From NCBI GenBank assembly GCA_017745075.1, contig JAGIAD010000029.1, positions 186,001 to 250,000 of the forward strand: a stretch of DNA of 64,000 nt, read 5' to 3'. The translations under genes and the position numbers were made by a program. The stretch comes from Sphingobacteriaceae bacterium. GTDB lineage: Bacteria > Bacteroidota > Bacteroidia > Sphingobacteriales > Sphingobacteriaceae. Numbering within the stretch: position 1 is the first letter of the stretch; each line of letters opens with the position of its first letter. This document shows positions 1 to 64,000 of the stretch, in pieces. The notes beneath the pieces were generated by a model. It saw only the letters and a program-made list of their open reading frames with translations. It searched no databases and was not told where the DNA came from.

Positions 1-874
1 TTGCTATACCAACAATGGCAATGATGTGCTGGGTAAGTGGAGCAAGATCGAACAATACGCTCGAGCGGGCAATCATATAAATACCGGCGGTAACCATGGT
101 TGCAGCGTGAATTAAAGCCGAAACAGGGGTTGGTCCGGCCATCGCGTCTGGCAACCAGGTAAATAAAGGTAATTGGGCTGATTTACCGCAGGCACCAATA
201 AACAATAAAATAGTGATGATAACCAGGGTATCATTACCTGGCAACATATTAGCTGCCTGAGGGAAAATTTTAGCAAACTCAACACTTCCGAAAGTATTGA
301 AGATTAAAAATACACCTAGTAAAAAGCCTAAATCACCGATTCGGTTCATTACAAAAGCTTTTTTAGCCGCTGATGCATAAGCATTGTTGGTATACCAGAA
401 ACCGATGAGCAGGTATGAACATAAACCAACACCTTCCCAACCGATAAACATCACGATGTAATTAGAACCCAATACCAGTAAAAGCATGAAGAATACAAAC
501 AGGTTAAGGTAACTGAAAAACTTACCAAAACCTTCGTCATCGTGCATGTAGCTGGTAGAATACAAGTGGATTAAGAAACCTATTCCGGTGATGATCAACA
601 GCATGATCGAACTTAAGGGATCAACCAGGAATGATAAAGGAATATGTAATGTACCTGCGCTAATCCAATCAAATAAAAATACTTCGTGAGCTTTTTGTGT
701 ATCGCCTTGTAAACTAAAGAAAATAACTACGCTGATGATGAAAGAAGCCAGAATAACGCCGCTTCCGATAATGCCAACAAGTCCTTTAGATAAAGATTTT
801 CTGCCTAGTCCGTTAATTACAAAGCCTAAAAAAGGGAGTAAAGGAACCAACCAAATCAATTGTTCTATTGTCAT
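1..874 (-). CDS. nuoL: NADH-quinone oxidoreductase subunit L (5' part, cut by window edge)
   Basis: Antiporter-like proton-pumping subunit of complex I in the inner membrane. The minus-strand frame starts at ATG 874 and stays open to base 1 (291 codons), so only the N-terminal half is present. The translation is a chain of hydrophobic helices carrying the family's conserved stretch around WEGVGLCSYLLIGFW and the PDAMAGPTPVSALIHAATMV region with the lysine and histidine residues typical of NuoL/Mrp antiporters. It lies 13 bases downstream of nuoK in the same direction, the standard K-L order. nuoM and nuoN would be expected beyond the left edge, but this cannot be seen. Confidence 0.95.
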   Translation of the reverse strand, partial: MTIEQLIWLVPLLPFLGFVINGLGRKSLSKGLVGIIGSGVILASFIISVVIFFSLQGDTQKAHEVFLFDWISAGTLHIPLSFLVDPLSSIMLLIITGIGFLIHLYSTSYMHDDEGFGKFFSYLNLFVFFMLLLVLGSNYIVMFIGWEGVGLCSYLLIGFWYTNNAYASAAKKAFVMNRIGDLGFLLGVFLIFNTFGSVEFAKIFPQAANMLPGNDTLVIITILLFIGACGKSAQLPLFTWLPDAMAGPTPVSALIHAATMVTAGIYMIARSSVLFDLAPLTQHIIAIVGIA

Positions 875-887
875 TCTTATTATATAT

Positions 888-1217
888 TTACCACTTAAGG
901 CGATTTAAAACATTAATATCTATCGATTTCGTATTTCTGTATACCATTACAATAATGGCTAAACCTACGGCAACTTCTGCAGCTGCCAAAGCCATAATGA
1001 AGAATACGAAAACCTGTCCGGAAGGATCGTTGCTATGTACAGAAAAAGCGGTTAAAAGCAGGTTAACTGCATTTAACATCAATTCTACCGACATAAAAAT
1101 TACGATTGCATTTCTGCGCGTTAATACGCCAATTACACCAATAGTGAAAATAATTGCACTTAAATAGATGTAATGATTTAGCGGCACACCTGCCATTTGT
1201 GTAGTTAAATTTTCCAT
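888..1217 (-). CDS. nuoK: NADH-quinone oxidoreductase subunit K
   Basis: Small membrane subunit of complex I contributing to the proton path. The 109 residues give three transmembrane helices, the family's usual number, with membrane-embedded glutamates at about residue 45 (SVELMLNAVN) and residue 81 (AAAEVAVGLA) that correspond to the two essential glutamates of this subunit. The gene abuts nuoJ: its start shares base 1217 with the end of nuoJ, which indicates translational coupling. The N-terminus is some eight residues longer than in the Escherichia coli protein. The assignment is secure from sequence and operon position. Confidence 0.96.
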   Translation of the reverse strand: MENLTTQMAGVPLNHYIYLSAIIFTIGVIGVLTRRNAIVIFMSVELMLNAVNLLLTAFSVHSNDPSGQVFVFFIMALAAAEVAVGLAIIVMVYRNTKSIDINVLNRLKW

Positions 1218-1720
1218 TATGCTTCTACCTCATCTCTTTTAGATAATAAAACGGCTCCAACCATTGCTGCCAACAGTAGTAGAGATGATAATTCGAATGG
1301 TAATAAGAATGGCCCGAAAAGCTCTTTACCCAAGTTTTCTACCAGACCTAATCCCGGATTTTTTAAAATTAACGGACTGCTGATGCTTGCTGCCTTTAAC
1401 GAACCGATTAGGGTAACGATTAAGCAGCCTCCGGCAATTACGCCTACAATTTTAATCAATGGCGATTTGGATGGTTCGGTTTCCTTGTTCAGATTGAGCA
1501 ACATCAGCACGAAAAGGAACAGTACCATAATAGCCCCCATATAAACAATAAAGTTTACAACAGCCAGAAATTGAGCGTTCAGCAATACATAATGTACCGT
1601 GAAGGTGAAAAAGGTAAGAATTAAGTACAATACACTGTGGATCGGATTTTTAGCAAAAATCACCATCAGTGAAAAGATGATACTTAATGTAGCTACGAAA
1701 TAGAATACTTGTGTACTCAT
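1217..1720 (-). CDS. nuoJ: NADH-quinone oxidoreductase subunit J
   Basis: Membrane subunit of complex I. The 167-residue protein has about five hydrophobic helices and the NuoJ signature in its third helix (FIVYMGAIMVLFLFVLMLLN). The C-terminus ends in a short charged tail (SKRDEVEA) on the cytoplasmic side. It overlaps nuoK by one base and is separated from nuoI by about 120 bases containing a REP-like element. The family is recognised from the conserved helix and from its place between nuoI and nuoK. Confidence 0.95.
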   Translation of the reverse strand: MSTQVFYFVATLSIIFSLMVIFAKNPIHSVLYLILTFFTFTVHYVLLNAQFLAVVNFIVYMGAIMVLFLFVLMLLNLNKETEPSKSPLIKIVGVIAGGCLIVTLIGSLKAASISSPLILKNPGLGLVENLGKELFGPFLLPFELSSLLLLAAMVGAVLLSKRDEVEA

Positions 1721-1745
1721 TATTTGTTTTTGTTTTATTTGTTTT

Positions 1746-1807
1746 CGTCACCCTGAACTTGTTTCAGGGCCCTATAAAGGAGATGCTGAAATAAATTCAG
1801 CATGACG
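1746..1807. repeat. REP-like two-hairpin intergenic element (nuoJ-nuoI)
   Basis: Two perfect hairpins lie side by side: arms CCCTGAA/TTCAGGG at 1751-1769 and ATGCTGAA/TTCAGCAT at 1783-1803, framed by CGTCA and TGACG ends. The element fills most of the gap between nuoI and nuoJ. A decayed copy in the metF-metH gap (27797-27912) and a fragment at 40431-40456 share the same words. The lack of a T-run argues against a terminator. Confidence 0.75.
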
Positions 1808-1841
1808 ATTATCTTAATTATACAGTCAGCGGACTATACTA

Positions 1842-2345
1842 CTATTTTTTCATTTCCAATGGCGCCTCCACCAGCTTATCTTTTCCGTAAATGAAATCTT
1901 TACGTAAATAATCAGCAGGTACAATCGGTCCATCTAAATAAATTGCCTCTTTAGGGCAAGCCTCTTCACATAATCCGCAGAAAATGCAACGCAACATGTT
2001 AATTTCATAAGTTGCTGCATATTTCTCTTCACGGTATAAATGTTTTTCTTCCGGCTTACGCTCTGCAGCAATCATAGTAATCGCTTCGGCAGGGCAAGAT
2101 AAAGCGCATAAACCACAGGCAGTACAACGCTCTCTTCCGTTTTCATCGCGTTTAAGCGAGTGCATTCCCCTAAAGTTGGTCGAGAATTCGCGTTCTACTT
2201 CCGGATATCTTACTGTAGCCTCTTTTTTAAATAAGTGGCTGATGGTGATGCCCATTCCCTTAACAATTGCCGGAAGGTACATCCGTTCCATAAAGCTCAG
2301 TGGCTTTTGTTCCAGTACTTTTTTCTTATTACTTAATGATTCCAT
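1842..2345 (-). CDS. nuoI: NADH-quinone oxidoreductase subunit I (2x[4Fe-4S])
   Basis: Peripheral-arm ferredoxin subunit that carries clusters N6a and N6b and passes electrons toward NuoB. Two CxxCxxCxxxCP motifs are visible, at about residues 74-84 (CTACGLCALSCP) and 120-130 (CIFCGLCEEACP). The length of 167 residues is normal. The N-terminal 45 residues contain the amphipathic segment that anchors the subunit to NuoH, whose gene ends two bases upstream. The product is unambiguous. Confidence 0.97.
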   Translation of the reverse strand: MESLSNKKKVLEQKPLSFMERMYLPAIVKGMGITISHLFKKEATVRYPEVEREFSTNFRGMHSLKRDENGRERCTACGLCALSCPAEAITMIAAERKPEEKHLYREEKYAATYEINMLRCIFCGLCEEACPKEAIYLDGPIVPADYLRKDFIYGKDKLVEAPLEMKK

Positions 2346-2347
2346 AA

Positions 2348-3403
2348 TTAAAACTTCTCAATAATCGCAATCACAACTCCAGTTATTATAATGTTGGCAA
2401 TGGCTAAAGGAATTAAGCCTTTCCAACCTAAATTCATCAATTGATCGTAACGGAAACGCGGGATGGTCCAGCGTACCCACATGAAAAAGAAGATGAAAGC
2501 ACATATTTTTCCGAAGAAAACAGCAGTACCAATAAGTGGTGCCCAGGTTGGCCCTAAATGTACTGCAACATAATCCATACCAGGGTAATTATAACCGCCC
2601 CAATATAGTGCAGCCATTACTGCTGATGAGACAAACATATTGATGTACTCCGCAAACAGATAGAAACCCAATTTCATTGATGAATACTCAGTGTGGTAAC
2701 CACCAATCAACTCGGTTTCACACTCCGGTAAATCGAATGGTGCGCGATTGGTTTCGGCAAAAGAACATACCATGAAAATGATAAATCCAAGTGGTTGTTT
2801 AAAGAAATACCACGTAAACCAGCCATTTTCCCAAAAGCCATGTTGTTTACTTACAATTTCCTTTAAACTCAAAGAGTTGGTTACCAGCAACAAAGCAATG
2901 ATTGAGAGTCCCATTGCAATTTCGTAACTGATATTTTGTGATGCGGCTCGGATGGCACTTAATAAAGAATATTTGTTGTTAGATGCCCAGCCACCAATCA
3001 TTACGCCGTAAACGCCAAGCGAAACAACCCCAAAGATATATAAAACACCTACGTTGATATCAGTAACTTGTAGTGGAATAGTTTTTCCGCCAATTTCTAT
3101 TGGTGTTCCCCAAGGGATAACTGCCGTACCAATACAGGCGCAAAGCAAGGCCAAACCAGGACCTACAATAAATAACCACCTGTTAGAGGTTGTAGGAATA
3201 ATTTCCTCTTTCATAAACATCTTAACCCCATCGGCAAGTGGTTGTAAAATACCAAAGGGACCAGCTCTGTCCGGACCTAAACGATCTTGCAAAAATGCAG
3301 CAACCTTACGTTCGGCATAGGTAGAATACATGGCAATTACCAGACTGATACCGAAAATTACCGCTACCAGAATAAATTTTTCTATAATAAAACCTGTATC
3401 CAT
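2348..3403 (-). CDS. nuoH: NADH-quinone oxidoreductase subunit H
   Basis: Membrane subunit that forms the quinone site together with NuoB and NuoD. The 351-residue protein has about eight hydrophobic helices and the conserved elements YAERKVAAFLQDRLGPDRAG near residue 28 and FAETNRAPFDLPECETELIGG near residue 215, both typical of NuoH/ND1. The start overlaps the end of nuoG by one base, indicating coupled translation. The length fits the family. Confidence 0.97.
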   Translation of the reverse strand: MDTGFIIEKFILVAVIFGISLVIAMYSTYAERKVAAFLQDRLGPDRAGPFGILQPLADGVKMFMKEEIIPTTSNRWLFIVGPGLALLCACIGTAVIPWGTPIEIGGKTIPLQVTDINVGVLYIFGVVSLGVYGVMIGGWASNNKYSLLSAIRAASQNISYEIAMGLSIIALLLVTNSLSLKEIVSKQHGFWENGWFTWYFFKQPLGFIIFMVCSFAETNRAPFDLPECETELIGGYHTEYSSMKLGFYLFAEYINMFVSSAVMAALYWGGYNYPGMDYVAVHLGPTWAPLIGTAVFFGKICAFIFFFMWVRWTIPRFRYDQLMNLGWKGLIPLAIANIIITGVVIAIIEKF

Positions 3404-4413
3404 TAGTATTTTACTGTTTTATGTAACTCAATTTCGTTCGCGGCCTGTAATGCTGCATTTGGCTTAATTACCGGCAATGGTTTTAATGTCTCGTAGTGGT
3501 TAGATGCAATTACCGAAGTATCATCAATATGTGTCGGACGTTCGATAATCCAGTCAGATGTTGCTTTTTTATCGAAACGGCAGGTATTACAGATAAACTC
3601 TTCCACTTCTCCAAACTGATCTTTACGAGCAGTAACCCGGATAACATCTTCTCCTTTATACCAAAGGGTTACTTTACCGTTGCATTTTTCATGGTCGCAA
3701 TCGCGGTGTGCATCAACTGGTTTGGTAAACCAAACACGGTTTTTGAAACGGAAAGTTTTATCGGTTAAAGCACCAACAGGGCAAACATCAATTACGTTTC
3801 CTGAGAAATCGTTATCAACCGCCTGCTGGATATAAGTAGAAATTTCTGAATGATCGCCACGGTTCAAAATACCATGAACACGTTTGTTGGTAATCTGATC
3901 GGCAGTAAAAACACAACGGTAGCACAAAATGCAACGGTTCATGTGTAACTGTATCTTATCGCCTATGTCGATACGTTCGAAAGTACGGCGCTCAAACTCA
4001 TAACGTGTTTTTTGCAGACCGTGTTCGTAACCTAAATTCTGTAAATCGCACTCCCCTGCCTGATCACAAACCGGACAGTCAAGCGGGTGGTTAATCAATA
4101 AAATTTCCACTACTCCGGCGCGTGCTTCTAAAACTTCGGGTGAAGTAATATTCAGCACTTCCATCCCATCCATTACGGTTGTACGGCAAGATGCAACCAA
4201 TTTTGGCATAGGGCGGGGATCTTTCTCCGAGCCTTTTGTTACCTTAACAATACAGGTACGGCATTTACCACCACTGCCTTGTAACTTAGAATAATAGCAC
4301 ATGGCTGGCGGAACAATGTCACCCCCGATTTGCCTTGCAGCATTCAGGATGGTGGTTCCGTTATCAACCTCCACTGTTATCCCGTCTATCGTAACCTTAA
4401 CTTTTTCACTCAT
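3403..4413 (-). CDS. nuoG: NADH-quinone oxidoreductase subunit G, short form
   Basis: Iron-sulfur subunit of the complex I NADH-dehydrogenase module. The N-terminal part is a [2Fe-2S] ferredoxin domain (cysteines in AMCYYSKLQGSGGKCRTC around residues 38-55), followed by the His-Cys motif HPLDCPVCDQAGECDLQ near 109-125 and a four-cysteine cluster around MNRCILCYRC near 157-167. The protein stops at 336 residues, whereas classical NuoG is about 700-900 residues with a molybdopterin-oxidoreductase-like C-terminal domain. Here that domain is absent. Short NuoG proteins of this size are known in Bacteroidota. The gene is co-directional with nuoF but is separated from it by an ORF6N gene. Confidence 0.94.
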   Translation of the reverse strand: MSEKVKVTIDGITVEVDNGTTILNAARQIGGDIVPPAMCYYSKLQGSGGKCRTCIVKVTKGSEKDPRPMPKLVASCRTTVMDGMEVLNITSPEVLEARAGVVEILLINHPLDCPVCDQAGECDLQNLGYEHGLQKTRYEFERRTFERIDIGDKIQLHMNRCILCYRCVFTADQITNKRVHGILNRGDHSEISTYIQQAVDNDFSGNVIDVCPVGALTDKTFRFKNRVWFTKPVDAHRDCDHEKCNGKVTLWYKGEDVIRVTARKDQFGEVEEFICNTCRFDKKATSDWIIERPTHIDDTSVIASNHYETLKPLPVIKPNAALQAANEIELHKTVKY

Positions 4414-4488
4414 GGTTAATGATATTCTTTATTATTTTCTATCTTCATACAGTACTGTCAGGTATGAAGCAATCTTTTTTGTTGTACA

Positions 4489-5025
4489 CTACTTCTCTTT
4501 CGAGATTTTGTAACCAATTTCTTTTCTTGGTTGTTGCTTTTGTTCCAGTAGTTCATCAAAATACCTGAAGATTACTTCAATATTTTTATCCTGATTATCT
4601 ACTTTCTTTTTAATTTTTTCTACTTCTAATCTTATTTCCGTATTACTCAAAACCATGGTTCTAAGTTGTACAAACACGTCAATAATCTTAATACTTACTT
4701 CCACCGCCCGTTTACTTTTTAAAACGTTTGATAGTTGCAAAATACCATGCTCGCTAAATGCAAACGGAAGATACTTTGAATATTTTCCTTGTTCTAAGGT
4801 CGCAATTTGCGACCTTAAGACCTCGTTTTCTTCTTTTGTAAGTTCGAACATAAAGTGTTTCGGAAAACGCTCTATATTCCTTCTAACTTGTTCTTTTAAT
4901 CTTTTAGTCTCAACACCAAAGAGTTCTGCCAAATCAGAATCTAACATCACCTTAACTCCTCTAAAAAGATATATTTTATTAACTATTACTTCGGGGATAA
5001 TTGTTGGTGATATTTCTTCTTTCAT
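4489..5025 (-). CDS. ORF6N-domain DNA-binding protein
   Basis: A 178-residue protein with an N-terminal ORF6N domain (about residues 10-125), recognised by the opening IYLFRGVKVMLDSDLAELFG, the segment ERFPKHFMFELTKEE and the core YLPFAFSEHGILQLSNVLKSKRAVEVS. The last 45 residues look like a coiled coil (TEIRLEVEKIKKKVDNQDKNIEV). ORF6N/KilA-N domains are DNA-binding modules best known from phages and selfish accessory genes, and the target is unknown here. The gene interrupts the nuo operon between nuoF and nuoG in the same orientation. A perfect palindrome 31 bases upstream of its start repeats a stretch of its own coding sequence. No other phage gene is nearby. Confidence 0.88.
   Translation of the reverse strand: MKEEISPTIIPEVIVNKIYLFRGVKVMLDSDLAELFGVETKRLKEQVRRNIERFPKHFMFELTKEENEVLRSQIATLEQGKYSKYLPFAFSEHGILQLSNVLKSKRAVEVSIKIIDVFVQLRTMVLSNTEIRLEVEKIKKKVDNQDKNIEVIFRYFDELLEQKQQPRKEIGYKISKEK
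4795..4817. repeat. Palindrome inside the ORF6N gene
   Basis: Perfect 11-1-11 inverted repeat (arms TAAGGTCGCAA/TTGCGACCTTA) lying in the ORF6N coding frame, where it encodes LRSQIATL. The same sequence recurs as the core of the palindrome at 5056-5082. Confidence 0.85.
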
Positions 5026-5055
5026 TTACATATTCATGGTTTTAAGTTAAACTTT

Positions 5056-5082
5056 CTTAAGGTCGCAAATTGCGACCTTAAG
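5056..5082. promoter_or_regulatory. Palindrome upstream of the ORF6N gene (possible operator)
   Basis: Perfect 13-1-13 inverted repeat (arms CTTAAGGTCGCAA/TTGCGACCTTAAG) between the nuoF stop codon and the ORF6N start. Its core equals the palindrome inside the ORF6N gene. It is followed by no T-run in the minus direction, so it is a poor terminator. A binding site for the ORF6N protein or a copied recognition sequence is more plausible, but this is inference. Confidence 0.6.
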
Positions 5083-5085
5083 ATT

Positions 5086-6453
5086 TTATTGCTCTTCAGT
5101 TACCGGAGCTTTTTCAATCGGTGTAGCATAATTTGCTAAACCATAATTTTGGCTCTGACTCTTCACTGGTTCTTTAATGTGCCACTCAAATTCATCCCTG
5201 AAATGACGGATAGCACTTGCAACCGGCCATGCAGCTGCATCACCTAACGGGCAAATGGTATTTCCTTCAATTTTACGCTGAACATCCCATAACAAATCCA
5301 CATCATCCATGGTACCATGTCCGTGCTCGATTTTATGCAGGATTTTTTCCATCCAGCCAGTACCTTCACGGCATGGCGAACATTGTCCGCAACTTTCATG
5401 ATGGTAGAAACGCGAAAAATTCCAGGTATTGCGTACGATACACTGATCTTCGTCAAAAGCGATAAAACCACCAGATCCCAACATGGTTCCGGTAGCAAAA
5501 CCACCTTCAGATAATGATTCGTAACTCATTAAACGGGGTTCGCCGTTGGCTAATTTTAAAGTCAGGTTAGCAGGTAAAACCGGAACAGATGAACCACCTG
5601 CAACGGTTGCTTTCAGCCGTTTTCCGTTAGCAATACCACCACAATATTCATCAGAGTAGATAAATTCTTCAACCGGTAAACCCAATTCAATTTCGTAAAC
5701 TCCTGGTTTTACTAAATTACCAGATGCAGATATTAATTTAGTACCCGTACTCCTTCCGATACCAATTTTAGCATATTCATCGCCACCGTCATTTATAATC
5801 GGCACCACTGCAGCAATAGATTCTACGTTATTTACTACAGTCGGACAACCATATAAACCTGCAATTGCAGGGAATGGCGGCTTAATACGCGGATTACCTC
5901 TTTTGCCTTCAAGCGATTCTAACAAAGCCGTTTCTTCACCGCAAATGTAGGCACCGCCACCAGGCTGAACATATAATTCTAAATCGTAACCTGTTCCCAA
6001 AATGTTTTTACCTAACCATCCTGCAGCCTTTGCTTCGGCAATTGCTTTTTCCAGGATACGGATCTGAGGCATCATCTCTCCACGAACGTAGATGTACGAA
6101 ACCTTAGCACCTAAAGCAAAACTCGAAACAATCATGCCTTCAATTAAAGCATGCGGAATGTAAGTCATCAGGTAACGGTCTTTAAAGGTTCCCGGCTCAG
6201 ACTCATCGGCGTTGCAAACCAGGTAACGGGCAACACCTTCTGGCTTAGCCAAAAAACTCCATTTCATTCCTGTTGGGAAACCCGCACCACCGCGACCGCG
6301 TAAGCCAGATTTCTTAACTTCCTCAACAACCTCTTCAGGGGTTAAAGTTTTAAGGGCTTTTTCAACGGCACGGTACCCGCCTTTTTGGCGATAGACCTCA
6401 AGTGTATTGATGCCTGGTACGTTTATATGCTCAAGTAATAATTTGCGACTCAT
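5086..6453 (-). CDS. nuoF: NADH-quinone oxidoreductase subunit F (NADH/FMN binding)
   Basis: Flavoprotein subunit of complex I that oxidises NADH through FMN and cluster N3. The 455-residue sequence has the glycine-rich [13 protein letters not shown] segment near residue 54, the nucleotide-binding [16 protein letters not shown] near 166, and the [4Fe-4S] ligand region [15 protein letters not shown] near 353 with its last cysteine in NTICPLGD. Length and domain order are normal. It sits upstream of the ORF6N gene and downstream of nuoE, with a repeat-filled gap of 80 bases to nuoE. Confidence 0.97.
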
Positions 6454-6459
6454 TATCTT

Positions 6460-6534
6460 TTAGATGTGAGATGTGAGATGTGAGATATGCGACTATCGCC
6501 TGATCTCAAATCTCAAATCTAGTTTCTCAAATCT
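6460..6534. repeat. Low-complexity imperfect inverted repeat between nuoE and nuoF
   Basis: One arm is a tandem AGATGTG-type 8-mer array (about 6462-6486). The other is an ATCTCAAA-type array (about 6503-6533) that is roughly its complement, so the transcript could fold back. A similar element lies upstream of metH at 31640-31721. The repeat spans essentially the whole gap. Confidence 0.65.
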
Positions 6535-7046
6535 TATTTATTTTTCAAATCTTCAATCAATTTATCTACGCTTTCCGGTGTCAGGTTTTCGTAGAAAGTA
6601 TATTCGGGACTGATTTGTAAAACCGGCCCGAAACCACAGGCAGCCAAACATTCAACTCCTCTAAAGCTGAAAAGGCCGTCAGGGGTAACTTCACCTTCTT
6701 TAACGCCTAATTTATTTTCTAAGTGGCTTAATATTTTCTCAGCACCTACCAGACAGCATGGTCCTGTACGGCAAACCTCCAAAGCATATTTACCCTGAGG
6801 TTTTAAAAAGTACATGGTATAAAAAGTTGCTACCTCATACACTTCAATCGGCTGAATATTTAAATATGCAGCTATCTGATCCATGGCTGATGTTGGTACC
6901 CAAAGAAATTCGGCCTGCACCAAATGCAATAATGGCAGCAAAGCTGATTTTTGTTTTCCTTCCGGATAACGGCTTTTTATCTCATCAAATTTGGCCAGCA
7001 ATTCTGATGAAAACGTTACAGGTGTTTGTTCTTCTACTTTAAGCAT
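6534..7046 (-). CDS. nuoE: NADH-quinone oxidoreductase subunit E ([2Fe-2S])
   Basis: Thioredoxin-fold [2Fe-2S] subunit of the NADH-dehydrogenase module. Cluster ligands are visible as CRTGPCC near residue 92 and CLAACG near 133, the C-x4-C and C-x3-C arrangement of the family. The length of 170 residues is typical. The gene starts eight bases inside the end of nuoD, so the two reading frames overlap and are probably translationally coupled. Confidence 0.96.
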   Translation of the reverse strand: MLKVEEQTPVTFSSELLAKFDEIKSRYPEGKQKSALLPLLHLVQAEFLWVPTSAMDQIAAYLNIQPIEVYEVATFYTMYFLKPQGKYALEVCRTGPCCLVGAEKILSHLENKLGVKEGEVTPDGLFSFRGVECLAACGFGPVLQISPEYTFYENLTPESVDKLIEDLKNK

Positions 7047-8253
7047 CTAATTCTCCTGCAATAATGTTCATACTACTCATGTTGATAATGGCATCAGACA
7101 ATAACATGCCCTCGCTCATCGGCGCAAACATCTGGTAATTTATAAAACTTGGTCTGCGGAAGTGCAAACGGTAAGGGGTACGGCCTCCATCGTTGATCAG
7201 ATAGAAACCCAACTCGCCATTTCCGCCTTCTACAGCGTGATAAACTTCTGCTTTTGGCGCATCAATTTCGCCCATCACAATTTTAAAGTGATAGATCAAT
7301 GCTTCCATGTTGTTGTAAACTTCTTGTTTAGGAGGAAGGTAAAATTCAGGAACATCGGCATGGAAAATACCTTTTTCTTCTGATTTTAATTTCTCCATGG
7401 CCTGCTCAATAATGCGCACACTTTGCCACATTTCTTCGTTACGAACCAGGTAACGGTCGTAAATGTCGCCACTGGTACCCACCGGAACTTCGAAATCGAA
7501 ATCCTGGTATGAAGAATAGGGATCGCTCACGCGAACATCATAATCAACACCGGTAGCACGTAAAAGCGGGCCTGTCCAGCTGTACTCTAAAGCCGTTTCT
7601 TTGGTAACTTCTGCAACTCCGGCAGTCCTGTCAATAAAGATACGGTTTCGGGTTAACAGGTTTTCGAATTCCTTTAATGCTGCTGGAAACTCTTTTAAGA
7701 ATTTATTGATTTTGGCAAAGGCGATATCGTTAAAATCTCTTTCAAAGCCGCCAATACGACCAATATTCGTGGTTAAACGTGCGCCACAAACTTCTTCAAA
7801 AATCTCGTAAATATGTTCACGAAACTGAAATAAGTATAAGAAAGTGGTTGTTGCTCCGGTATCCTGACCAATGATCGTGTTACAGATAATATGATCGGCA
7901 ATACGCGAAAGCTCCATAACGATTACCCGAAGATAATCTACACGTTTTGGCATTTTAATATTCAGCAACTTCTCAACCGTCATGTGCCAGCCCATATTGT
8001 TTATGGGTGATGAACAATAGTTTAAACGGTCGGTAAGTGGTGTAATCTGATAGAAAGGGCGGTGTTCGGCAATCTTTTCGAAAGCACGGTGAATATACCC
8101 AATAGTTGAAACGCCGCTTACAATACGTTCGCCATCTAATTGCAAAACGTTTTGAAAAACACCGTGGGTTGCAGGGTGTGTTGGACCTAAGTTTAAGGTT
8201 ACCAGCTCACTTTGCGGGTCGTTATCTGTAAATACCGGATGGTTATGATTCAT
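7039..8253 (-). CDS. nuoD: NADH-quinone oxidoreductase subunit D
   Basis: 49-kDa subunit that lines the quinone site with NuoB. Family motifs are LGPTHPATHGVFQ near the start, the RIGGFERDF region and the C-terminal GGRTPYRLHFRRPSF. I chose ATG 8253 (MNHNHPVF, 404 residues) rather than ATG 8268: the longer form would overlap nuoC by eleven bases, while the shorter one begins five bases after the nuoC stop and is preceded by GGAAGGT at a suitable distance. NuoC and NuoD are separate proteins here, not the fused NuoCD of enterobacteria. Confidence 0.95.
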   Translation of the reverse strand: MNHNHPVFTDNDPQSELVTLNLGPTHPATHGVFQNVLQLDGERIVSGVSTIGYIHRAFEKIAEHRPFYQITPLTDRLNYCSSPINNMGWHMTVEKLLNIKMPKRVDYLRVIVMELSRIADHIICNTIIGQDTGATTTFLYLFQFREHIYEIFEEVCGARLTTNIGRIGGFERDFNDIAFAKINKFLKEFPAALKEFENLLTRNRIFIDRTAGVAEVTKETALEYSWTGPLLRATGVDYDVRVSDPYSSYQDFDFEVPVGTSGDIYDRYLVRNEEMWQSVRIIEQAMEKLKSEEKGIFHADVPEFYLPPKQEVYNNMEALIYHFKIVMGEIDAPKAEVYHAVEGGNGELGFYLINDGGRTPYRLHFRRPSFINYQMFAPMSEGMLLSDAIINMSSMNIIAGELDA

Positions 8254-8257
8254 AAAA

Positions 8258-8758
8258 TTACCTTCCAAAAAATTCGTCTTTTTTATCTACCCTGTTCGGG
8301 TCTTCCAATGGATATTGTTTCAACATTGGGTGTACACCTAAATCGTCCATATTCAGGATACGGCGCAAATCAGGGTGTCCTTCAAATTTAACCCCGAACA
8401 AATCGTAAGTTTCGCGCTCCATCCAGTTGGCACCTTTCCAAACCGTTGTTGCAGTTGGAATGGTTGGATTTTGCTCTGAAATAAAAACTTTGACTCTGAT
8501 TCTTACTTTTTCTACCATGTTGTGCAAATGGTAAACCACTGCAATACCATGATCTTTACCAGGGTAATGAACTGCTGTAATATCAGTTAGAAAATTGAAT
8601 TTTAATTCTTCTTTAAGATATGAAAGCACATTGATGATCACATCTTTATAGGTCACAAAAGTTAATAAACCATAAGGCTCAGAAACGGCAGTAACTTTTT
8701 CACCAAACCTTTCAGTCAGCTTAACGTGGATATCGTTATTTAAAGTTGTTTCTTCCAT
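8258..8758 (-). CDS. nuoC: NADH-quinone oxidoreductase subunit C
   Basis: 30-kDa peripheral subunit of complex I. The 166-residue protein carries the signature WKGANWMERETYDLFGVKFEGHPDLRRIL near residues 108-136 and ends in the typical basic tail after YPLEDPNRVDKKDEFFGR. It shares base 8758 with the end of nuoB, suggesting coupled translation, and is followed by nuoD. Confidence 0.96.
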   Translation of the reverse strand: MEETTLNNDIHVKLTERFGEKVTAVSEPYGLLTFVTYKDVIINVLSYLKEELKFNFLTDITAVHYPGKDHGIAVVYHLHNMVEKVRIRVKVFISEQNPTIPTATTVWKGANWMERETYDLFGVKFEGHPDLRRILNMDDLGVHPMLKQYPLEDPNRVDKKDEFFGR

Positions 8759-9300
8759 TATTTAATGCCGTATTGACCTAAAAGTTCTTTGTAATAATCG
8801 GAATTTCTTCTTCTGCCAGATTCATTTTTCACCAGGTCCTGAATGCGCTGAAAGCCATCAAGAATAGCCTCTGGTCTTGGCGGGCAGCCAGGAACATAAA
8901 CATCAACAGGAATAACCTCATCAATACCCTGCAATACAGAATAAGTATCGAAAATACCACCGCTACTTGCGCAGGCACCAACAGCCATTACCCAACGTGG
9001 CTCAGCCATCTGGATATAAACCTGTTTTAATACCGGAGCCATTTTTTTTGCGATAGTTCCCATAACCATTAAAACATCAGCCTGACGAGGAGAAAAGCTT
9101 AAACGTTCGGCACCAAAACGACCTAAATCGTAATGAGAACCCATGGTAGCCATAAACTCGATACCACAACAAGATGTTGCAAAAGGCAATGGCCATAATG
9201 AATTTGAGCGGGCCAGACCAATCACCTTATCCAGGGAAGTGGCAAAATAGCCAGGTCCTTCGGTTCCTGGAGGCGCATCAACTATATTAATTTCACTCAT
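8758..9300 (-). CDS. nuoB: NADH-quinone oxidoreductase subunit B (cluster N2)
   Basis: Subunit holding the terminal cluster N2, which reduces quinone. The tandem cysteines in ATSCCGIEFMA, the third in VGACASSGG and the fourth in VPGCPPRPEAI supply the four ligands. I start the protein at ATG 9300 (MSEINIVD, 180 residues). An upstream in-frame ATG at 9345 would add 15 residues of unconserved sequence. The gene is preceded by a 229-base gap to nuoA that contains an inverted repeat. Confidence 0.95.
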   Translation of the reverse strand: MSEINIVDAPPGTEGPGYFATSLDKVIGLARSNSLWPLPFATSCCGIEFMATMGSHYDLGRFGAERLSFSPRQADVLMVMGTIAKKMAPVLKQVYIQMAEPRWVMAVGACASSGGIFDTYSVLQGIDEVIPVDVYVPGCPPRPEAILDGFQRIQDLVKNESGRRRNSDYYKELLGQYGIK

Positions 9301-9442
9301 GTTTATAAACAAAAAATGCTCATCCCTTTGCAGAATGAGCAACAAATTTACAATATTTTAAAGGCAATTAAACTAGCTTTACTCGATTTAGAACCTTTCT
9401 AAATAACCAAAATCCGATGTAGTTAGTGTAATTGGTACACAT

Positions 9443-9529
9443 CCAGTTATTAGTTGACAATTTTCAGTTAACAGTTTATAAAACCGGGGTTATAAACTGC
9501 CAATTACGAACTAATAATTGTGAACTGAA
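9443..9529. repeat. Long imperfect inverted repeat in the nuoA-nuoB gap
   Basis: The left arm (about 9443-9486) contains TTATTAGTTGACAATTTTC and CAGTTTATAAAACC. The right arm (about 9488-9529) contains their approximate complement, GGTTATAAACTG and ACTAATAATTG. It belongs to the same style of low-complexity fold-back element seen near der, metH and nuoE. Its presence inside an operon suggests that it tolerates or modulates read-through. Confidence 0.6.
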
Positions 9530-9901
9530 TTAGTTCCAGTCTAAAACTTTTTTCTTGATTACGTAGATAAAACCCAGTAACAAAGTACCCATAAAGATGA
9601 ACATTTCAATCATCCCATCCATCCTTAATGAACGGAAATTAACTGCCCACGGATACATAAAGATTACCTCCACATCGAAAAGCACAAACAAAATGGCTAC
9701 TACGAAATATTTGATGGAGAAAGGTTGACGGGCATTACCAATTGATTTAATACCGGCCTCAAAAGTTTCCAGTTTATCTGCTGTTTTACGTTTTGGGCCT
9801 AATAAGTGGGTAGCTACCAAAGTGAGTACAACAAAACCTAAAGCAACAATTACTTGAAATATAATCGGTAAAAAATCTATAGCCGAACTTTGCGCTTGCA
9901 T
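9530..9901 (-). CDS. nuoA: NADH-quinone oxidoreductase subunit A
   Basis: First gene of the complex I operon. The product is a three-helix membrane protein of 123 residues. The conserved loop after the first helix (HLLGPKRKTADKLETFEAGI) and the second-helix segment VEVIFMYPWAV identify NuoA/ND3. A cysteine found in many homologues of this loop is not present. A promoter of the Bacteroidota type ends 20 bases upstream of the start. Confidence 0.95.
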   Translation of the reverse strand: MQAQSSAIDFLPIIFQVIVALGFVVLTLVATHLLGPKRKTADKLETFEAGIKSIGNARQPFSIKYFVVAILFVLFDVEVIFMYPWAVNFRSLRMDGMIEMFIFMGTLLLGFIYVIKKKVLDWN

Positions 9902-9921
9902 ATTAATTTATTTTATGGTTG

Positions 9922-9953
9922 CAAAAGTAAAAGAAAAAGGCAGAGTAACCAAA
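9922..9953 (-). promoter_or_regulatory. Promoter of the nuo operon
   Basis: On the minus strand TTTG (9953-9950) and TACTTTTG (9929-9922) are separated by 20 bases, matching the Bacteroidota -33/-7 pattern TTTG...TAnnTTTG. The start codon of nuoA follows at 9901. The -33 element lies at the edge of the loop of the preceding operon's terminator. Confidence 0.7.
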
Positions 9954-9964
9954 CTCTGCCTTTT
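9935..9964 (-). terminator. Terminator of the exbB-tonB-TPR operon
   Basis: Stem of 12 base pairs (AAAAGGCAGAGT with ACTCTGCCTTTT) and a 6-base loop, 20 bases after the stop of the TPR gene, followed in the minus direction by a T-rich stretch. Confidence 0.8.
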
Positions 9965-9984
9965 CTAAATTATTTAACTTTAAA

Positions 9985-11697
9985 TTATTTGCCTTTACCT
10001 TTTGGTGGTGCAGGAGCTTGTAATTCTTTAAGCCTAGCTGCTGCATAAGTATCAGCAGGATCTAATGCTAAACTTTTGGTAAAAGCATCGATAGCTTTTG
10101 GCTTGTCTTTATCTGAATACCAAGCACCTATATTGTTATAAGATTCTGATAAGTTAGTTTTGTTTGCCGCTACTTCCTCAGGTTTCACTAAGCTAACATA
10201 TTTCTCAAAATATGGGATTGCAGTTCCTTTTGGATTAGTTTTATCATCTACTAAATTCGCGATTCTTCCTCTTACAAAATAACCTAAAGCAAACTCCGGA
10301 GAAACTTTATTTAGGTGGCTTAAAGCAGAATCTGCCTCAACTAAAGCCGCAGTATTGAATGGTTTTTTCTCTTTTTGAGCAACGTAAGCCTCATAAAATC
10401 TGGTTTGGCCTAAATAATAGTAATTTGTTAATGAACCTTTCCCATTTGGATTATATTTAATCGCCAATTGGAAAATTTCAGCAGATTTACCATATTTCTT
10501 CGCTTTCATCAAAGCTAAACCAGCCTCTGCTAAAGCATCAGCATTGTTAGAATCAATTTTGGCAGCTTCAATGATATTACCAACAGCTAAACTGTCTTGA
10601 CCAGCTTTTAACTGTGCTTTACCTAAATAAAGGTAATCGTTTCCTAAAATTTTAGATTTATCTTTTTCTTTAGCAAAAAACTCAGTCATGTAAGTTAAAG
10701 CCTGAGGATAGTTTTTATTTTCATAAGCAGCCCATCCTTTTAATCTGGCAACAACACCTGATTTAGAATCATTTGCTGGAACTTGAATACTTGATGCCAC
10801 CTGCTCTAATGTCTGAAAATCTTTAGCATAGAATAAAAACTGCATATAACGCAATTGAGATTCCAAAGATTTATCAGTTAAATCCATGTACTTCTTATAG
10901 TTCTCAATTCCTTTAGCTGCTTTTTCTTTGTCAACACCAAAACTACTCCATTGCAAGTACAGCTCTCCCAATTCACGATAAGCCGGACCATAGTTCGCAT
11001 CAGCGGCAATCACATCCTGTAATTCCTTTTCTCCTTCAGGAAAAGCTCTTGATTCTTTGTACATTTTACCAATCTGAGTTTTAGCTCTTCTGTTGTTTGG
11101 ATCAATGTCGTTAACACGCATGTATGGACCTAATGCTTCAGAGTTTTTCTTTTGTAAAGCATAAGCATCGCCTTGTGCCAGGAATACTTCTGCATCTTTA
11201 TCTTTCGCATCTAATTCATCTGCTTTGGTAATGTTAGCCAGCGCATTTGTAAAATCAGGTTTTGATACATCGTCACTAGGTTTATCCTGAGCTAAATAAG
11301 CTTTACCGATATACAAATAAGTTTTGTAATCTTTCGGAGCCAAAGCCACTGCCTTATCAAAATTGGTTTTCGCAGAAGCCGGATTATTTGATAGCATATC
11401 TGCTTCACCCAAACCGATCAGGTTTAAGTTGTTCTTCGGATCGGCAGTAATGCCTTTTGTAAATACCGCTCTCGCCGAGTCGATATAACCAGTTTTTAAG
11501 TAAACCAAACCAAGATTGTAATAATTATTACCATCTGATGCTTTTGAGCTCACCAATGATTTAAGCATTGATGATGCTTTTTGGTACTGTTCAGCGTCAA
11601 TGGCTTTTTTCGCGTCATTTAAATCTTGAGCAAAAACTGCAGAACCCATCAACACCAAACCTACATTTAAGGTTATTGCTTTCTTTAAAATTTTCAT
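9985..11697 (-). CDS. Secreted tetratricopeptide-repeat protein
   Basis: A 570-residue protein with a cleavable signal peptide (first 23 residues, ending near VFAQ) followed by TPR units over almost the whole length. The pattern of small residues is clear in segments such as NNYYNLGLVYLKTGYIDSARAVFTKGI and NNADALAEAGLALMKAKKYGKSAEIF. TPR arrays mediate protein-protein contacts, and no catalytic motif is seen. The tail APAPPKGKGK is short and basic. It is the last gene of the exbB-exbD-exbD-tonB-PstS-like cluster, and a terminator follows it, so a role as a periplasmic or outer-membrane-associated partner of the TonB machinery is reasonable but unproven. Confidence 0.85.
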   Translation of the reverse strand: MKILKKAITLNVGLVLMGSAVFAQDLNDAKKAIDAEQYQKASSMLKSLVSSKASDGNNYYNLGLVYLKTGYIDSARAVFTKGITADPKNNLNLIGLGEADMLSNNPASAKTNFDKAVALAPKDYKTYLYIGKAYLAQDKPSDDVSKPDFTNALANITKADELDAKDKDAEVFLAQGDAYALQKKNSEALGPYMRVNDIDPNNRRAKTQIGKMYKESRAFPEGEKELQDVIAADANYGPAYRELGELYLQWSSFGVDKEKAAKGIENYKKYMDLTDKSLESQLRYMQFLFYAKDFQTLEQVASSIQVPANDSKSGVVARLKGWAAYENKNYPQALTYMTEFFAKEKDKSKILGNDYLYLGKAQLKAGQDSLAVGNIIEAAKIDSNNADALAEAGLALMKAKKYGKSAEIFQLAIKYNPNGKGSLTNYYYLGQTRFYEAYVAQKEKKPFNTAALVEADSALSHLNKVSPEFALGYFVRGRIANLVDDKTNPKGTAIPYFEKYVSLVKPEEVAANKTNLSESYNNIGAWYSDKDKPKAIDAFTKSLALDPADTYAAARLKELQAPAPPKGKGK

Positions 11698-11782
11698 CGG
11701 ATATTCTGTTTTTTATTTAATAAAAATGAAGTGTCTCTTTAGATTTACTTCGTGGTTCAATTTATAATTTTTTAACTTAATT

Positions 11783-12682
11783 TCACTTTGTCAGGTGAAG
11801 CTCTCTGGGCATTAACTTATGTGGCCCAAGTCCAGATTTAAGTACAATCAATTGTCCTCTCTGACTTCTTAACCATGTTGCAAATCCTGTGCCTAAACCA
11901 TCTCTTCCCTCGCAATCGATAATATTTATATTTCTCAGGAAAGGATAAACGCCATTGATCAAATTATCCTGGGTTGGTTTATAAAACTGGTCATCTCCAA
12001 CTTTGCCTTTCAAATTTTTCACTCCCAATACTTTTACCTTCGACAGGTATTGACTCGCCTCAGTATTCTGATCGGAAATCCAATTTACGCCCAAAATACC
12101 AATAAAATTTTTATCTTCTGCAATAAGTTTAATGACTTCTTTGCTAGAATTTTTAGAGTAAACACCTGTAGCTGGAAATTGATTGATTTTAGCAAGTTCC
12201 TTAAAGTATTGAAAAGTGCTAGAATAGGCGTTATCGAACACCAATTTTTTTTCTGATTTCTTCCCCTGTAATATGTCAATCACTTCTTTAACGGTAATAG
12301 TACTGTCAATATTGCCCTGATTGGTAATTAAAGCGATACCATCAATAGCAAAACGGGAAGAGTTGATCTTGATATTACGTTGATTATAATATTTTTCTTC
12401 AGCTTTGGTCAACAACCTTGGCAAAACAATTACCCTTACACTATCATTTAAAAATGCAGGCAATAATTTCTCTTCAGGTTTTACTGTAGTCTGAAACTTT
12501 GCGCCCGGATAATCCAAACTAAAAATATCGATCTGATTTTGAACAACCGGTCCGACACTTTCATCAACCAATATTTTTAAGGTACCGCTTGTTCTGGTCT
12601 CTTTAACCGCATCAGCTTTGTTTTTACGTTTGCAGGATACAAGTAAAGCTATTACACAAAATACTAAGAGGAATTTTTTCAT
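11783..12682 (-). CDS. PstS-like phosphate-binding-fold lipoprotein
   Basis: A 299-residue protein whose N-terminus is a lipoprotein signal with lipobox cysteine near residue 17 (LLVSC), so it is lipid-anchored after export. The rest has the type 2 periplasmic-binding fold of the PstS family: it opens with GTLKILVDESVGPVVQNQI and has the helix-strand pattern IDGIALITNQGNIDSTITVKEVIDILQGK. No pst transporter genes are nearby, unlike true phosphate uptake loci. Its place between tonB and a TPR gene suggests work with the energy-transducing complex. The ligand is unknown. Confidence 0.8.
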   Translation of the reverse strand: MKKFLLVFCVIALLVSCKRKNKADAVKETRTSGTLKILVDESVGPVVQNQIDIFSLDYPGAKFQTTVKPEEKLLPAFLNDSVRVIVLPRLLTKAEEKYYNQRNIKINSSRFAIDGIALITNQGNIDSTITVKEVIDILQGKKSEKKLVFDNAYSSTFQYFKELAKINQFPATGVYSKNSSKEVIKLIAEDKNFIGILGVNWISDQNTEASQYLSKVKVLGVKNLKGKVGDDQFYKPTQDNLINGVYPFLRNINIIDCEGRDGLGTGFATWLRSQRGQLIVLKSGLGPHKLMPRELHLTK

Positions 12683-12689
12683 TGAAATA

Positions 12690-12917
12690 TTAATCGCGCC
12701 TGCCCAGGCTTAAAAGTCTTACAAAAGCATAAATAATTAAGAAGATGCCAATTGCGATACGGCCCCATTGCGGAATAGTGCTTAAGCGAAGGGCAATTGG
12801 TTCATAAAAGATGAATGCAAAGCCCAATACCACGTAAAAGACAAACATGATAAGGCCTAAAATGAGCAAAAACCGCTGTTTAGGCGATTTTTGCTTAAAA
12901 ATATCAAAATTTAACAT
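12690..12917 (-). CDS. Small membrane protein of the tonB cluster
   Basis: A 75-residue protein with two hydrophobic helices (about residues 15-37 and 52-68) separated by a short polar loop. I do not recognise a characterised family. It starts six bases after the stop of tonB and ends seven bases before the PstS-like gene, so it is part of the same transcript. Its basic N-terminus and its termini predicted on the same side of the membrane are all that can be read from the sequence. Confidence 0.75.
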   Translation of the reverse strand: MLNFDIFKQKSPKQRFLLILGLIMFVFYVVLGFAFIFYEPIALRLSTIPQWGRIAIGIFLIIYAFVRLLSLGRRD

Positions 12918-12923
12918 CTACTA

Positions 12924-13742
12924 TTAGTTCAATGTAAAGTTAACGTTGATGTTGTATTTTACCCTTACTGGTTTACCGTTTTGAATACCTGGGTTCCAAC
13001 GCGGACTGGCTTTCAATACTCGGATGGCTTCCTCATCAGTTCCGCTACCTAAACCACGGGTTACTGTAATATCGGTTAATTTACCATCTTTTTCCACAAC
13101 GAAAGATAAAAATACTTTACCTTGAACGTTGTTTTCCTGTGCCATTGGCGGGTATTTAATTGCTCCTCCTAAATACTTATAGAATTTAGCAATACCTCCC
13201 GGGAATTCTGGTTGTTTCTCGATACTAACAAAGTCGTAAACCTTATTGTCATCAACCGCAACAGCAGCTTCCCTTTTTGGTCCCTCACCTACCGGTTCAG
13301 CGATAACGATATCAGCTGTTGGATCACCTTTGATATCTCTCTGACCTGGATCAGCTTCTTTCAATTTTTCAACTGTAGGTGGTTCATCACGAACCTCGAT
13401 ATCAGGTTTTACAATTGGAGGTGGCATTTTTACCTGGTCAACCTTTGGTGGCGGTGGCTCTACCGGTGGCGGTGGAGGTGTTTCCGGGTTTACCGGCGGT
13501 GGCGGAGCTAAAATTACTTCCTGTGCTTTTACCTGCTCTTCTTCATGATCCATTGAACCTTTGATCAGGCTATAGATTTTTGGAGAGAAAAATAAAACAA
13601 GGAAGATTATAGATCCAATAATTAAAGCTCTTGTAGTGGTAGCACCATTGGTTTTACGCAATTGGTATGCACCATAGTTTTTGTTTTTATCGGCAAAAAC
13701 CACTTCAAGCCATTCTTTTCTGAATATATCTAACTTCGACAT
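12924..13742 (-). CDS. tonB: TonB energy transducer
   Basis: Periplasm-spanning protein that transmits proton-motive energy from ExbB/ExbD to outer-membrane TonB-dependent transporters. Visible parts in order: a cytoplasmic N-terminus typical of Bacteroidota (FADKNKNYGAYQLRK), one transmembrane helix near residues 36-60, a proline-rich spacer with PPPP repeats near 80-115, and the C-terminal TonB fold from KYPPMAQENNVQGKVFLSF to the end. The length of 272 residues fits. The genes for its motor lie immediately upstream. Confidence 0.95.
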   Translation of the reverse strand: MSKLDIFRKEWLEVVFADKNKNYGAYQLRKTNGATTTRALIIGSIIFLVLFFSPKIYSLIKGSMDHEEEQVKAQEVILAPPPPVNPETPPPPPVEPPPPKVDQVKMPPPIVKPDIEVRDEPPTVEKLKEADPGQRDIKGDPTADIVIAEPVGEGPKREAAVAVDDNKVYDFVSIEKQPEFPGGIAKFYKYLGGAIKYPPMAQENNVQGKVFLSFVVEKDGKLTDITVTRGLGSGTDEEAIRVLKASPRWNPGIQNGKPVRVKYNINVNFTLN

Positions 13743-13760
13743 AACTATTGGTTTTACTGA

Positions 13761-14267
13761 TTATAAAATTCCTTTTTCTTTCATGAACTGCTTCTCATTG
13801 TCAAGGATGTTATCATCATCAATCTGACGAACCTTTACTTTAAGAATTTCCAACTCGTCCATAATATCAACAAAGTTCTGAAAGGTAGCACCCGATGTTG
13901 GTTTTACAAGCACAACAAAGTCGCCCGCAACACCTGAAGCATCAGCTGTTTTTCTATTTTTTACAATAGCATCCTCTATCTGTGAACCTGATTCGATTGT
14001 TGGTGCGCTTTCGCCAGCTACTCCCATGTACCATGCTACTTTATTGTTTTTACCCAATAAGATGGTCATCGTTTTACTCGCTTTCAGCTCTAACCTGTTT
14101 TCAGGTAACTTTTCGTTTTTATCCGGTTTTGCAATATCCATCGCCTGCGGCGTAGAGATTACTGTTGTTAAGATAAAGAATGTTACCAAAAGAAACATTA
14201 GATCCACCATGGGGGTCATATCAACCCTCGGCGTGGCTTTCTTCCCGCCTGTGTTTAATTCTGCCAT
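13761..14267 (-). CDS. exbD: ExbD/TolR-family motor protein (second copy)
   Basis: A 168-residue inner-membrane protein with one helix (about residues 18-41) that contains the conserved aspartate in RVDMTPMVDLMFLLVTFF, the proton-binding residue of ExbD/TolR. A periplasmic domain follows. It begins three bases after the stop of the first exbD and precedes tonB. The two neighbouring ExbD proteins differ strongly from each other, so they probably form a heteromeric motor and are not a recent duplication. Confidence 0.92.
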   Translation of the reverse strand: MAELNTGGKKATPRVDMTPMVDLMFLLVTFFILTTVISTPQAMDIAKPDKNEKLPENRLELKASKTMTILLGKNNKVAWYMGVAGESAPTIESGSQIEDAIVKNRKTADASGVAGDFVVLVKPTSGATFQNFVDIMDELEILKVKVRQIDDDNILDNEKQFMKEKGIL

Positions 14268-14270
14268 TTC

Positions 14271-14885
14271 TTATTTCTTTTTAGCTTCAGAGTTAGTTAC
14301 CAACAAGAATTTGTTTACACTTTGTTTCTGAAGTACATCAATAATCTTTTTAACTACAGGATATTCTTCCTTTGCATCACCTTTGATACTGATACGCATA
14401 TCCTGGTTGTTGATCTCTTTCGTAGCTTTACGCGCATTTAAAACCCAGGCATTTAACTGATTATCAGTCGAATCTGAAGGTATACCCGGCTGAATTCCAG
14501 GTTTCATACGATCGCCACCATTCATTGCAATAAGCGACTTTAAGCTCTGGATCGGCACACCGAAACTTCCGATATTCGAGAAGCGTTGTACTTCTGCTGG
14601 GGTGAACGATATTTTATACTGTTCGCCCATTAGCTCTAATGTTTTCGCTCTTACTTTTGTTCCTGCTACTTCAAAGAAAACTTTACCCTGCCCAATGGTT
14701 AATATCGCATTGTTTTCTACCGGTACCTTAAACTCATACGTTGATGAAGGTGTAGAAACAGTTAATGGTTCTGGTTGCCTTGCTGTAGCAGTTAAGATGA
14801 AGAAAGTAAGTAACAATGATGCCACATCACACATGGCGGTCATATCTGTTACCGTACTCGTTCTTTTAACTTTAATTCTAGGCAT
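14271..14885 (-). CDS. exbD: ExbD/TolR-family motor protein (first copy)
   Basis: A 204-residue ExbD homologue with the transmembrane motif TDMTAMCDVASLLLTFFI near residues 13-30, including the key aspartate. The periplasmic part is about 35 residues longer than in its neighbour and contains a segment rich in polar residues (MKPGIQPGIPSDSTDNQ) not expected in ExbD of proteobacteria. It lies between exbB (78 bases upstream) and the second exbD. Confidence 0.92.
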   Translation of the reverse strand: MPRIKVKRTSTVTDMTAMCDVASLLLTFFILTATARQPEPLTVSTPSSTYEFKVPVENNAILTIGQGKVFFEVAGTKVRAKTLELMGEQYKISFTPAEVQRFSNIGSFGVPIQSLKSLIAMNGGDRMKPGIQPGIPSDSTDNQLNAWVLNARKATKEINNQDMRISIKGDAKEEYPVVKKIIDVLQKQSVNKFLLVTNSEAKKK

Positions 14886-14963
14886 AATATTTTTACTAGT
14901 TTTTAATAATGATGATCTTTTTTCCGGTTTTCCATAAAGCCGGTAAAAATTTTTTCAAAATTC

Positions 14964-15794
14964 TTATTTATGCGAACTAGCGTATGTTTGAACGATGCTG
15001 AAACCAGCCTCATCGATTGCGTAAGTTAACTTGTCAATTTTAGAAGTTAATACGTTGTACATGATAATTGCCACAGTAGATACCAAGATACCAGTTGCAG
15101 TGTTGATAAGTGCCTCAGAGATACCTACCGCAAGTGCTGATTGATCTGGAGCACCAGAGTTTGCTAAACCGGCGAATGCACGGATCATACCTGTTACTGT
15201 ACCCAATAAACCTACCAATGTACCAATTGATACCAAAGTTGCAATTACAGTTAAGTTTTGCTCTAACATTGGCATTTCTAAAGCTGTAGCTTCTTCAACC
15301 TCTTTCTGGATGGCAACGATTGATTGCTCAACATCCATGTTAGTATCTGCTTCAACTTCGCTATATTTTTTCAAACCAGATTTAATTACGTTAGCAACTG
15401 AACCTTGTTGTTTATCACACTCCGCTTTTGCAGCTTCGATGTTTCCTGCGCTCAATAAGCCTTGTACTTTACGGATGAAAGTATCTAAGCTTGTTTTTCC
15501 ACTCGCTTTACCAATAACGATAATACGCTCGATAGAGAATACAATTACTACCAATAGTAATCCAACCAAGATCGCTACGATAGGGCCTCCTTTGTATGCT
15601 GTTCCAAGATAGTTACCAGGTAATGGTAATTTTTCTCTGTCACCATCGATAAAGTTACTTCCTTCTCCGAATACGAATCTCCAAACACAGAATCCAATAA
15701 CGATACAGATTGGAATAACGAATGTTGCAAATACATTTGAAGCGCTAGAAGAGCTCTCTTTTTTAACAGTTGTTGGTTTTGGTGCGTTTGCCAT
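14964..15794 (-). CDS. exbB: ExbB/TolQ/MotA-family proton channel
   Basis: First gene of the TonB-energising operon. The 276-residue protein has four hydrophobic segments: an extra N-terminal one (FATFVIPICIVIGFCVWRFVF), a second near residues 70-90, and the two long channel helices in the C-terminal half containing LVSIGTLVGLLGTVTGMIRAF and GISEALINTATGILVS, which are characteristic of ExbB/TolQ. The cytoplasmic domain lies between helices two and three. A promoter is visible 100 bases upstream. Confidence 0.95.
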   Translation of the reverse strand: MANAPKPTTVKKESSSSASNVFATFVIPICIVIGFCVWRFVFGEGSNFIDGDREKLPLPGNYLGTAYKGGPIVAILVGLLLVVIVFSIERIIVIGKASGKTSLDTFIRKVQGLLSAGNIEAAKAECDKQQGSVANVIKSGLKKYSEVEADTNMDVEQSIVAIQKEVEEATALEMPMLEQNLTVIATLVSIGTLVGLLGTVTGMIRAFAGLANSGAPDQSALAVGISEALINTATGILVSTVAIIMYNVLTSKIDKLTYAIDEAGFSIVQTYASSHK

Positions 15795-15893
15795 TTTTTT
15801 TGAATTTTTAGTTTTAGTTCTTGTTTTTAATTTTTAGCTGTTTTTTCTTATTGTATACACACAACGTTTCTTAACCGAAATTGTTGCGAAAAA

Positions 15894-15923
15894 CAAATTT
15901 ATAAATTGATTTTAAATTACAAA
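15894..15923 (-). promoter_or_regulatory. Promoter of the exbB-tonB operon
   Basis: Minus strand TTTG (15923-15920), 18 bases, then TAAATTTG (15901-15894), matching the Bacteroidota -33/-7 consensus and implying a leader of about 95 bases before exbB. The remainder of the 297-base gap holds the pckA terminator and A/T-rich sequence. Confidence 0.6.
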
Positions 15924-15992
15924 TTAATAAATCAACAAGCAATTAAATCGTTACTTAGAATTTTGTTCCGGCAATTCACCTAGGGTGTATAA

Positions 15993-16020
15993 CAAAAAAA
16001 TTGCCCCAGCCGAGGCAATT
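15993..16020 (-). terminator. Terminator of pckA
   Basis: Stem AATTGCC/GGCAATT with an 8-base loop, followed in the minus direction by a run of seven T, 72 bases past the pckA stop codon. Confidence 0.8.
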
Positions 16021-16091
16021 CTTTCACAATAAAAACTAAAAAAAAATCGAATTGCAAATTTTTTGCTCAAAAAATGCATTTTAAAGTACTT

Positions 16092-17687
16092 TTAACATAA
16101 TTTTAACGCTTCGTGTCTGCTTTTTGACACTTTTGTCAGTTCGAATTGCTTAAAATTCTCTTCGAAGGCATCAGATAGTTGATAGGCCTTTAAAAAATAT
16201 TCTTCCTGGTTATCCCATGTTTTAGAAGGATCTAAAATATCGCTTGGAACACCCGGGCAATTTAGCGGCATCATCAATTTAAATACATGGTGCTGTTTGT
16301 AATGGTTGTGGTTTAAACTGCCGTTCAAAGCTGCTTTGATCATGGCGCGTGTATAGCTTAATTTCATCCTTTTACCCACACCATAGGCTCCCCCGGTCCA
16401 TCCCGTATTGACCAACCAAACGTTTACTTCGTGCTTTTTCATCTTCTCGCCCAATAAAGCTGCATATTTAGAAGGATGCAATGGCAGGAAAGCTTTGCCA
16501 AAGCAAGCTGAAAAAGTGAGTTGTGGCTCGGTAACCCCAGCCTCTGTTCCGGCAACTTTTGCGGTATAACCGCTCATAAAGTGAAACATGGCCTGTTCAA
16601 CACTTAATTTGGAAATGGGCGGCAGCACGCCAAATGCATCAGCTGTAAGGAAAAAAATATTTTTTGGCACCGCTGCAACAGAGGGCAGGATGGCATTATC
16701 AATATAATCTATAGGATAAGCAACGCGCGTATTTTCCGTTTTATCAATGTTTGAGTAATCAACATCTTTTGTTCCCGGGAAGAAGTTGATGTTTTCTAGT
16801 AGTGAGCCAAATTTAATCGCTTTAAATATCTGGGGTTCTTTTTCCTCTGTCAAATCAACACATTTTGCATAACAGCCGCCCTCAAAGTTGAATACAGAAT
16901 CGTTACCCCAACCATGTTCATCATCGCCGATTAAACCACGTTCAGGATCGGCAGACAAAGTGGTTTTGCCTGTTCCGGACAAGCCAAAAAATATGGCCGT
17001 ATCTCCGTTTTTACCCACATTGGCCGAACAATGCATGGAAAGCGTATTTTTATATACAGGAAGGATAAAGTTCAGCACAGAAAATATTCCTTTTTTGATC
17101 TCTCCGGTATAGCCTGTACCCCCTATAAGGATCATTTTCCTTGTAAAATTGATAATGGAGAAATTTCCCTGACGGGTGCCATCCACAGCTGGATCGGCCA
17201 TAAAACCCGGCGCAGCAATGATTGTCCATTCGGGCATATCACCCAGATCATCTTCTTTTGGGCGGATAAATAAATGATGAGCAAAAAGATTCTGATAAGC
17301 CGTTTCGGTAATTACGCGGATGGAAATCGAATAATCCGGGTCGGCGCACGCTGAAGAGTCGCGCACGTAAATTGTTTTGTTACCAAGATAATTGGTAAGC
17401 TTACCATATAACTGATCGAATTTTTCAGGGCTGATTTTAATGTTTACATCACCCCACCAAACCTGATCTTCAGTGATATCGTCGCACACGATAAAACGGT
17501 CTTTAGGCGAACGTCCGGTAAATTTCCCTGTATCAATAGCCAGTGCACCGGATGCGGCCATGGTACCTTCATTATTTAATAAGGCTTCATCAATCAACTC
17601 CCCTGGAGATAACTGGTACTTTACAGCAATGTTCCCGCCGAGATTTAAATAGCTTAAATCTGGCGCTTGCAGTTTCTTTTTGCTCAT
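16092..17687 (-). CDS. pckA: Phosphoenolpyruvate carboxykinase (ATP)
   Basis: Converts oxaloacetate and ATP to phosphoenolpyruvate and CO2, the entry to gluconeogenesis, in the cytoplasm. The 531-residue sequence carries the PEPCK-specific P-loop and metal site in GLSGTGKTTLSADPERGLIG near residue 237, the TGRSPKDRF substrate loop near 55, and the adenine-binding NTGWTGGAYGVGKRM near 424. Size and motifs fit the ATP-dependent class, not the GTP class. It is monocistronic, with its own -7 box upstream and terminator downstream. Confidence 0.97.
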   Translation of the reverse strand: MSKKKLQAPDLSYLNLGGNIAVKYQLSPGELIDEALLNNEGTMAASGALAIDTGKFTGRSPKDRFIVCDDITEDQVWWGDVNIKISPEKFDQLYGKLTNYLGNKTIYVRDSSACADPDYSISIRVITETAYQNLFAHHLFIRPKEDDLGDMPEWTIIAAPGFMADPAVDGTRQGNFSIINFTRKMILIGGTGYTGEIKKGIFSVLNFILPVYKNTLSMHCSANVGKNGDTAIFFGLSGTGKTTLSADPERGLIGDDEHGWGNDSVFNFEGGCYAKCVDLTEEKEPQIFKAIKFGSLLENINFFPGTKDVDYSNIDKTENTRVAYPIDYIDNAILPSVAAVPKNIFFLTADAFGVLPPISKLSVEQAMFHFMSGYTAKVAGTEAGVTEPQLTFSACFGKAFLPLHPSKYAALLGEKMKKHEVNVWLVNTGWTGGAYGVGKRMKLSYTRAMIKAALNGSLNHNHYKQHHVFKLMMPLNCPGVPSDILDPSKTWDNQEEYFLKAYQLSDAFEENFKQFELTKVSKSRHEALKLC

Positions 17688-17709
17688 AACAATAAGTTAG
17701 TTAGTGCAG

Positions 17710-17717
17710 CAAAGGTA
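17710..17717 (-). promoter_or_regulatory. -7 promoter box of pckA
   Basis: Minus-strand TACCTTTG, a match to TAnnTTTG, ends 22 bases before the pckA start codon. The -33 element is not convincing: the nearest TTTG is only 15 bases away. Confidence 0.55.
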
Positions 17718-18134
17718 AAGACTTATCTTTTACAAAAACGAGTTTTAAAAAGTAATTTTTTACATATTGTAGCAAATACACTATGATTTAAATAGCTTAT
17801 TACCAATGAATTAAATACTTATTTTGAATGTAAAAAAAATTAAAAATATACACTAAGTAAACCTATTTTACAGATAAGAAGACCGGCTATCATCCAGTAC
17901 TATAGTAAACTTATTTAAAAGCAACCTCAGGGATGTACTAGTGGGGGCATAACCTCAGTATCTTTTCGAATAAAAAGCAGAGGCATTACGTACATTATAT
18001 AAACTGAGATGGAAAAGTTATCGTAAAGCCTCTTATCCCATCTTGCAGGAAATACTCCGAAAGGAAGAAGGAATATGGCTATTTCATTTGTTTAAACGTT
18101 TTAATAGAAATTTCGAAATAAAAATTAAAAAACA
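17718..18134. other. Intergenic region between pckA and the thr leader
   Basis: About 420 bases without a supported gene. The first 150 bases are strongly A/T-rich. From about 17880 to 18040 the sequence is more balanced and contains scattered CCTCAG words but no clear fold, reading frame or known motif. The plus-strand frame opening at 18043 is discussed with the leader peptide. Confidence 0.5.
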
Positions 18135-18167
18135 TTTGCATTTTAAAAAAATAATCTCCTACTTTAC
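18135..18167 (+). promoter_or_regulatory. Candidate promoter of the thr operon
   Basis: TTTG (18135-18138), 21 bases, TACTTTAC (18160-18167). This approximates the Bacteroidota consensus and would start transcription about 15-20 bases before the leader peptide. Confidence 0.5.
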
Positions 18168-18189
18168 AGTGTACAAAGTACACCAAGTA

Positions 18190-18258
18190 ATGACAAATTT
18201 TAACACTTCAATTATTTCAACAATTATTATTACCACCGGTATAAACCAGCGGGACTAA
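18190..18258 (+). CDS. thrL: Threonine-operon leader peptide
   Basis: A 22-codon frame in which 11 residues are Thr (5) or Ile (6), concentrated in codons 6-18 (TSIISTIIITTGI). The composition and even the ITTG word resemble the E. coli thr leader, although the flanks differ. The ATG follows a plausible promoter by about 25 bases, and a strong terminator begins 36 bases after its stop. ThrA, ThrB and ThrC are encoded downstream. Slow decoding of Thr or Ile codons would hold the ribosome upstream of the element CGGGAC (18250-18255), leaving it free to pair with the terminator arm. The peptide itself probably has no function. Confidence 0.8.
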   Translation: MTNFNTSIISTIIITTGINQRD

Positions 18259-18327
18259 TTTGTTGTAATTGAAAAAACATAAAAAACACAAAGAGCGTCC
18301 CGATAAAAGTCGGGACGCTTTTTTTTT
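18250..18327 (+). promoter_or_regulatory. Transcription attenuator of thrABC
   Basis: CGGGAC at 18250-18255, inside the last two codons before the leader stop, is complementary to GTCCCG at 18297-18302 in the left arm of the terminator. The antiterminator (18250-18302) and the terminator (18294-18319) therefore exclude each other, as in classical amino-acid attenuation. Confidence 0.7.
18294..18327 (+). terminator. Attenuator terminator upstream of thrA
   Basis: Perfect 10-bp stem AGCGTCCCGA/TCGGGACGCT with a 6-base loop, then a run of T from 18319 to 18327. It stands before, not after, a gene in its own direction, which marks it as an attenuator. Confidence 0.92.
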
Positions 18328-18410
18328 AATCCATGCTGAATGAAACCGTACAAACGAGCATTAAACCACAGATCGGTACGGCAACAGACAGTTAAACCCA
18401 ATATAGACTA

Positions 18411-20864
18411 ATGAAAGTACTCAAATTCGGCGGCACATCCGTAGGTTCGGCCGAGAACATTAAAACCCTCTTACGCCTGGTTGGCGAAGAAAAACAGAAG
18501 AACAATCCGGTAGTTGTATTATCGGCAATGAGCGGTGTAACCAATTTGCTAACTGATATGGCCGAAAAGGCCGAACGGGGCGAAGATTACGATGCACATT
18601 TAAAAGAAATCGAGGCCAAACACTTTGCCGTGATCCGCACTTTGTTGCCAGCAGCGGCGCAAAACCCTGTATTTACACGTTTAAAGATCTTTTTTAACGA
18701 ATTGGAAGACCTGTTGCAGGCTGTAACCAATCTGCGCGAACTAAGTTTACAGACAAAGGATCAGATTATAAGTTATGGTGAGCGCTGTTCTACTTTTATG
18801 ATCAGCCACATTGCTTCGCAAAGCTTCGATAATGCACTTTTTGTAAACGGGTCGGAGCTGATTAAAACCGATAGTAATTTTGGACAGGCAAAGGTTGATA
18901 CTGAACTTACTGAAATGCTGATCAACAATTTTTACCAGGAAAACAGTAATAAGGTGCTTTTTGTAACAGGCTTTATTGCCAGTAATATGGCCGGCAGGGT
19001 AACCACCCTGGGCCGCGGCGGATCTGACTATACTGCAGCTGTTTGGGGCGCTGCCTTAAATGCTGAAGAAATAGAAATCTGGACTGATGTAAACGGTATG
19101 ATGACTGCCGACCCTCGGATCGTAAAAAAAGCTTTCTCTTTACCAGAGTTGAGCTATACTGAGGCCATGGAACTGAGTTATTTTGGAGCGAAAGTAATTT
19201 ATCCGCCAACCATGATACCAGCTTTCATGAAAAAAATCCCGATTGTCATTAAAAATACTTTCGAACCAGATTTTGCCGGAACCTATATCAAAAGTGATGT
19301 TAGATCATCAAGCCTCCCAATTAAAGGCATTTCATCTATTGATCACATCAGTATCATCAACCTTAGCGGTAGTGGCATGGTGGGTAAAGCTGGTTTTAGC
19401 GGCCGCTTATTCTCGCTACTCTCTCGCGAGCAGATCAACGTGGTATTGATTACACAATCATCATCAGAACACAGCATTACTTTCGCAGTTAAACCAACAG
19501 ATGCTGCACAGGCCATTTCCCTGATCAAAAAGGAATTTGAACTCGAATTGGACGCGAAGAAGCTTGAATTACCGGAAGTTGAAAATAACCTGGCTGTTTT
19601 GGCCATAGTAGGCGAAAACATGAAACGTACCCCGGGTATGAGCGGTCGTTTGTTCAACGCACTTGGCCGTAATGGTATCAACGTAAGGGCCATTGCGCAG
19701 GGGTCTTCAGAATACAATATTTCGGTTATTATCAGTAAAGACGATTTATCAAAAGCTGTAAATGCGGTTCACGATGCTTTTTTTACCGACCTGAAAAGAA
19801 CCTTGAACATCTTTTGCCTGGGAACAGGAAATATTGGCAAAACCCTATTCAACCAGTTAAAAGAGCAAATGCCTTTCCTTGCGGCCAATAACGATCTTCA
19901 GGTAAAGGTAACCGGAATAAGCAATACACGTAAAATGATTTTCAACGCAGATGGCTTATCGCTCGATAGCTGGGAAGCAGAATTAGCTGATCAGGGCGAA
20001 CCGGCCAACCTGGCCGAATTTGTGGCTAAAATGAAAGCCATGAACCTGCCCAACTGTGTTTTTGTTGATAATACCGCAGCTGAAGCGCCAATTGAATTTT
20101 ACCAGGGCATATTCGAAAGCAGTATTTCGGTAGTAACCTGTAACAAAAAAGGTAATTCGGCCGATTTTGCCCAATACAAATCGTTTAAAGATACTGCACG
20201 AAAATTCGGGGTAGATTTTTATTACGAAACCAATGTGGGCGCCGGCCTGCCAATTATCCGTACCTTAAAAGAATTAATGATGAGTGGCGATAAAGTGGCG
20301 CGTATTGAAGCCATACTATCGGGAACCATTTCTTACATCTTCAATAATTTTAAGGGTGAAGCCGGATTTTACGAAACAGTAAAGGAAGCACAGGAACTCG
20401 GTTATACCGAACCTGATCCGCGTGATGATTTAAACGGCAAAGACTTTATGCGCAAAATGCTGATCCTGGCACGCGATGCGGGGTATCCTTTAGAAGCCAG
20501 CGATGTAAAAATCGACAATATTTTACCAGATGCCTGTTTAAATGCAACATCAGTAGAAGATTTTTATTCAGAATTACAGGCTAATGCGACTTACTTTGAA
20601 GATCTGAAAAATACCGCCGCTAAGGATGGTAAGGTTTTACGCTATATCGGCAAACTGGAAAACGGAAATGTAGAAATCAGCTTGCAGATGGTAGATGATA
20701 GTCATCCTTTCTTTATGCTCTCTGGAAGTGATAACATTATTTCTTTCACCACCGATCGTTATAAATCGCGCCCATTAGTGGTAAAGGGCCCGGGTGCTGG
20801 AGCAGAAGTTACAGCAGCGGGTGTTTTTGCCGATATCATTAACGTAGGAACTTTGAGCAATTAG
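18411..20864 (+). CDS. thrA: Bifunctional aspartokinase / homoserine dehydrogenase
   Basis: Fusion enzyme performing the first and third steps from aspartate to threonine and methionine. The aspartokinase half starts with KFGGTSVGSAENI and extends to about residue 290. Two ACT regulatory domains follow (about 315-460, with VGKAGFSGRLFSLLS and PGMSGRLFNALGRNGINVRAIAQGSSE). The homoserine dehydrogenase half begins with the Rossmann motif LGTGNIGKTLFNQL near 467 and contains NVGAGLPIIRTLKELMMSGDK near 612. The length of 817 residues is standard for ThrA. Regulation by attenuation is indicated upstream. thrB and thrC follow. Confidence 0.97.
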   Translation: MKVLKFGGTSVGSAENIKTLLRLVGEEKQKNNPVVVLSAMSGVTNLLTDMAEKAERGEDYDAHLKEIEAKHFAVIRTLLPAAAQNPVFTRLKIFFNELEDLLQAVTNLRELSLQTKDQIISYGERCSTFMISHIASQSFDNALFVNGSELIKTDSNFGQAKVDTELTEMLINNFYQENSNKVLFVTGFIASNMAGRVTTLGRGGSDYTAAVWGAALNAEEIEIWTDVNGMMTADPRIVKKAFSLPELSYTEAMELSYFGAKVIYPPTMIPAFMKKIPIVIKNTFEPDFAGTYIKSDVRSSSLPIKGISSIDHISIINLSGSGMVGKAGFSGRLFSLLSREQINVVLITQSSSEHSITFAVKPTDAAQAISLIKKEFELELDAKKLELPEVENNLAVLAIVGENMKRTPGMSGRLFNALGRNGINVRAIAQGSSEYNISVIISKDDLSKAVNAVHDAFFTDLKRTLNIFCLGTGNIGKTLFNQLKEQMPFLAANNDLQVKVTGISNTRKMIFNADGLSLDSWEAELADQGEPANLAEFVAKMKAMNLPNCVFVDNTAAEAPIEFYQGIFESSISVVTCNKKGNSADFAQYKSFKDTARKFGVDFYYETNVGAGLPIIRTLKELMMSGDKVARIEAILSGTISYIFNNFKGEAGFYETVKEAQELGYTEPDPRDDLNGKDFMRKMLILARDAGYPLEASDVKIDNILPDACLNATSVEDFYSELQANATYFEDLKNTAAKDGKVLRYIGKLENGNVEISLQMVDDSHPFFMLSGSDNIISFTTDRYKSRPLVVKGPGAGAEVTAAGVFADIINVGTLSN

Positions 20865-20868
20865 AGAT

Positions 20869-21321
20869 ATGGATACAATTTTAGCACAAAAAAATGAAAT
20901 CATATACCTGGTAAATCAGGCGATGATTGATTTTGAAAACATTAGTGAAGCGGACTGGAATAATAAACCACAACCACACAAGTGGTCAAAAAAGGAACTG
21001 CTGGGTCATTTGATTGATAGTGCATCCAATAACATCCGCCGCCTAATTGTTGGTCAATACGAGCAAGGGGTTAAAATCGTTTACCAACAGGATGAGTGGG
21101 TAGCCTATCAAAATTACCAGGCTGCTGATTTTGCAGAAATAAAAACCCTTTGGAAACTTTCGAATGACCAGATTTGCCGGGTTATTGAAAATATCCCTTC
21201 AGAAAAACTGCAAAATACCTGCGATACCGGAAAAGGAAAGACAGAGCTGCACAGCCTTTCCTATTTTATTGAAGATTATGTTGTGCATTTAAAATATCAT
21301 TTAAACCAAATCACTGCTTAA
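20869..21321 (+). CDS. DinB-superfamily putative metal-binding protein in the thr operon
   Basis: A 150-residue four-helix protein of the DinB/YfiT superfamily. The likely metal-binding histidines are H47 (ELLGHLIDSA), H140 and H144 (YVVHLKYH). Relatives include thiol-dependent transferases and many proteins of unknown role. It starts four bases after the thrA stop and ends 22 bases before thrB, so it is surely cotranscribed with threonine biosynthesis, but no reaction in that pathway is missing. The function is unknown. Confidence 0.82.
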   Translation: MDTILAQKNEIIYLVNQAMIDFENISEADWNNKPQPHKWSKKELLGHLIDSASNNIRRLIVGQYEQGVKIVYQQDEWVAYQNYQAADFAEIKTLWKLSNDQICRVIENIPSEKLQNTCDTGKGKTELHSLSYFIEDYVVHLKYHLNQITA

Positions 21322-21343
21322 CCTAGCGCTAAGCTAATTAATA

Positions 21344-22276
21344 ATGAAAAATAGTATAAAAGTTTTCGCACCAGCCACTGTTGCCAACGTAGTTTGTGGT
21401 TTCGATGTACTGGGATTTGCCGTTAATGAACCTGGCGATGAAGTTGAAATGCGTTTCACCGATACACCTGGCGTGGTGATTAAAAGAATTACCGGCGATG
21501 ATGGTCGTTTGCCTTTAGATGCTGCCAAAAACACTGTTAGTGCCAGCGTACAGCACTACCTGAAACACGTAAACCGTTTAGATGTAGGTGTAGAAATTGA
21601 ACTGCATAAAAAGATGCCTATTGGTAGTGGCTTAGGATCGAGTTCGGCGAGTACAGTTGCCGGGTTATTTGCCATAAACAAATTAATGGGCGATTTGCTG
21701 ACCACCAAAGAACTGGTTCCATTTGCCATGAAAGGCGAAGAACTGGCCTGTGGTTATGGTCATGCCGATAATGTTGCCCCTGCTTTACTTGGCGGCTTTG
21801 TATTGGTAAGAAGCTATGAACCATTGGATGTAATTTCTTTGCCTACACCTGCAGGCATGTATGCGGCAATCGTTTATCCTGAGGTAGATGTGCCGACCAA
21901 AGATGCCCGCCAGATGATCCGCAATAAAGTATCGTTAAAAGATGCGGTTACGCAATGGGGAAATGTGGCCGGACTGGTAAGCGGCTTGTTTATGAGCGAT
22001 TTTGATTTGATCGGGAGGAGCATGAAAGATGTACTGGTAGAGCCAACACGATCGATCTTAATCCCCGGCTTTGAAGAAATGAGAACGCTGGCCATGGAAA
22101 ATGGTGCCATCGGTTTCGGAATTTCAGGATCTGGGCCATCAGTTTTCGCCTTAACCAAAGATGAAGAAACTGCCCGGAAAATCACAAAATCACAACAACA
22201 ACATTTACATAAAATCAATATTAACAGCAAAGCTTTTGTTTCTCCGGTAAATGCGGAAGGACCCAAAGTAATGTAA
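21344..22276 (+). CDS. thrB: Homoserine kinase
   Basis: GHMP-family kinase that phosphorylates homoserine with ATP, the fourth step of threonine synthesis. The 310-residue sequence opens with VFAPATVANVVCGFDVLGFAV, has the ATP-binding loop PIGSGLGSSSASTVAG near residue 92 and the third GHMP motif GAIGFGISGSGPSVFAL near 250. It is the third structural gene of the thr operon. Its TAA stop is already inside the repeat that fills the gap to thrC. Confidence 0.97.
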   Translation: MKNSIKVFAPATVANVVCGFDVLGFAVNEPGDEVEMRFTDTPGVVIKRITGDDGRLPLDAAKNTVSASVQHYLKHVNRLDVGVEIELHKKMPIGSGLGSSSASTVAGLFAINKLMGDLLTTKELVPFAMKGEELACGYGHADNVAPALLGGFVLVRSYEPLDVISLPTPAGMYAAIVYPEVDVPTKDARQMIRNKVSLKDAVTQWGNVAGLVSGLFMSDFDLIGRSMKDVLVEPTRSILIPGFEEMRTLAMENGAIGFGISGSGPSVFALTKDEETARKITKSQQQHLHKININSKAFVSPVNAEGPKVM

Positions 22277-22326
22277 AATGGGAGATGGATGATGTAAACC
22301 ACATTTTCCATCATCCATCTTACCTC
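22272..22326. repeat. Imperfect inverted repeat between thrB and thrC
   Basis: Arms GGGAGATGGATGATG (22280-22294) and CATCATCCATCTTACC (22309-22324). The words GTAAAATGGGA and CCATCATCC also occur on the minus strand inside metH at 28543-28588, which points to one repeat family. Confidence 0.65.
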
Positions 22327-22340
22327 ATCCATTCTAAACC

Positions 22341-23648
22341 ATGAAACTATACTCAACCAACAATAAAGATTTACGTGTTTCTTTTAAAGAAGCCGTTTTT
22401 AACAGCATGCCGCAGGATAAAGGTTTATATATGCCTGTTGAAATTCCACAGCTGGATGCTGCTTTTATCGAAAATATTGAACAGTACACTTTGCCCGAAA
22501 TTGCATATCAGATAGCTTCTGCGCTGCTGAAAGATGAAATTCCGGCCGACGATTTAAAGGCCCTTGTAGCTGATGCCATTAATTTTGAAGCACCAGCCGT
22601 TAAATTAGATGATAAAACCTTCGTTTTAGAACTTTTTCATGGCCCATCTTTGGCCTTTAAAGATTTTGGTGCCCGTTTTATGAGCCGAGTAATGGCCTAT
22701 TTCTTAAAAGATGGCGAACAACTCTTAGATGTCCTGGTAGCCACTTCAGGTGATACCGGTGGTGCAGTTGCTTTAGGGTTCTTAGGTGTACCCAATACCC
22801 GGGTTACGATACTGTATCCGGAAGAGAAAGTGAGTCCGATACAAGAGCTGCAGTTAACCACAAACGGAGAAAATATCCGCGCCATTGAGGTTAAAGGAAC
22901 TTTTGACGATTGCCAGGCTTTGGTAAAGCAGGCTTTTGCCGATGCTGAGCTGAACGCTAAATTCCGCCTTACCTCAGCCAACTCGATTAATATTTCGAGG
23001 TTAATCCCGCAAACGTTCTATTATTTCAACACTTACGCACAGCTGAAAAAACAAGGATTCAGTGATGTAGTTTTCTCAGTACCAAGCGGAAACTTCGGAA
23101 ATATTGGAGCAGGTTTACTGGCTTACAAACTGGGCTTACCTGTAAAACAGTTTATTGCCGCAACTAATGTTAACGACACAGTTCCCCGCTTTTTAGCCAC
23201 CGGTAACTATGAAACCAAACCTTCTAAACAAACGTATTCAAACGCGATGGATGTTGGCGCACCAAGCAACTGGGTAAGGATTATGGATTTGTTTAACCAG
23301 GATGTTGAAGCTTTGAAGAAAGTGGTTACCGCCTATCGTTTTACTGACGAAGAAACGCTGGCCGGAATCAAGGCAATCGACAATCAGTTTAATTATGTAG
23401 CCTGCCCGCATACTGCCATTGCCTATTTAGCAGTAGAAAAATATAGAAATGAAAACCCTGCAGATGAAAGTGCTGCTGTATTTTTATCTACAGCGCATGC
23501 CTGTAAATTCCCAGATATCTTCCCGAAAGAGATTGCAGCAAAAATCGAAATACCGGAGCAGGTTACCGCTTTGGAAAACAAACCTAAACAGGCCGACCAG
23601 TTAGATGTGGATTTTGAAGGGTTTAAAGCTTACTTGCTGAAAGGGTAG
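22341..23648 (+). CDS. thrC: Threonine synthase
   Basis: PLP enzyme converting O-phosphohomoserine to threonine, the last step of the pathway. At 435 residues it belongs to the longer class. Visible motifs are HGPSLAFKDFGARFMSRV near residue 95 with the PLP lysine, ATSGDTGGAVALGFLG near 130, and SVPSGNFGNIGAGLLAYKLG near 252 that binds the cofactor phosphate. It closes the thrA-dinB-thrB-thrC operon. No clear terminator follows, but REP-like hairpins do. Confidence 0.97.
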   Translation: MKLYSTNNKDLRVSFKEAVFNSMPQDKGLYMPVEIPQLDAAFIENIEQYTLPEIAYQIASALLKDEIPADDLKALVADAINFEAPAVKLDDKTFVLELFHGPSLAFKDFGARFMSRVMAYFLKDGEQLLDVLVATSGDTGGAVALGFLGVPNTRVTILYPEEKVSPIQELQLTTNGENIRAIEVKGTFDDCQALVKQAFADAELNAKFRLTSANSINISRLIPQTFYYFNTYAQLKKQGFSDVVFSVPSGNFGNIGAGLLAYKLGLPVKQFIAATNVNDTVPRFLATGNYETKPSKQTYSNAMDVGAPSNWVRIMDLFNQDVEALKKVVTAYRFTDEETLAGIKAIDNQFNYVACPHTAIAYLAVEKYRNENPADESAAVFLSTAHACKFPDIFPKEIAAKIEIPEQVTALENKPKQADQLDVDFEGFKAYLLKG

Positions 23649-23715
23649 TATAGATTTAAACGGATTACAGATCCAAATCTGCAATAAAAAGTAACCTTTA
23701 GTCGGGATTGTATAA

Positions 23716-23764
23716 CCAGATTGCAAATCTGGAGATCAACTGGTCCGGATTTTTAATCCGGACC
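23716..23764. repeat. REP-like double hairpin downstream of thrC
   Basis: Two perfect hairpins: CCAGATT-GCA-AATCTGG (23716-23732) and GGTCCGGATT-TTT-AATCCGGACC (23742-23764), linked by AGATCAACT. A second, slightly diverged copy in the same orientation lies at 24369-24420. Confidence 0.8.
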
Positions 23765-23780
23765 AACTTGAAATATTTAT

Positions 23781-24140
23781 TTAATTAACAGAAGCGAAAG
23801 CTGTAGAAGTAATGCTAACGTTATTAAATGTTGCGCTCCCCGTGTCGGTGGTAATCGCTTGTCCATTAAATCTAAAAGTGCGCGTACCCGGGGCTGCAGT
23901 ATAAATAATAATAGTGTAGGTACCGGCTGTCAACGGGCCATATGATCCCCCGCTTGGGCCAAAATAAGCACTAATCGGAGTAGGTCCGTACAGGTAAATA
24001 GATCCGTTATCACCGGTTCCATTACTTAAATTTAAACCGATGCTAAAAAATTTACTGGCACTATTTTCTGCCATAGTCTTTTGCAAAGGTGATACAGCCA
24101 GCACTGTACAAAACAGGAATAATTGAATAAGCTTTTTCAT
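23781..24140 (-). CDS. Secreted protein of unknown function
   Basis: A 119-residue protein with a signal peptide (MKKLIQLFLFCTVLAVSP, cleavage probably near AEN). The mature part is rich in Gly, Ser and Thr with alternating beta-strand character and no cysteines. I recognise no domain. It stands alone, with REP-like units on both sides (23716-23764 and 24369-24420), so the gene and one repeat could have moved or duplicated together. Confidence 0.6.
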   Translation of the reverse strand: MKKLIQLFLFCTVLAVSPLQKTMAENSASKFFSIGLNLSNGTGDNGSIYLYGPTPISAYFGPSGGSYGPLTAGTYTIIIYTAAPGTRTFRFNGQAITTDTGSATFNNVSITSTAFASVN

Positions 24141-24368
24141 AACAATTGTTTTTTAATGGTAGATTTATACTTGGTTGATTTTATAAAAATAAAAAATTTA
24201 AGCGTTATTCAGGATCGATTTATTTATAAAAATAAAAAAGGCCGGGACATTACTCCCGACCCGAATCAACTATAAGACTAAAAAACTACTTTGTATTTCA
24301 GGCTTTTAAACTGTTTAATTCTCCCTTGATTGCTCTATTTACTCCACCCTTAGTCGTGATTTGTACAA

Positions 24369-24420
24369 ACAGATTGTAAATCTGGAGATCAATTGATCCG
24401 GATTTCAAATCCGGACCAAC
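24369..24420. repeat. REP-like double hairpin, second copy
   Basis: Contains CAGATT-GTA-AATCTG (24370-24384) and TCCGGATTTCAAATCCGGA (24397-24415), with the linker GAGATCAATTGA. It is homologous to 23716-23764, with changes concentrated at paired or loop positions. The gap 24141-24428 contains nothing else recognisable. Confidence 0.75.
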
Positions 24421-24428
24421 CTTATGCC

Positions 24429-24842
24429 CTATTTAGCATGCTGCGTCCTTAAAGTCTTTATTTCGCGCTTTAATTCTTCAATCTGTTGTTGTTGCTCCTT
24501 TATGCTGGCTACCAACAGCGGAACTAAGCTTTCATAATCTACTTTGGTAATGGTGGCACTTTTAAAGGCATTTTTACCCGAGCTGTAATCTTTAAACTGT
24601 ACCGAAACAATATCCGGAACAGCTGCCTTTGCATCAGCACCTACAAAACCATATTGCGGCCTTGCAGATAATTTTAATTTCTGGGCCCAGGTTTTATCAT
24701 AATTAAAACTTACCGGCTCAAGTTTAGTAACCTGCCCTAAGGCATTTTCTATCGGTTTAACATTGTTTTGCACTACTTCTTGTGCACTTATTTTTAAAGA
24801 GGCAGCAACTAACAGCACTGCAAATGAAATTGCTCGTTTCAT
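24429..24842 (-). CDS. Secreted S74-chaperone-like protein
   Basis: A 137-residue protein with a signal peptide (first 20 residues). The rest resembles the C-terminal intramolecular-chaperone (peptidase S74) domain of phage tail spikes and of many Bacteroidota surface proteins: LEPVSFNYDK, RPQYGFVGADAKAAVPDIV, then DYESLVPLLVASIKEQQQQIEELKREIKTL, the usual C-terminal coiled coil. The large repeat or beta-helix domain that normally precedes S74 is missing, so this is an isolated or degenerate form. Confidence 0.65.
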   Translation of the reverse strand: MKRAISFAVLLVAASLKISAQEVVQNNVKPIENALGQVTKLEPVSFNYDKTWAQKLKLSARPQYGFVGADAKAAVPDIVSVQFKDYSSGKNAFKSATITKVDYESLVPLLVASIKEQQQQIEELKREIKTLRTQHAK

Positions 24843-24919
24843 ATATATTATATTGTAATTTTTGAAATAGGAAATTGATCCGCTTCTTCGAAACAGGAAA
24901 TAAATCTAAAAAAGTATAT

Positions 24920-25222
24920 TTATACGGAAGGCGGTGGAGTTAAAACCTCCGGAAAGTAAGCCATCTGAAAAGAATGACCAGGGATAATTATTTTGTTTGA
25001 AATTTGAAGAGGGAAATATAAAATCCCCTGAAGTACGACCTGCTGTACCGCATACTCACTTTCTACTTTCTTGTCTTCCTTCTCTGTTGCGTCGTCATTT
25101 GTAGACAAAAGCTCAATATTGTTGGCAACATGACTTAAATACGAAACCACATGGCTCGCTTTTAAGAAAAAAGCAATCGCCATGCAGACAATCAGTATGT
25201 ATTTAAGGCTATCGGACTTCAT
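24920..25222 (-). CDS. Small membrane-anchored protein, unknown
   Basis: A 100-residue protein with one hydrophobic segment near residues 8-25 and a charged middle part (NDDATEKEDKKVESEY). I recognise no family. The upstream region is A/T-rich, and the frame is the only long one here. It could be a real but lineage-specific gene. Confidence is moderate because no motif supports it. Confidence 0.45.
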   Translation of the reverse strand: MKSDSLKYILIVCMAIAFFLKASHVVSYLSHVANNIELLSTNDDATEKEDKKVESEYAVQQVVLQGILYFPLQISNKIIIPGHSFQMAYFPEVLTPPPSV

Positions 25223-25267
25223 TTTTACAAATATAAATGATCTGCTATTAAAACAATAACTTTCAAC

Positions 25268-26659
25268 TTAAAGTTCGGTAAGAATTTCGAGCATGGTATC
25301 CGTAGCGAGCTTAACATCAGATAAAGAGGTTTGCCAGTTTACAAAAGCCGCACGTATTCCTTTTTTCCCGTTATAAAATGTTGGCGTCATAAATACTTTT
25401 CCCTTTGTGTTTAACTTATCCAGGAATGTTGTAACCAAACTTTCGTCTGTTAACGAAAAACAAACAGTATTTAAACGTACTGGTGCCAGCAACCCGAAGT
25501 TTGGATTTTCATTAATAAAATCAGCAAACTTTAAGGCCATTTCAATATTACTTTCCACAATTTCCTGATAGCCTTTTTTTCCGTAGCTTGTAAGGGTAAA
25601 CCAGGTAGGCAGAGCTCTTAAACGCCTGGAGTTTTCGGGCAAGAAATTGAGGTAGCTGAAGTTTTCCATCGGATCGCCCAGATAAGCTGCATTCGAATTC
25701 TGAAACGTTTCTACCTGCAACAATTGGTGTTTTTCTTTCACAAAAAATACCGCACTTTCATAAGGTACATTTAACCACTTGTGACAATCGACAGTAATAC
25801 TATCGGCATTTTCCCAACCTTTAAGCAGATGGCTGTATTTTGGCGAACAAGACGCAAATCCGCCAAAAGCTGCATCGATGTGCCACCAGAAATTATACTT
25901 TTCTTTTAAGGTATTAATCGTTTCAAAATCATCGAAATCTACCGTGTTTACGGTTCCGGCGCTCGAGATTAAAATAAAAGGTTCGCCGTTTAAGGCCTTT
26001 ATTTTCAGTTCCAGATCAGCAACATCCAGCGCTTCGCGGTTGCCTTCCATTACTTTTACGTGGATAAAATTACCGCTTCCTAAACCCAGCATCGATAGGG
26101 ATTTTATAGCCGATGAATGTGGGGTGGCTGATAGTACTTTTATGGTTCCGGCTACCCCTTCCCTTGCAAAATCTTTACCCAATTGTTTCCCGATCCATTG
26201 CCTGGCTACTCCCAAACAGGTAAAATTAGACATGGTTGCCCCGGTCACAAAACCACCAAAATAATCTTTGGGTAAATTAAACAGGGAAAGCAAGAGCTGG
26301 GTGGCTTCCAGTTCGATAACAGCAGAAATATCACCGGCACCTTTCGCGCTTTGCGTATTTTGATCATAGATAGTCGATAACCAATCGCCGGCAATGGCTG
26401 CAGGCGTTGTTCCTCCGGTAACAAAACCCCAATACCTTGGACCAGATGAAGCGACCATAACAGGTTCAAAACGCTGATTAAATTGGTCTAAGGCATTTTT
26501 AGCCCCTATACCTTCTTCATTTAGATCGTGAACAATTCTCACTTCTTTGGAACCTGAGGTTGGACGCTCATGAATATGGTTTAAATAATCTATGCCCTGT
26601 TCTTTAACTTCTGTGAGTAGGGCATCAAGGTTTTGCTGGTCGGTATTTAAATTATTCAT
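25268..26659 (-). CDS. Group II PLP-dependent decarboxylase
   Basis: A 463-residue fold-type I PLP enzyme of the aromatic/acidic amino-acid decarboxylase group. The Schiff-base lysine is in SITVDCHKWLNVPYES near residue 293, preceded by the cofactor aspartate in WWHIDAAFGG near 260 and the phosphate-contact segment GGFVTGATMSNFTCLGVAR near 135. Substrates of this group include aromatic amino acids, glutamate, aspartate and diaminobutyrate, and the sequence alone does not decide between them. It has no operon partner. A second, unrelated PLP decarboxylase lies at 36200-37327. Confidence 0.85.
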   Translation of the reverse strand: MNNLNTDQQNLDALLTEVKEQGIDYLNHIHERPTSGSKEVRIVHDLNEEGIGAKNALDQFNQRFEPVMVASSGPRYWGFVTGGTTPAAIAGDWLSTIYDQNTQSAKGAGDISAVIELEATQLLLSLFNLPKDYFGGFVTGATMSNFTCLGVARQWIGKQLGKDFAREGVAGTIKVLSATPHSSAIKSLSMLGLGSGNFIHVKVMEGNREALDVADLELKIKALNGEPFILISSAGTVNTVDFDDFETINTLKEKYNFWWHIDAAFGGFASCSPKYSHLLKGWENADSITVDCHKWLNVPYESAVFFVKEKHQLLQVETFQNSNAAYLGDPMENFSYLNFLPENSRRLRALPTWFTLTSYGKKGYQEIVESNIEMALKFADFINENPNFGLLAPVRLNTVCFSLTDESLVTTFLDKLNTKGKVFMTPTFYNGKKGIRAAFVNWQTSLSDVKLATDTMLEILTEL

Positions 26660-26756
26660 GATGTCATTTTAAATAATAAAAAAATAAGTCATTGTTTCTT
26701 GCCCTCACAATGATGACTCTTTTTTTGTTCGTCGAGCTTTATAATCTAACTATTCT

Positions 26757-26806
26757 GTGGATTTTAAATCCACTAAAAGATATCCAAAAACGGGATTACA
26801 AATCCT
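26757..26806. repeat. REP-like hairpins downstream of metF
   Basis: GTGGATT-TTA-AATCCAC (26757-26773) and GGGATTACAAATCC (26792-26805). Both have the arm-TTNNAA-arm plan also seen near thrC, the metallo-beta-lactamase gene and der. Confidence 0.7.
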
Positions 26807-26828
26807 GACTAACGATTCGGCTCTTTCT

Positions 26829-27782
26829 TTAAAATATAGCTTTCGCAATCTTTTTGGTCTGCTCAGGTCGGCCCATGGTATAAAAGTGCAATACCGGCGC
26901 ACCAAAATCTATCAGTTCTTTACACTGTTTAATCATGGCTTCTGTACCAATTTCTTTTGCCTCGTTATTGTTTTTGGCATGAGACAGCGCATCCGTTAAC
27001 TCATCAGGTAAATCGATGTGAAAAACCTTAGGAAGCACATTTAACTGCGACAAGGAACTGATGGGCTTTAACCCCGGAATAATTGGAATGTTAATATCAT
27101 TTTCCCTGCATTTCTTTACAAAATCGAAATACTTCTGGTTATCGAAAAACATCTGCGTTACAATAAACTCCGCACCTGCCTCTACCTTCTTTTTCAGGTA
27201 TTTGAAATCGGTGCTCATATTAGGCGCCTCGAAGTGTTTTTCCGGGTAGCCGGCAACACCGATACAAAAATCACTTTTAAAGGTTTCTACATCCTCGTGC
27301 AGGAATTTACCTTCGTTATGGTTCTTGATGTGTTCAATCAGGTCAGTGGCATAACTATGTCCGCCGGGGGTAGGAACAAAATTCCCATCCGCTTTACGGG
27401 CATCGCCGCGCAGGGCCAGCACGTTATCAATGCCTAAAAACTGCAGGTCAATCAGCGCATTTTCTGTTTCTTCTTTGGTAAAACCGCCACAAATGAGATG
27501 CGGAACGGCGTCAACCTTATATTTGTGAATAATGGCTGCACAAATGGCAATAGTACCCGGGCGTTTGCGGTACGACACTTTTTGCAGTAAACCATTTTCC
27601 TGTTCTTTATAAATGTAATCTTCTCGGAGTGATGTTACATCAATGAAAGGTGGATTAAACTCCAAAAGTGGTTCTATGGCGTCGTAAACCCATTGGATGC
27701 TCTGCCCTTTCACTGGCGGTAATAATTCAAAAGAAAATAAGGTTTTACCCTTCGCGTTTTTTATATGGTCTGTAATCTTCAT
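26829..27782 (-). CDS. metF: 5,10-methylenetetrahydrofolate reductase
   Basis: FAD-dependent TIM-barrel enzyme that makes 5-methyltetrahydrofolate for methionine synthase. The 317-residue protein shows the family features: FSFELLPP near residue 17, the VDAVPHLICGG segment near 110, the DNVLALRGD motif near 138, and FIVTQMFFDNQKYFDFV near 206. It lies 140 bases downstream of metH in the same direction, so both are probably served by the SAM-I riboswitch upstream of metH. Confidence 0.96.
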   Translation of the reverse strand: MKITDHIKNAKGKTLFSFELLPPVKGQSIQWVYDAIEPLLEFNPPFIDVTSLREDYIYKEQENGLLQKVSYRKRPGTIAICAAIIHKYKVDAVPHLICGGFTKEETENALIDLQFLGIDNVLALRGDARKADGNFVPTPGGHSYATDLIEHIKNHNEGKFLHEDVETFKSDFCIGVAGYPEKHFEAPNMSTDFKYLKKKVEAGAEFIVTQMFFDNQKYFDFVKKCRENDINIPIIPGLKPISSLSQLNVLPKVFHIDLPDELTDALSHAKNNNEAKEIGTEAMIKQCKELIDFGAPVLHFYTMGRPEQTKKIAKAIF

Positions 27783-27796
27783 ACTCTAATTTAGTT

Positions 27797-27912
27797 GTCA
27801 TGCCGAATGCAAATGAAACATCTCAAGCACAATGGCAGTTCTTATTTGCTGATGACTGCCGGCATCAAATTGTTATTTTTACCCAAAGACCCTTCGCTGC
27901 CATCAGGATGAT
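27797..27912. repeat. Degenerate REP element in the metF-metH gap
   Basis: Words GTCATGCCGAATG, GAAACATCTC, AGACCCTTCGCTGCC and TCAGGATGAT match, in reverse orientation, the two hairpins of the element at 1746-1807, but the arms no longer pair well. It looks like a decayed copy. Confidence 0.5.
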
Positions 27913-27923
27913 AAAGCAAAGGG

Positions 27924-30900
27924 TTAATAAGCTAAATTCGGACTTAACCATCGCTCCACTTCTTCAATTGGCATGTTTTTCCTGATGGAGTAGTCTTCAA
28001 TCTGATCTTTGGTAATTTTTCCCAATCCGAAATACCTTGATTCCGGATGTGCAAAATAAAACCCGCTTACCGCAGCAGTTGGGTACATGGCATAACTTTC
28101 CGTTAAACGAAGGCCGATTTTATTTTCAGCATCGAGCAATTCGAATAAGGTCCCTTTTTCTGTATGCTCCGGGCAGGCCGGATAACCTGGTGCGGGGCGG
28201 ATACCCACATACTCTTCTTTGATCAGTTCCTGGTTAGTCAGTTTTTCGTCCTGTGCATAACCCCAATATTCTTTTCGTACACGTTCGTGCATGCGTTCTG
28301 CAAAAGCCTCCGCTAAACGATCGGCCAATGCTTTTGCCATAATGCTATTATAATCATCGTAATTGGATTCGAATTCATTCACCAGCTCATCAATCCCGAT
28401 ACCTGCAGTTAAAGCAAAACCGCCAAAATAATCCTGGATTCCGCTTTCTTTCGGCGCGATAAAATCAGATAAAGCATAATAGGGTTGCCCATCTACTTTT
28501 TCAGCCTGCTGGCGAAGGGTGTGGATCGTAACGGAAGAGGGTTGATGTGAGACGGATGATGGATTTTCACTTCCATTTCCCATTTTACCTCTTACGTCTA
28601 AAACAATATCATCTCCAACTGAATTTGCTGGCCAGAAACCGATTACAGCCCTTGCGGTTAGCAGTTTTTCGTCTAGGATGCGTTTTAACAAAACCTGTGC
28701 ATCATCAAAAAGTTTCTTTGCTTCGTCGCCTACATTTTTATCGTCAAAAATTTTCGGATAACTTCCACGCAGCTCCCAGGTATGGAAAAATGGTGTCCAA
28801 TCGATATATGGAACCAGTTCTTCCAAGGGATAATTATCGAAAACCCTTGTTCCTGTAAATTCGGGAACAGGTAAGTTGGGCTGAAAATCAATCTTAAACT
28901 TATTGTTACGCGCTTCCTCCAGCGTTTTAAAACGTTTATCGGATCGCTTATTCAAATGCGCTTCGCGTGCTTTATCATATTCGGCCCGGATGCCTGCAAT
29001 ATATTCATCTCTTGTATCGGGATTCATTAAAGTGCTGCAAACCGTAACGCTCCTCGAAGCGTCCAACACATGGATAGCTGGTCCGGAGTAATTTGGCGCC
29101 ACTTTTACTGCTGCGTGTATCCTGGAGGTAGTTGCTCCGCCAATAATCAATGGAATGGTAAAGCCTTCGCGTTCCATTTCTTTGGCAAAGTGAACCATCT
29201 CATCCAGCGATGGTGTAATTAATCCGCTTAAACCAATAATATCGGCATTTATTTCTTTGGCTTTTTTAATGATATCCTGTGCAGGAACCATCACGCCCAT
29301 ATCTATAATTTCGAAGTTGTTACAGGCCAATACTACCCCTACGATGTTTTTACCAATATCGTGTACATCGCCTTTCACTGTGGCCATCAACACTTTACCT
29401 GCCGAAGAATTCTGATCCTGGTCTGGATTGCTCAGTTTCTCTTGCTCAATATAAGGCAACAGGTAAGCAACCGCTTTTTTCATTACCCTGGCCGATTTTA
29501 CCACTTGCGGAAGGAACATTTTTCCGGCGCCGAACAGGTCGCCTACGATGTTCATTCCATCCATCAACGGCCCTTCAATAACCTGTATCGGACGGTCGTA
29601 TTTTTGCCTGGCTTCTTCAACATCATCATCCAGATACTCTACAAGGCCTTTTACCAACGAATGCGATAATCTTTCTTCTACTGTTCCTTTACGCCATTCT
29701 TCGTCTTTTACAACTTCCTTGCCTTTTGATTTTACGGTATCTGCATATTCTACCAAACGCTCGGTCGCATCTTCCCTGCGGTTTAAGAGTACATCCTCTA
29801 CCCTTTCTAACAGTTCAGGTGGAATTTCCTGGTAAACCTCTAACATCCCTGCATTTACGATCCCCATGTCTAAACCAGCCTTAATGGCGTGATAAAGAAA
29901 GGCCGAATGCATGGCTTCGCGTACCACATTGTTTCCCCTGAAAGAGAACGAAATATTAGAAACCCCTCCGCTCACTTTGGCGTGAGGAAGGTTTTCTTTG
30001 ATCCAACGGGTTGCATTAATAAAATCAACCGCATAATTATTGTGTTCCTCCAGTCCGGTGGCTACAGTTAAAATATTCGGATCGAAAATGATATCCTCTG
30101 CCGGAAAACCGATTTCGTGTACCAGGATATCGTAACTGCGCTTACAGATTTCAATCCGGCGTTCGTAATTATCAGCCTGTCCCTGCTCATCAAAAGCCAT
30201 TACCACTACCGCAGCCCCATATTGCATAATTTTGCGGGCGCTTTCGCGAAATTTATCTTCGCCCTCTTTTAAGGAAATGGAGTTTACAATGCCTTTTCCC
30301 TGCAGGCATTTTAAACCATTTTCAATTACCGACCATTTCGATGAATCGACCATGATAGGGAGTTTAGCAATATCTGGTTCGGAGGCAATGAGGTTCAGGA
30401 ATTTGGTCATGGCCGCTTCCGAATCGAGCATCCCCTCATCCATATTCACATCGATTACCTGTGCGCCACCTTCAACCTGTTGCAGGGCAACAGCCAATGC
30501 CGCTTCGTAATCGCCGCCTAAAATCAGTTTTGAGAATTTTGGAGATCCGGTAATATTGGTTCTTTCACCGATATTTACAAAAATACTATCCGGGGTGATG
30601 GTTACGGGTTCCAATCCGCTTAAACGCATATAAGGCTCAATAACCGGCACTTTCCGGGGCGCTGCTTTTCTTGCGTTTTTAGCGATACAGCCAATATGCT
30701 CAGGAGTAGTACCACAGCAGCCCCCCACAATATTAACAAAACCCGAGGCAATAAAATCCTCAACGAGGTGTGCTGTTTCATGCGGTTGCTCATCGTAAGC
30801 ACCAAACTCGTTTGGTAAACCGGCATTAGGGTAGGCAGAGACATAACAGCCTGCTTTTGCAGCCAGTTCTTCAATATGCGGACGCATCTCTTTTGCTCCC

Positions 30901-31631
30901 AAAGCACAGTTAAAACCGATACTCAGGGGCTTGGCATGCATAACAGAATTTAAGAAGGCTTCGGCCGTCTGGCCCGAAAGCGTTCTTCCTGAGGCATCGG
31001 TAATGGTACCTGAAATCATGATTTCGAGTTTACGGCCAATTACCTCTTCATATTTTTTAATGGCTACAATAGCCACTTTTGCATTTAAAGTATCGAAAAT
31101 AGTTTCGATCAATAAAACATCAGAACCACCATCAACCAAGCCGCGTACCTGCTCATAATAGGCTTCTTCCAGCTCATCAAAGTAAACTGCCCTAAAGCCA
31201 GGATCGTTTACATTTGGCGACATAGAAAGGGTACGGTTTGTTGGACCTATGGCACCTGCAACAAAACATTTGCGATCGGGATTTGCCGCCATAAATTCTT
31301 CGGCAGCCTCTTTGGCCACGCGCGCGCCTTCATAACTGAGTTCGTAGGAAAGGTCTTCCATCTGATAATCGGCCATGGAAATGCGCTGTGTACTGAATGT
31401 ATTGGTTTCGATGATATCGGCACCGGCTGCCAAATACTCCAGGTGTATGGATTTTATAATATCCGGACGTGTGATGTTGAGCAAATCGTTATTGCCTTTT
31501 ACATCACAGGGATGGTTTTTAAAGCGCTCTCCCCTAAAATCTTCTTCGGTTAATGTATAACGCTGTATCATGGTGCCCATTGCACCATCAATCACCAAAA
31601 TACGCTTCTCTAATTCTTCTCTTATGCTCAT
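27924..31631 (-). CDS. metH: Cobalamin-dependent methionine synthase
   Basis: Transfers a methyl group from methyltetrahydrofolate to homocysteine through cobalamin. Domains in order (numbering from ATG 31631): homocysteine-binding with zinc cysteines in FNCALG and [11 protein letters not shown] (1-330), pterin-binding (355-620), cobalamin-binding with the axial histidine in [13 protein letters not shown] (about 740), and the activation domain with [15 protein letters not shown] (about 1165). I place the start at [10 protein letters not shown]. The 21 residues available upstream come from a low-complexity repeat. Residues near 1045-1065 ([17 protein letters not shown]) are also repeat-derived, inserted just before the conserved HTLRQQAEK. 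Confidence 0.96.
28543..28600. repeat. Intergenic-type repeat embedded in metH
   Basis: The minus strand carries GTAAAATGGGAAATGGAAG and CCATCATCCGTCTCACATC, words shared with the thrB-thrC intergenic repeat. It is in frame and encodes a Ser/Pro-rich loop in the MetH activation domain. Confidence 0.6.
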
Positions 31632-31639
31632 TCTTGTTG

Positions 31640-31721
31640 TTAGATATGAGAGGTGAGATGTTAGATACGAGAATGGATTAGACATAATGTCCAAAATCTC
31701 GAATCTATTGTCTCAAATCTC
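31640..31721. repeat. Low-complexity inverted repeat between SAM-I riboswitch and metH
   Basis: TAGATATGAGAGGTGAGATG and similar words (31640-31672) face TCTCGAATCTATTGTCTCAAA (31697-31717), an approximate complement. It has the same style as the nuoE-nuoF element at 6460-6534. Confidence 0.6.
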
Positions 31722-31769
31722 AAAAAAAAGGCTTATTTAAAAAGTTGGCACGTGAATCGTAATCCTAAA

Positions 31770-31870
31770 CTTATCTGTTTCTGCTATTTGCAGAATAGAA
31801 TTTAGCACCTTGTAAGGTTACAGGTTGCTAAGACTTCGTTGGGTCTAATCCCTCCGTCTTTCTTAATAAG
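31770..31870 (-). promoter_or_regulatory. SAM-I (S-box) riboswitch controlling metH-metF
   Basis: Read on the minus strand, the segment has the ordered SAM-I core: CTTATTAAGA (5' P1), GGAGGGATTAGACCC, GAAGTCTTAGCAACC, then AAGGTGCTAAATTC, and closing AGATAAG (3' P1). These match the conserved S-adenosylmethionine aptamer positions. The metH start is 139 bases downstream. Between them I see a run of eight T (31729-31722 on the minus strand) but no convincing terminator stem just before it, so the expression platform is unclear. Confidence 0.93.
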
Positions 31871-31937
31871 CATACAAAAATGCAACAAAGCAACATCAAT
31901 TCCAAAAATTATCGCTTTGCAACCAAATAAAATTACA

Positions 31938-31963
31938 AAGGCCATGCAAAACTGCACGGCCTT
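31938..31963 (-). terminator. Terminator of the BI-1-family gene
   Basis: 11-bp stem AAGGCCATGCA/TGCACGGCCTT with a 4-base loop. The single non-Watson-Crick position is a G-U pair only if transcribed on the minus strand, and TTTGTAATTTTATTTGG follows in that direction. It lies 24 bases past the stop. Confidence 0.75.
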
Positions 31964-31986
31964 AAGAACATTGTTCTGTTTTTAGC

Positions 31987-32742
31987 TTACTTTCTGTTTC
32001 CGAAAATACGCAGTAAATAAAGGAATATGTTTAAGAAATCAAGGTATAAAGATAATGCCGCTACTATAGCCATTTTTTTGCTTTCAACCTGAAGAACTTG
32101 TTCTCCGCTTGCCTCAATTCCCTCGCCAATTCTTTTGATCTTTTGTACATCGTAAGCTGTTAAAGCTGTAAATATGGCAATACCAATAAAAGCCATAAAC
32201 AAGCTGAATTGCTCACTACGAACAAACATATTAATTACGCTCGCAATTATTAAACCAATAACTCCAACCATAAGAATAGGTCCGAACTTACTCAGATCGA
32301 TGTTCGTTGTGTAACCCATAAATGCCATAATTCCAAAAATTCCGGCAGCCGCGGCAAAGCAACTTACTACTGAACCTGAGGTGTAGGTTAATAAAATAAA
32401 GCTCAAACTCACTCCTGTTAATACGGAATAGAGCACAAATACGCCAATTAGTGCAGGTAATGATAAGCGGCTTAAACCAAATCCCATTAATAAAATCAGT
32501 GCAAGCGGAGCAAACATTGCAATGTAGCCAAATATTGACATGCCTACCTTGCCAGTGTTGGGGTTAATATTAATGAGGTATTGCATAAGCTGTTCGTTGG
32601 CGCCAAAGAGGTATGCCGCTACCGTAGATAAACTCAAGGCTACGAACATCCATAAGAAAACGTTGGCAAAGAATTTTTTAGAAACAGATTTTTCCTGTAC
32701 GAAAACACTGTTGTCCTGATATTGATAATTTTGTTGTTCCAT
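31987..32742 (-). CDS. Bax inhibitor-1/YccA family membrane protein
   Basis: A 251-residue protein with seven predicted transmembrane helices and the BI-1/YccA (UPF0005) features: a long hydrophilic N-terminus (QYQDNSVFVQEKSVSKKFF), the FLWMFVALSLSTVAAY first helix, and the C-terminal ALTAYDVQKIKRIGE and ALSLYLDFLNIFLYLLRIFG segments. Members act as calcium-leak channels or protease modulators, and the role in this organism is not known. It forms a single-gene unit with its own terminator. Confidence 0.9.
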   Translation of the reverse strand: MEQQNYQYQDNSVFVQEKSVSKKFFANVFLWMFVALSLSTVAAYLFGANEQLMQYLININPNTGKVGMSIFGYIAMFAPLALILLMGFGLSRLSLPALIGVFVLYSVLTGVSLSFILLTYTSGSVVSCFAAAAGIFGIMAFMGYTTNIDLSKFGPILMVGVIGLIIASVINMFVRSEQFSLFMAFIGIAIFTALTAYDVQKIKRIGEGIEASGEQVLQVESKKMAIVAALSLYLDFLNIFLYLLRIFGNRK

Positions 32743-32780
32743 TTTTAAATTTGTGTATTTAACTATATAAAAATAAATAT

Positions 32781-33347
32781 TTAGTTCAGTCTTTTTGTCA
32801 GCAGTTCTTCAACTTTTTTAAATACCTGCAGGGGTTTCAAAGTGCGCCATGGCAGGCTATCGAACGCACCGCCGAAGTTAATGTAATAATCGATGTTATT
32901 ATCGTGAAACTCAGCAATAACGTGTTCCTGAAAATTCACCCCAACAATCCAGCCATCTTCTACTTCCTGAAACCATTCTTCGTAATAACTATCGTCAGAG
33001 GCATGAAAATTCAGCACATTTTCGCCGATCAGGATAAATTTATTAACGCCTTCATCCATCATGAGCTCCAGAATATCACGTTTCAGCAGCATAATATCGT
33101 TGTTAATGGCATCGTTCCATTCACCTATAAACTCTATAATGACATAACCACGGTCGTAATCGGCATATAACACTTTCATGTAAAGTGTATTGGAGCCAAA
33201 CTCATCCCACTGTGGGTGCAATAAGAAATTATAAATCTGCTTATCGAAATAAAGCTCTGAATATTCGGTATTATAAAACGGCGAACGTTCGTCTTCTGCC
33301 GAAATATAATCATCTCTCCACTGGTAATAAGGCTCTATCTCGTGCAT
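32781..33347 (-). CDS. Conserved protein of unknown function
   Basis: A 188-residue acidic protein without signal peptide or membrane helix and rich in Asp, Glu, Tyr and Trp, which suggests a soluble cytoplasmic protein. I recognise no characterised domain. The clear codon structure and defined start (MHEIEPYYQWRDDY) support a real gene. It lies 38 bases upstream of the BI-1-like gene and 92 bases downstream of murQ in the same direction, so it may be cotranscribed with either. Confidence 0.75.
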   Translation of the reverse strand: MHEIEPYYQWRDDYISAEDERSPFYNTEYSELYFDKQIYNFLLHPQWDEFGSNTLYMKVLYADYDRGYVIIEFIGEWNDAINNDIMLLKRDILELMMDEGVNKFILIGENVLNFHASDDSYYEEWFQEVEDGWIVGVNFQEHVIAEFHDNNIDYYINFGGAFDSLPWRTLKPLQVFKKVEELLTKRLN

Positions 33348-33439
33348 ATTTTCATTATTGAATGAGTGAGTTTTGAAGAATTGAATGGTGTATGCCGTTT
33401 AAGATCCACTCATTCCATCCTTCCCCGGTTCTGTTATTC

Positions 33440-34243
33440 TTAGTGTCCTGCTTCTACCGCTTTCCGTACACTTCCGTAACGGTTTAGCAGTATAGCGGCT
33501 TCATCATAGGCAATATTCAGTTCATCGGCAACCATTTGTGTTCCACGATCTACCAGTTTATGATTGGTTAACTGCATATCGACCATTTTATTGCCCACTA
33601 CGCGACCCAGCTGAACCATAACAGTAGTGCTTAACATGTTTAATACCATTTTCTGTGCCGTGCCCGATTTCATACGGGTAGATCCGGTAACAAACTCTGG
33701 CCCAACTACTACCTCAACCGGAAAATCAGATTCGGCCGCTATCGGTCCGCCGGTATTACAAACTATACAGCCCGTCAAAATACCATGCTTGCGTGCCGTA
33801 TTTAATCCGCCGATTACATATGGGGTAGTGCCTGAGGCTGCCAAACCTACTAAACAATCTTTTTCATTGATATTAAATTCCTGCAGGTCTTTCCAGGCCT
33901 GTTCGGCATCATCTTCGGCAAATTCTACCGCTCTCCTGATCGCAGTGTCTCCGCCGGCAATAATTCCTACAACCCAATCAAAAGGAACGCCATACGTAGG
34001 CGGGCATTCTGAAGCATCTACTACACCTAAACGACCACTGGTACCGGCGCCAATATAAAAAAGACGACCGCCTTTTTTCATTCGCTCGGCAACGGCAGTT
34101 GTTAATTTTTCGATCTGAGGCAAAGATTTTTCGACGGCAAATGCCACGGTTTTATCTTCGTTATTAATGCCCTGCAAAATTTCTAATACCGACATCTGAT
34201 CAATGTGGTCATAGTTAGATTCTTGCTCGGTAACTCTATTCAT
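33440..34243 (-). CDS. murQ: N-acetylmuramic acid 6-phosphate etherase
   Basis: Cleaves the lactyl ether of MurNAc-6-phosphate to GlcNAc-6-phosphate and lactate during peptidoglycan recycling. The 267-residue sugar-isomerase (SIS) fold protein has the signature YIGAGTSGRLGVVDASECPPTYG near residue 63 and PEFVTGSTRMKSGTAQKMVLNML near 182. The length is slightly below the common 295-300. No anmK, nagA or PTS gene is adjacent, so it is not in a recycling operon here. Confidence 0.94.
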   Translation of the reverse strand: MNRVTEQESNYDHIDQMSVLEILQGINNEDKTVAFAVEKSLPQIEKLTTAVAERMKKGGRLFYIGAGTSGRLGVVDASECPPTYGVPFDWVVGIIAGGDTAIRRAVEFAEDDAEQAWKDLQEFNINEKDCLVGLAASGTTPYVIGGLNTARKHGILTGCIVCNTGGPIAAESDFPVEVVVGPEFVTGSTRMKSGTAQKMVLNMLSTTVMVQLGRVVGNKMVDMQLTNHKLVDRGTQMVADELNIAYDEAAILLNRYGSVRKAVEAGH

Positions 34244-34415
34244 AAATTTAATTTTGATAAAATTCGGTAAATTCTTTCTAAAAACTACGTTAAAAAAACA
34301 AAAATATCACTTAGGGTAGCCAAGTAACGTTCGTAAGGCGTTAATTTTTGTTAAAATATTATAAACAAAAGACACTTAAATGTAATTATAGAATACATCA
34401 ACCCGCTAATTTTCA

Positions 34416-34423
34416 TAAATTTG
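34416..34423 (+). promoter_or_regulatory. -7 promoter box of the S41 protease gene
   Basis: TAAATTTG, a perfect TAnnTTTG match, ends only 11 bases before ATG 34435. It supports that start over the upstream in-frame ATG 34348, which lies upstream of the box. Confidence 0.6.
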
Positions 34424-34434
34424 CAATAACGCTT

Positions 34435-36045
34435 ATGAAAAAAAACACCCGTAACAATATACTGATCGCTGTAAGCTATTCTGTAATCTTAATAGCCGGG
34501 ATGTTTTTGGGCATAAAATTCATTAAGGATCAGGGATTTGGCGTTAAAAAAAGTCCTCAGCTGGCCAGCAGCAATAGCGACGAAAAATTAAACGAAATCT
34601 TACACATCATTAACGGCAATTACGTTGATGACATCAATACCGATTCGCTTCAAAACTTACCTATCGACAGTGTTTTACACCAGCTTGATCCGCATAGCGT
34701 TTATTTGCCGCCAACTGATGCACAAGACATGTCTGATAACTTGGAAGGAAACTTTGAGGGTGTGGGCATTGAATACTACATGCTTAACGATACCATGATG
34801 GTGACCAGCGTGGTAAAAGACGGACCCGCTTACCAGGCAGGTATAAAACTTGGAGACAAAATTTTAAGTATTGATACGACAACAGTAAGTGGCAGGAACT
34901 TACCAAAAGATCAGTTAACCGGCCGTTTTAAAGGCAAAGCCGGAACCGGAGTGAGCGTAGTACTGTTGCATCCGGGTGCCGCACAGAGTAACCGCATTAT
35001 GGTTACCCGTGGCAAAGTAAACATCAGCAGTATTGATGCTGCCTATATGATCAATAATGAAACGGGTTATGTGCGCATTAGTAAGTTTGGAGCCAATACC
35101 GATAACGATTTTTCTGTAGCAGCCAATAACCTTAAAGCCAAGGGCATGAAAAAGCTCATCCTCGATCTGCGCGATAATGGCGGCGGCTATTTTACCGCGG
35201 CAACAGGATTGGCCGATCAATTTTTACCGGAAAATAAGCTAATTGTTTATACCCAGGGTAAACACGAACCACGTACAGATTATTTTTCGACAGGTGCGGG
35301 CGCCTTCCAAAATGGAAAACTTGCAGTTCTGATCAATGAAAATACGGCATCTGCAAGCGAAATCGTAGCGGGGGCTATCCAGGATCTTGGCAGGGGGATA
35401 ATTGTTGGCCGCCGTTCTTTTGGAAAAGGCCTGGTACAGGAACAATTTGCCTTTGGCGATGGCTCGGCACTTAACCTTACCATTGCCAGGTATTATACCC
35501 CATCGGGCCGGAGTATCCAGAAATCTTATAAAAAAGGTTATGATGCCTATAAACATGAACTGGATGAACGTATGATGGATGGCGAGCTAACCGGCGACCG
35601 TACCTCGTTTCAGGATTCTATAGAAAAAACAGAAGGTGTAAATATCCAGCCCACTAAAAAAATCAGGCCCATGGGCGGCATCCAGCCTGATATCTTTGTT
35701 AAGTTAGATACCACCGGCTACAATAAATTCTACAGCAATCTGGTAAGTAAAAAAGTGCTTTCCGACTATGTTTTTAATGTATTGACAACAAAGTACAGTG
35801 CCAGTTTTGTAGAACAGAACATTAATATCTTCACCATAAACGATAACGATTTTAAAGATTTTATCGGTTTTCTTCAGCGTAAAAATGTGCCGATTGACCG
35901 TTTCCAGCTGTATAATGCCAAAAGCGTAATCTTAAATGATTTAAAAGCACTGCTTTGCAGGTATTACTTAGGCGATGTTGGTTATTACAGGGCAGCGAAC
36001 CAAACCGACAACACTGTAAGACAGGCATTGCTTATCCTGCAATAG
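34435..36045 (+). CDS. S41-family C-terminal processing peptidase
   Basis: Membrane-anchored serine protease of the CtpA/Tsp family, probably periplasmic. The parts are: an N-terminal membrane helix (about residues 8-27, NILIAVSYSVILIAGMFLG), a PDZ domain around 95-175, and the protease core with the Ser-Lys dyad in NENTASASEIVAGAI (about 308) and GRRSFGKGLVQEQ (about 334). A C-terminal extension of about 130 residues follows. I start it at ATG 34435 (536 residues) because the longer frame would begin upstream of the promoter box and adds an unconserved 29 residues. The protease class is certain; the substrate is not. Confidence 0.93.
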   Translation: MKKNTRNNILIAVSYSVILIAGMFLGIKFIKDQGFGVKKSPQLASSNSDEKLNEILHIINGNYVDDINTDSLQNLPIDSVLHQLDPHSVYLPPTDAQDMSDNLEGNFEGVGIEYYMLNDTMMVTSVVKDGPAYQAGIKLGDKILSIDTTTVSGRNLPKDQLTGRFKGKAGTGVSVVLLHPGAAQSNRIMVTRGKVNISSIDAAYMINNETGYVRISKFGANTDNDFSVAANNLKAKGMKKLILDLRDNGGGYFTAATGLADQFLPENKLIVYTQGKHEPRTDYFSTGAGAFQNGKLAVLINENTASASEIVAGAIQDLGRGIIVGRRSFGKGLVQEQFAFGDGSALNLTIARYYTPSGRSIQKSYKKGYDAYKHELDERMMDGELTGDRTSFQDSIEKTEGVNIQPTKKIRPMGGIQPDIFVKLDTTGYNKFYSNLVSKKVLSDYVFNVLTTKYSASFVEQNINIFTINDNDFKDFIGFLQRKNVPIDRFQLYNAKSVILNDLKALLCRYYLGDVGYYRAANQTDNTVRQALLILQ

Positions 36046-36171
36046 CCATATTTTATATTTCTCAGCGCTTAAAGAATCCAGCTTTATCGAATTTATATTT
36101 TAATTTAAACCATAAAATAAAAATAATATTCCGATTTAAAAACAAATAAAGAAACTATATTCCGATTCATT

Positions 36172-36179
36172 AACTTTGC
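36172..36179 (+). promoter_or_regulatory. -7 promoter box of the decarboxylase gene
   Basis: TAACTTTG matches TAnnTTTG and ends 20 bases before the ATG at 36200. No good TTTG is seen at the -33 position. Confidence 0.5.
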
Positions 36180-36199
36180 CTATGTAATTTTATCGGGCA

Positions 36200-37327
36200 A
36201 TGAACAGGTTAAAGACAGAAGATCAAGAGATTTTAAACAATTTATTAGAAAAAGTGAAGGAGCAGACCGAGTTGTTTCTTGGTTATCCCGTTTCGAAAGA
36301 CTTCGATTACCAATCCTTAGCTGATTTCTTAAAATACCCGATGAACAACCTGGGCGATCCTTTTGTGACTTCTACTTATGGTGTCGGATCGCGCGAACTG
36401 GAAAAAGAAGTAGTGCAGTTTTTTGCCGAACTTTTTCGCGCACCCGCAGATAATTGGTGGGGCTATGTAACCAACGGTGGTTCAGAAGGTAATCTTTATG
36501 GTCTTTACCTGGCGCGCGAACTGCACCCAAAAGCAATGGTTTATTATTCGGAGGCTACCCATTACAGCGTGCAAAAAAACCTGCATCTGCTCAATATGGG
36601 CAACATTGTAATCCGTGCACAGGAAAATGGTGAAATCGACTACGAAGATTTAGAACATACCATCAGGATGAACCGCCATATGCCCGTAATTATTATGGCC
36701 AATATCGGCACCACCATGACCGAAGCACGTGACGATGTAGCCAGGATTAAAACCATTTTAAAAAAACTGGCGATTCAACATTATTATATCCATGCCGATG
36801 CGGCACTTTCCGGCACTTACAGTGCATTAATTGAACCAAGACCAGCATTTGATTTTGAAGATGGCGCAGACAGTATCGCCATCAGCGGACACAAGTTTTT
36901 CGGCTCGCCAATGCCTTGCGGAGTGGTGGTTGCCAAAAAATCGAACCGCGACAGGATTGCCCGTTCGGTAGCTTACATAGGCAGTGTCGATACCACTATT
37001 ACGGGATCGAGAAATGGTCATAGCCCATTATTTTTATGGCACACCATTAAACGCCTGGGCATAGCAGGTTTAAAAAGAAGAGCCATGCACAGTTTGGCAA
37101 CGGCGGCTTATACCGAAATGAAACTTAAGGAGATAGGTATTGCTGCCTGGCGAAACCGGGACGCCATTACTGTAAATTTCCCAACCCCATCTGCAACGAT
37201 CTGTAAAAAATGGCAGCTGGCCGCAGAACAGGGACATTCGCATATTATCTGCATGCCAAACGTAATGCAATCGCATATCGATCTTTTGATTGCTGATCTT
37301 GAAACTGAAATGGTGCTGCGGGATTGA
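36200..37327 (+). CDS. hdc: PLP-dependent histidine decarboxylase-like enzyme
   Basis: A 375-residue fold-type I enzyme that matches bacterial PLP-type histidine decarboxylases in size and landmarks: the PLP lysine K232 in SGHKFFGSPMPCG (the same position as in the Morganella enzyme), the stacking histidine H121 in YYSEATHYSVQKN, and the cofactor aspartate D200 in IHADAALSG. The reaction would be histidine to histamine, consuming a proton. No antiporter gene is adjacent, as would be expected in an acid-resistance unit. Serine or another amino acid as substrate cannot be excluded. Confidence 0.82.
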   Translation: MNRLKTEDQEILNNLLEKVKEQTELFLGYPVSKDFDYQSLADFLKYPMNNLGDPFVTSTYGVGSRELEKEVVQFFAELFRAPADNWWGYVTNGGSEGNLYGLYLARELHPKAMVYYSEATHYSVQKNLHLLNMGNIVIRAQENGEIDYEDLEHTIRMNRHMPVIIMANIGTTMTEARDDVARIKTILKKLAIQHYYIHADAALSGTYSALIEPRPAFDFEDGADSIAISGHKFFGSPMPCGVVVAKKSNRDRIARSVAYIGSVDTTITGSRNGHSPLFLWHTIKRLGIAGLKRRAMHSLATAAYTEMKLKEIGIAAWRNRDAITVNFPTPSATICKKWQLAAEQGHSHIICMPNVMQSHIDLLIADLETEMVLRD

Positions 37328-37404
37328 CACCCTGCAAACATTTCAATAACCACAACTGTTTAATCGGGCACTAAATTAGTTTTTACACATTTAAACAGAT
37401 CTGA

Positions 37405-38001
37405 ATGAAAATAATAATTGTAGGTGCAACCGGCACACTGGGCAAAAGGGTGGCTGAAGCTTTTGCACCAAAACACGAGATCATCCGCGTAGGAAATACA
37501 AAAGGCGACGTTCAGGTAGATATTACCAATGAGGCGTCGATTAAAAACATGTTCGAGCAGATTGGTGCTTTCGATGCCCTGATCAGTACCAGCGGAAAAG
37601 GCCCCTTTGTACCCGTAAGTAAGATGACAGGCGAAGTACTTAAGGGTGGCCTGCTGGATAAACTATTGGGCCAGGTTAATCTCGTGCTTATCGGTCAGCA
37701 TTACATTAATAAAGGCGGCTCATTTACACTAACTTCTGGTATACTGGCCGATCATCCTGTTGCTGCAGGCGCGGCACTGAGCGCCATAAACGGCGGTTTA
37801 AATGCATTTGTTCTGGCTGCTGCTCCCGAACTTGAAAATGGGGTACGCATAAACGTCATCAGTCCTAACGTAGTCGAAGATTCACCGGCTTATTTTGATT
37901 CCTTTCCGGGAGAAATTCCCGTTACCATGGAAAAAGTGGTTAAAGCTTACGAGAAAAGTGTACTGGGCATTTTAACAGGTCAGGTAATAAAGGTTTATTA
38001 A
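37405..38001 (+). CDS. Short-chain dehydrogenase/reductase
   Basis: A 198-residue NAD(P)-binding protein. It opens with the Rossmann glycine motif IIVGATGTLGKRVAEAF and has a conserved NVISPNVVED stretch near residue 151, but it is shorter than classical SDRs (about 250), and the catalytic YxxxK motif is replaced (around AAGAALSAINGGLNAF there is no tyrosine). It resembles small SDRs such as the E. coli YbbO/DltE-type annotations. The substrate is unknown and no operon partner is clear. Confidence 0.8.
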   Translation: MKIIIVGATGTLGKRVAEAFAPKHEIIRVGNTKGDVQVDITNEASIKNMFEQIGAFDALISTSGKGPFVPVSKMTGEVLKGGLLDKLLGQVNLVLIGQHYINKGGSFTLTSGILADHPVAAGAALSAINGGLNAFVLAAAPELENGVRINVISPNVVEDSPAYFDSFPGEIPVTMEKVVKAYEKSVLGILTGQVIKVY

Positions 38002-38115
38002 TTAAGGCGGACATTTTGAAAATCTGAAGAACCTGTTTTTTAATAAAAGCTTATTACAAAATTTTATTTATTCAAAACCCAAAGCTTTATATTGGCCCAA
38101 CCAACAAACCGGAGC

Positions 38116-38622
38116 ATGATAGAAACAGAACGCCTCATTTTAAGACCATTAACGCACGATCAGCTTTTAAAATACATTAAAGATGACCATTCTTTAGAAC
38201 AGGAGTTTGGCCTTTTGCCAACCAAGAAAAATATTTCTCCTTCACTTCGGGATGCTTTGGAACAAACGATTTTACCTAATGTTTTTGATAAGGACAAAGA
38301 TTATCTCTACCATACTTTATGGACAATCATATCCAAACCCGATCATAGAATGGTAGGCGATATCTGTTTTGTTGGTGAGCCCGATCCAAACGGAGAAATC
38401 GAAATAGGTTACGGCACTTATGAGGAATTTAGGGGTAAAGGTTTTATGACTGAAGCTGTTGGAAGATTAATAGCATGGGCCAGGGAACAGTCTAAGGTAA
38501 AGTCGGTTTTTGCCGCCACAACAAAAGATAATGTAGCCTCTTATACTGTTTTAGAAAAAAACAACTTTATCCATATTGGAGAGGTTGACGATATGTTAAG
38601 CTGGAAAATTGAATTGAAGTAA
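38116..38622 (+). CDS. GNAT-family N-acetyltransferase (RimJ/RimL type)
   Basis: A 168-residue acetyl-CoA-dependent transferase of the RimJ/RimL subgroup: it begins with ETERLILRPLTHDQL, contains the motif A region EIGYGTYEEFRGKGFMTEAV near residue 95 with the R/Q-x-x-G-x-G/A pattern, and ends with the ASYTVLEKNNFIHIGE motif. A TTG at 38092 would add eight residues. I choose ATG 38116 because the conserved opening starts there. The acceptor is unknown. Confidence 0.85.
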   Translation: MIETERLILRPLTHDQLLKYIKDDHSLEQEFGLLPTKKNISPSLRDALEQTILPNVFDKDKDYLYHTLWTIISKPDHRMVGDICFVGEPDPNGEIEIGYGTYEEFRGKGFMTEAVGRLIAWAREQSKVKSVFAATTKDNVASYTVLEKNNFIHIGEVDDMLSWKIELK

Positions 38623-38691
38623 TTTAAATCAATTGCATCCGTTTGCATTGAAAGCATTTCTCTCTCTTAAAATCGATTATTAAAATTTACT

Positions 38692-39405
38692 ATGCGTTAC
38701 CTTCTTTCCTTTTTATTTTGTTTATCTGCATTTGCCTCTTTTGGACAAAATCCAAAATTAAAGATCAAACATTTAACCGGCGACCTTTATTCTTATACCA
38801 CATACAATACTTATAAGGGAACCTTAACAGATGCAAATGCCGTGTATCTGGTTACCCATAAGGGTGTTGTTGTAATCGATGCCCCCTGGGATAGCACACA
38901 ATTCCAGCCATTTTTAGATAGTATACAGGCCAAACACCATCAAAAAGTGGTGCTGGCCATTGCCACACATTCGCACGGCGACCGTGCAGGCGGTTTAGCT
39001 TTTTTTAAAAGCAAGGGTATAAAAACGTATACCAGTAAATTAACTGATGAGATATTGAAAACCAACAAGGAACCACGCGCCGCTTATACTTTTAACAACG
39101 ATACAACTTTTACAGTAGGACAGTATAAAATAAACACCTATTATGCCGGCAAGGGGCATACAAAGGACAATTTGGTGGTGTGGTTTCCAAAGGACAAAGT
39201 TTTATTTGGCGGCTGCCTGATTAAAAGTACTGAAGCTGATGATCTGGGTTATATTGGAGAGGCCGATTTAGCCGCATGGCCAAAAAGTATCGAAAAATTA
39301 AAGCAGAAATACCCGGACACCAAATTTGTTGTTACAGGACACGATACATGGCGTAATCGTGAATCTTTAGATCATACACTAAAACTGTTGAGGGAGAAAA
39401 AATAA
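38692..39405 (+). CDS. Subclass B1 metallo-beta-lactamase
   Basis: A secreted zinc hydrolase of 237 residues, with a signal peptide to about residue 18 (SFG-QN). All B1 ligands are present: H93, H95 and D97 in ATHSHGDRAGG, H156 in AGKGHTKDN, C175 in LFGGCLIKS, and H217 in TGHDTW, with the substrate-contacting lysine three residues after the cysteine. This ligand set and the spacing distinguish subclass B1 from B3 enzymes and from glyoxalase-like hydrolases. The overall similarity is to chromosomal carbapenemases of Bacteroidota. The gene stands alone. Activity and spectrum are inferred. Confidence 0.9.
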   Translation: MRYLLSFLFCLSAFASFGQNPKLKIKHLTGDLYSYTTYNTYKGTLTDANAVYLVTHKGVVVIDAPWDSTQFQPFLDSIQAKHHQKVVLAIATHSHGDRAGGLAFFKSKGIKTYTSKLTDEILKTNKEPRAAYTFNNDTTFTVGQYKINTYYAGKGHTKDNLVVWFPKDKVLFGGCLIKSTEADDLGYIGEADLAAWPKSIEKLKQKYPDTKFVVTGHDTWRNRESLDHTLKLLREKK

Positions 39406-39425
39406 GAAGAAACAGCCATTTATCG

Positions 39426-39532
39426 CCCTCGTTTGCAACTAGGATGCGTGAAAATGTCGATTTTATCGACTTTCGTTTACTACTTCCCACATTACAAATG
39501 TGTATCTCAATCATCCTCGTTACAAACGAGGA
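39426..39532. repeat. Cluster of REP-like hairpins downstream of the metallo-beta-lactamase gene
   Basis: Four consecutive short palindromes with different arms: CCTCGTTTGCAACTAGG (degenerate), GTCGATTTTATCGAC, CACATTACAAATGTG and CCTCGTTACAAACGAGG. Three have a TTNNAA-like centre. They may also serve as terminators for the converging genes on both sides. Confidence 0.7.
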
Positions 39533-39628
39533 CGATAGTAAAAAGCAAACTTATCTGGCCTTAGCGTCAAGCTAAGAACTGATGATTTTATCACAGCACT
39601 AATTTCGTTAACAGCTGCCGTTGATATG

Positions 39629-40138
39629 CTACAGCTCAATCTCAAACAAACTCAAACTGATACCTTCATAGTGTTTCGGTAGCCCGTCGGTTTTATCCAT
39701 GGTTACTATTCCAACATAATCAAAGCCACAGCCCGTATAATATTCGAGTAGTTTTTTATTATCCGCCCAGGTATCCATTCTGATAAATTTAATGCCTTTA
39801 TTGATGGCGTAATCTTTCGCCCATTTGATAATTTCCTTAACAAAAGCATAACCCCGCAATTCGGGATGGGTTACAATCCTGTGAATATAAATCGCGTCGT
39901 GATCACGCGCTCCCCAGATTAACGGATCGTTAAACGTAACGGCAAATACACAGGCAACTTCCCCATCAACAAGAATTTTATATTGGCGGTTTTCATCGAT
40001 TTCGGTCTGCACCATTTCTCGCCCAAAGCCTTGCCAGTGTTTGTTAAATACTTTCTTTTGATAGGCAATAGCCATATCATAAAACGCGAAAATGATATCG
40101 ATATCAGCTGCCCGGCTATTTAGAACTTGTAACTGCAT
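39629..40138 (-). CDS. GNAT-family N-acetyltransferase
   Basis: A 169-residue transferase with the acetyl-CoA motif IYIHRIVTHPELRGYAFVKEII near residue 87 and a C-terminal NKKLLEYYTGCGFDYVGIV motif. The middle of motif A (RGYAF) departs from the usual RGxGxG/A, which could affect cofactor affinity. Box TACCTTTG (40150-40143, minus strand) lies only four bases before ATG 40138, so the mRNA would be almost leaderless. The substrate is unknown. Confidence 0.8.
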   Translation of the reverse strand: MQLQVLNSRAADIDIIFAFYDMAIAYQKKVFNKHWQGFGREMVQTEIDENRQYKILVDGEVACVFAVTFNDPLIWGARDHDAIYIHRIVTHPELRGYAFVKEIIKWAKDYAINKGIKFIRMDTWADNKKLLEYYTGCGFDYVGIVTMDKTDGLPKHYEGISLSLFEIEL

Positions 40139-40142
40139 GAAA

Positions 40143-40150
40143 CAAAGGTA
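40143..40150 (-). promoter_or_regulatory. -7 promoter box abutting an acetyltransferase start
   Basis: Minus-strand TACCTTTG matches TAnnTTTG four bases before the start codon, implying transcription starts at or inside the first codon. Confidence 0.45.
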
Positions 40151-40251
40151 AGGGTAAATTTTGATCTCCTCGTTGGTCGTGGGGGATTTGCAATTCCGTG
40201 TTTGGCGTTTAGTCCAATATCATTAAGTTAACCATCCGGCACAGGCAAAAA

Positions 40252-40316
40252 TGATTTTGACCACAGATGAGAAGGATGCACACAGATATGAAATCCGTGT
40301 TTATCTGTGGTTAAAC
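40252..40316. repeat. Long imperfect inverted repeat with ACCACAGAT / ATCTGTGGT ends
   Basis: The ends TTTGACCACAGATGA and TTTATCTGTGGTTAAA are complementary, and inner CACACAGAT and ATCCGTGTT words add further pairing. It lies in the 418-base gap between the acetyltransferase gene and der, which also holds GATTACAAATC-type and TTCAGAATGACA-type repeat fragments. Confidence 0.6.
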
Positions 40317-40430
40317 TCTTAGCTTAATAAAGTTGGGCGTTAGCCTTTAGTGGTTTGGTTTGCAAATTCACATAACAGCCCGACAAGATTACAAATCCCG
40401 ACGAACAAAGGCATATTGCCAGTAACTAAA

Positions 40431-40456
40431 AGATTCTTCACTGCGTTCAGAATGAC
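40431..40456. repeat. Fragment of REP-like element
   Basis: AGATTCTTCACTGCGTTCAGAATGAC-type sequence (here split at the arm) corresponds to one half of the element at 1746-1807. It lies just beyond the der terminator. Confidence 0.4.
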
Positions 40457-40464
40457 AAAAAAAC

Positions 40465-40502
40465 AAAAACAGGGTGCTCCTTTATGAAACAACCCTGTTT
40501 TT
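40465..40502 (-). terminator. Terminator of der
   Basis: 11-bp stem AAAAACAGGGT/ACCCTGTTTTT with a 16-base loop, 55 bases beyond the der stop, followed in the minus direction by TTTTGTTTTTTTG. Confidence 0.75.
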
Positions 40503-40556
40503 AATTGTTGGGTATCCCTACCTTAAGCCTTCTTCCTTTAGCCCCTCAACCCTAAC

Positions 40557-41858
40557 CTATTTTTGTCTGAAATAAATCTGGATCGGAGCACCGGAAAAAT
40601 CGAAGTTTTCTCTTAATTTATTCTCCAGAAAACGTTTATATGGATCTTTAATGTACTGAGGCAGGTTACAGAAAAAGGCAAACATTGGCGAAGTTCCGTT
40701 AATCTGCGTGATATATTTAATCTTAATGTGCTTTCCTTTTAATGCCGGTGGCGGGAATTTCTCGATCAGTGGCAACATTACATCATTTAATTTAGATGTA
40801 GGAATTTTCTTACTGCGGTTTTTGTAAACATCTAGAGCTGCTTCAATTGCTTTAAAGATACGCTGTTTATTTAGCACGGAAGTAAAAATGATCGGAACAT
40901 CGGTAAACGGACGGATACGCTCATGAATCTGGTCTTCAAAAGCTTTCATCGTTTTTGTGTTTTTTTCGATCAGATCCCATTTGTTTACCAGGATTACAAT
41001 ACCTTTTTTGTTTTTCTCGGCCAGGTGGAAAATATTGATATCCTGACTTTCAATCCCTTCAACAGCATCGATCATTAATACCACAACATCGGCTTCTTCT
41101 AAAGCTTTAATGGTACGCATTACCGAATAAAACTCCAGGTTTTCTTTAACCTTGGTTTTTTTACGTAATCCGGCAGTATCAATCAGCGTAAATTCGTGAC
41201 CGAATTGATTATAGTGAATTTTAATTGAATCGCGGGTTGTACCTGCATTTGCGGTAACAATGTTACGCTCTTTACCGATCAATGCATTAACCAGGGAAGA
41301 TTTACCTACATTCGGACGTCCTGCAATGGTAATTTTAGGTAATTGGTTTTCTTCTTCCTGAATATCTTCGAAATTCTTAACAATCTCATCCAATAATTCG
41401 CCCGTTCCGGAGCCTGTCATTGACGATAAAGGGTAAACCTCACCTAATCCGAAACCGTAAAAGGTATGTATTTCGTTATACAAAGCGGTATTATCTACCT
41501 TATTTGCACAAACAAAAACAGGTTTATTACTTCTGCGCAATACCTGGGCAATATCGTCATCTAAATCGGTAATGCCTGTAGTTACATCTACCATGAAGAT
41601 CAATACTGTAGCCTCTTCAATGGCAATCATCACCTGCTCGCGAATGGCAGCTTCGTAAACATCTTCTGAGTTAGCTACATAACCACCGGTATCGATTACG
41701 GTAAATTGTTTATCTATCCACTCGCCCACACCATAGTGCCTGTCGCGGGTTACACCGCTCATATCATCTACAATGGCCTTACGGCTTTCTGTTAATCTAT
41801 TAAAAAGGGTACTTTTACCTACGTTTGGCCTGCCTACGATAGCTATAATATTACTCAT
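40557..41858 (-). CDS. der: Ribosome biogenesis GTPase Der (EngA)
   Basis: Essential GTPase with two tandem GTP-binding domains, needed for 50S subunit assembly. Both P-loops are visible ([14 protein letters not shown] near residue 8 and [14 protein letters not shown] near 182), as are both DxxG elements (DTGGY and DTAGL) and NKxD motifs (ANKVDN and VNKWDL). The C-terminal KH-like domain follows (about 345-433). The length of 433 is normal. A -7 box lies about 120 bases upstream, beyond a fold-back repeat. Confidence 0.97.
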
Positions 41859-41865
41859 GGGTGTT

Positions 41866-41963
41866 CTTTTGATAGTTAATGGCTAAATAGTTAATGATCG
41901 TGGTGTTCAGGCAAGCTGCTCAAACTATTTGGCTATCAGCCATTGACTATCAACTACTAACCG
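41866..41963. repeat. Fold-back repeat upstream of der
   Basis: ATAGTTAATGGCTAAATAGTTAATG (in two blocks, about 41870-41895) faces CAAACTATTTGGCTATCAGCC and ATTGACTATCAAC (about 41922-41955), forming an imperfect inverted repeat inside the der leader. Confidence 0.55.
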
Positions 41964-41978
41964 ATTTATTTCGGGCTG

Positions 41979-41986
41979 CAAAGGTA
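41979..41986 (-). promoter_or_regulatory. -7 promoter box of der
   Basis: Minus-strand TACCTTTG matches TAnnTTTG. Transcription from here would place the fold-back repeat in the der leader. No -33 box is evident. Confidence 0.45.
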
Positions 41987-42014
41987 CGGTTATTTTTCGT
42001 AACCTCTATTAATA

Positions 42015-42521
42015 TTAATTTTTATACTTTTCTAAAAGTCCTTTTATTACTTCTTCGGTTAATTGGTTTCCCTGCAATAACGGGAAGCCCTCCCACCTTA
42101 CAATTCCTTTCGGGTCGATAAGGATAGCATGCGGAATACCCTTAACCTGAAGCGAGTCTTTTATTACTCCTTTAGTATCTATGGCTTCAAAATAGTTGAT
42201 TTTTGGATTATCAAAAGCTTCTACTTTTTCTGCTGTCTCATTAGAAAGCCCGATGATGGCCAGTTTATCGGCATATTTTTTCTGAAGATCGTTCAAGGTC
42301 GGAATATAAGCCCTGCAGGGTCCGCACCAGGTTGCCCAAAAATCAATCAGTACAAATTTCCCTTTGGTATCGGGCTGTTTTGAAATCCATTTCTCCACCA
42401 CCAGGTTTGGTGCTTTTTCATTCAGGATGGATTTGGCCCACAACTTTTTACCATTGTTTGATTCCTGGGCGGTAACAACCGTAGCCAGGAACAGCAATAA
42501 GACCGTTATCGTTTTCTTCAT
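42015..42521 (-). CDS. TlpA-family thioredoxin-like protein
   Basis: A 168-residue exported thiol-disulfide protein. The signal peptide covers residues 1-18 (VVTAQ), then a TlpA/ResA-like thioredoxin fold with the active site WATWCGPC (C66 and C69) and the cis-proline region KGIPHAILIDPKG near 132. Such proteins reduce periplasmic disulfides, for example during cytochrome c maturation, but no ccm or res gene is nearby. It lies between era (15 bases upstream) and der in the same direction. Confidence 0.9.
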   Translation of the reverse strand: MKKTITVLLLFLATVVTAQESNNGKKLWAKSILNEKAPNLVVEKWISKQPDTKGKFVLIDFWATWCGPCRAYIPTLNDLQKKYADKLAIIGLSNETAEKVEAFDNPKINYFEAIDTKGVIKDSLQVKGIPHAILIDPKGIVRWEGFPLLQGNQLTEEVIKGLLEKYKN

Positions 42522-42536
42522 CCTTAAAAATCGAAA

Positions 42537-43433
42537 TTAATTATCGTATCCGAAACTTTTTAAGTAGTTCTTTTTACTTCTCCAATCGGGGATAACCTTC
42601 ACAAACAATTCCAGGAATACCTTGGCATCTAAAAACTTCTCAATTTCGAGCCTGGCTTCTGTACCTACTTTCTTTAACATGCTGCCACCGGTACCAATCA
42701 GGATATTTTTCTGCGAATCGCGCTCCACCACCACTTCGGCACTGATGCGCACCATTAAACCTTTACCGTTTTTAAGCGGTTCTTCTTTAAAACTCTTTAC
42801 AATGACCTCTGTACTGTAAGGAATTTCTTTCTGGTAATTTAAAAATATCTTTTCACGTACGATTTCGGAAACAAAGAAACGTTCAGAACGATCGGTTAAA
42901 TCTTCCTTATCGTAATATGGCGGATGCTCAGGCAACATTTCCAAAACACGGTCGAGCAAACCATCAACATTATGCTTATGTAGTGCAGAAATAGCGTAAA
43001 TGGCAACCGGATTTAATTTTTCGTTCCAGTAAGCAATTTTCGCATCCACCTGCTCTTGAGTAGCCTGATCAATCTTATTAATTAAGACAATTGTTGGAAT
43101 ATTATGGTTCAGGATTTTCTCCAGAACATCATCTTCATCGTGTTCCTCATTAATGTCGGTTACAAACAAAAGTACGTCGGCATCGGTTAAAGATCCGTTA
43201 ACAAAGCTCATCATACTCTCTTGCAAACTGTATTTCGGCTTAATTATACCCGGTGTATCAGAGAAAACGATCTGATATTCTTCTTCATTTACAATACCCA
43301 AAATACGGTGCCTCGTAGTTTGCGCCTTAGGGGTTATAATGCTAAGCCGCTCGCCTACAAGCACATTCATGAGGGTAGATTTACCTACATTTGGTTTACC
43401 TATTATACTAACAAAACCTGCTTTATGCGCCAT
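42537..43433 (-). CDS. era: GTPase Era
   Basis: GTPase that binds the 3' end of 16S rRNA during 30S maturation. The 298-residue form starting at ATG 43433 (MAHKAGFVSIIG) is chosen. The longer frame to 43466 adds eleven unconserved residues that overlap the A-rich stretch before the tRNA promoter. Visible are the P-loop [21 protein letters not shown], and the C-terminal KH domain with NILIGTGGSMLKKVGTEAR near 245. It is followed by the TlpA-like gene. Confidence 0.96.
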   Translation of the reverse strand: MAHKAGFVSIIGKPNVGKSTLMNVLVGERLSIITPKAQTTRHRILGIVNEEEYQIVFSDTPGIIKPKYSLQESMMSFVNGSLTDADVLLFVTDINEEHDEDDVLEKILNHNIPTIVLINKIDQATQEQVDAKIAYWNEKLNPVAIYAISALHKHNVDGLLDRVLEMLPEHPPYYDKEDLTDRSERFFVSEIVREKIFLNYQKEIPYSTEVIVKSFKEEPLKNGKGLMVRISAEVVVERDSQKNILIGTGGSMLKKVGTEARLEIEKFLDAKVFLELFVKVIPDWRSKKNYLKSFGYDN

Positions 43434-43454
43434 TAAAATATTTTTTAAAAAAAA

Positions 43455-43486
43455 TTTGCAGTACAAAGAAACGAATTATATCTTTG
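43455..43486 (+). promoter_or_regulatory. Promoter of the first tRNA cassette
   Basis: TTTG (43455-43458), 20 bases, TATCTTTG (43479-43486), an excellent match to the Bacteroidota consensus, 60 bases before tRNA-fMet. It lies back-to-back with the era start. Confidence 0.7.
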
Positions 43487-43546
43487 CATTCCAATTCGGA
43501 AACAGAGTTAAGGATTTAATTCAAGATAAAAACGAATTGTATAGAA

Positions 43547-43622
<76 letters not shown>

Positions 43623-43697
43623 ATTAGTTGGGAATTGAGAGTTTTTAGTTGGGAGTTCCTCCAAGCTAACGACTCCAAAGTCAAAACTTAGATTTAT

Positions 43698-43769
43698 GGC
43701 CCGTTCGTCTAGGGGTGAGGACGCCAGATTTTCATTCTGGAAACAGGGGTTCGATTCCCCTACGGGCTA
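43698..43769 (+). tRNA. tRNA-Glu (TTC), copy 1
   Basis: 72 bases without encoded CCA. Acceptor GGCCCGT/ACGGGCT, anticodon stem CCAGA/TCTGG with loop TTTTCAT giving anticodon TTC, T arm AGGGGTTCGATTCCCCT. Confidence 0.95.
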
Positions 43770-43797
43770 CAAATGGGAACCTATCCCAAACAGCACT

Positions 43798-43828
43798 GGG
43801 CTGCTCCAAAAAGAGCGGCCCTTTTTTT
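43798..43828 (+). terminator. Terminator of the first tRNA cassette
   Basis: 9-bp stem GGGCTGCTC/GAGCGGCCC (one G-T pair), 6-base loop, then seven T, starting 28 bases after tRNA-Glu. Confidence 0.85.
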
Positions 43829-43996
43829 ATGCTTCATACCTTATCTCTAATGATCTTATCCATTAGGGAATTTTATAGATGAAATTGCCAATGCAATCCG
43901 GTTCTTCCGGTTTTGTTTTCAGGCCTACACTTCCTGATTGCGATATTGGAAATAAAACAATATCTTTATGAACCAATCACATAACAACATTAACCT

Positions 43997-44176
43997 ATGT
44001 ACCTATTTGCTTTTGTCGTTCTGATAACTTTCTCCAAAAAGATAAATGACATGGTAAGAGATTATAAAAGAAACGATATAGGTAAGTTAAAAGCAGATGG
44101 CTTCTTTTTAACACTAATGATAGTAACCGTACTATTGGTTTATCTGGCGCTTTCGAAGCTCAACCCGGATGTTTAG
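43997..44176 (+). CDS. Small putative membrane protein (59 aa)
   Basis: A 59-codon frame with a hydrophobic N-terminus, a basic middle (KKINDMVRDYKRND) and one clear transmembrane helix near residues 36-54 (FFLTLMIVTVLLVYLALSKL). It fills an otherwise empty stretch just inside the left tRNA repeat, and its stop overlaps the end of the converging gene at 44173-44889. I do not recognise the family. The well-formed helix with flanking charges makes a real small protein plausible. Confidence 0.5.
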   Translation: MYLFAFVVLITFSKKINDMVRDYKRNDIGKLKADGFFLTLMIVTVLLVYLALSKLNPDV

Positions 44177-44889
44177 GCTGAACATCCATCTAAAAAGCCT
44201 TTTACCAGCATTTTCCATTGTGGATAAGAAAGGCCGAGCTTAGCTGCCAGGCCCACAATAAGGTTCCGCACCCTGTCCGGTAAATTACCTTCTGAGATAT
44301 TAGGCAGTTCATTTCTGCCATGCTCTTCAGCTGTTACAGTAGTACCTTTTCTTCTGATCAGGAAAGTAGAGGTTGCCACATCCTGCAAGAAATGCGCCAC
44401 AGCGCCATCGTTTGATAAGGGAAATTCGGCCGGTCTGACCCGTATCGCCAAAAATTGTTCATCTGCTTCGTTTTTAGATACGATTTCTTCAATTTTAACC
44501 CAATCATACCCTGCCCCTGATGAAGGCCCCGGACCAGGGATATCAATACGGATATAATCTCCTGTTTCAGCTTTGCGGGTAACTTTACGCCCATTCTTAT
44601 CAAATAATATAAATGCAGACATCCCCGAAATTTCTCCCCAGCGGCTAACCCTCAATAAACGGTCGCAAGCTAAGTCAAAACATTTTTTCGCTGTTATCTC
44701 ATCCGGCGCTACCCTTTCTTCCACAACATCAAGCTGGCTACCTTTCTCTTGCTCAGGGATTAACGCTTCTGCCCTTTTCGATTTCATGTTGGCCCCTCCA
44801 GCTGTAAAACCATTCCAAATGGTCAAAAGTTTTTGTAAATGCACCCTACCGCTTCCAAATCTTAAACAGAAAACCTTTTGTACTTTCAT
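44173..44889 (-). CDS. Protein of unknown function in the tRNA-flanked island
   Basis: A 238-residue soluble protein without signal peptide or membrane helix. Its central part (about residues 85-190) contains MSAFILFDKNGRKVTRKAETGDYIRI and IPGPGPSSGAGYDWVKIEEI, beta-rich and possibly an OB- or SH3-like module. I recognise no known domain. M35 (MKSKRAEAL) is an alternative start. It diverges from the FAD-Rieske gene with 32 bases between the starts, so the two may share a regulatory region. Confidence 0.65.
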   Translation of the reverse strand: MKVQKVFCLRFGSGRVHLQKLLTIWNGFTAGGANMKSKRAEALIPEQEKGSQLDVVEERVAPDEITAKKCFDLACDRLLRVSRWGEISGMSAFILFDKNGRKVTRKAETGDYIRIDIPGPGPSSGAGYDWVKIEEIVSKNEADEQFLAIRVRPAEFPLSNDGAVAHFLQDVATSTFLIRRKGTTVTAEEHGRNELPNISEGNLPDRVRNLIVGLAAKLGLSYPQWKMLVKGFLDGCSA

Positions 44890-44921
44890 AATGTTACATG
44901 AATAATTGACTTACAAGCGCG

Positions 44922-46490
44922 ATGAAAAACAAAGATCATATAGAAAACATGCGGGATGGTCAAACAGAATCACCCTGGCAATCTTCATTAAACAGACAAA
45001 TTCAGCCTAATGCTGCTGAAAATGGTGTAATTTATGATACGCTGGTTGTGGGTGGCGGTATCACAGGGGTAACAACAGCCTTTTTGCTGCAAAAGTCAGG
45101 GCAAAAATGTGTACTGGCAGAAGCACATCAGCTGGGTTTTGGCACAACCGGAGGAACGACAGCACATTTAAATACTTTTTTTGATACTACCTATCCCGAA
45201 ATTAATAGCGCATTTGGTACCGAAGCTGCTACCATGATGGCAACCGCTGCAAAAAATGTTATTGATTTTATCAAGGCAAATATCGATACCCTGGATATAG
45301 ATGCAGATTTCGAATATAAAGATGCTTATCTTTTCTCTCAGAATGAAAAAGAAACCGATCAGCTACAGGAAATCTTAAGCGCTGCCAAACAAGCAGGGGT
45401 ATCTGTATCGGAAGTTTTCGAAAACGGTGTTCCTATCAACTTTGAACATGCACTCCTATTTAAAGATCAGGCGCAGTTTCATCCACTGAAATACATTTAT
45501 GCTATTGCCCAGGCATTTCAGAAGCTTGGCGGCATCTTATTAGAAAACACAATTATAACCGATAGCAGTTTTAAAGATGAAATTCACTCGGCTGAAGCCG
45601 GACACATTAACCTGAAAGCCAAAAATTTAGTTTATGCTACACACATCCCACCAGGGGTGAACCTGCTCTCTCTACGTAATGCACCCTACAGAAGTTATGT
45701 TTTAGGCGTTAAACTTGAAGACGACGAATACCCGGAAAGCCTGGCGTATGATATGCAGGAACCTTATCACTACTTCAGACCCCATAAGATTAATGGCGAA
45801 AAGATATTGATTGTTGGGGGGGGGGAGGACCATAAAACGGGCCACGGAGATCCTCAACAAGCCTTTAAAAACCTGAAACAATATGTACGCAAGTATTTCA
45901 AAGTAAGTGATATCCCTTACCATTGGTCGTCCCAGTATTATATTCCGGTTGATGGTCTGCCCTACATTGGCCACTTACCAGGTGGAGACGAAAGGATTTT
46001 TACAGCGACCGGATTTAATGGGAATGGAATGATCCTGGGCACCTTATCTGCCATGATCATCCACGATTTGATTTTAAATAAAGAAAACCGCTATGCTGAT
46101 CTGTTTAAACCGTCGCGGCTTAAGCTCGTGGCAGGTTTTACGGAATTTGTAAAAGAAAATGCAGATGTAGCCTATCATTTTATTGCCGACAGGCTTTCTG
46201 CAGAAACGCTTGATTCTATTAACCAGCTTGAACCTGATGAAGGCAAAATAGTTTCTTTTGACGGGCATAAAATAGCCGTTTACAAAGATGCCAAAGGAAA
46301 GGTAACCGCATTAAGCCCTACCTGTACGCATGCCGGATGTATCGTAAACTGGAACGGTGCCGAAAAAAGCTGGGACTGCCCTTGCCATGGCGGCCGTTAT
46401 GCTATTGATGGTAAGGTAATTACAGGACCACCACAAAAAAACCTTGAGCAGATCGATATCAATAACGTGTCTTTTTTTAATGAGGTTTAG
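44922..46490 (+). CDS. FAD-dependent oxidoreductase fused to a Rieske domain
   Basis: A 522-residue fusion. The N-terminal 390 residues are a DAO/glycine-oxidase-like flavoprotein with the dinucleotide motif VVGGGITGVTTAFLL near residue 42 and the FAD-contact segment FTATGFNGNGMILGTLSA near 363. The C-terminal about 100 residues are a Rieske [2Fe-2S] domain with ligands in CTHAGCIVNW and CPCHGGRYAIDG. Such fusions are widespread and mostly uncharacterised. A run of ten G (45816-45825) lies in frame at VGGGED and could slip. It ends two bases before the cinA-like gene, so the pair is cotranscribed. Confidence 0.88.
   Translation: MKNKDHIENMRDGQTESPWQSSLNRQIQPNAAENGVIYDTLVVGGGITGVTTAFLLQKSGQKCVLAEAHQLGFGTTGGTTAHLNTFFDTTYPEINSAFGTEAATMMATAAKNVIDFIKANIDTLDIDADFEYKDAYLFSQNEKETDQLQEILSAAKQAGVSVSEVFENGVPINFEHALLFKDQAQFHPLKYIYAIAQAFQKLGGILLENTIITDSSFKDEIHSAEAGHINLKAKNLVYATHIPPGVNLLSLRNAPYRSYVLGVKLEDDEYPESLAYDMQEPYHYFRPHKINGEKILIVGGGEDHKTGHGDPQQAFKNLKQYVRKYFKVSDIPYHWSSQYYIPVDGLPYIGHLPGGDERIFTATGFNGNGMILGTLSAMIIHDLILNKENRYADLFKPSRLKLVAGFTEFVKENADVAYHFIADRLSAETLDSINQLEPDEGKIVSFDGHKIAVYKDAKGKVTALSPTCTHAGCIVNWNGAEKSWDCPCHGGRYAIDGKVITGPPQKNLEQIDINNVSFFNEV
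45816..45825 (+). repeat. G10 homopolymer inside the FAD-Rieske gene
   Basis: Ten consecutive G encoding three glycines in VGGGED at about residue 300. A run this long stands out in an A/T-rich genome and is prone to slipped-strand frameshifts, which would remove the Rieske domain. Confidence 0.85.
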
Positions 46491-46492
46491 TA

Positions 46493-46975
46493 ATGGCCGG
46501 AGAGATTTTCGAAGCCGCCGGAAAAATTCTTACCGCGCGGAAATTAACGATAGCATTTGCTGAAAGTGCAACTGCCGGCAGACTGGCAGCTGAATTTTCG
46601 CTCATAACTGATGCCGGAAAATTTCTGAGAGGGGCAATTGTTTGTTACGACGCCAATTTAAAAGTTGAACTTTTAAAGGTTAAAAAAGCACTGATAGATA
46701 AATATACCCCCGAATCTATGGAAGTTACCCGTGCCATAGCGCTGGGATTAAGAGATTTGATTAAAGCTGATATTTACATAGGGGTTACGGGCTTACCCGC
46801 GCCTGGAGGAAGCGAAAATTCGGAAAAACCGGTTGGAACAATGTTCCTTCACGCGGTAAAGGACAACGAAATCATCTTTGCTGAGCGTTGTAATTTCACG
46901 GGTGAGCCTGAAGATATTATTATGGCTACTATTAATCATTGCGCTAAATTATTATTGGAGTATCTCGAGCATTAA
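46493..46975 (+). CDS. CinA-family nicotinamide-nucleotide amidohydrolase
   Basis: A 160-residue protein corresponding to the C-terminal CinA (PncC) domain only: the AESATAGRLAAEFS motif near residue 23 with the catalytic serine, GAIVCYDANLKVELLKV near 48, and GVTGLPAPGGSENSEKPVGTMFLH near 100. The enzyme would deamidate nicotinamide mononucleotide in NAD salvage. The usual signature uses GIAGPxGG, and the PAPGG variant seen here is a modest departure. It lies between the FAD-Rieske gene and the membrane protein gene in one operon. Confidence 0.88.
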   Translation: MAGEIFEAAGKILTARKLTIAFAESATAGRLAAEFSLITDAGKFLRGAIVCYDANLKVELLKVKKALIDKYTPESMEVTRAIALGLRDLIKADIYIGVTGLPAPGGSENSEKPVGTMFLHAVKDNEIIFAERCNFTGEPEDIIMATINHCAKLLLEYLEH

Positions 46976-46988
46976 AACAGACCAAATT

Positions 46989-47666
46989 ATGAATGCAGTT
47001 AAAAAATATCCGAAAAAAACCTGGTTCTACCGCAACGGGCTTTCAGTTGTATTCCTTTCCCTTTTTATTTGTACGCTCCTGGCACAGGCCATTACCGGCT
47101 GGCATACGCACAACAATGAGCTACAGGAAGAAAACGGCCTGCCGCTTTCTTTTTCTACTTATTTAACCTCAGGACATTTTGTAAGTGCAACGTTCGAAAA
47201 CTTTGAAAGTGAATTCCTCCAAATGGCATTGTACGTCTTATTAACTGTTCAGCTCAGGCAGATCGGGTCTGCTGAATCCAAGAAACTGGATGAAGAGGAA
47301 GAAGTTGACCGGGAACCTGTGGCTTCTCCACAAGCCCCATGGGCAGTAAAAAAAGGTGGCTGGATTTTAAAGCTTTACAGCAATTCGCTCTCTATCGCTT
47401 TTGCTATTCTTTTCTTGTTTAGCTGGGCCATGCATTTTTACGGTAGCTGGCAAGATCATAACGCCGAAAACTTACTAAAAGGAGAAGCTTCAATGAGTGT
47501 ATGGGAGTATATTAACCGGGCAGACTTTTGGTTTGAAACCTTTCAAAACTGGCAGAGTGAGTTTTTGTCGGTAGCCTCAATCGTGATCTTAACGATCTTT
47601 CTAAGGCAAAAAGGATCTCCGGAATCCAAACCAGTAGATGCCCCTGACCTGGAAACCGGTAAATAA
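46989..47666 (+). CDS. DUF6766-like membrane protein with internal duplication
   Basis: A 225-residue membrane protein built from two similar halves. Each half has a transmembrane helix (GLSVVFLSLFICTLLAQAITGWH and SLSIAFAILFLFSWAMHFYGSW), a polar loop, the common core F(E)xFxxExLQMALYVLLTVQLRQ or FQNWQSEFLSVASIVILTIFLRQ, and the closing GS(A/P)ES. Start at ATG 46989 (MNAVKKYPKKTWFYRNG). An upstream in-frame ATG at 46878 lies inside cinA and is rejected. The function is unknown. Homologues are commonly seen near stress genes, though I state this from memory. Confidence 0.75.
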   Translation: MNAVKKYPKKTWFYRNGLSVVFLSLFICTLLAQAITGWHTHNNELQEENGLPLSFSTYLTSGHFVSATFENFESEFLQMALYVLLTVQLRQIGSAESKKLDEEEEVDREPVASPQAPWAVKKGGWILKLYSNSLSIAFAILFLFSWAMHFYGSWQDHNAENLLKGEASMSVWEYINRADFWFETFQNWQSEFLSVASIVILTIFLRQKGSPESKPVDAPDLETGK

Positions 47667-47683
47667 CCTTTTAAGGATTAAAT

Positions 47684-48841
47684 TTAGGGTTTAAGCACAA
47701 CCTTTACACAGTCATCTTCCTTTTCATCAAATATTTTATAGGCATTGGTTGCATCGTCAAGTGGCAACACATGCGTAATAATATCATCCAGGATGACTTT
47801 ATTATCACTAACCAAATCAATAAGTTTATCGATATAATTTAATACGGGGGCTTGCCCTTGTTTAATGGTGAGGCCTTTATCAAAAATCCGGTGTAACGGA
47901 AAGTTATCATACATAGAGCCGTAAACACCCATCACAGAAACAACTCCCATCCGCCTCACGGCTTCAAAACACATTTCGAGCACTTTTATAGATCCTTTTT
48001 CAAAATTAACAGTCGCTTTTACCTTATCCATAAAAGAACGTTCCGGTTCAAAACCACAGGCATCAACGCAAACATCGGCACCCCGGCCGTTTGTCATCTC
48101 TCTTATTGCTGCCACTACATCGTCCCTATCCGGATTTAGCGTGTCTACATTATTTACCTGCTTTGCTTTTTGTAAACGGTAATCTAAAGGATCAATAGCA
48201 ATCACCCGTCCTGCACCATTAATCCATGCTGCTTTTTGAGCCATAAGACCAACCGGGCCTGAGCCAAATATGGCCACAACCTCGCCCCCCTTTAACTGGG
48301 CCCAATCTATTGCAGCCCATCCTGTCGGAAAAATATCGGTCAGGAACAACGCCTGCTCATCTTCCAGAAAATCGGGCACAATCCTGGGACTGATATCGGC
48401 ATAGGGTACCCTCACATACTGTGCCTGTCCTCCTGAGTAACCACCGTACAAATCAGTATAACCAAATAATGCACCGCCTTTTTGGTCCATTAAATTCCCA
48501 TTCGGCCCATAATTTTTGTAGTTGGAGTTTTCGCAAGCTGGCGATGCCTGATGGGTACAGAAAAAACATTGGCCACAGGCAATGGGAAAAGGAACAATTA
48601 CGCGATCGCCCTTTTTCAGAGTTAGAACAGATGAACCTGTTTCTTCAACAATTCCCATAAATTCGTGCCCCATAATCATTGGGTCTTTTTGTGGTACTGC
48701 ACCGCTTAAGATGTGAAGATCTGAACCACAAATGGCTGTAGAAGTTACCCGGAGAATTACATCACCGGGATCAAGAATCGTCGGATCAGGTACATTGTCT
48801 ACCCGGATATCTCTGGGTTTGTGAAATACTGCTGCTTTCAT
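47684..48841 (-). CDS. Zinc-dependent alcohol/formaldehyde dehydrogenase
   Basis: A 385-residue medium-chain dehydrogenase of the glutathione-independent formaldehyde dehydrogenase-like group. The catalytic zinc ligand is C38 (AICGSDLH), with GHE at 58-60. The structural zinc cysteines lie in CGQCFFCTHQASPAC near 89-103. The Rossmann motif is AIFGSGPVGLMAQKAAW near 190. The insertion around YGGYSGGQAQYVRVPYAD resembles that group. It points away from the FAD-Rieske operon, with 18 bases between the converging ends. The exact substrate is unknown. Confidence 0.9.
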   Translation of the reverse strand: MKAAVFHKPRDIRVDNVPDPTILDPGDVILRVTSTAICGSDLHILSGAVPQKDPMIMGHEFMGIVEETGSSVLTLKKGDRVIVPFPIACGQCFFCTHQASPACENSNYKNYGPNGNLMDQKGGALFGYTDLYGGYSGGQAQYVRVPYADISPRIVPDFLEDEQALFLTDIFPTGWAAIDWAQLKGGEVVAIFGSGPVGLMAQKAAWINGAGRVIAIDPLDYRLQKAKQVNNVDTLNPDRDDVVAAIREMTNGRGADVCVDACGFEPERSFMDKVKATVNFEKGSIKVLEMCFEAVRRMGVVSVMGVYGSMYDNFPLHRIFDKGLTIKQGQAPVLNYIDKLIDLVSDNKVILDDIITHVLPLDDATNAYKIFDEKEDDCVKVVLKP

Positions 48842-48978
48842 AGTTGGTGATTTTTAAAACTTTTAACAGAATAAAAGTTTTGTGAATGATCAATAACTGG
48901 CTAACATTGGCCACTTTTGATTGGTTTATCTTTTTCTAAAAACAGGTATATCTACTTTCATCCGTCAGAAAAGCCGCA

Positions 48979-49218
48979 ATGAGTTATATCATTAATCTTC
49001 AGGCAAAAAATAACTTTCGATGGTTTTTCAATTTGATGCGGTCTGATTTCAATACCTGCTTCGAAGTCGTGGTTTTTATTTTTTTGATTTTATCAACAGT
49101 AATGGCTCCGGCAAAACTGCACTCAGGCGTACCTGAACAGCAGGAGCGTATAAATACGGGTAATGATATAAGTACCCTAAATGTAAAAAGCTTAAACCAA
49201 TACTCCTTAAAGTTGTAA
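48979..49218 (+). CDS. Possible small membrane protein
   Basis: A 79-codon frame with one hydrophobic segment (about residues 29-43, EVVVFIFLILSTVMAPA). The C-terminal part is polar. There is no recognised domain, and the promoter region shows only a weak TACTTTCA box at 48953. It sits between the dehydrogenase and the sigma factor genes. Real expression is uncertain. Confidence 0.35.
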   Translation: MSYIINLQAKNNFRWFFNLMRSDFNTCFEVVVFIFLILSTVMAPAKLHSGVPEQQERINTGNDISTLNVKSLNQYSLKL

Positions 49219-49377
49219 TTAATAAGAGTATAAATGATATATGCCTCGAAAGGTCAAATGTATTTGTACCTGCATTAACGTTTAAGCGTAAAAAAAGCTC
49301 ACTTCAAAGCAAAAGCAACAAATTCAGATGAAAACATAAATACAAAACATTTACCTAATCTACCTAAATCCAAACCC

Positions 49378-49896
49378 ATGAACAGAACAGAATTCAGTAA
49401 ACTCGTTATTATTAATTCAAGCTCTTTACAAATGCACGCCATGCAATTTACCAGAGATCTGGATGATGCAAATGATCTTGTGCAGGATACCCTGGTAAAG
49501 GCCATTCGTTTCTTTCATAAATTTCAGGAAGGTACCAACCTAAAAGGCTGGTTATTTGTAATTATGCGGAATACCTTTGTTAACCAGTACAGAAGCGGTA
49601 GCAGGAGGAAGTCCATTATGACCAGCGAGGAGGAAATTAACGATTCTAGCCTTACCCATAGTGCAGAACATAATGCAGCAGAGAACAAGCTGTTAATGGA
49701 CGATATTAACAAGGCACTTTCAAAGTTACCCGATCAGTATAAAATTCCTTTCATCAGGCATTTTGAGGGTTATAAATATCATGAAATTGCAAAAGAACTG
49801 GGCCTGCCTCTGGGCACCATTAAAACGCACATCCACCAGGCAAGAATTATACTTAAGAAACAGCTCGAGAAATATTCGATACACCACAGCGGATAA
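49378..49896 (+). CDS. ECF-family RNA polymerase sigma factor
   Basis: A 172-residue extracytoplasmic-function sigma factor: region 2 with DANDLVQDTLVKAIRFFHKF near residue 30 and the GWLFVIMRNTFVNQYR motif near 60; region 4 with LPDQYKIPFIRHFEGYKYHEIAKELGLPLGTIKTHIHQARIIL near 122. No anti-sigma gene is next to it; instead, a sensor kinase and response regulator follow downstream in the same orientation. It probably directs a regulon within the tRNA-flanked island or beyond; targets are not visible. Confidence 0.92.
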   Translation: MNRTEFSKLVIINSSSLQMHAMQFTRDLDDANDLVQDTLVKAIRFFHKFQEGTNLKGWLFVIMRNTFVNQYRSGSRRKSIMTSEEEINDSSLTHSAEHNAAENKLLMDDINKALSKLPDQYKIPFIRHFEGYKYHEIAKELGLPLGTIKTHIHQARIILKKQLEKYSIHHSG

Positions 49897-50126
49897 TAAA
49901 AAGGGCGTTGTGGTAAACACCCTGTTGCTGGTTTCAAATGGCAAATAAATATAACAGAACTTTTTCTCCTTAAAGTTGTTATAAATAACATTATACATCT
50001 TTTAGCTGGAAATCGGCCCTGCCATCGTAAGTGGGCCAAACACTGTTTCAGCATTTTAACGCCTTTATCGAAAAAACCGGAAATAAAATTGAGTAATGTT
50101 CAATAGTATTATTAATATGTTTTGAT

Positions 50127-51767
50127 TTGAGGTTAAAAAAAACACGAAGAAAAGAGCTGAATAAAATTTCGAAAGAAGCAATTTTAACAGCACTCCGTTT
50201 AAAGGCAGAAAAGTTATCAATTAAACAGCAAGAATCAGATGACAGCAACGGAACCGGAGAAATTGCGACCTTACTAAATGAACTGGAAATCCATGAGCTT
50301 GAGATGGAAATGCAAAGCGATGAGCTTAAGGCATCTTACAAGACTACAGAAATGGAGCGTTCCAGATTCGTTGATTTTTTTGATTCTGCCCCGATCAGTT
50401 ATTTTATATTAGATAATCAATGTGTTGTTAAGGAACTCAATCATGCCGCTTCTGAATTACTGAGGCAACAGAAATGGGAGGTTAAAGGCAGGCATTTTAC
50501 TTATTGGTTATTGCCAGATGTACAGGAAGATTTTTATGAGTTTATCAAAAAACTAAAATATTCGGATGGCAGAGATCGCTATGAAACAAGATTAAAAACA
50601 AGAGAGGAAAAGGTACTTTTTGTTCAGGTTGGTGGTACGGCAATAAAAAATCCAGGTACAGCGCAAATAGACTATTACATTACCTTAACCGATGTTACAG
50701 CCTCTAAAAATATAGCCCAAAACCTTAAAGATACAACAGAAAGGTTAAATCAAATACTTAAGGCATCACTTATGGGTACCTGGGGAATCTGGCCAAAGCA
50801 AAAGCGGGTTTTCCTCGATGAATTCAGTAAAAAAATATTATTAATTAACAACCAGGAGTTTAATAATACTATTGAAGCGCTTTTAAATCTGATCGTACCG
50901 CAAGACCACCAGAAAGTCTATTCTATCTGTAAAATAAATGATGGTTTAAGAGAAGTAGATTTGGAGTTGGGTTTGCGATCCCAAAAGAATGAGCAAATAA
51001 CGATTCTGGTTAAAGGCAAAGAGATCATTTCAAAAGAAGGGGAACATTATTTCACAGGTATTTTACTGGATATTTCGGAAAGGAAACGTTCAATTGCAAA
51101 AGAATATGAGGATAAAAGTGAGCAACAACGGCTTTTAATCCAGGCTTCGATCAATGCCCAGGAAAAGGAGAGAAATAAAATCAGTGCCGCGCTTCACGAT
51201 AGCATTTGTCAGTTGCTTTATGGCATCCGGTTTAATTTCAATCATTTAAAAAAAGGAAAACATCAGCAGGAAGAGCTTAATAATATTACCGTTTTAATTG
51301 ACGAAGTTATCAGTGAAATCAGGGCAATCTCTTACGAACTCACCCCGTCTATCCTGAAAGATTTTGGCTTTACAGCAGGCATAAAAGAAATGGCAGAGCG
51401 GCTCAGCCATGAAACCTTCAAAATCAGCTATAAAATAAATCATCATGCCGATAATCTACCTGCCAATGTACAACTCTATATATTCCGGATTATACAGGAA
51501 TTATTGAACAACAGCATAAAACATGCAGAAGCAAGCGAAGTTCAAATTACACTATGCCTCGAAAATAGCTTAGCCAGTATAGTATTTTCGGATAATGGAA
51601 AAGGTTTTGAAGAAGATATTGATTTAGCCTTGCGCAAAGGTTCGGGGTTAAGGGGAATCAAAAACAGGGTATCTATGTTGAACGGAGAACTTAAAATCTA
51701 TAACCAGGCCGGTGCAAAGTTTAGTTTATCTTTTAACTTTTCAGATTTTAATGAAGTTTTTCCATAA
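50127..51767 (+). CDS. Soluble PAS-domain histidine kinase (NarX-type)
   Basis: A 546-residue sensor kinase without transmembrane helices, so it reads a cytoplasmic signal. In order: an N-terminal helical region (1-75), a PAS domain (about 76-195, FFDSAPISYFILDNQ), a second PAS-like region (about 200-320), then HisKA_3 with the phospho-acceptor histidine in ISAALHDSICQLLYGIRF near residue 358, and HATPase_c with ELLNNSIKHAEASEV and FSDNGKGF near 455-495. The frame starts with TTG 50127. The next in-frame ATG would remove most of the first 60 residues. The partner regulator follows 39 bases downstream. Confidence 0.88.
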   Translation: MRLKKTRRKELNKISKEAILTALRLKAEKLSIKQQESDDSNGTGEIATLLNELEIHELEMEMQSDELKASYKTTEMERSRFVDFFDSAPISYFILDNQCVVKELNHAASELLRQQKWEVKGRHFTYWLLPDVQEDFYEFIKKLKYSDGRDRYETRLKTREEKVLFVQVGGTAIKNPGTAQIDYYITLTDVTASKNIAQNLKDTTERLNQILKASLMGTWGIWPKQKRVFLDEFSKKILLINNQEFNNTIEALLNLIVPQDHQKVYSICKINDGLREVDLELGLRSQKNEQITILVKGKEIISKEGEHYFTGILLDISERKRSIAKEYEDKSEQQRLLIQASINAQEKERNKISAALHDSICQLLYGIRFNFNHLKKGKHQQEELNNITVLIDEVISEIRAISYELTPSILKDFGFTAGIKEMAERLSHETFKISYKINHHADNLPANVQLYIFRIIQELLNNSIKHAEASEVQITLCLENSLASIVFSDNGKGFEEDIDLALRKGSGLRGIKNRVSMLNGELKIYNQAGAKFSLSFNFSDFNEVFP

Positions 51768-51806
51768 GTGTGGAGCTAAATATTTTTAACCTAAATCAAA
51801 AAAAAA

Positions 51807-52454
51807 TTGAATATCATACTCGCAGAAGATCACGTTATTGTGCGCAACGGCATTAAGATATTGCTTGAGTCGCAGCCAGAAATTTCAGTAGTTGCAGAAG
51901 CAGCCAATGGCCTTGAGGTACTCTCCTACTTTGAAAACGGTGGCGACGGTGATATCGTACTTGCAGACATTAATATGCCAGAAATGAATGGTATAAGCCT
52001 GACCAAAGAACTCAAATTTCTGAAACCTCAGGTACATGTAATTATACTTTCTATGCTGGATAATGAAAAATATGTTGCACAGGCTTTTGTGGAGGGAGCA
52101 TCGGGTTATTTATTAAAAAGCATTGGAGAAGATGAACTTGCCTTTGCATTAAAATGGGTTTCAAAGGGTGGGCAATACCTTTGTGCCGAATTATCTCAAA
52201 AACTATTGGGACAACTCATTAAAAATGCATCAAGGCAGGCCGAGGAGCAGAATATGCAAATTGATTTCTCATTAAGGGAAATGGAAGTGCTTAACCTTAT
52301 TGCAGAAGGTTATACCAACAACGAAATGGCCGATAAGCTCTTTCTAAGCAAACGGACAGTTGAAGGGCACAGACAAACGCTGATAGATAAAACCGGCTCT
52401 AAAAATACGGCTGCACTGATCAGGTTTGCAATCCAAAATGGTTTCCTCCACTAA
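51807..52454 (+). CDS. NarL/LuxR-type response regulator
   Basis: A 215-residue regulator with receiver domain (1-120) and C-terminal LuxR helix-turn-helix (about 150-215). Phosphorylation aspartate D54 lies in VLADINMPEMNG. Acidic residues E7-D8 open the pocket, and the conserved lysine is in YLLKSIGE near 105. HTH: SLREMEVLNLIAEGYTNNEMADKLFLSKRTVEGHRQ. The frame begins with TTG (51807), the only start that keeps the normal MNIILAEDH opening. It forms a two-component pair with the upstream kinase, both with TTG starts. Confidence 0.92.
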   Translation: MNIILAEDHVIVRNGIKILLESQPEISVVAEAANGLEVLSYFENGGDGDIVLADINMPEMNGISLTKELKFLKPQVHVIILSMLDNEKYVAQAFVEGASGYLLKSIGEDELAFALKWVSKGGQYLCAELSQKLLGQLIKNASRQAEEQNMQIDFSLREMEVLNLIAEGYTNNEMADKLFLSKRTVEGHRQTLIDKTGSKNTAALIRFAIQNGFLH

Positions 52455-52653
52455 TTAATTCAGCCTAAGAAATACTTTCATCGGCTGGCTCTTTTATTGA
52501 ACTATTAAAAATTTACCACTTTCTTCATATCAATCAGCAAGTATTCTGTCCCTTTGTTCGGTATTAAATACGTGATTATATTTTTCTCTAAACTTTTTTA
52601 AAAAAGAGGCTGTTCTTTTATTAAACAATTATTCATTTAAACAAAAAAACGAT

Positions 52654-53175
52654 ATGGCAAATCAAAAAAACAATGCAGAAATGCCGAATGCGCATCTGCA
52701 CGAATTATTTGTAGATGAGCTGAGAGATATTCTTGGTGCAGAAAAGCAGCTTCTAAAAGGGTTAAAAAAACTTGCCGGAGCTGCCGAAAGTGAAAAAGTT
52801 AGGGAAGCTTTTGAAACGCATTACAGTCAGACAGAAGGCCAGATAGAGCGTTTAAAAGAAGTATTTTCTTCAATTGATCTCACGGCAAGAGGGAAAAAAT
52901 GTAAAGCAATGGAGGGACTTTTAGAAGAGGCTGATGAAATAATTGAAAGTTTTTCTGAACAACCCGAAGTATTGGATGCAGCACTGATCTCGGCCGCTCA
53001 AAAGGTAGAGCATTACGAAATTGCAAGCTATGGTTGTTTGGTTACTTATGCCAAATTAATGGGGCATACAGATGCAGAACAATTATTGGCAGAAACACTT
53101 GCAGAAGAAAAAGATACTGATGCACTGCTTACTGAAATAGCGATGAGTGAAGCGAATGTAGGTGCAACAGCTTAA
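52654..53175 (+). CDS. DUF892 (YciE/YciF) ferritin-like stress protein
   Basis: A 173-residue four-helix-bundle protein of the YciE/DUF892 family. It opens with LHELFVDELRDILGAEKQLLKGLKKLA, has an internal E-x2-H region (FETHYSQTEGQIERLKEVF near 50) and QKVEHYEIASYGCLVTYAKLMGH near 111, the di-metal site pattern of ferritin-like proteins. Family members are induced by stress in enterobacteria. It is the last gene before the right tRNA cassette, 200 bases after the response regulator. Confidence 0.9.
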   Translation: MANQKNNAEMPNAHLHELFVDELRDILGAEKQLLKGLKKLAGAAESEKVREAFETHYSQTEGQIERLKEVFSSIDLTARGKKCKAMEGLLEEADEIIESFSEQPEVLDAALISAAQKVEHYEIASYGCLVTYAKLMGHTDAEQLLAETLAEEKDTDALLTEIAMSEANVGATA

Positions 53176-53192
53176 ATCATCAACCAATTATT

Positions 53193-53281
53193 TTGCCCCC
53201 TTTCGGCCAATTTTCAGGATAACGGAATCGATTATGGTTCAAAGCCTTGCTCCGTTATTTGTTTTGGCCAAAAGGGGTCAA
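53193..53281. repeat. 89-bp imperfect palindrome downstream of the DUF892 gene
   Basis: Outer arms TTGCCCCCTTTCGGCCAA (53193-53210) and TTGGCCAAAAGGGGTCAA (53264-53281) are complementary with two exceptions. Inner arms ATAACGGA and TCCGTTAT pair perfectly. No T-run follows. It is the only notable item in the 330-base gap before the second tRNA cassette, apart from that cassette's promoter. Confidence 0.65.
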
Positions 53282-53440
53282 ATAGTTTTTAGCCTACCAG
53301 GTAGCTTGTCTTTCGGGAGTTTTGCTTACCCATATTTTCCTCATTTTTTGCAAGAAAAATAAAAATTCAGAAGCAGCAAAAATAATCCACTAAAAATCAA
53401 GCAGATAATTCAAAACATTAGATAAAAATCCGTGAAGCAT

Positions 53441-53470
53441 TTTGAAAGCTGAAAATAATATGTACTTTTG
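53441..53470 (+). promoter_or_regulatory. Promoter of the second tRNA cassette
   Basis: TTTG (53441-53444), 18 bases, TACTTTTG (53463-53470), 36 bases before tRNA-fMet. It is unrelated in sequence to the promoter of the first cassette. Confidence 0.7.
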
Positions 53471-53506
53471 CACTCCTTCAAACGGAGCGTTGAAGATAAG
53501 ATAAAG

Positions 53507-53582
<76 letters not shown>

Positions 53583-53657
53583 ATTAGTTGGGAGTTGAGC
53601 GTTTTTAGTTGGGAGTTACTCCAAGCTAAAGACTCCAAAGTCGAAACTTAAATTTAT

Positions 53658-53729
53658 GGCCCGTTCGTCTAGGGGTGAGGACGCCAGATTTTCATTCTGG
53701 AAACAGGGGTTCGATTCCCCTACGGGCTA
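53658..53729 (+). tRNA. tRNA-Glu (TTC), copy 2
   Basis: Identical over 72 bases to copy 1 at 43698-43769. Confidence 0.95.
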
Positions 53730-53753
53730 CAAAAATCAATGTCAAATGATGTC

Positions 53754-53788
53754 AAAACCCTGCAAATCAAACATTTGCAGGGTTTTTT
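53754..53788 (+). terminator. Terminator of the second tRNA cassette
   Basis: 14-bp stem AAAACCCTGCAAAT/ATTTGCAGGGTTTT with a 5-base loop and a T-run, 25 bases after tRNA-Glu. The sequence is unrelated to the terminator of copy 1. It could also end minus-strand transcripts from the right. Confidence 0.85.
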
Positions 53789-53815
53789 ATTGATATCAAA
53801 AACCTAAAATACACA

Positions 53816-54027
53816 TCAAATCACAAACAAAAAGTGTGTACCTAAAACGAACCATTTCATTTCCAATACCTTTCCGTTGTATCCAGATTCAACTTCTGTA
53901 TGGTCTATAATGAATTTATCTGTTCCCGCCCGGGTAGGTATATGTCATTAGTCCAGCTTTTCTTTTTATCAAAAACTGCCTCGAATTCTCCATATCTTTC
54001 TGCGTTATTTTGATTTACTCCTGTCAT
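53816..54027 (-). pseudogene. Decayed YjdJ-like GNAT acetyltransferase
   Basis: Reading the minus strand, ATG 54027 gives 40 residues (with ERYGEFEAVFDKKK and IYLPG) ending at a stop at 53905. A different frame from about 53923 continues with DKFIIDHTEVESGYNGK, the central signature of the small YjdJ-type acetyltransferases, before stopping at 53816. Together they resemble one gene broken by at least one frameshift and 3' decay. It starts one base past the OsmC stop, in the same operon as a YjdI-type ferredoxin, the usual partner of YjdJ. The family call rests on motif memory. Confidence 0.6.
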
Positions 54028-54028
54028 T

Positions 54029-54427
54029 TTATGGTATTTGGGTTAACACTTCAATATTATTGGTCAGCATTTTGTGGATGGGGCAGGCGTTAGCAATCTT
54101 TAAAAGTTTGTCTTTAATCTCTTCATTTAGCTGATCTGCTCCAAAATTAATTGTTCTACCAAATTGAGTTTTTGGTATCTGGGGATAATTCTTAAGTTCT
54201 ACCTCGACATTAATCAATGGTATATTCCACCCTTTTTTGTCGATATACATCCGTAATGTCGCTGCAGTACAGCTTGCCAGTGAGGTAGCCAAAATCTCAA
54301 AAGGGTTGAAACCCTTGTTTCCTCCTCCTTGTTCAATGGGCTCATCGGTAATGATCTTGTTTTCTCCAGCTATAACTTCTGTATAGTATTTTTCGGTTCC
54401 AAGGCTCGCTTTTACTTTAATGCTCAT
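54029..54427 (-). CDS. OsmC-family peroxide reductase
   Basis: A 132-residue OsmC/Ohr-fold protein with the two redox cysteines C53 (ATSLASCTAATLRMY) and C115 (NACPIHKML). These proteins reduce organic hydroperoxides using dithiols. It overlaps the upstream 4Fe-4S gene by four bases. Its subgroup (YhfA-like, with GGGNKGFNPFEILATSLASC) differs from Ohr. The operon FMN reductase - ferredoxin - OsmC - (acetyltransferase remnant) suggests a redox-protection unit. Confidence 0.9.
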   Translation of the reverse strand: MSIKVKASLGTEKYYTEVIAGENKIITDEPIEQGGGNKGFNPFEILATSLASCTAATLRMYIDKKGWNIPLINVEVELKNYPQIPKTQFGRTINFGADQLNEEIKDKLLKIANACPIHKMLTNNIEVLTQIP

Positions 54428-54645
54428 TTGTTTTTGAAATTTAACTTATAACTCAAAGCACCTGATGGGCAGTGTTCAATTTGATTTTTAAGTTCTTCAG
54501 TAGTTCCATTTTCTGGTTTAATCCATGGCCTTTCTTTAGGATTATAAACTTTGGGCAGCATTTTTACACAAATAGCCGAATGTATGCAAACCTTTGGCTT
54601 CCATATAATGGTTATTTCTCCGGTGTCGTACTCGTGGGTATCCAT
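54424..54645 (-). CDS. YjdI-type mono-cluster [4Fe-4S] protein
   Basis: A 73-residue protein of the Fer4_19 (YjdI) family: cysteines C20 and C26 in KVCIHSAICVKMLP and C59 in HCPSGALSYKL, plus the WIKPENG segment typical of the family. It probably carries one iron-sulfur cluster and transfers electrons to a partner. Its stop overlaps the start of the OsmC gene, and it begins immediately after the FMN reductase gene ends. Confidence 0.88.
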   Translation of the reverse strand: MDTHEYDTGEITIIWKPKVCIHSAICVKMLPKVYNPKERPWIKPENGTTEELKNQIEHCPSGALSYKLNFKNK

Positions 54646-55173
54646 TTAGATTTGATTTTTAAAGTTTTCAATTTTACCATTAAGGTCACTTAAGAGTTCT
54701 GGGTTGATAATGCCATTTTCAAGATCAAAATTTTCATAAAACTTTGGAAGAGAAAAAGTTTCTTTGATGTCTGCTCCGAACTGCGGAAAGAACTTTGACG
54801 CCTCTGCCATTACGTTTCCACCACCAAAACCTCCGGGCGAAGTACTCATGAGGAACATTGGTTTATTTTGAAAAACTTTGACATTAATTCTGGAGGTCCA
54901 ATCAAAAATATTTTTGAAAGCAGCGGTATAAGAGCGGTTGTTCTCTGCCAAAGAACAGATGACGATATCAGCTTCTTCAATATTCGAAAGGAATTGATGC
55001 GCTTCCTGCGGAAATCCCTGTTTTTCAAGATCAACAGAAAAAAGCGGCATTAGGTAATCGTTGAGATCAATTAGGTTTACTTCCTCATTAGGAAAGCTTT
55101 TCAAAACAAATCTTACCAATTGCCTATTGATTGATGTGGAGGAATTACTTCCCGCAAATGCAAATATTTTCAT
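54646..55173 (-). CDS. NADPH-dependent FMN reductase
   Basis: A 175-residue flavodoxin-like reductase: the phosphate-binding loop AGSNSSTSINRQLVRF near residue 7, the NNRSYTAAFKNIFDW segment near 79, and the substrate loop STSPGGFGGGNVMAEASKFF near 110. It could supply electrons to the adjacent iron-sulfur protein. It is the first gene of the OsmC operon, adjoining the ferredoxin gene without a gap. A 33-codon frame lies just upstream. Confidence 0.9.
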   Translation of the reverse strand: MKIFAFAGSNSSTSINRQLVRFVLKSFPNEEVNLIDLNDYLMPLFSVDLEKQGFPQEAHQFLSNIEEADIVICSLAENNRSYTAAFKNIFDWTSRINVKVFQNKPMFLMSTSPGGFGGGNVMAEASKFFPQFGADIKETFSLPKFYENFDLENGIINPELLSDLNGKIENFKNQI

Positions 55174-55196
55174 AACAGTTTTAAGTTCTTTGAGGT

Positions 55197-55298
55197 TTAA
55201 AGTTGGTTGTATCCTGGAAGTTTTTCATCAACAGTGGCTTTCCATTCCTGATGTTTTTTCATGAAAGCAAAAACATCAGATTCAAATTCTGTTTTCAT
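55197..55298 (-). CDS. Possible small protein (33 aa) at the head of the OsmC operon
   Basis: A 33-codon frame with charged helical composition (FESDVFAFMKKHQEWKATV) and the ending LPGYNQL. It is co-directional with the FMN reductase gene, 23 bases upstream. It may be a genuine small protein or the tail of an eroded gene. I recognise no family. Confidence 0.3.
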   Translation of the reverse strand: MKTEFESDVFAFMKKHQEWKATVDEKLPGYNQL

Positions 55299-55570
55299 AT
55301 CTTTTCTATTAATAATTTATTCAAAATTAGGTATCCCCAAGGGCTTTTACATTGATGTATGATATTTTGCTAGCATAAAAATATCGAATTATAATGTATA
55401 AAATAAATTCATCACAGGTGTTTCAAAACCCTATATTTTAAAGTTGAGATCGTGTTGAACCCCCTTCTAATGAGCTTGTATTTATCAAAAAATTAGCGCT
55501 TTCGTAAACTTGTTTTAAACTTTTAGGAAAAACTTGTAACATCTACCTATCTTATTTTGTCATATTGGGC

Positions 55571-56200
55571 ATGAAGTATTGTTATATCGCACTTTTGAGT
55601 TTGTTAGCTGTAACTACCCGCGCACAAGTTAAACCGCGTTTAGCAAAAACCATCGACAGTTTATACCAGGAAGACCAAGCTGTACAACTGAGGTTGAAAG
55701 CCATGAGCGAAAGAAACGCACCAAAGGACAGCTTAAAACTGCAGGATTCACTGAAGAAACAAACCTATATACGTGGTATACAAGCTGCCAAAGCAATCTA
55801 CAACCAGTATGGATACCCGACAATGCAAATGGTAGGTGCAGATGCCGCGCACCATTTCTTTGTCCTGATCCAGCATGCCGACAGCGACCCGAAATTCCAG
55901 GTAGAGATGCTACCCGTGCTCGACAAACAATCTAAAAAAGGCAACATTAGCCGTAAGGACTACGCTTATTTATATGACCGCGTACAGCGTAATACCGGCG
56001 GCAGACAGTTATATGGCACCCAGCCAAGTTATGATAAAACCGGCAACCTGTTCGATAGTAACAATAAGATCATCTTTCCAGCCGACCTGGCAGATCCCCA
56101 ACACGTAGATGAAAGACGAAAGGAAGTGGGACTGGAACCCTTAGAACAATACTATGAGGCCATTCTGCAAATGTTAGGCAGACCCAGAAAGAAAGCATAA
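55571..56200 (+). CDS. DUF6624-like secreted protein
   Basis: A 209-residue exported protein (signal peptide residues 1-18, ending at TTRAQ). The central part contains AAHHFFVLIQHADSDPKFQVEMLPVLDKQ and KGNISRKDYAYLYDRVQRNTGGRQLYGTQ, which I associate with the uncharacterised DUF6624 family. I start at ATG 55571; a TTG two codons upstream is possible. It stands alone, converging on the DyP peroxidase gene with a 192-base gap containing only a weak hairpin. Confidence 0.75.
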   Translation: MKYCYIALLSLLAVTTRAQVKPRLAKTIDSLYQEDQAVQLRLKAMSERNAPKDSLKLQDSLKKQTYIRGIQAAKAIYNQYGYPTMQMVGADAAHHFFVLIQHADSDPKFQVEMLPVLDKQSKKGNISRKDYAYLYDRVQRNTGGRQLYGTQPSYDKTGNLFDSNNKIIFPADLADPQHVDERRKEVGLEPLEQYYEAILQMLGRPRKKA

Positions 56201-56392
56201 TGTGAACAGTCAGGTGTCTGCTATGATTAGCAGACTTAAACAGGACGCCTGGTGCGCCACTATTCCAAAAGCGCAATTTAGTTATCAGATGGCTTTATTC
56301 CTGTAACTGGATTCTATTTTCGGCTGGCAGTTTTTCGTTTGAAATTTATCGTCTTCATTCAAGCAAGCCCCTCGCCCGCATTAACGAATAAC

Positions 56393-57742
56393 CTAAACCT
56401 CACTCATCCATTTAATGGCCCTGATGCCGGGCATAAAAAGATACATGCCTCCCTTTAGTGTATTAAAAGTGGGCATTCCAATATAACGCCTGGGTAAAGG
56501 ATTGCCAGGCATCGTAAAAGTTCCTTTGCCTTCGTTTAGTCCTATTATAGGATCTCTTTCGTTTTTGAGACTAACAAAGTTTCCGTTATTTACCCATTCT
56601 TTTTGCAAAAATTCAAGGGTCTCCATTGCTTTTGCGCTGAATGCTATAAAATAAAGCCCTCGTTCTTTACCGTCATCCTTAGTGCTACCATTTGGCAATA
56701 CGGGCCCATAACCTACGCCCTTGCGTATAATGCGGTGCAGGTTTACATCAGACATGACAGCCATTTTACTGTCGCGCGGATTCATCCGGCGCATGTGGCT
56801 TGAGTAAGGCACTATTTTGCCATTTTGGTCATTGCTAAAATCAAAATCATTGTTCCTCCTGGCATCTGCACCCAATGCTGCATTATCCTTAAAAGGACAC
56901 ATATTGAGTGGCGCTCCGCTCCGCCATCTGCCTACCATTTTAGCCCCCAGCAATTCCTGCTCATCTTTCGATTTTGCTTGTTCGTTAAGGTATTTATTGA
57001 ATGCCGCAACGTGGCTGTGGTATTTTCTGAAAATTACAAAAGTCCCGTTTTTTGCAAACTCCAGGGGTTGTGGCATATGGTAATTATTTCCTGCTTCATT
57101 GGCATATCCCAAAAGAAATTCGCCTGCCTTTATGGGCCGTTCTTTTGAATTTAATTGCACTGCCCCACTGCCTTCAATTTCCGGATTGCTGATGCCATCG
57201 CGAAAGCCAAAATGATTGAAATTACCCTCTATCGGCGTATCAAAATCGGCTTGAAAACGCAATTTAACACCTTGGTGTTTTTCCAACACCTGAAGTGCGA
57301 GCGCCTTTTTGGAACTCAGATCATCTATATCCTTTGCAAAGATAGATACGGCAATATGATTACCGGTCGCTTTAAAAACAGCATCCCATTTTTCGGGGGC
57401 ATTCTCATTAATATCCATTAGTTTTTCACTGCGAGCGGCCATTCCCTTTTTAAAGGCATCGGGAAAACTCTCCATTGTAGAATACGGAAGCCCAAGTTTC
57501 TTTAGTCCCTCGTAAGTAAAGGCAATTGCTAGCCACGCGTCATCATTGTTCCACCAATTTTTGGCATTGGTAACATAGGGTACTATTTCTTTCAAAAACG
57601 CTTTGCCAGAAGCAGTATTTAAAACTTCCAAAAAAACATTTACCCCATGATAAGGAAGAGGTCTATCGCGCAATATAATAGCTTGAATATCCTGCAATTC
57701 TATTTTTTCGGCTGTGCGTTTAAATAAATTTTTTAAGAACAT
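56393..57742 (-). CDS. Dye-decolorizing (DyP-type) heme peroxidase
   Basis: Heme peroxidase of the DyP superfamily. In the numbering from ATG 57769 (458 residues), the distal aspartate is D191 in HFGFRDGISNPE (the GxxDG motif), and the proximal heme histidine is H325 in SSHMRRMNPRDS (the H-x-R-x2-NPR pattern). No Tat signal is present, so it is cytoplasmic or encapsulated. ATG 57742 (MFLKNLFKR) is a better start than 57769, as the upstream nine residues are hydrophobic and unconserved. No encapsulin gene lies nearby. The next gene upstream encodes a protein that seems to belong with it. Confidence 0.92.
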   Translation of the reverse strand: MFLKNLFKRTAEKIELQDIQAIILRDRPLPYHGVNVFLEVLNTASGKAFLKEIVPYVTNAKNWWNNDDAWLAIAFTYEGLKKLGLPYSTMESFPDAFKKGMAARSEKLMDINENAPEKWDAVFKATGNHIAVSIFAKDIDDLSSKKALALQVLEKHQGVKLRFQADFDTPIEGNFNHFGFRDGISNPEIEGSGAVQLNSKERPIKAGEFLLGYANEAGNNYHMPQPLEFAKNGTFVIFRKYHSHVAAFNKYLNEQAKSKDEQELLGAKMVGRWRSGAPLNMCPFKDNAALGADARRNNDFDFSNDQNGKIVPYSSHMRRMNPRDSKMAVMSDVNLHRIIRKGVGYGPVLPNGSTKDDGKERGLYFIAFSAKAMETLEFLQKEWVNNGNFVSLKNERDPIIGLNEGKGTFTMPGNPLPRRYIGMPTFNTLKGGMYLFMPGIRAIKWMSEV

Positions 57743-57850
57743 AAGACTTATTAAACTTAGAGAATTCAATGCTCAAAGCCTGGCGGTAAATCTTCAGCTT
57801 CTTGCGAAAACAAAATATATCCTGGCTTCATTGTATTTTTTCTTGAAGCT

Positions 57851-58399
57851 TTACAATTCCAAAAGTTTGTTTAAGCCATCACCAATTTTTTCTAATCTCG
57901 TGATATCGGCGACTGTAAGTTTTGGATGGCTTACAAACCAGGCAGAAGCCGTAATTTGTTTGCTAAGTATAAATTCTTTTACCGTTGGAGATTTAATACC
58001 GGGCCACCCTTCAATATTTCCGAAAATCAAATCCATCATCTCTGGTATTTTGGTTGCAAAGTCATTGATATACGTATCCCAATCGCCGTCATAGCAAGTA
58101 CAGAAAAGTAACCTGGTATCGTTTTCCAGAAATACAAAGCGCATATCGTGCAGGGTACCCACTTTTTTGGCGCCTGTAAGGTTGCCTTTTAACGTTTCAA
58201 AAATCAACCGCAGATTTCGGGCCCCATCGGGTTTCAAATCTGTAATAATAGTTAATTCAGAAAGTTCACCACTACGCAACCCGGCATCTCCGGCACTGAT
58301 TACATCGTGTGCTTTGTCTAGCGGCTCACCAAGCGTAGCTAAATATAATTTTAGTTTTAGGGCCGCATCCTGTGTGAGTTGTTTGATATTCATATCCAT
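57851..58399 (-). CDS. DyP-associated protein, putative
   Basis: A 182-residue soluble protein. The segment GTLHDMRFVFLENDTRLLFCTCYDGDWDTYINDFATKIPEMMDLIFGNIEGWPG (about 85-138, described here in pieces: LHDMRFVF, YDGDWDTYI, IFGNIEGWPG) resembles the ferredoxin-like N-terminal half of peroxidase relatives that precede DyP genes. No heme-ligand motif is present. It is co-directional with the peroxidase gene, 82-109 bases upstream depending on start. A partner or regulatory role is inferred from location only. Confidence 0.6.
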   Translation of the reverse strand: MDMNIKQLTQDAALKLKLYLATLGEPLDKAHDVISAGDAGLRSGELSELTIITDLKPDGARNLRLIFETLKGNLTGAKKVGTLHDMRFVFLENDTRLLFCTCYDGDWDTYINDFATKIPEMMDLIFGNIEGWPGIKSPTVKEFILSKQITASAWFVSHPKLTVADITRLEKIGDGLNKLLEL

Positions 58400-58444
58400 A
58401 GAATTAGAGATAATAAATTTAATTAAAATAAATAATTTCAGCGT

Positions 58445-58777
58445 TTACTGTTTTACCCAGTGCATGGTTTTTGAAAAAATGCCTTTATGCGCCACAATTT
58501 TCAGCTTATTGCCCTGCAGGTAAATTTCGCAGTTGCCTTTCTGGCTGGTTTCATGGTTTTCTACAGTGCCCTTCCATTCGTTTTTTTCAAAACGTACATT
58601 ATAAAGTGTTGGACGGCCTTTGGGATCAACACCGGAAAATTTTCCATTACTATTGGAAATGGTAATAATAACGCCATCATCTGTTTTCCATTTACCAGCA
58701 AAATTATCATTGGCAGATTGGGCAAAGCTAATAGCCGTTATAAACATCGCTATAAGGCAGAATAATACTCTCTTCAT
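58445..58777 (-). CDS. Small secreted DUF2147-like protein
   Basis: A 110-residue exported protein with signal peptide (first 19 residues, SFAQ). The mature part FAGKWKTDDGVIITISNSN and KGTVENHETSQKGNCEIYLQGNKLKIVA has the beta-barrel rhythm of DUF2147/lipocalin-like proteins, here shorter than usual. Its 5' end faces the Crp-like gene (divergent, 113 bases apart), so the two may share a promoter region. Confidence 0.65.
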   Translation of the reverse strand: MKRVLFCLIAMFITAISFAQSANDNFAGKWKTDDGVIITISNSNGKFSGVDPKGRPTLYNVRFEKNEWKGTVENHETSQKGNCEIYLQGNKLKIVAHKGIFSKTMHWVKQ

Positions 58778-58890
58778 GATCTATTATTTTAGTGATTTTG
58801 ATACTGCAAAGTAAATTCAAAAAATCTGCAGAGTTTTTAATATATCTTAAAAAATGATTGATAGATTTGCTTTAACCAGATCAGCTTTGG

Positions 58891-59451
58891 ATGGAATTGA
58901 TAAAATACTTAAGCACGGCAGCAAAACTTTCCCCTGGTGAAGCGGAACTCGTAGACAGGTCATTTTCAAAAACAGAGTATGCGAAAAATGTATTATTGGA
59001 ACGACCGGGGAACTTCTCCAAGCAGGTATATTTCATTGAAAAAGGGCTGGTAAGAGCTTTTTATTACAAAGAAGAAAAAGATATCACGCATACCTTCTTT
59101 GATGAAGATAGTTTCATGGTGGCTTTTGAAAGCATTTTTTTTAATCGTGCGCATCCTTACGGGTTAGAGATTATAGAGCGGTCGATTGTGCGGGCTATTT
59201 CTTACGCACAGCTGGATGCATTATGTAATGCCTCCCCTGCCTTTAACAACCACAGGCTATTTGTTGCGCTAAAGGTGATAAGCCGCCTGTCAGAAAAGAT
59301 TTATTCTTTGCAGTTCCATTCGTCAGATCAGCGGTACAAAGATTTATTAAATACTATGCCGAATATTTTATTGCGTGTTCCATTAGGTCATATTGCTTCC
59401 TACCTGGGCATCACGCAGCAAACCTTAAGTGTAATACGGGCAGGAAAATAG
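58891..59451 (+). CDS. Crp/Fnr-family transcriptional regulator
   Basis: A 186-residue regulator with an N-terminal cyclic-nucleotide-binding-fold domain (about 10-120, containing VYFIEKGLVRAFYY and DEDSFMVAFESIFFNR) and a C-terminal helix-turn-helix (GHIASYLGITQQTLSVIRAGK). No cysteine cluster for an Fe-S centre is visible, so it is not Fnr-like. The nucleotide-pocket residues are degenerate, as in most Bacteroidota members. It is divergent from the small secreted protein gene. Confidence 0.9.
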   Translation: MELIKYLSTAAKLSPGEAELVDRSFSKTEYAKNVLLERPGNFSKQVYFIEKGLVRAFYYKEEKDITHTFFDEDSFMVAFESIFFNRAHPYGLEIIERSIVRAISYAQLDALCNASPAFNNHRLFVALKVISRLSEKIYSLQFHSSDQRYKDLLNTMPNILLRVPLGHIASYLGITQQTLSVIRAGK

Positions 59452-59656
59452 AAATGGTCTTTAAATAAATTTTCAATCGTAAGCCTATAAACTTGGAGAA
59501 AAGCTTATTTATGACTTATTTAAAATGCTGCAACATGGTGAAAAGCCAGCTCAAAAATATAGGAGAAGAAGCCAGGTGCCACAAGCAATTACAATATCGA
59601 TCAAAATAGCTCCCGTTAAATGCTGTTGAGGATTAGGTTATAAATAGACAAACAGA

Positions 59657-60178
59657 ATGTTAGATGAAATCAATATCAGAACCGGGCTAAGACCAGGAGA
59701 TTTATCGTATGTGATCTACAAACAAACCCTGCTGTATCAGCAAGAACACAGCCTGGGGATTGAATTTGAATCTTATGCCTTTGCCGGCATGCATGAATTT
59801 TGTGAGAGCTATGACGCTGAAAAAGATGGGGTTTGGGTTTGTGAGCATAAGGAAAAGATCATTGGCTTCATTTTACTCATGCACCGCGAAAATAACGCTT
59901 CGCAGCTCCGTTTTTTTTATATCGATGCCGAATACAGGGGCCTTGGCCTGGGTAAAAAACTCATGCAGCTTTATATGGACTTTTTCAAAGAAAAAGGCTA
60001 CCAATCTTCTTATTTGTGGACTTTCCAGGGATTAGACACCGCCATTTCCTTATACACGAGACATGGCTTTAAACTTACAGAAGAAAAATTATCCAAAGCT
60101 TTAGGAAAACTGGTAAATGAGCAACGTTATGATTTATCGATCGGTGAAGAAGGCTCTTTGCATCTTAAAGACAAATAG
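59657..60178 (+). CDS. GNAT-family acetyltransferase (MarR-GNAT C-terminal type)
   Basis: A 173-residue transferase that matches the acetyltransferase half of MarR-GNAT fusions: it opens with IRTGLRPGDLSYVIYKQTLLYQQEHSLG, has motif A RFFYIDAEYRGLGLGKKLMQLYMDFF near residue 95 with RGLGLG, and ends in SLYTRHGFKLTEEK. No MarR domain is present here, and the upstream 200 bases contain no reading frame for one. The acceptor substrate is unknown. Confidence 0.87.
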   Translation: MLDEINIRTGLRPGDLSYVIYKQTLLYQQEHSLGIEFESYAFAGMHEFCESYDAEKDGVWVCEHKEKIIGFILLMHRENNASQLRFFYIDAEYRGLGLGKKLMQLYMDFFKEKGYQSSYLWTFQGLDTAISLYTRHGFKLTEEKLSKALGKLVNEQRYDLSIGEEGSLHLKDK

Positions 60179-60375
60179 CATTCCTGGTTTGACTTTTCAA
60201 CATTTCTGTCCAATTAATATAGTTTTTCATTTGTAGCAAGCTATTTTTTTAATAGTTAATCAAGAAATCAGCTATTTTTTTACTATTTTACTGGTTAACT
60301 GACTACTTTACTCAAAAAAACCTTGCTATAAGTCACTTTTTATATAAATTAGTACAACTAAACGACTATGGTTAA

Positions 60376-60966
60376 GTGAAGTCTACACCCATTGCTGCCG
60401 AAAAGGAATTATTAACTGGATTAAAGGCCGGGGATAAGGTCGCCTTTAAACAGCTATACGAGGTATATTCCGGTAGACTCGCCAGTAAACTGATATATCT
60501 GTTAAAATCTGAGGAATTAGCTCAGGATGTTTTACAGGATGTATTTCTAAAGATCTGGATCAATCGCGAAATGATCGATACCGAACTTAGTTTTGGCGCC
60601 TTTCTCTATAAGATAGCTACAAACCTGTCTAAAAATGTGATCCGCAAAAATGTATACGATCAGCTAATGCGCCATCAAATTGGCCAGGAAGAGGCTTACC
60701 ACCCTATGGAAGAAGGTGATGACGCTGAACAGGCCAAGGCCATTCTGGATCAGGCCATGGATCAGCTTACAGACAGGCAACGGGAAGTTTACACCTTACA
60801 TAAGCTGGAAGGGCTCAGTTACCAGGAAATCAGTGAAAAGCTAAATATCAGTCTTTCTGCTATCAACCATCACATTCAAAAAGCGAACAAACAACTAAAA
60901 GCTGTCTTAAAATCAAGGTCGTTCGAGATATTTATTCTCCTGCTGCCCACCTTATTAAAAAAATAA
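60376..60966 (+). CDS. FecI-type ECF sigma factor
   Basis: A 196-residue sigma-70 factor of the kind that partners FecR proteins in Bacteroidota. Region 2: AFKQLYEVYSGRLASKLIYLLKSEELAQDVLQDVFLKIW near residue 23. Region 4: LTDRQREVYTLHKLEGLSYQEISEKLNISLSAINHHIQKAN near 135. The frame starts with GTG 60376, nine bases after an ATG that runs into a stop. The FecR gene follows 73 bases downstream and a TonB-dependent transporter gene after that, the standard trio for substrate-induced control. Confidence 0.93.
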   Translation: MKSTPIAAEKELLTGLKAGDKVAFKQLYEVYSGRLASKLIYLLKSEELAQDVLQDVFLKIWINREMIDTELSFGAFLYKIATNLSKNVIRKNVYDQLMRHQIGQEEAYHPMEEGDDAEQAKAILDQAMDQLTDRQREVYTLHKLEGLSYQEISEKLNISLSAINHHIQKANKQLKAVLKSRSFEIFILLLPTLLKK

Positions 60967-61039
60967 TTTAACCAGGGGTGCTATTTTTTCTTTTTCATGT
61001 GTATTCTATTTAAAAGGGCAAAATCTCCCCTAGTTTAAC

Positions 61040-62194
61040 ATGAACAAACCAAGCAGAATCAATCTTTTATTTGATCAGTATCTTAACAATACCATCACTG
61101 AAGATGAGTTGGCCGAGTTATACCAACATTTTCAGGATAAGGGGCATGATGTAGAATTAGATAAGATAATAGGCCGTTATTTTGATTCAACACCACATAC
61201 TGTTCATATAAAATCTAAAGAAATCGGAGATTTAGCCTGGCAGGAAATTGCTCAGCAGATAGAAGATGCAGCGCCGGTTAAAAAACTAAGGCTGTTTCCA
61301 ATGTTCAAATTCGTAGCCGCAGCTGCTGCGGTATTGATTTTATTATTCTCTACCTTTTATCTCTATAAATCAAGCCGTACTCAAGACCAGGCAAAAACAG
61401 CTGTCGCTCATGATATTCAACCCGGAACCCATCGGGCAACATTACAGGCCGCTAACGGAAAAATCTATCAGCTTGAAGGTAGCAAACAAGAGATTGTTGC
61501 AGATAAAAATGCTATCCGCTATAAGGATGGTGCATTACTCGAAACCGAAGATCAGATTCAAAATTTCACTTTAACTACACCAAAAGGCGGGCAATACCGC
61601 ATTACTTTGGCCGATGGCACTAAAGTATGGTTAAATGCTGCCTCTTCGATATCTTATCCAAGTGCATTTGCAGGAAAAGAAAGGCGGGTTGTAGTTCAGG
61701 GTGAAGCCTATTTTGAGGTGGCGCATAATGCCCGTAAACCTTTTATTGTGAGCACTGACAAGCAGGATATAAAGGTTTTAGGAACGGCTTTCAATGTGAA
61801 TTCTTACGAAAATGAGGGCGTAACAGTTACCACACTTATCCACGGCAGGGTACAGCTTAGCAGTGCTGGTATCTCGAAACCTGCATATTTGAATCCTGGA
61901 GAACAATCGGTACTCAACCAATACGCTTTTCAAATTAGACCAGTAGATGTGAGTTTAAGCACTGCATGGAAAGATGGCGAATTTATTTTTACCGCTACAG
62001 CACTCACAGCAGCGCTTCGCCAGATTGAACGCTGGTACAACCTGGACATAGATTATACTGGCATACCTGAAAACATCCAAATCCACGCCTCCATACAACG
62101 CGATAAGCCTTTATCTGCGGTACTTTCAGCCCTTGAAAAAATCACTAATCTAAAATTTGAAATCAAAGGAAGGAGCATGAAACTGATGAGATAA
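61040..62194 (+). CDS. FecR-family anti-sigma factor
   Basis: A 384-residue membrane protein that senses the occupied outer-membrane transporter and controls the upstream sigma factor. In order: a cytoplasmic helical part (1-90, SRINLLFDQYLNNTITEDELAELYQ), one transmembrane helix (about 93-113), the FecR periplasmic domain (about 180-275, FTLTTPKGGQYRITLADGTKVWLNAASSISYP), and a C-terminal DUF4974-type domain (about 315-384). The order and length are typical for Bacteroidota. Confidence 0.94.
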   Translation: MNKPSRINLLFDQYLNNTITEDELAELYQHFQDKGHDVELDKIIGRYFDSTPHTVHIKSKEIGDLAWQEIAQQIEDAAPVKKLRLFPMFKFVAAAAAVLILLFSTFYLYKSSRTQDQAKTAVAHDIQPGTHRATLQAANGKIYQLEGSKQEIVADKNAIRYKDGALLETEDQIQNFTLTTPKGGQYRITLADGTKVWLNAASSISYPSAFAGKERRVVVQGEAYFEVAHNARKPFIVSTDKQDIKVLGTAFNVNSYENEGVTVTTLIHGRVQLSSAGISKPAYLNPGEQSVLNQYAFQIRPVDVSLSTAWKDGEFIFTATALTAALRQIERWYNLDIDYTGIPENIQIHASIQRDKPLSAVLSALEKITNLKFEIKGRSMKLMR

Positions 62195-62299
62195 ACTATA
62201 CTAAACAGGCTAAACCAGGGTAAGGACAGAACTAATCCATCCCGTAGCCTGAAACCTAAAAACCAATCAACAACCAATAACCAACAAACTAATCACATT

Positions 62300-64000
62300 A
62301 TGAACGATTTCCTTTTTAGTAAGGAGTATAGCAGGCGTATGCCCAACCACGAAATTGATGGCAAGGTGGCCAAAACCGATCTGCCATTTTCTTTTCAATG
62401 GATCATCATTTTATTTTTTCTATTTGCTGTTTCATTTTCAAACCAGGTACAGGCACAAACTGTAACGCTTGATCTGAAGAACGCGACAATTATTAAAGCA
62501 ACAACAGAAATAAGGAAGCAAACCAAGTATGATTTTACCTATAACGACCTTATCTTAAAGAAAGCAAAACCAGTTACCATAAAACTCGTTAAAGAACCGC
62601 TGAGCAGCGCTTTGAAAAAACTTTTCTCAGGTCAGGACCTTGATTTTGAAATCAAAGACCGGATCATCATTATTACTGAAAAGAAAGCTAGCGTGGCTAA
62701 TGATAATAATACTTTGAATGGTCCGGTAAACGGAAGTGTAACCAATGAATTTGGTAAACCGATGGAGGGTGTTACCGTAAGGGTGAAGGGTACAAAGTTC
62801 TCTACTCAAACTGATAATAGTGGCCATTTTACCATTCCTGCTCAATATGCCAGCAGCATGCTTGAAATTAATCATTTAGGGTATTCTCATTTGGAGATTC
62901 CTGCACAACGGGCACGTGTAGTTTCACTTAAAATATCTGCATCCAACCTGGAAGATATTGTGGTAAATACAGGATACGAACAAATCGATAGACGTCAGCT
63001 AACCAGTTCAGTCTATACTGTTAAAGCCGAAGACATTCTTACACCCGGCGTTAATACCATTGACAAGTTACTGGAGGGAAGGGTACCTGGTTTGGTTTTT
63101 ATGCAAAATTCAGGACAGGTTGGTGCTGCGCCAAAACTTAGGATCCGTGGAACATCAACTATCCTGGGCAACCGCGAACCGCTGTGGGTATTGGATGGAA
63201 TCGTACTTCAAGACCCTGTAAACATCGATCCTCAATCTATTAATGATTTAGACTTTGTAAACTTATTAGGTAATGCCATTGCAGGATTAAACCCCGAAGA
63301 CATTGATCAGATCGATGTGCTTAAGGATGCTTCTGCGACAGCTTTATACGGAGCCAAAGCAGGTAACGGCGTAATTGTAATTACTACAAAAAAGGGCAAG
63401 CCTGGTAAACCAACTATTTCTTACTCTGCTAATACCACTTTCAACAGGCGTCCGCGTTATTCTGACCAAAACATGTATATGATGAATTCTCAGGAGCGTA
63501 TGGATGTTTCGCAGGAAATGGTAGAAAGGAGAATACAATACAACAATATCACGCAGTTTTCTGGCTATGAAGATGCCCTTCAGCAATATTATAAAGGAAC
63601 CATCAATTATGATGAATTTAAACGCCAGAAAGACTACTACGCTAATGTCAATACAGATTGGTTAGGTTTGATCACTCAGGATTCCTATTCTCAAAATCAT
63701 ACCTTAACCCTTTCCGGAGGATCTAACCGCATCAAATTTTATTCTTCCCTGGGTTATCTGGATGAGCGGGGAACAATTAGAGGGGAATATAACAAGCGCT
63801 ACTCATCGGTGGTAAATGTAACCGCTGATTATGATAATTTTCTGGCTCAGGTAAGTTTTACAGGTAACTATTCTTCGAGAAATTATTCTCCTTCTGACTT
63901 AGGTATCATGAATTATGCCTATAACACCAGCAGAACTTTGCCTGCTTACAATCCAGATGGCAGCTATTTTTATTACCCGGTTACCAACCCTGCCGGTCAA
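62300..64000 (+). CDS. SusC/RagA-type TonB-dependent outer-membrane transporter (5' part, cut by window edge)
   Basis: Open from ATG 62300 to the window end (567 codons). Order: a long signal region (hydrophobic 35-47, ending QVQAQ), a secretin/TonB N-terminal (STN) domain (about 55-130, TLDLKNATIIKATTEIR) that would contact FecR, a carboxypeptidase-D regulatory-like beta domain (about 145-215, VTNEFGKPMEGVTVRVKGT), and the plug with LEGRVPGLVFMQNSGQVG and DVLKDASATALYGAKAGNGVIVITTKKGK, the SusC/RagA signature. The barrel begins thereafter. The STN domain places it under FecI/FecR control. A SusD partner is expected beyond the edge. Confidence 0.95.
   Translation, partial: MNDFLFSKEYSRRMPNHEIDGKVAKTDLPFSFQWIIILFFLFAVSFSNQVQAQTVTLDLKNATIIKATTEIRKQTKYDFTYNDLILKKAKPVTIKLVKEPLSSALKKLFSGQDLDFEIKDRIIIITEKKASVANDNNTLNGPVNGSVTNEFGKPMEGVTVRVKGTKFSTQTDNSGHFTIPAQYASSMLEINHLGYSHLEIPAQRARVVSLKISASNLEDIVVNTGYEQIDRRQLTSSVYTVKAEDILTPGVNTIDKLLEGRVPGLVFMQNSGQVGAAPKLRIRGTSTILGNREPLWVLDGIVLQDPVNIDPQSINDLDFVNLLGNAIAGLNPEDIDQIDVLKDASATALYGAKAGNGVIVITTKKGKPGKPTISYSANTTFNRRPRYSDQNMYMMNSQERMDVSQEMVERRIQYNNITQFSGYEDALQQYYKGTINYDEFKRQKDYYANVNTDWLGLITQDSYSQNHTLTLSGGSNRIKFYSSLGYLDERGTIRGEYNKRYSSVVNVTADYDNFLAQVSFTGNYSSRNYSPSDLGIMNYAYNTSRTLPAYNPDGSYFYYPVTNPAGQ

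Follow-up and report, generated by a model that had tools for sequence, protein, structure and literature searches.

We conclude that the thr operon in this DNA is very probably preceded by a ribosome-mediated transcription attenuator for threonine (and isoleucine), like that of Escherichia coli thrL. The DNA, referred to here as the window, is a stretch of 64,000 nucleotides from a soil bacterium of the Sphingobacteriaceae with a genome of 5.83 Mb; judged by ThrA, the named organisms closest to it belong to Pedobacter (95% identity). The comparison of sequences revealed a Thr/Ile-rich short frame upstream of the matching biosynthetic operon, an intrinsic terminator between this leader and the first gene, and a candidate antiterminator that excludes the terminator and would be exposed by a stalled ribosome (shared GTCCCG, covariation, spacing, and folds). 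The original prediction had read the region as classical ribosome-mediated attenuation, and the parts, their conservation, their covariation, and their geometry support that reading; we infer from them that the promoter is used, that the leader is translated, that ribosomes stall and the switch operates, and how Thr and Ile compare in weight.

The promoter, leader frame, and terminator all sit between pckA and thrA, and the plus strand then carries thrA, a 150-aa ORF, thrB, and thrC in that order (Table 1). As predicted, thrA (assigned by NCBIfam) comes directly after the terminator, its start lying 83 nt past the T run. The 150-aa ORF scores 26.3 bits against NF009807, for which the cut-off is 160. 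Elsewhere, the window holds a SAM riboswitch on the minus strand at 31768-31872 (RF00162, 81.6 bits) and a 233-nt direct repeat at 43541-43773 and 53501-53733, with copies that are 97% identical, lie 9960 nt apart, and both carry tRNA-Met and tRNA-Glu genes.

Table 1. Features of the proposed thr attenuator region and the operon (positions within the window)
Feature	Position	Strand	Basis or remark
pckA	16092-17687	minus	transcribed away from the thr operon
Promoter -33 element TTTG, Bacteroidota type	18135-18138	plus	conserved pattern upstream of the leader
Promoter -7 element TACTTTAC	18160-18167	plus	compare TAnnTTTG, sigma-A -7 box, as given in part of PMC9723704
Small hairpin GTGTAC-AAA-GTACAC, expected transcript 5' end	18169-18183	plus	sequence; similar in many close relatives
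Leader peptide frame MTNFNTSIISTIIITTGINQRD (then stop), 22 codons	18190-18258	plus	sequence; Thr/Ile block conserved in relatives
Sensing block, leader Thr/Ile codons	18205-18237	plus	last Thr codon 18235-18237
Segment 1, 5' strand of hairpin enclosing antiterminator arm	18207-18229	plus	predicted fold
Segment 2, antiterminator 5' arm CGGGAC (codons Arg-Asp)	18250-18255	plus	complementary to 18297-18302
Segment 1 hairpin, 3' strand	18256-18273	plus	predicted fold
Antiterminator inner helix, 5' strand TTTGT	18259-18263	plus	fold of RNA free from 18249
Antiterminator inner helix, 3' strand ACAAA	18288-18292	plus	fold; weak family support
Intrinsic terminator	18290-18327	plus	stem 18290-18323, T run 18319-18327, -24.0 kcal/mol
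Segment 3 core GTCCCG, terminator left arm shared with antiterminator	18297-18302	plus	sequence, covariation, fold
thrA, bifunctional aspartate kinase/homoserine dehydrogenase I	18411-20864	plus	NCBIfam NF006959, 1043 bits, cut-off 726
150-aa ORF between thrA and thrB	20869-21321	plus	weak YfiT bacillithiol transferase likeness
thrB, homoserine kinase	21344-22276	plus	NF002288, 388 bits, cut-off 194
thrC, threonine synthase	22341-23648	plus	TIGR00260, 292 bits, cut-off 167

The leader frame is present as originally described, with 5 Thr and 6 Ile among its 22 codons. When the window's 500-nt upstream region was shuffled 500 times by mononucleotide, the density of this frame, at least 9 Thr/Ile in 11 residues, was never reached. 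Equally in place is CGGGAC, which overlaps the leader end and is complementary to GTCCCG in the left arm of the terminator. The terminator had been placed at 18294-18327 as a perfect hairpin: the perfection of the hairpin (15 pairs around a loop of 4) and the end of the T run at 18327 hold, while the start was 4 bases off, the stem beginning at 18290. A scan of 17690-18420 on both strands gave 4 terminator-like sites against 0.4 expected from shuffles, and of these this hairpin has the most pairs.

From these parts the following scheme can be proposed. Transcription would begin near 18173, and a ribosome following RNA polymerase would translate the leader of 22 codons. When Thr-tRNA (and Ile-tRNA) is ample, the ribosome would get to the stop codon at 18256 and cover the arm at 18250-18255; the terminator arms would then pair, and transcription would end at the T run near 18327. 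With scarce Thr-tRNA (or Ile-tRNA), the ribosome would stall within the Thr/Ile block and leave CGGGAC free to pair with the nascent GTCCCG, blocking the terminator and allowing thrA to be transcribed. If the leader were left untranslated, an internal hairpin would sequester CGGGAC, which would favor termination.

Predicted fold energies suit this scheme. The fold of 18135-18345 was calculated at -51.1 kcal/mol, compared with -28.0 kcal/mol (sd 3.5) for shuffled sequences (z -6.5; reached in 0 of 200). With no ribosome present, the leader hairpin (18172-18290) is predicted at -16.0 kcal/mol; once the left arm is included (to 18305), the prediction for the untranslated leader changes to the antiterminator (-16.2 kcal/mol). 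For RNA free from 18249 to 18305, as a stalled ribosome would leave it, the antiterminator is predicted at -12.4 kcal/mol. When the whole terminator is included (e.g., 18249-18330), the terminator fold wins in these predictions both for the stalled ribosome and for the untranslated leader. Because the antiterminator is thermodynamically the weaker of the two, it would have to win kinetically, by forming first, as the antiterminator does in other attenuators.

Upstream of the leader, the window has TTTG, 21 bases, and then the -7 element, which resembles the TAnnTTTG described as the Flavobacterium sigma-A -7 box in a portion of PMC9723704. Of 114 distinct loci, 87 have the pattern TTG-N19-23-TAnnTT(T/C/A) ahead of the leader, where shuffled sequences would give 7.6; the spacer is 21 in nearly all matches. 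In the window, we would accordingly place the transcription start near 18173. Matches to a sigma-70-type promoter were disregarded, as 4 were found against 2.9 expected. Since the pattern upstream of the leader is conserved, transcription most likely does not start solely downstream of the terminator, beyond 18330, as would be at odds with the original prediction.

We found ThrA matches in all 99 genus genomes, of which 97 were full-length (the weak, partial-type matches in the other 2 may be other aspartate kinases), and 65 of 81 family genomes had a match at E 1e-150 or better. Genus and family together gave 159 distinct thrA places, 156 with enough upstream DNA; L030, L044, and L397 were left out for short upstream sequence, and two duplicates had been removed from the first set (L001, the window's own place, equal to L004, and L100, equal to L093). 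A Thr/Ile-dense short frame (at least 7 Thr/Ile per 11 residues) lies upstream of thrA in 152 of the 156 regions, and an intrinsic terminator, scored with two slightly different scripts, in 140. The conservation of the frame in relatives that the original prediction called for is therefore seen in both sets, at 115 of 115 loci in the first and 37 of 41 analysable loci (of 42) in the second. In the first set, 98 loci reach at least 9 Thr/Ile in 11, and none of 580 shuffles, drawn from 29 of the 115 loci, reached the value of its own locus. The median leader has 5 Ile and 5 Thr codons (117 loci, duplicates included).

Terminators were scored at 112 of 115 first-set loci and at 28 of 41 in the second. 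Of the three first-set failures, L045 and L083 (N in the T run) are intact by eye and L120 is without a terminator; L121 passes by way of an AT-rich stem that we judged not credible. No leader was found at L379, L380, and L385, from genera g8 and g9 with divergent ThrA, and the frame at L389 holds 6 Thr/Ile, below the cut-off of 7. A leader without a recognisable terminator is present at L120, L121 (by reading), L360, L370, L371, L375, L377, and L390, and part of the members of g15, g16, g18, and g19 have no terminator. L120, L360, and L371 (genus g15) thus retain the Thr/Ile leader with no convincing terminator within the same family. On these sequence comparisons, the likeness of thr leaders within the Sphingobacteriaceae is conservation.

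How the leader varies distinguishes its two parts. Among 26 distinct 66-nt close-clade leaders (from 36 loci; the window's 69-nt frame lies outside this set), third positions are the most variable in codons 2-16 (11 variable sites, vs 3 and 5 at the other positions), and codons 17-21 show no third-position excess (2 sites, vs 3 and 3). Directly ahead of the arm, the block closes with Thr-Thr-Gly in 25 of these 26 leaders, as it does in the window. In the window, 12 nt separate the last Thr codon from CGGGAC; across 107 loci, the arm starts 9-17 nt past the last Thr codon in 97 (12 nt in 47), and in 104 it lies 8 to 27 nt ahead of the point where the stop codon ends. The arm occurs in all three reading frames (64, 28, and 15 loci), so the peptide tails differ (INQRG, RRK, GGR, EEG) and complementarity to the left arm is retained. 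With the arm's spacing to the last Thr codon kept and its frame free, the tail is held as RNA and the block as codons. By this geometry, stalling at the last Thr codon would keep the arm exposed, and in the window a ribosome that has come to the stop codon would mask it, as classical attenuation requires.

The tail and terminator arms fall into two main classes, CGGGRC/GTCCCG and GAGGAAGG/CCTTCCTC, which change together. Mean helix scores were 18.3 and 15.0 with a locus's own arm vs 13.0 and 11.1 with that of the other class (110 distinct loci). Over 69 non-redundant loci, own pairing scored 16.75 and the best of 5000 arm permutations 15.45; permuting within classes likewise reached the own score in 0 of 5000. 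The covarying arms that the original prediction named as support are thus found, within two limits: for 19 of the 69 loci, the pairing of the real tail is equalled by more than 1 of its 20 shuffles, so that single loci are not always convincing, and the permutations keep relatedness, so that the covariation may partly reflect a few old changes. Individual compensatory changes also occur, for example at L009, with CGGAAC/GTTCCG where relatives have CGGGGC/GTCCCG. The inner antiterminator helix is weakly supported in the family (89 loci; own score 10.44, permuted mean 10.03, matched by 61 of 5000 permutations). We used helix search and permutation because MAFFT displaces the right terminator arm between arm classes; the MAFFT alignment has 65 rows, the window and 64 of 103 passing loci. 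The window's locus enters that alignment, the class helix scores, and the spacing count; the helix-score permutations and inner-helix test omit it, as L004 had been merged into the dropped L001. The helix-score permutations do include its near relative L005, with identical arms. L045, L120, and L121, with odd or missing terminators, were left out of the spacing, permutation, and inner-helix counts.

Among 4227 Rfam families, RF00506 Thr_leader was the top match for 18100-18420, with a full-length match of 31.3 bits (E 0.00033) that stays under its gathering score of 55 bits. All 60 genus genomes searched match this model at E 0.1 or better and none above threshold; many of the listed matches lie away from thrA, and the best listed match in the window's genome is not the thr leader. 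Of 14 control genomes, 7 match, 1 of them above threshold. We regard the sub-threshold match as weak evidence and rejected it as proof, because the model also matches many terminator-like hairpins in genus and control genomes.

Several other readings of these data deserve consideration. The terminator could be an ordinary stop under no regulation, and the Thr/Ile frame could have arisen by chance in AT-rich DNA, in which AAT, ATT, and ACA codons are common; two more DNA matches to the terminator part in the genome mark it as a common type there. The shuffles of the window and of the 29 loci, the retention of the frame at every first-set locus, the conserved promoter pattern, and the covarying arms all speak against an accident, and pckA, being on the opposite strand, does not end at this hairpin, so we consider this reading very improbable. 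We think it just as improbable that the leader acts mainly by translational coupling or reinitiation, or as a functional small peptide, with termination uncontrolled. For several phyla, Bacteroidetes among them, PMC4833913 proposes short leader genes by which the translation of the gene that follows is increased; the peak given there for Bacteroidetes is 11-14 bp, whereas the leader end lies 152 nt from the thrA start with a perfect terminator between them, and it is the peptide tail that varies and shifts frame while the RNA complementarity stays.

A long and structured leader would also be expected if a metabolite, tRNA, or protein (riboswitch, T-box, or regulator) drove the terminator and the frame were coincidental. 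The Rfam matches of the region include no riboswitch or T-box family and are led by Thr_leader, and what is conserved is the codons of the block and, in the tail, the pairing capacity of the arm; such a leader strikes us as barely credible. The remaining reading keeps attenuation by leader translation and changes its details: the main signal might be charged Ile-tRNA or another tRNA, or Rho might assist termination. Ile is as frequent as Thr in these leaders, and many sampled Bacteroidota outside the family have a Thr leader without an intrinsic terminator, but Thr-Thr-Gly closes the block before the arm and an intrinsic terminator is present here, and we hold this variant to be improbable. 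Attenuation governed by threonine (and isoleucine) through the intrinsic terminator remains the reading that we prefer.

Outside the family, 215 genomes gave a match, from which we chose 60 loci by hand, roughly one or two for each genus. A frame with 7 or more Thr/Ile in 11 residues is present at 18 of the 60 loci; among these 18, only L155 has a clear intrinsic terminator by reading; L139 and L144 were flagged by the terminator script for what is actually a hairpin on the leader end, and L179 and L180 (f17) have no such Thr leader. In 21 loci hand-picked from the 60 for their Thr-rich leader ends, all 21 carry an ACCC...GGGT-type (ACCCC...GGGGT) hairpin on the leader end, matched by 23 of 2100 shuffles; the stop codon lies in or beside the hairpin, and 14 of the 21 have a CATAT-like box within 45 nt downstream. 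Terminator-less Thr leaders upstream of thrA include L129, L135, L136, L141, L144, L146, L149, L165, and L169. Within the Sphingobacteriaceae, the genus g5 loci L381-L384, with divergent ThrA, have a leader of the flavobacterial kind with the same leader-end hairpin and no terminator. It is possible, although we would not wager on it, that across the Bacteroidia the Thr/Ile leader has persisted and the switch that follows it has been exchanged, being a terminator and antiterminator in Sphingobacteriaceae and a leader-end hairpin in flavobacteria-like families and g5. If this is true, the leader-end hairpin form would be an undescribed control of an operon by a leader peptide, perhaps via Rho or translation.

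Other biosynthetic genes of the window's genome have leaders that are probably of the same kind and that we offer as leads. ilvD is preceded by MNINTNIISNLIIVISQKRGGNRCV (then stop) and a terminator (L264:1218-1343), with a tail GAGGTGG that pairs with the terminator's CCGCCTC; a scan of relatives found this form at 7 of 22 analysed loci (of 26 ilvD places), the others giving different short frames. hisG is preceded by MNLTLNHHLHLHHRR (then stop), and in relatives all 24 of 24 hisG loci have an upstream frame in which 3 or more of 10 residues are His. The His leader (NHHLHLHH-like) was seen at L265 (reverse complement), L318-L330, and L332-L336; Pedobacter hisG loci have a CATCGCC/GGCGATG-type hairpin on the leader end and no GC-rich terminator, and hisG loci of other families (L314-L317, L331) have a GC-rich terminator by script, fold, or eye. 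trpE is preceded by MINNIHTWLWQSNSKTDCAGCV (then stop) and a terminator, and in relatives a Trp leader was read before trpE at 17 of 22 analysed loci (of 24 places; 13 of the MINNIHTW kind, 4 others) and not at the other 5. A Trp-Leu-Trp leader with a terminator occurs at L266 (reverse complement), L337-L341, and L343-L345, and tail and arm differ together between L341 (GCGCAGG/CCTGCGT) and L266 (GCGCTGG/CCGGCGT).

The thr leader offers a complete, conserved, and covarying candidate attenuator in a phylum for which few sensors of this type have been documented. Should attenuation operate in Bacteroidota, a stalled ribosome could decide termination there only if transcription and translation are coupled closely enough, and the conserved thr leaders are a clear set of loci for testing this coupling. 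They come with a terminator-less variant as well. What interests us most is that, across the wider class, the same Thr leader is followed by such varied switches.

Leader-peptide attenuation is already known in the phylum by prediction, from reports on Flavobacterium and Bacteroides. A comparative study of attenuation by Lopatovskaya et al. (2010, Mol Biol 44:128) may list Bacteroidota cases already. A similar case in the same phylum is Flavobacterium psychrophilum, for which passages of PMC9723704 describe strong clues to leader-peptide attenuation upstream of amino-acid biosynthesis operons, conserved 5' elements without Rfam matches before pheA and hisG, and Bacteroidota promoters and translation starts that differ from those of E. 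coli; its main text has neither "threonine" nor "thrA", and where it bears on this subject it sets out no switching model. As excerpts of PMC7366714 put it, Bacteroides has sORFs reminiscent of attenuation leaders. The ilvB-II and ilvB-OMG motifs, in the relevant part of PMC10272879, are conserved uORFs in which the amino acids under regulation abound (for ilvB-OMG, threonine and the branched-chain amino acids), with attenuation predicted; they differ from the thr leader in lying upstream of ilvB, and ilvB-II comes from Corynebacterium. In the open-licence PMC literature we found no description of a Sphingobacteriaceae thr attenuator.

The original prediction had left the choice between conservation and convergence open. 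Within the family, conservation holds. Toward E. coli, the ThrA proteins are distant: the window's ThrA is 39% identical to that of E. coli, which shares 36-40% identity with every one of the 30 Bacteroidota ThrA in the comparison and falls outside a fully supported 12-row Sphingobacteriaceae-type clade in an unrooted tree of 31 rows, on a very long branch (L043 and L056, with upstream DNA only, were left out). With its one E. coli row, this tree gives no support to a recent transfer of the operon from gammaproteobacteria, and the likeness of the peptides (...ITTG...) would thus reflect convergence or very old inheritance. The resemblance to thrL of E. coli K-12 (NC_000913) extends to a short Thr/Ile leader, a GC-rich hairpin with a T run, a fused thrA, and thrB; by our reading of the sequence, thrL also has a G-rich tail that overlaps the leader end and could pair with the terminator's left arm, this tail arm lying about 7-8 nt past the last Thr codon compared with 12 nt in the window. 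The window differs from thrL in the sequences of the arms and leader, in its Bacteroidota-type promoter, and in the extra ORF between thrA and thrB.
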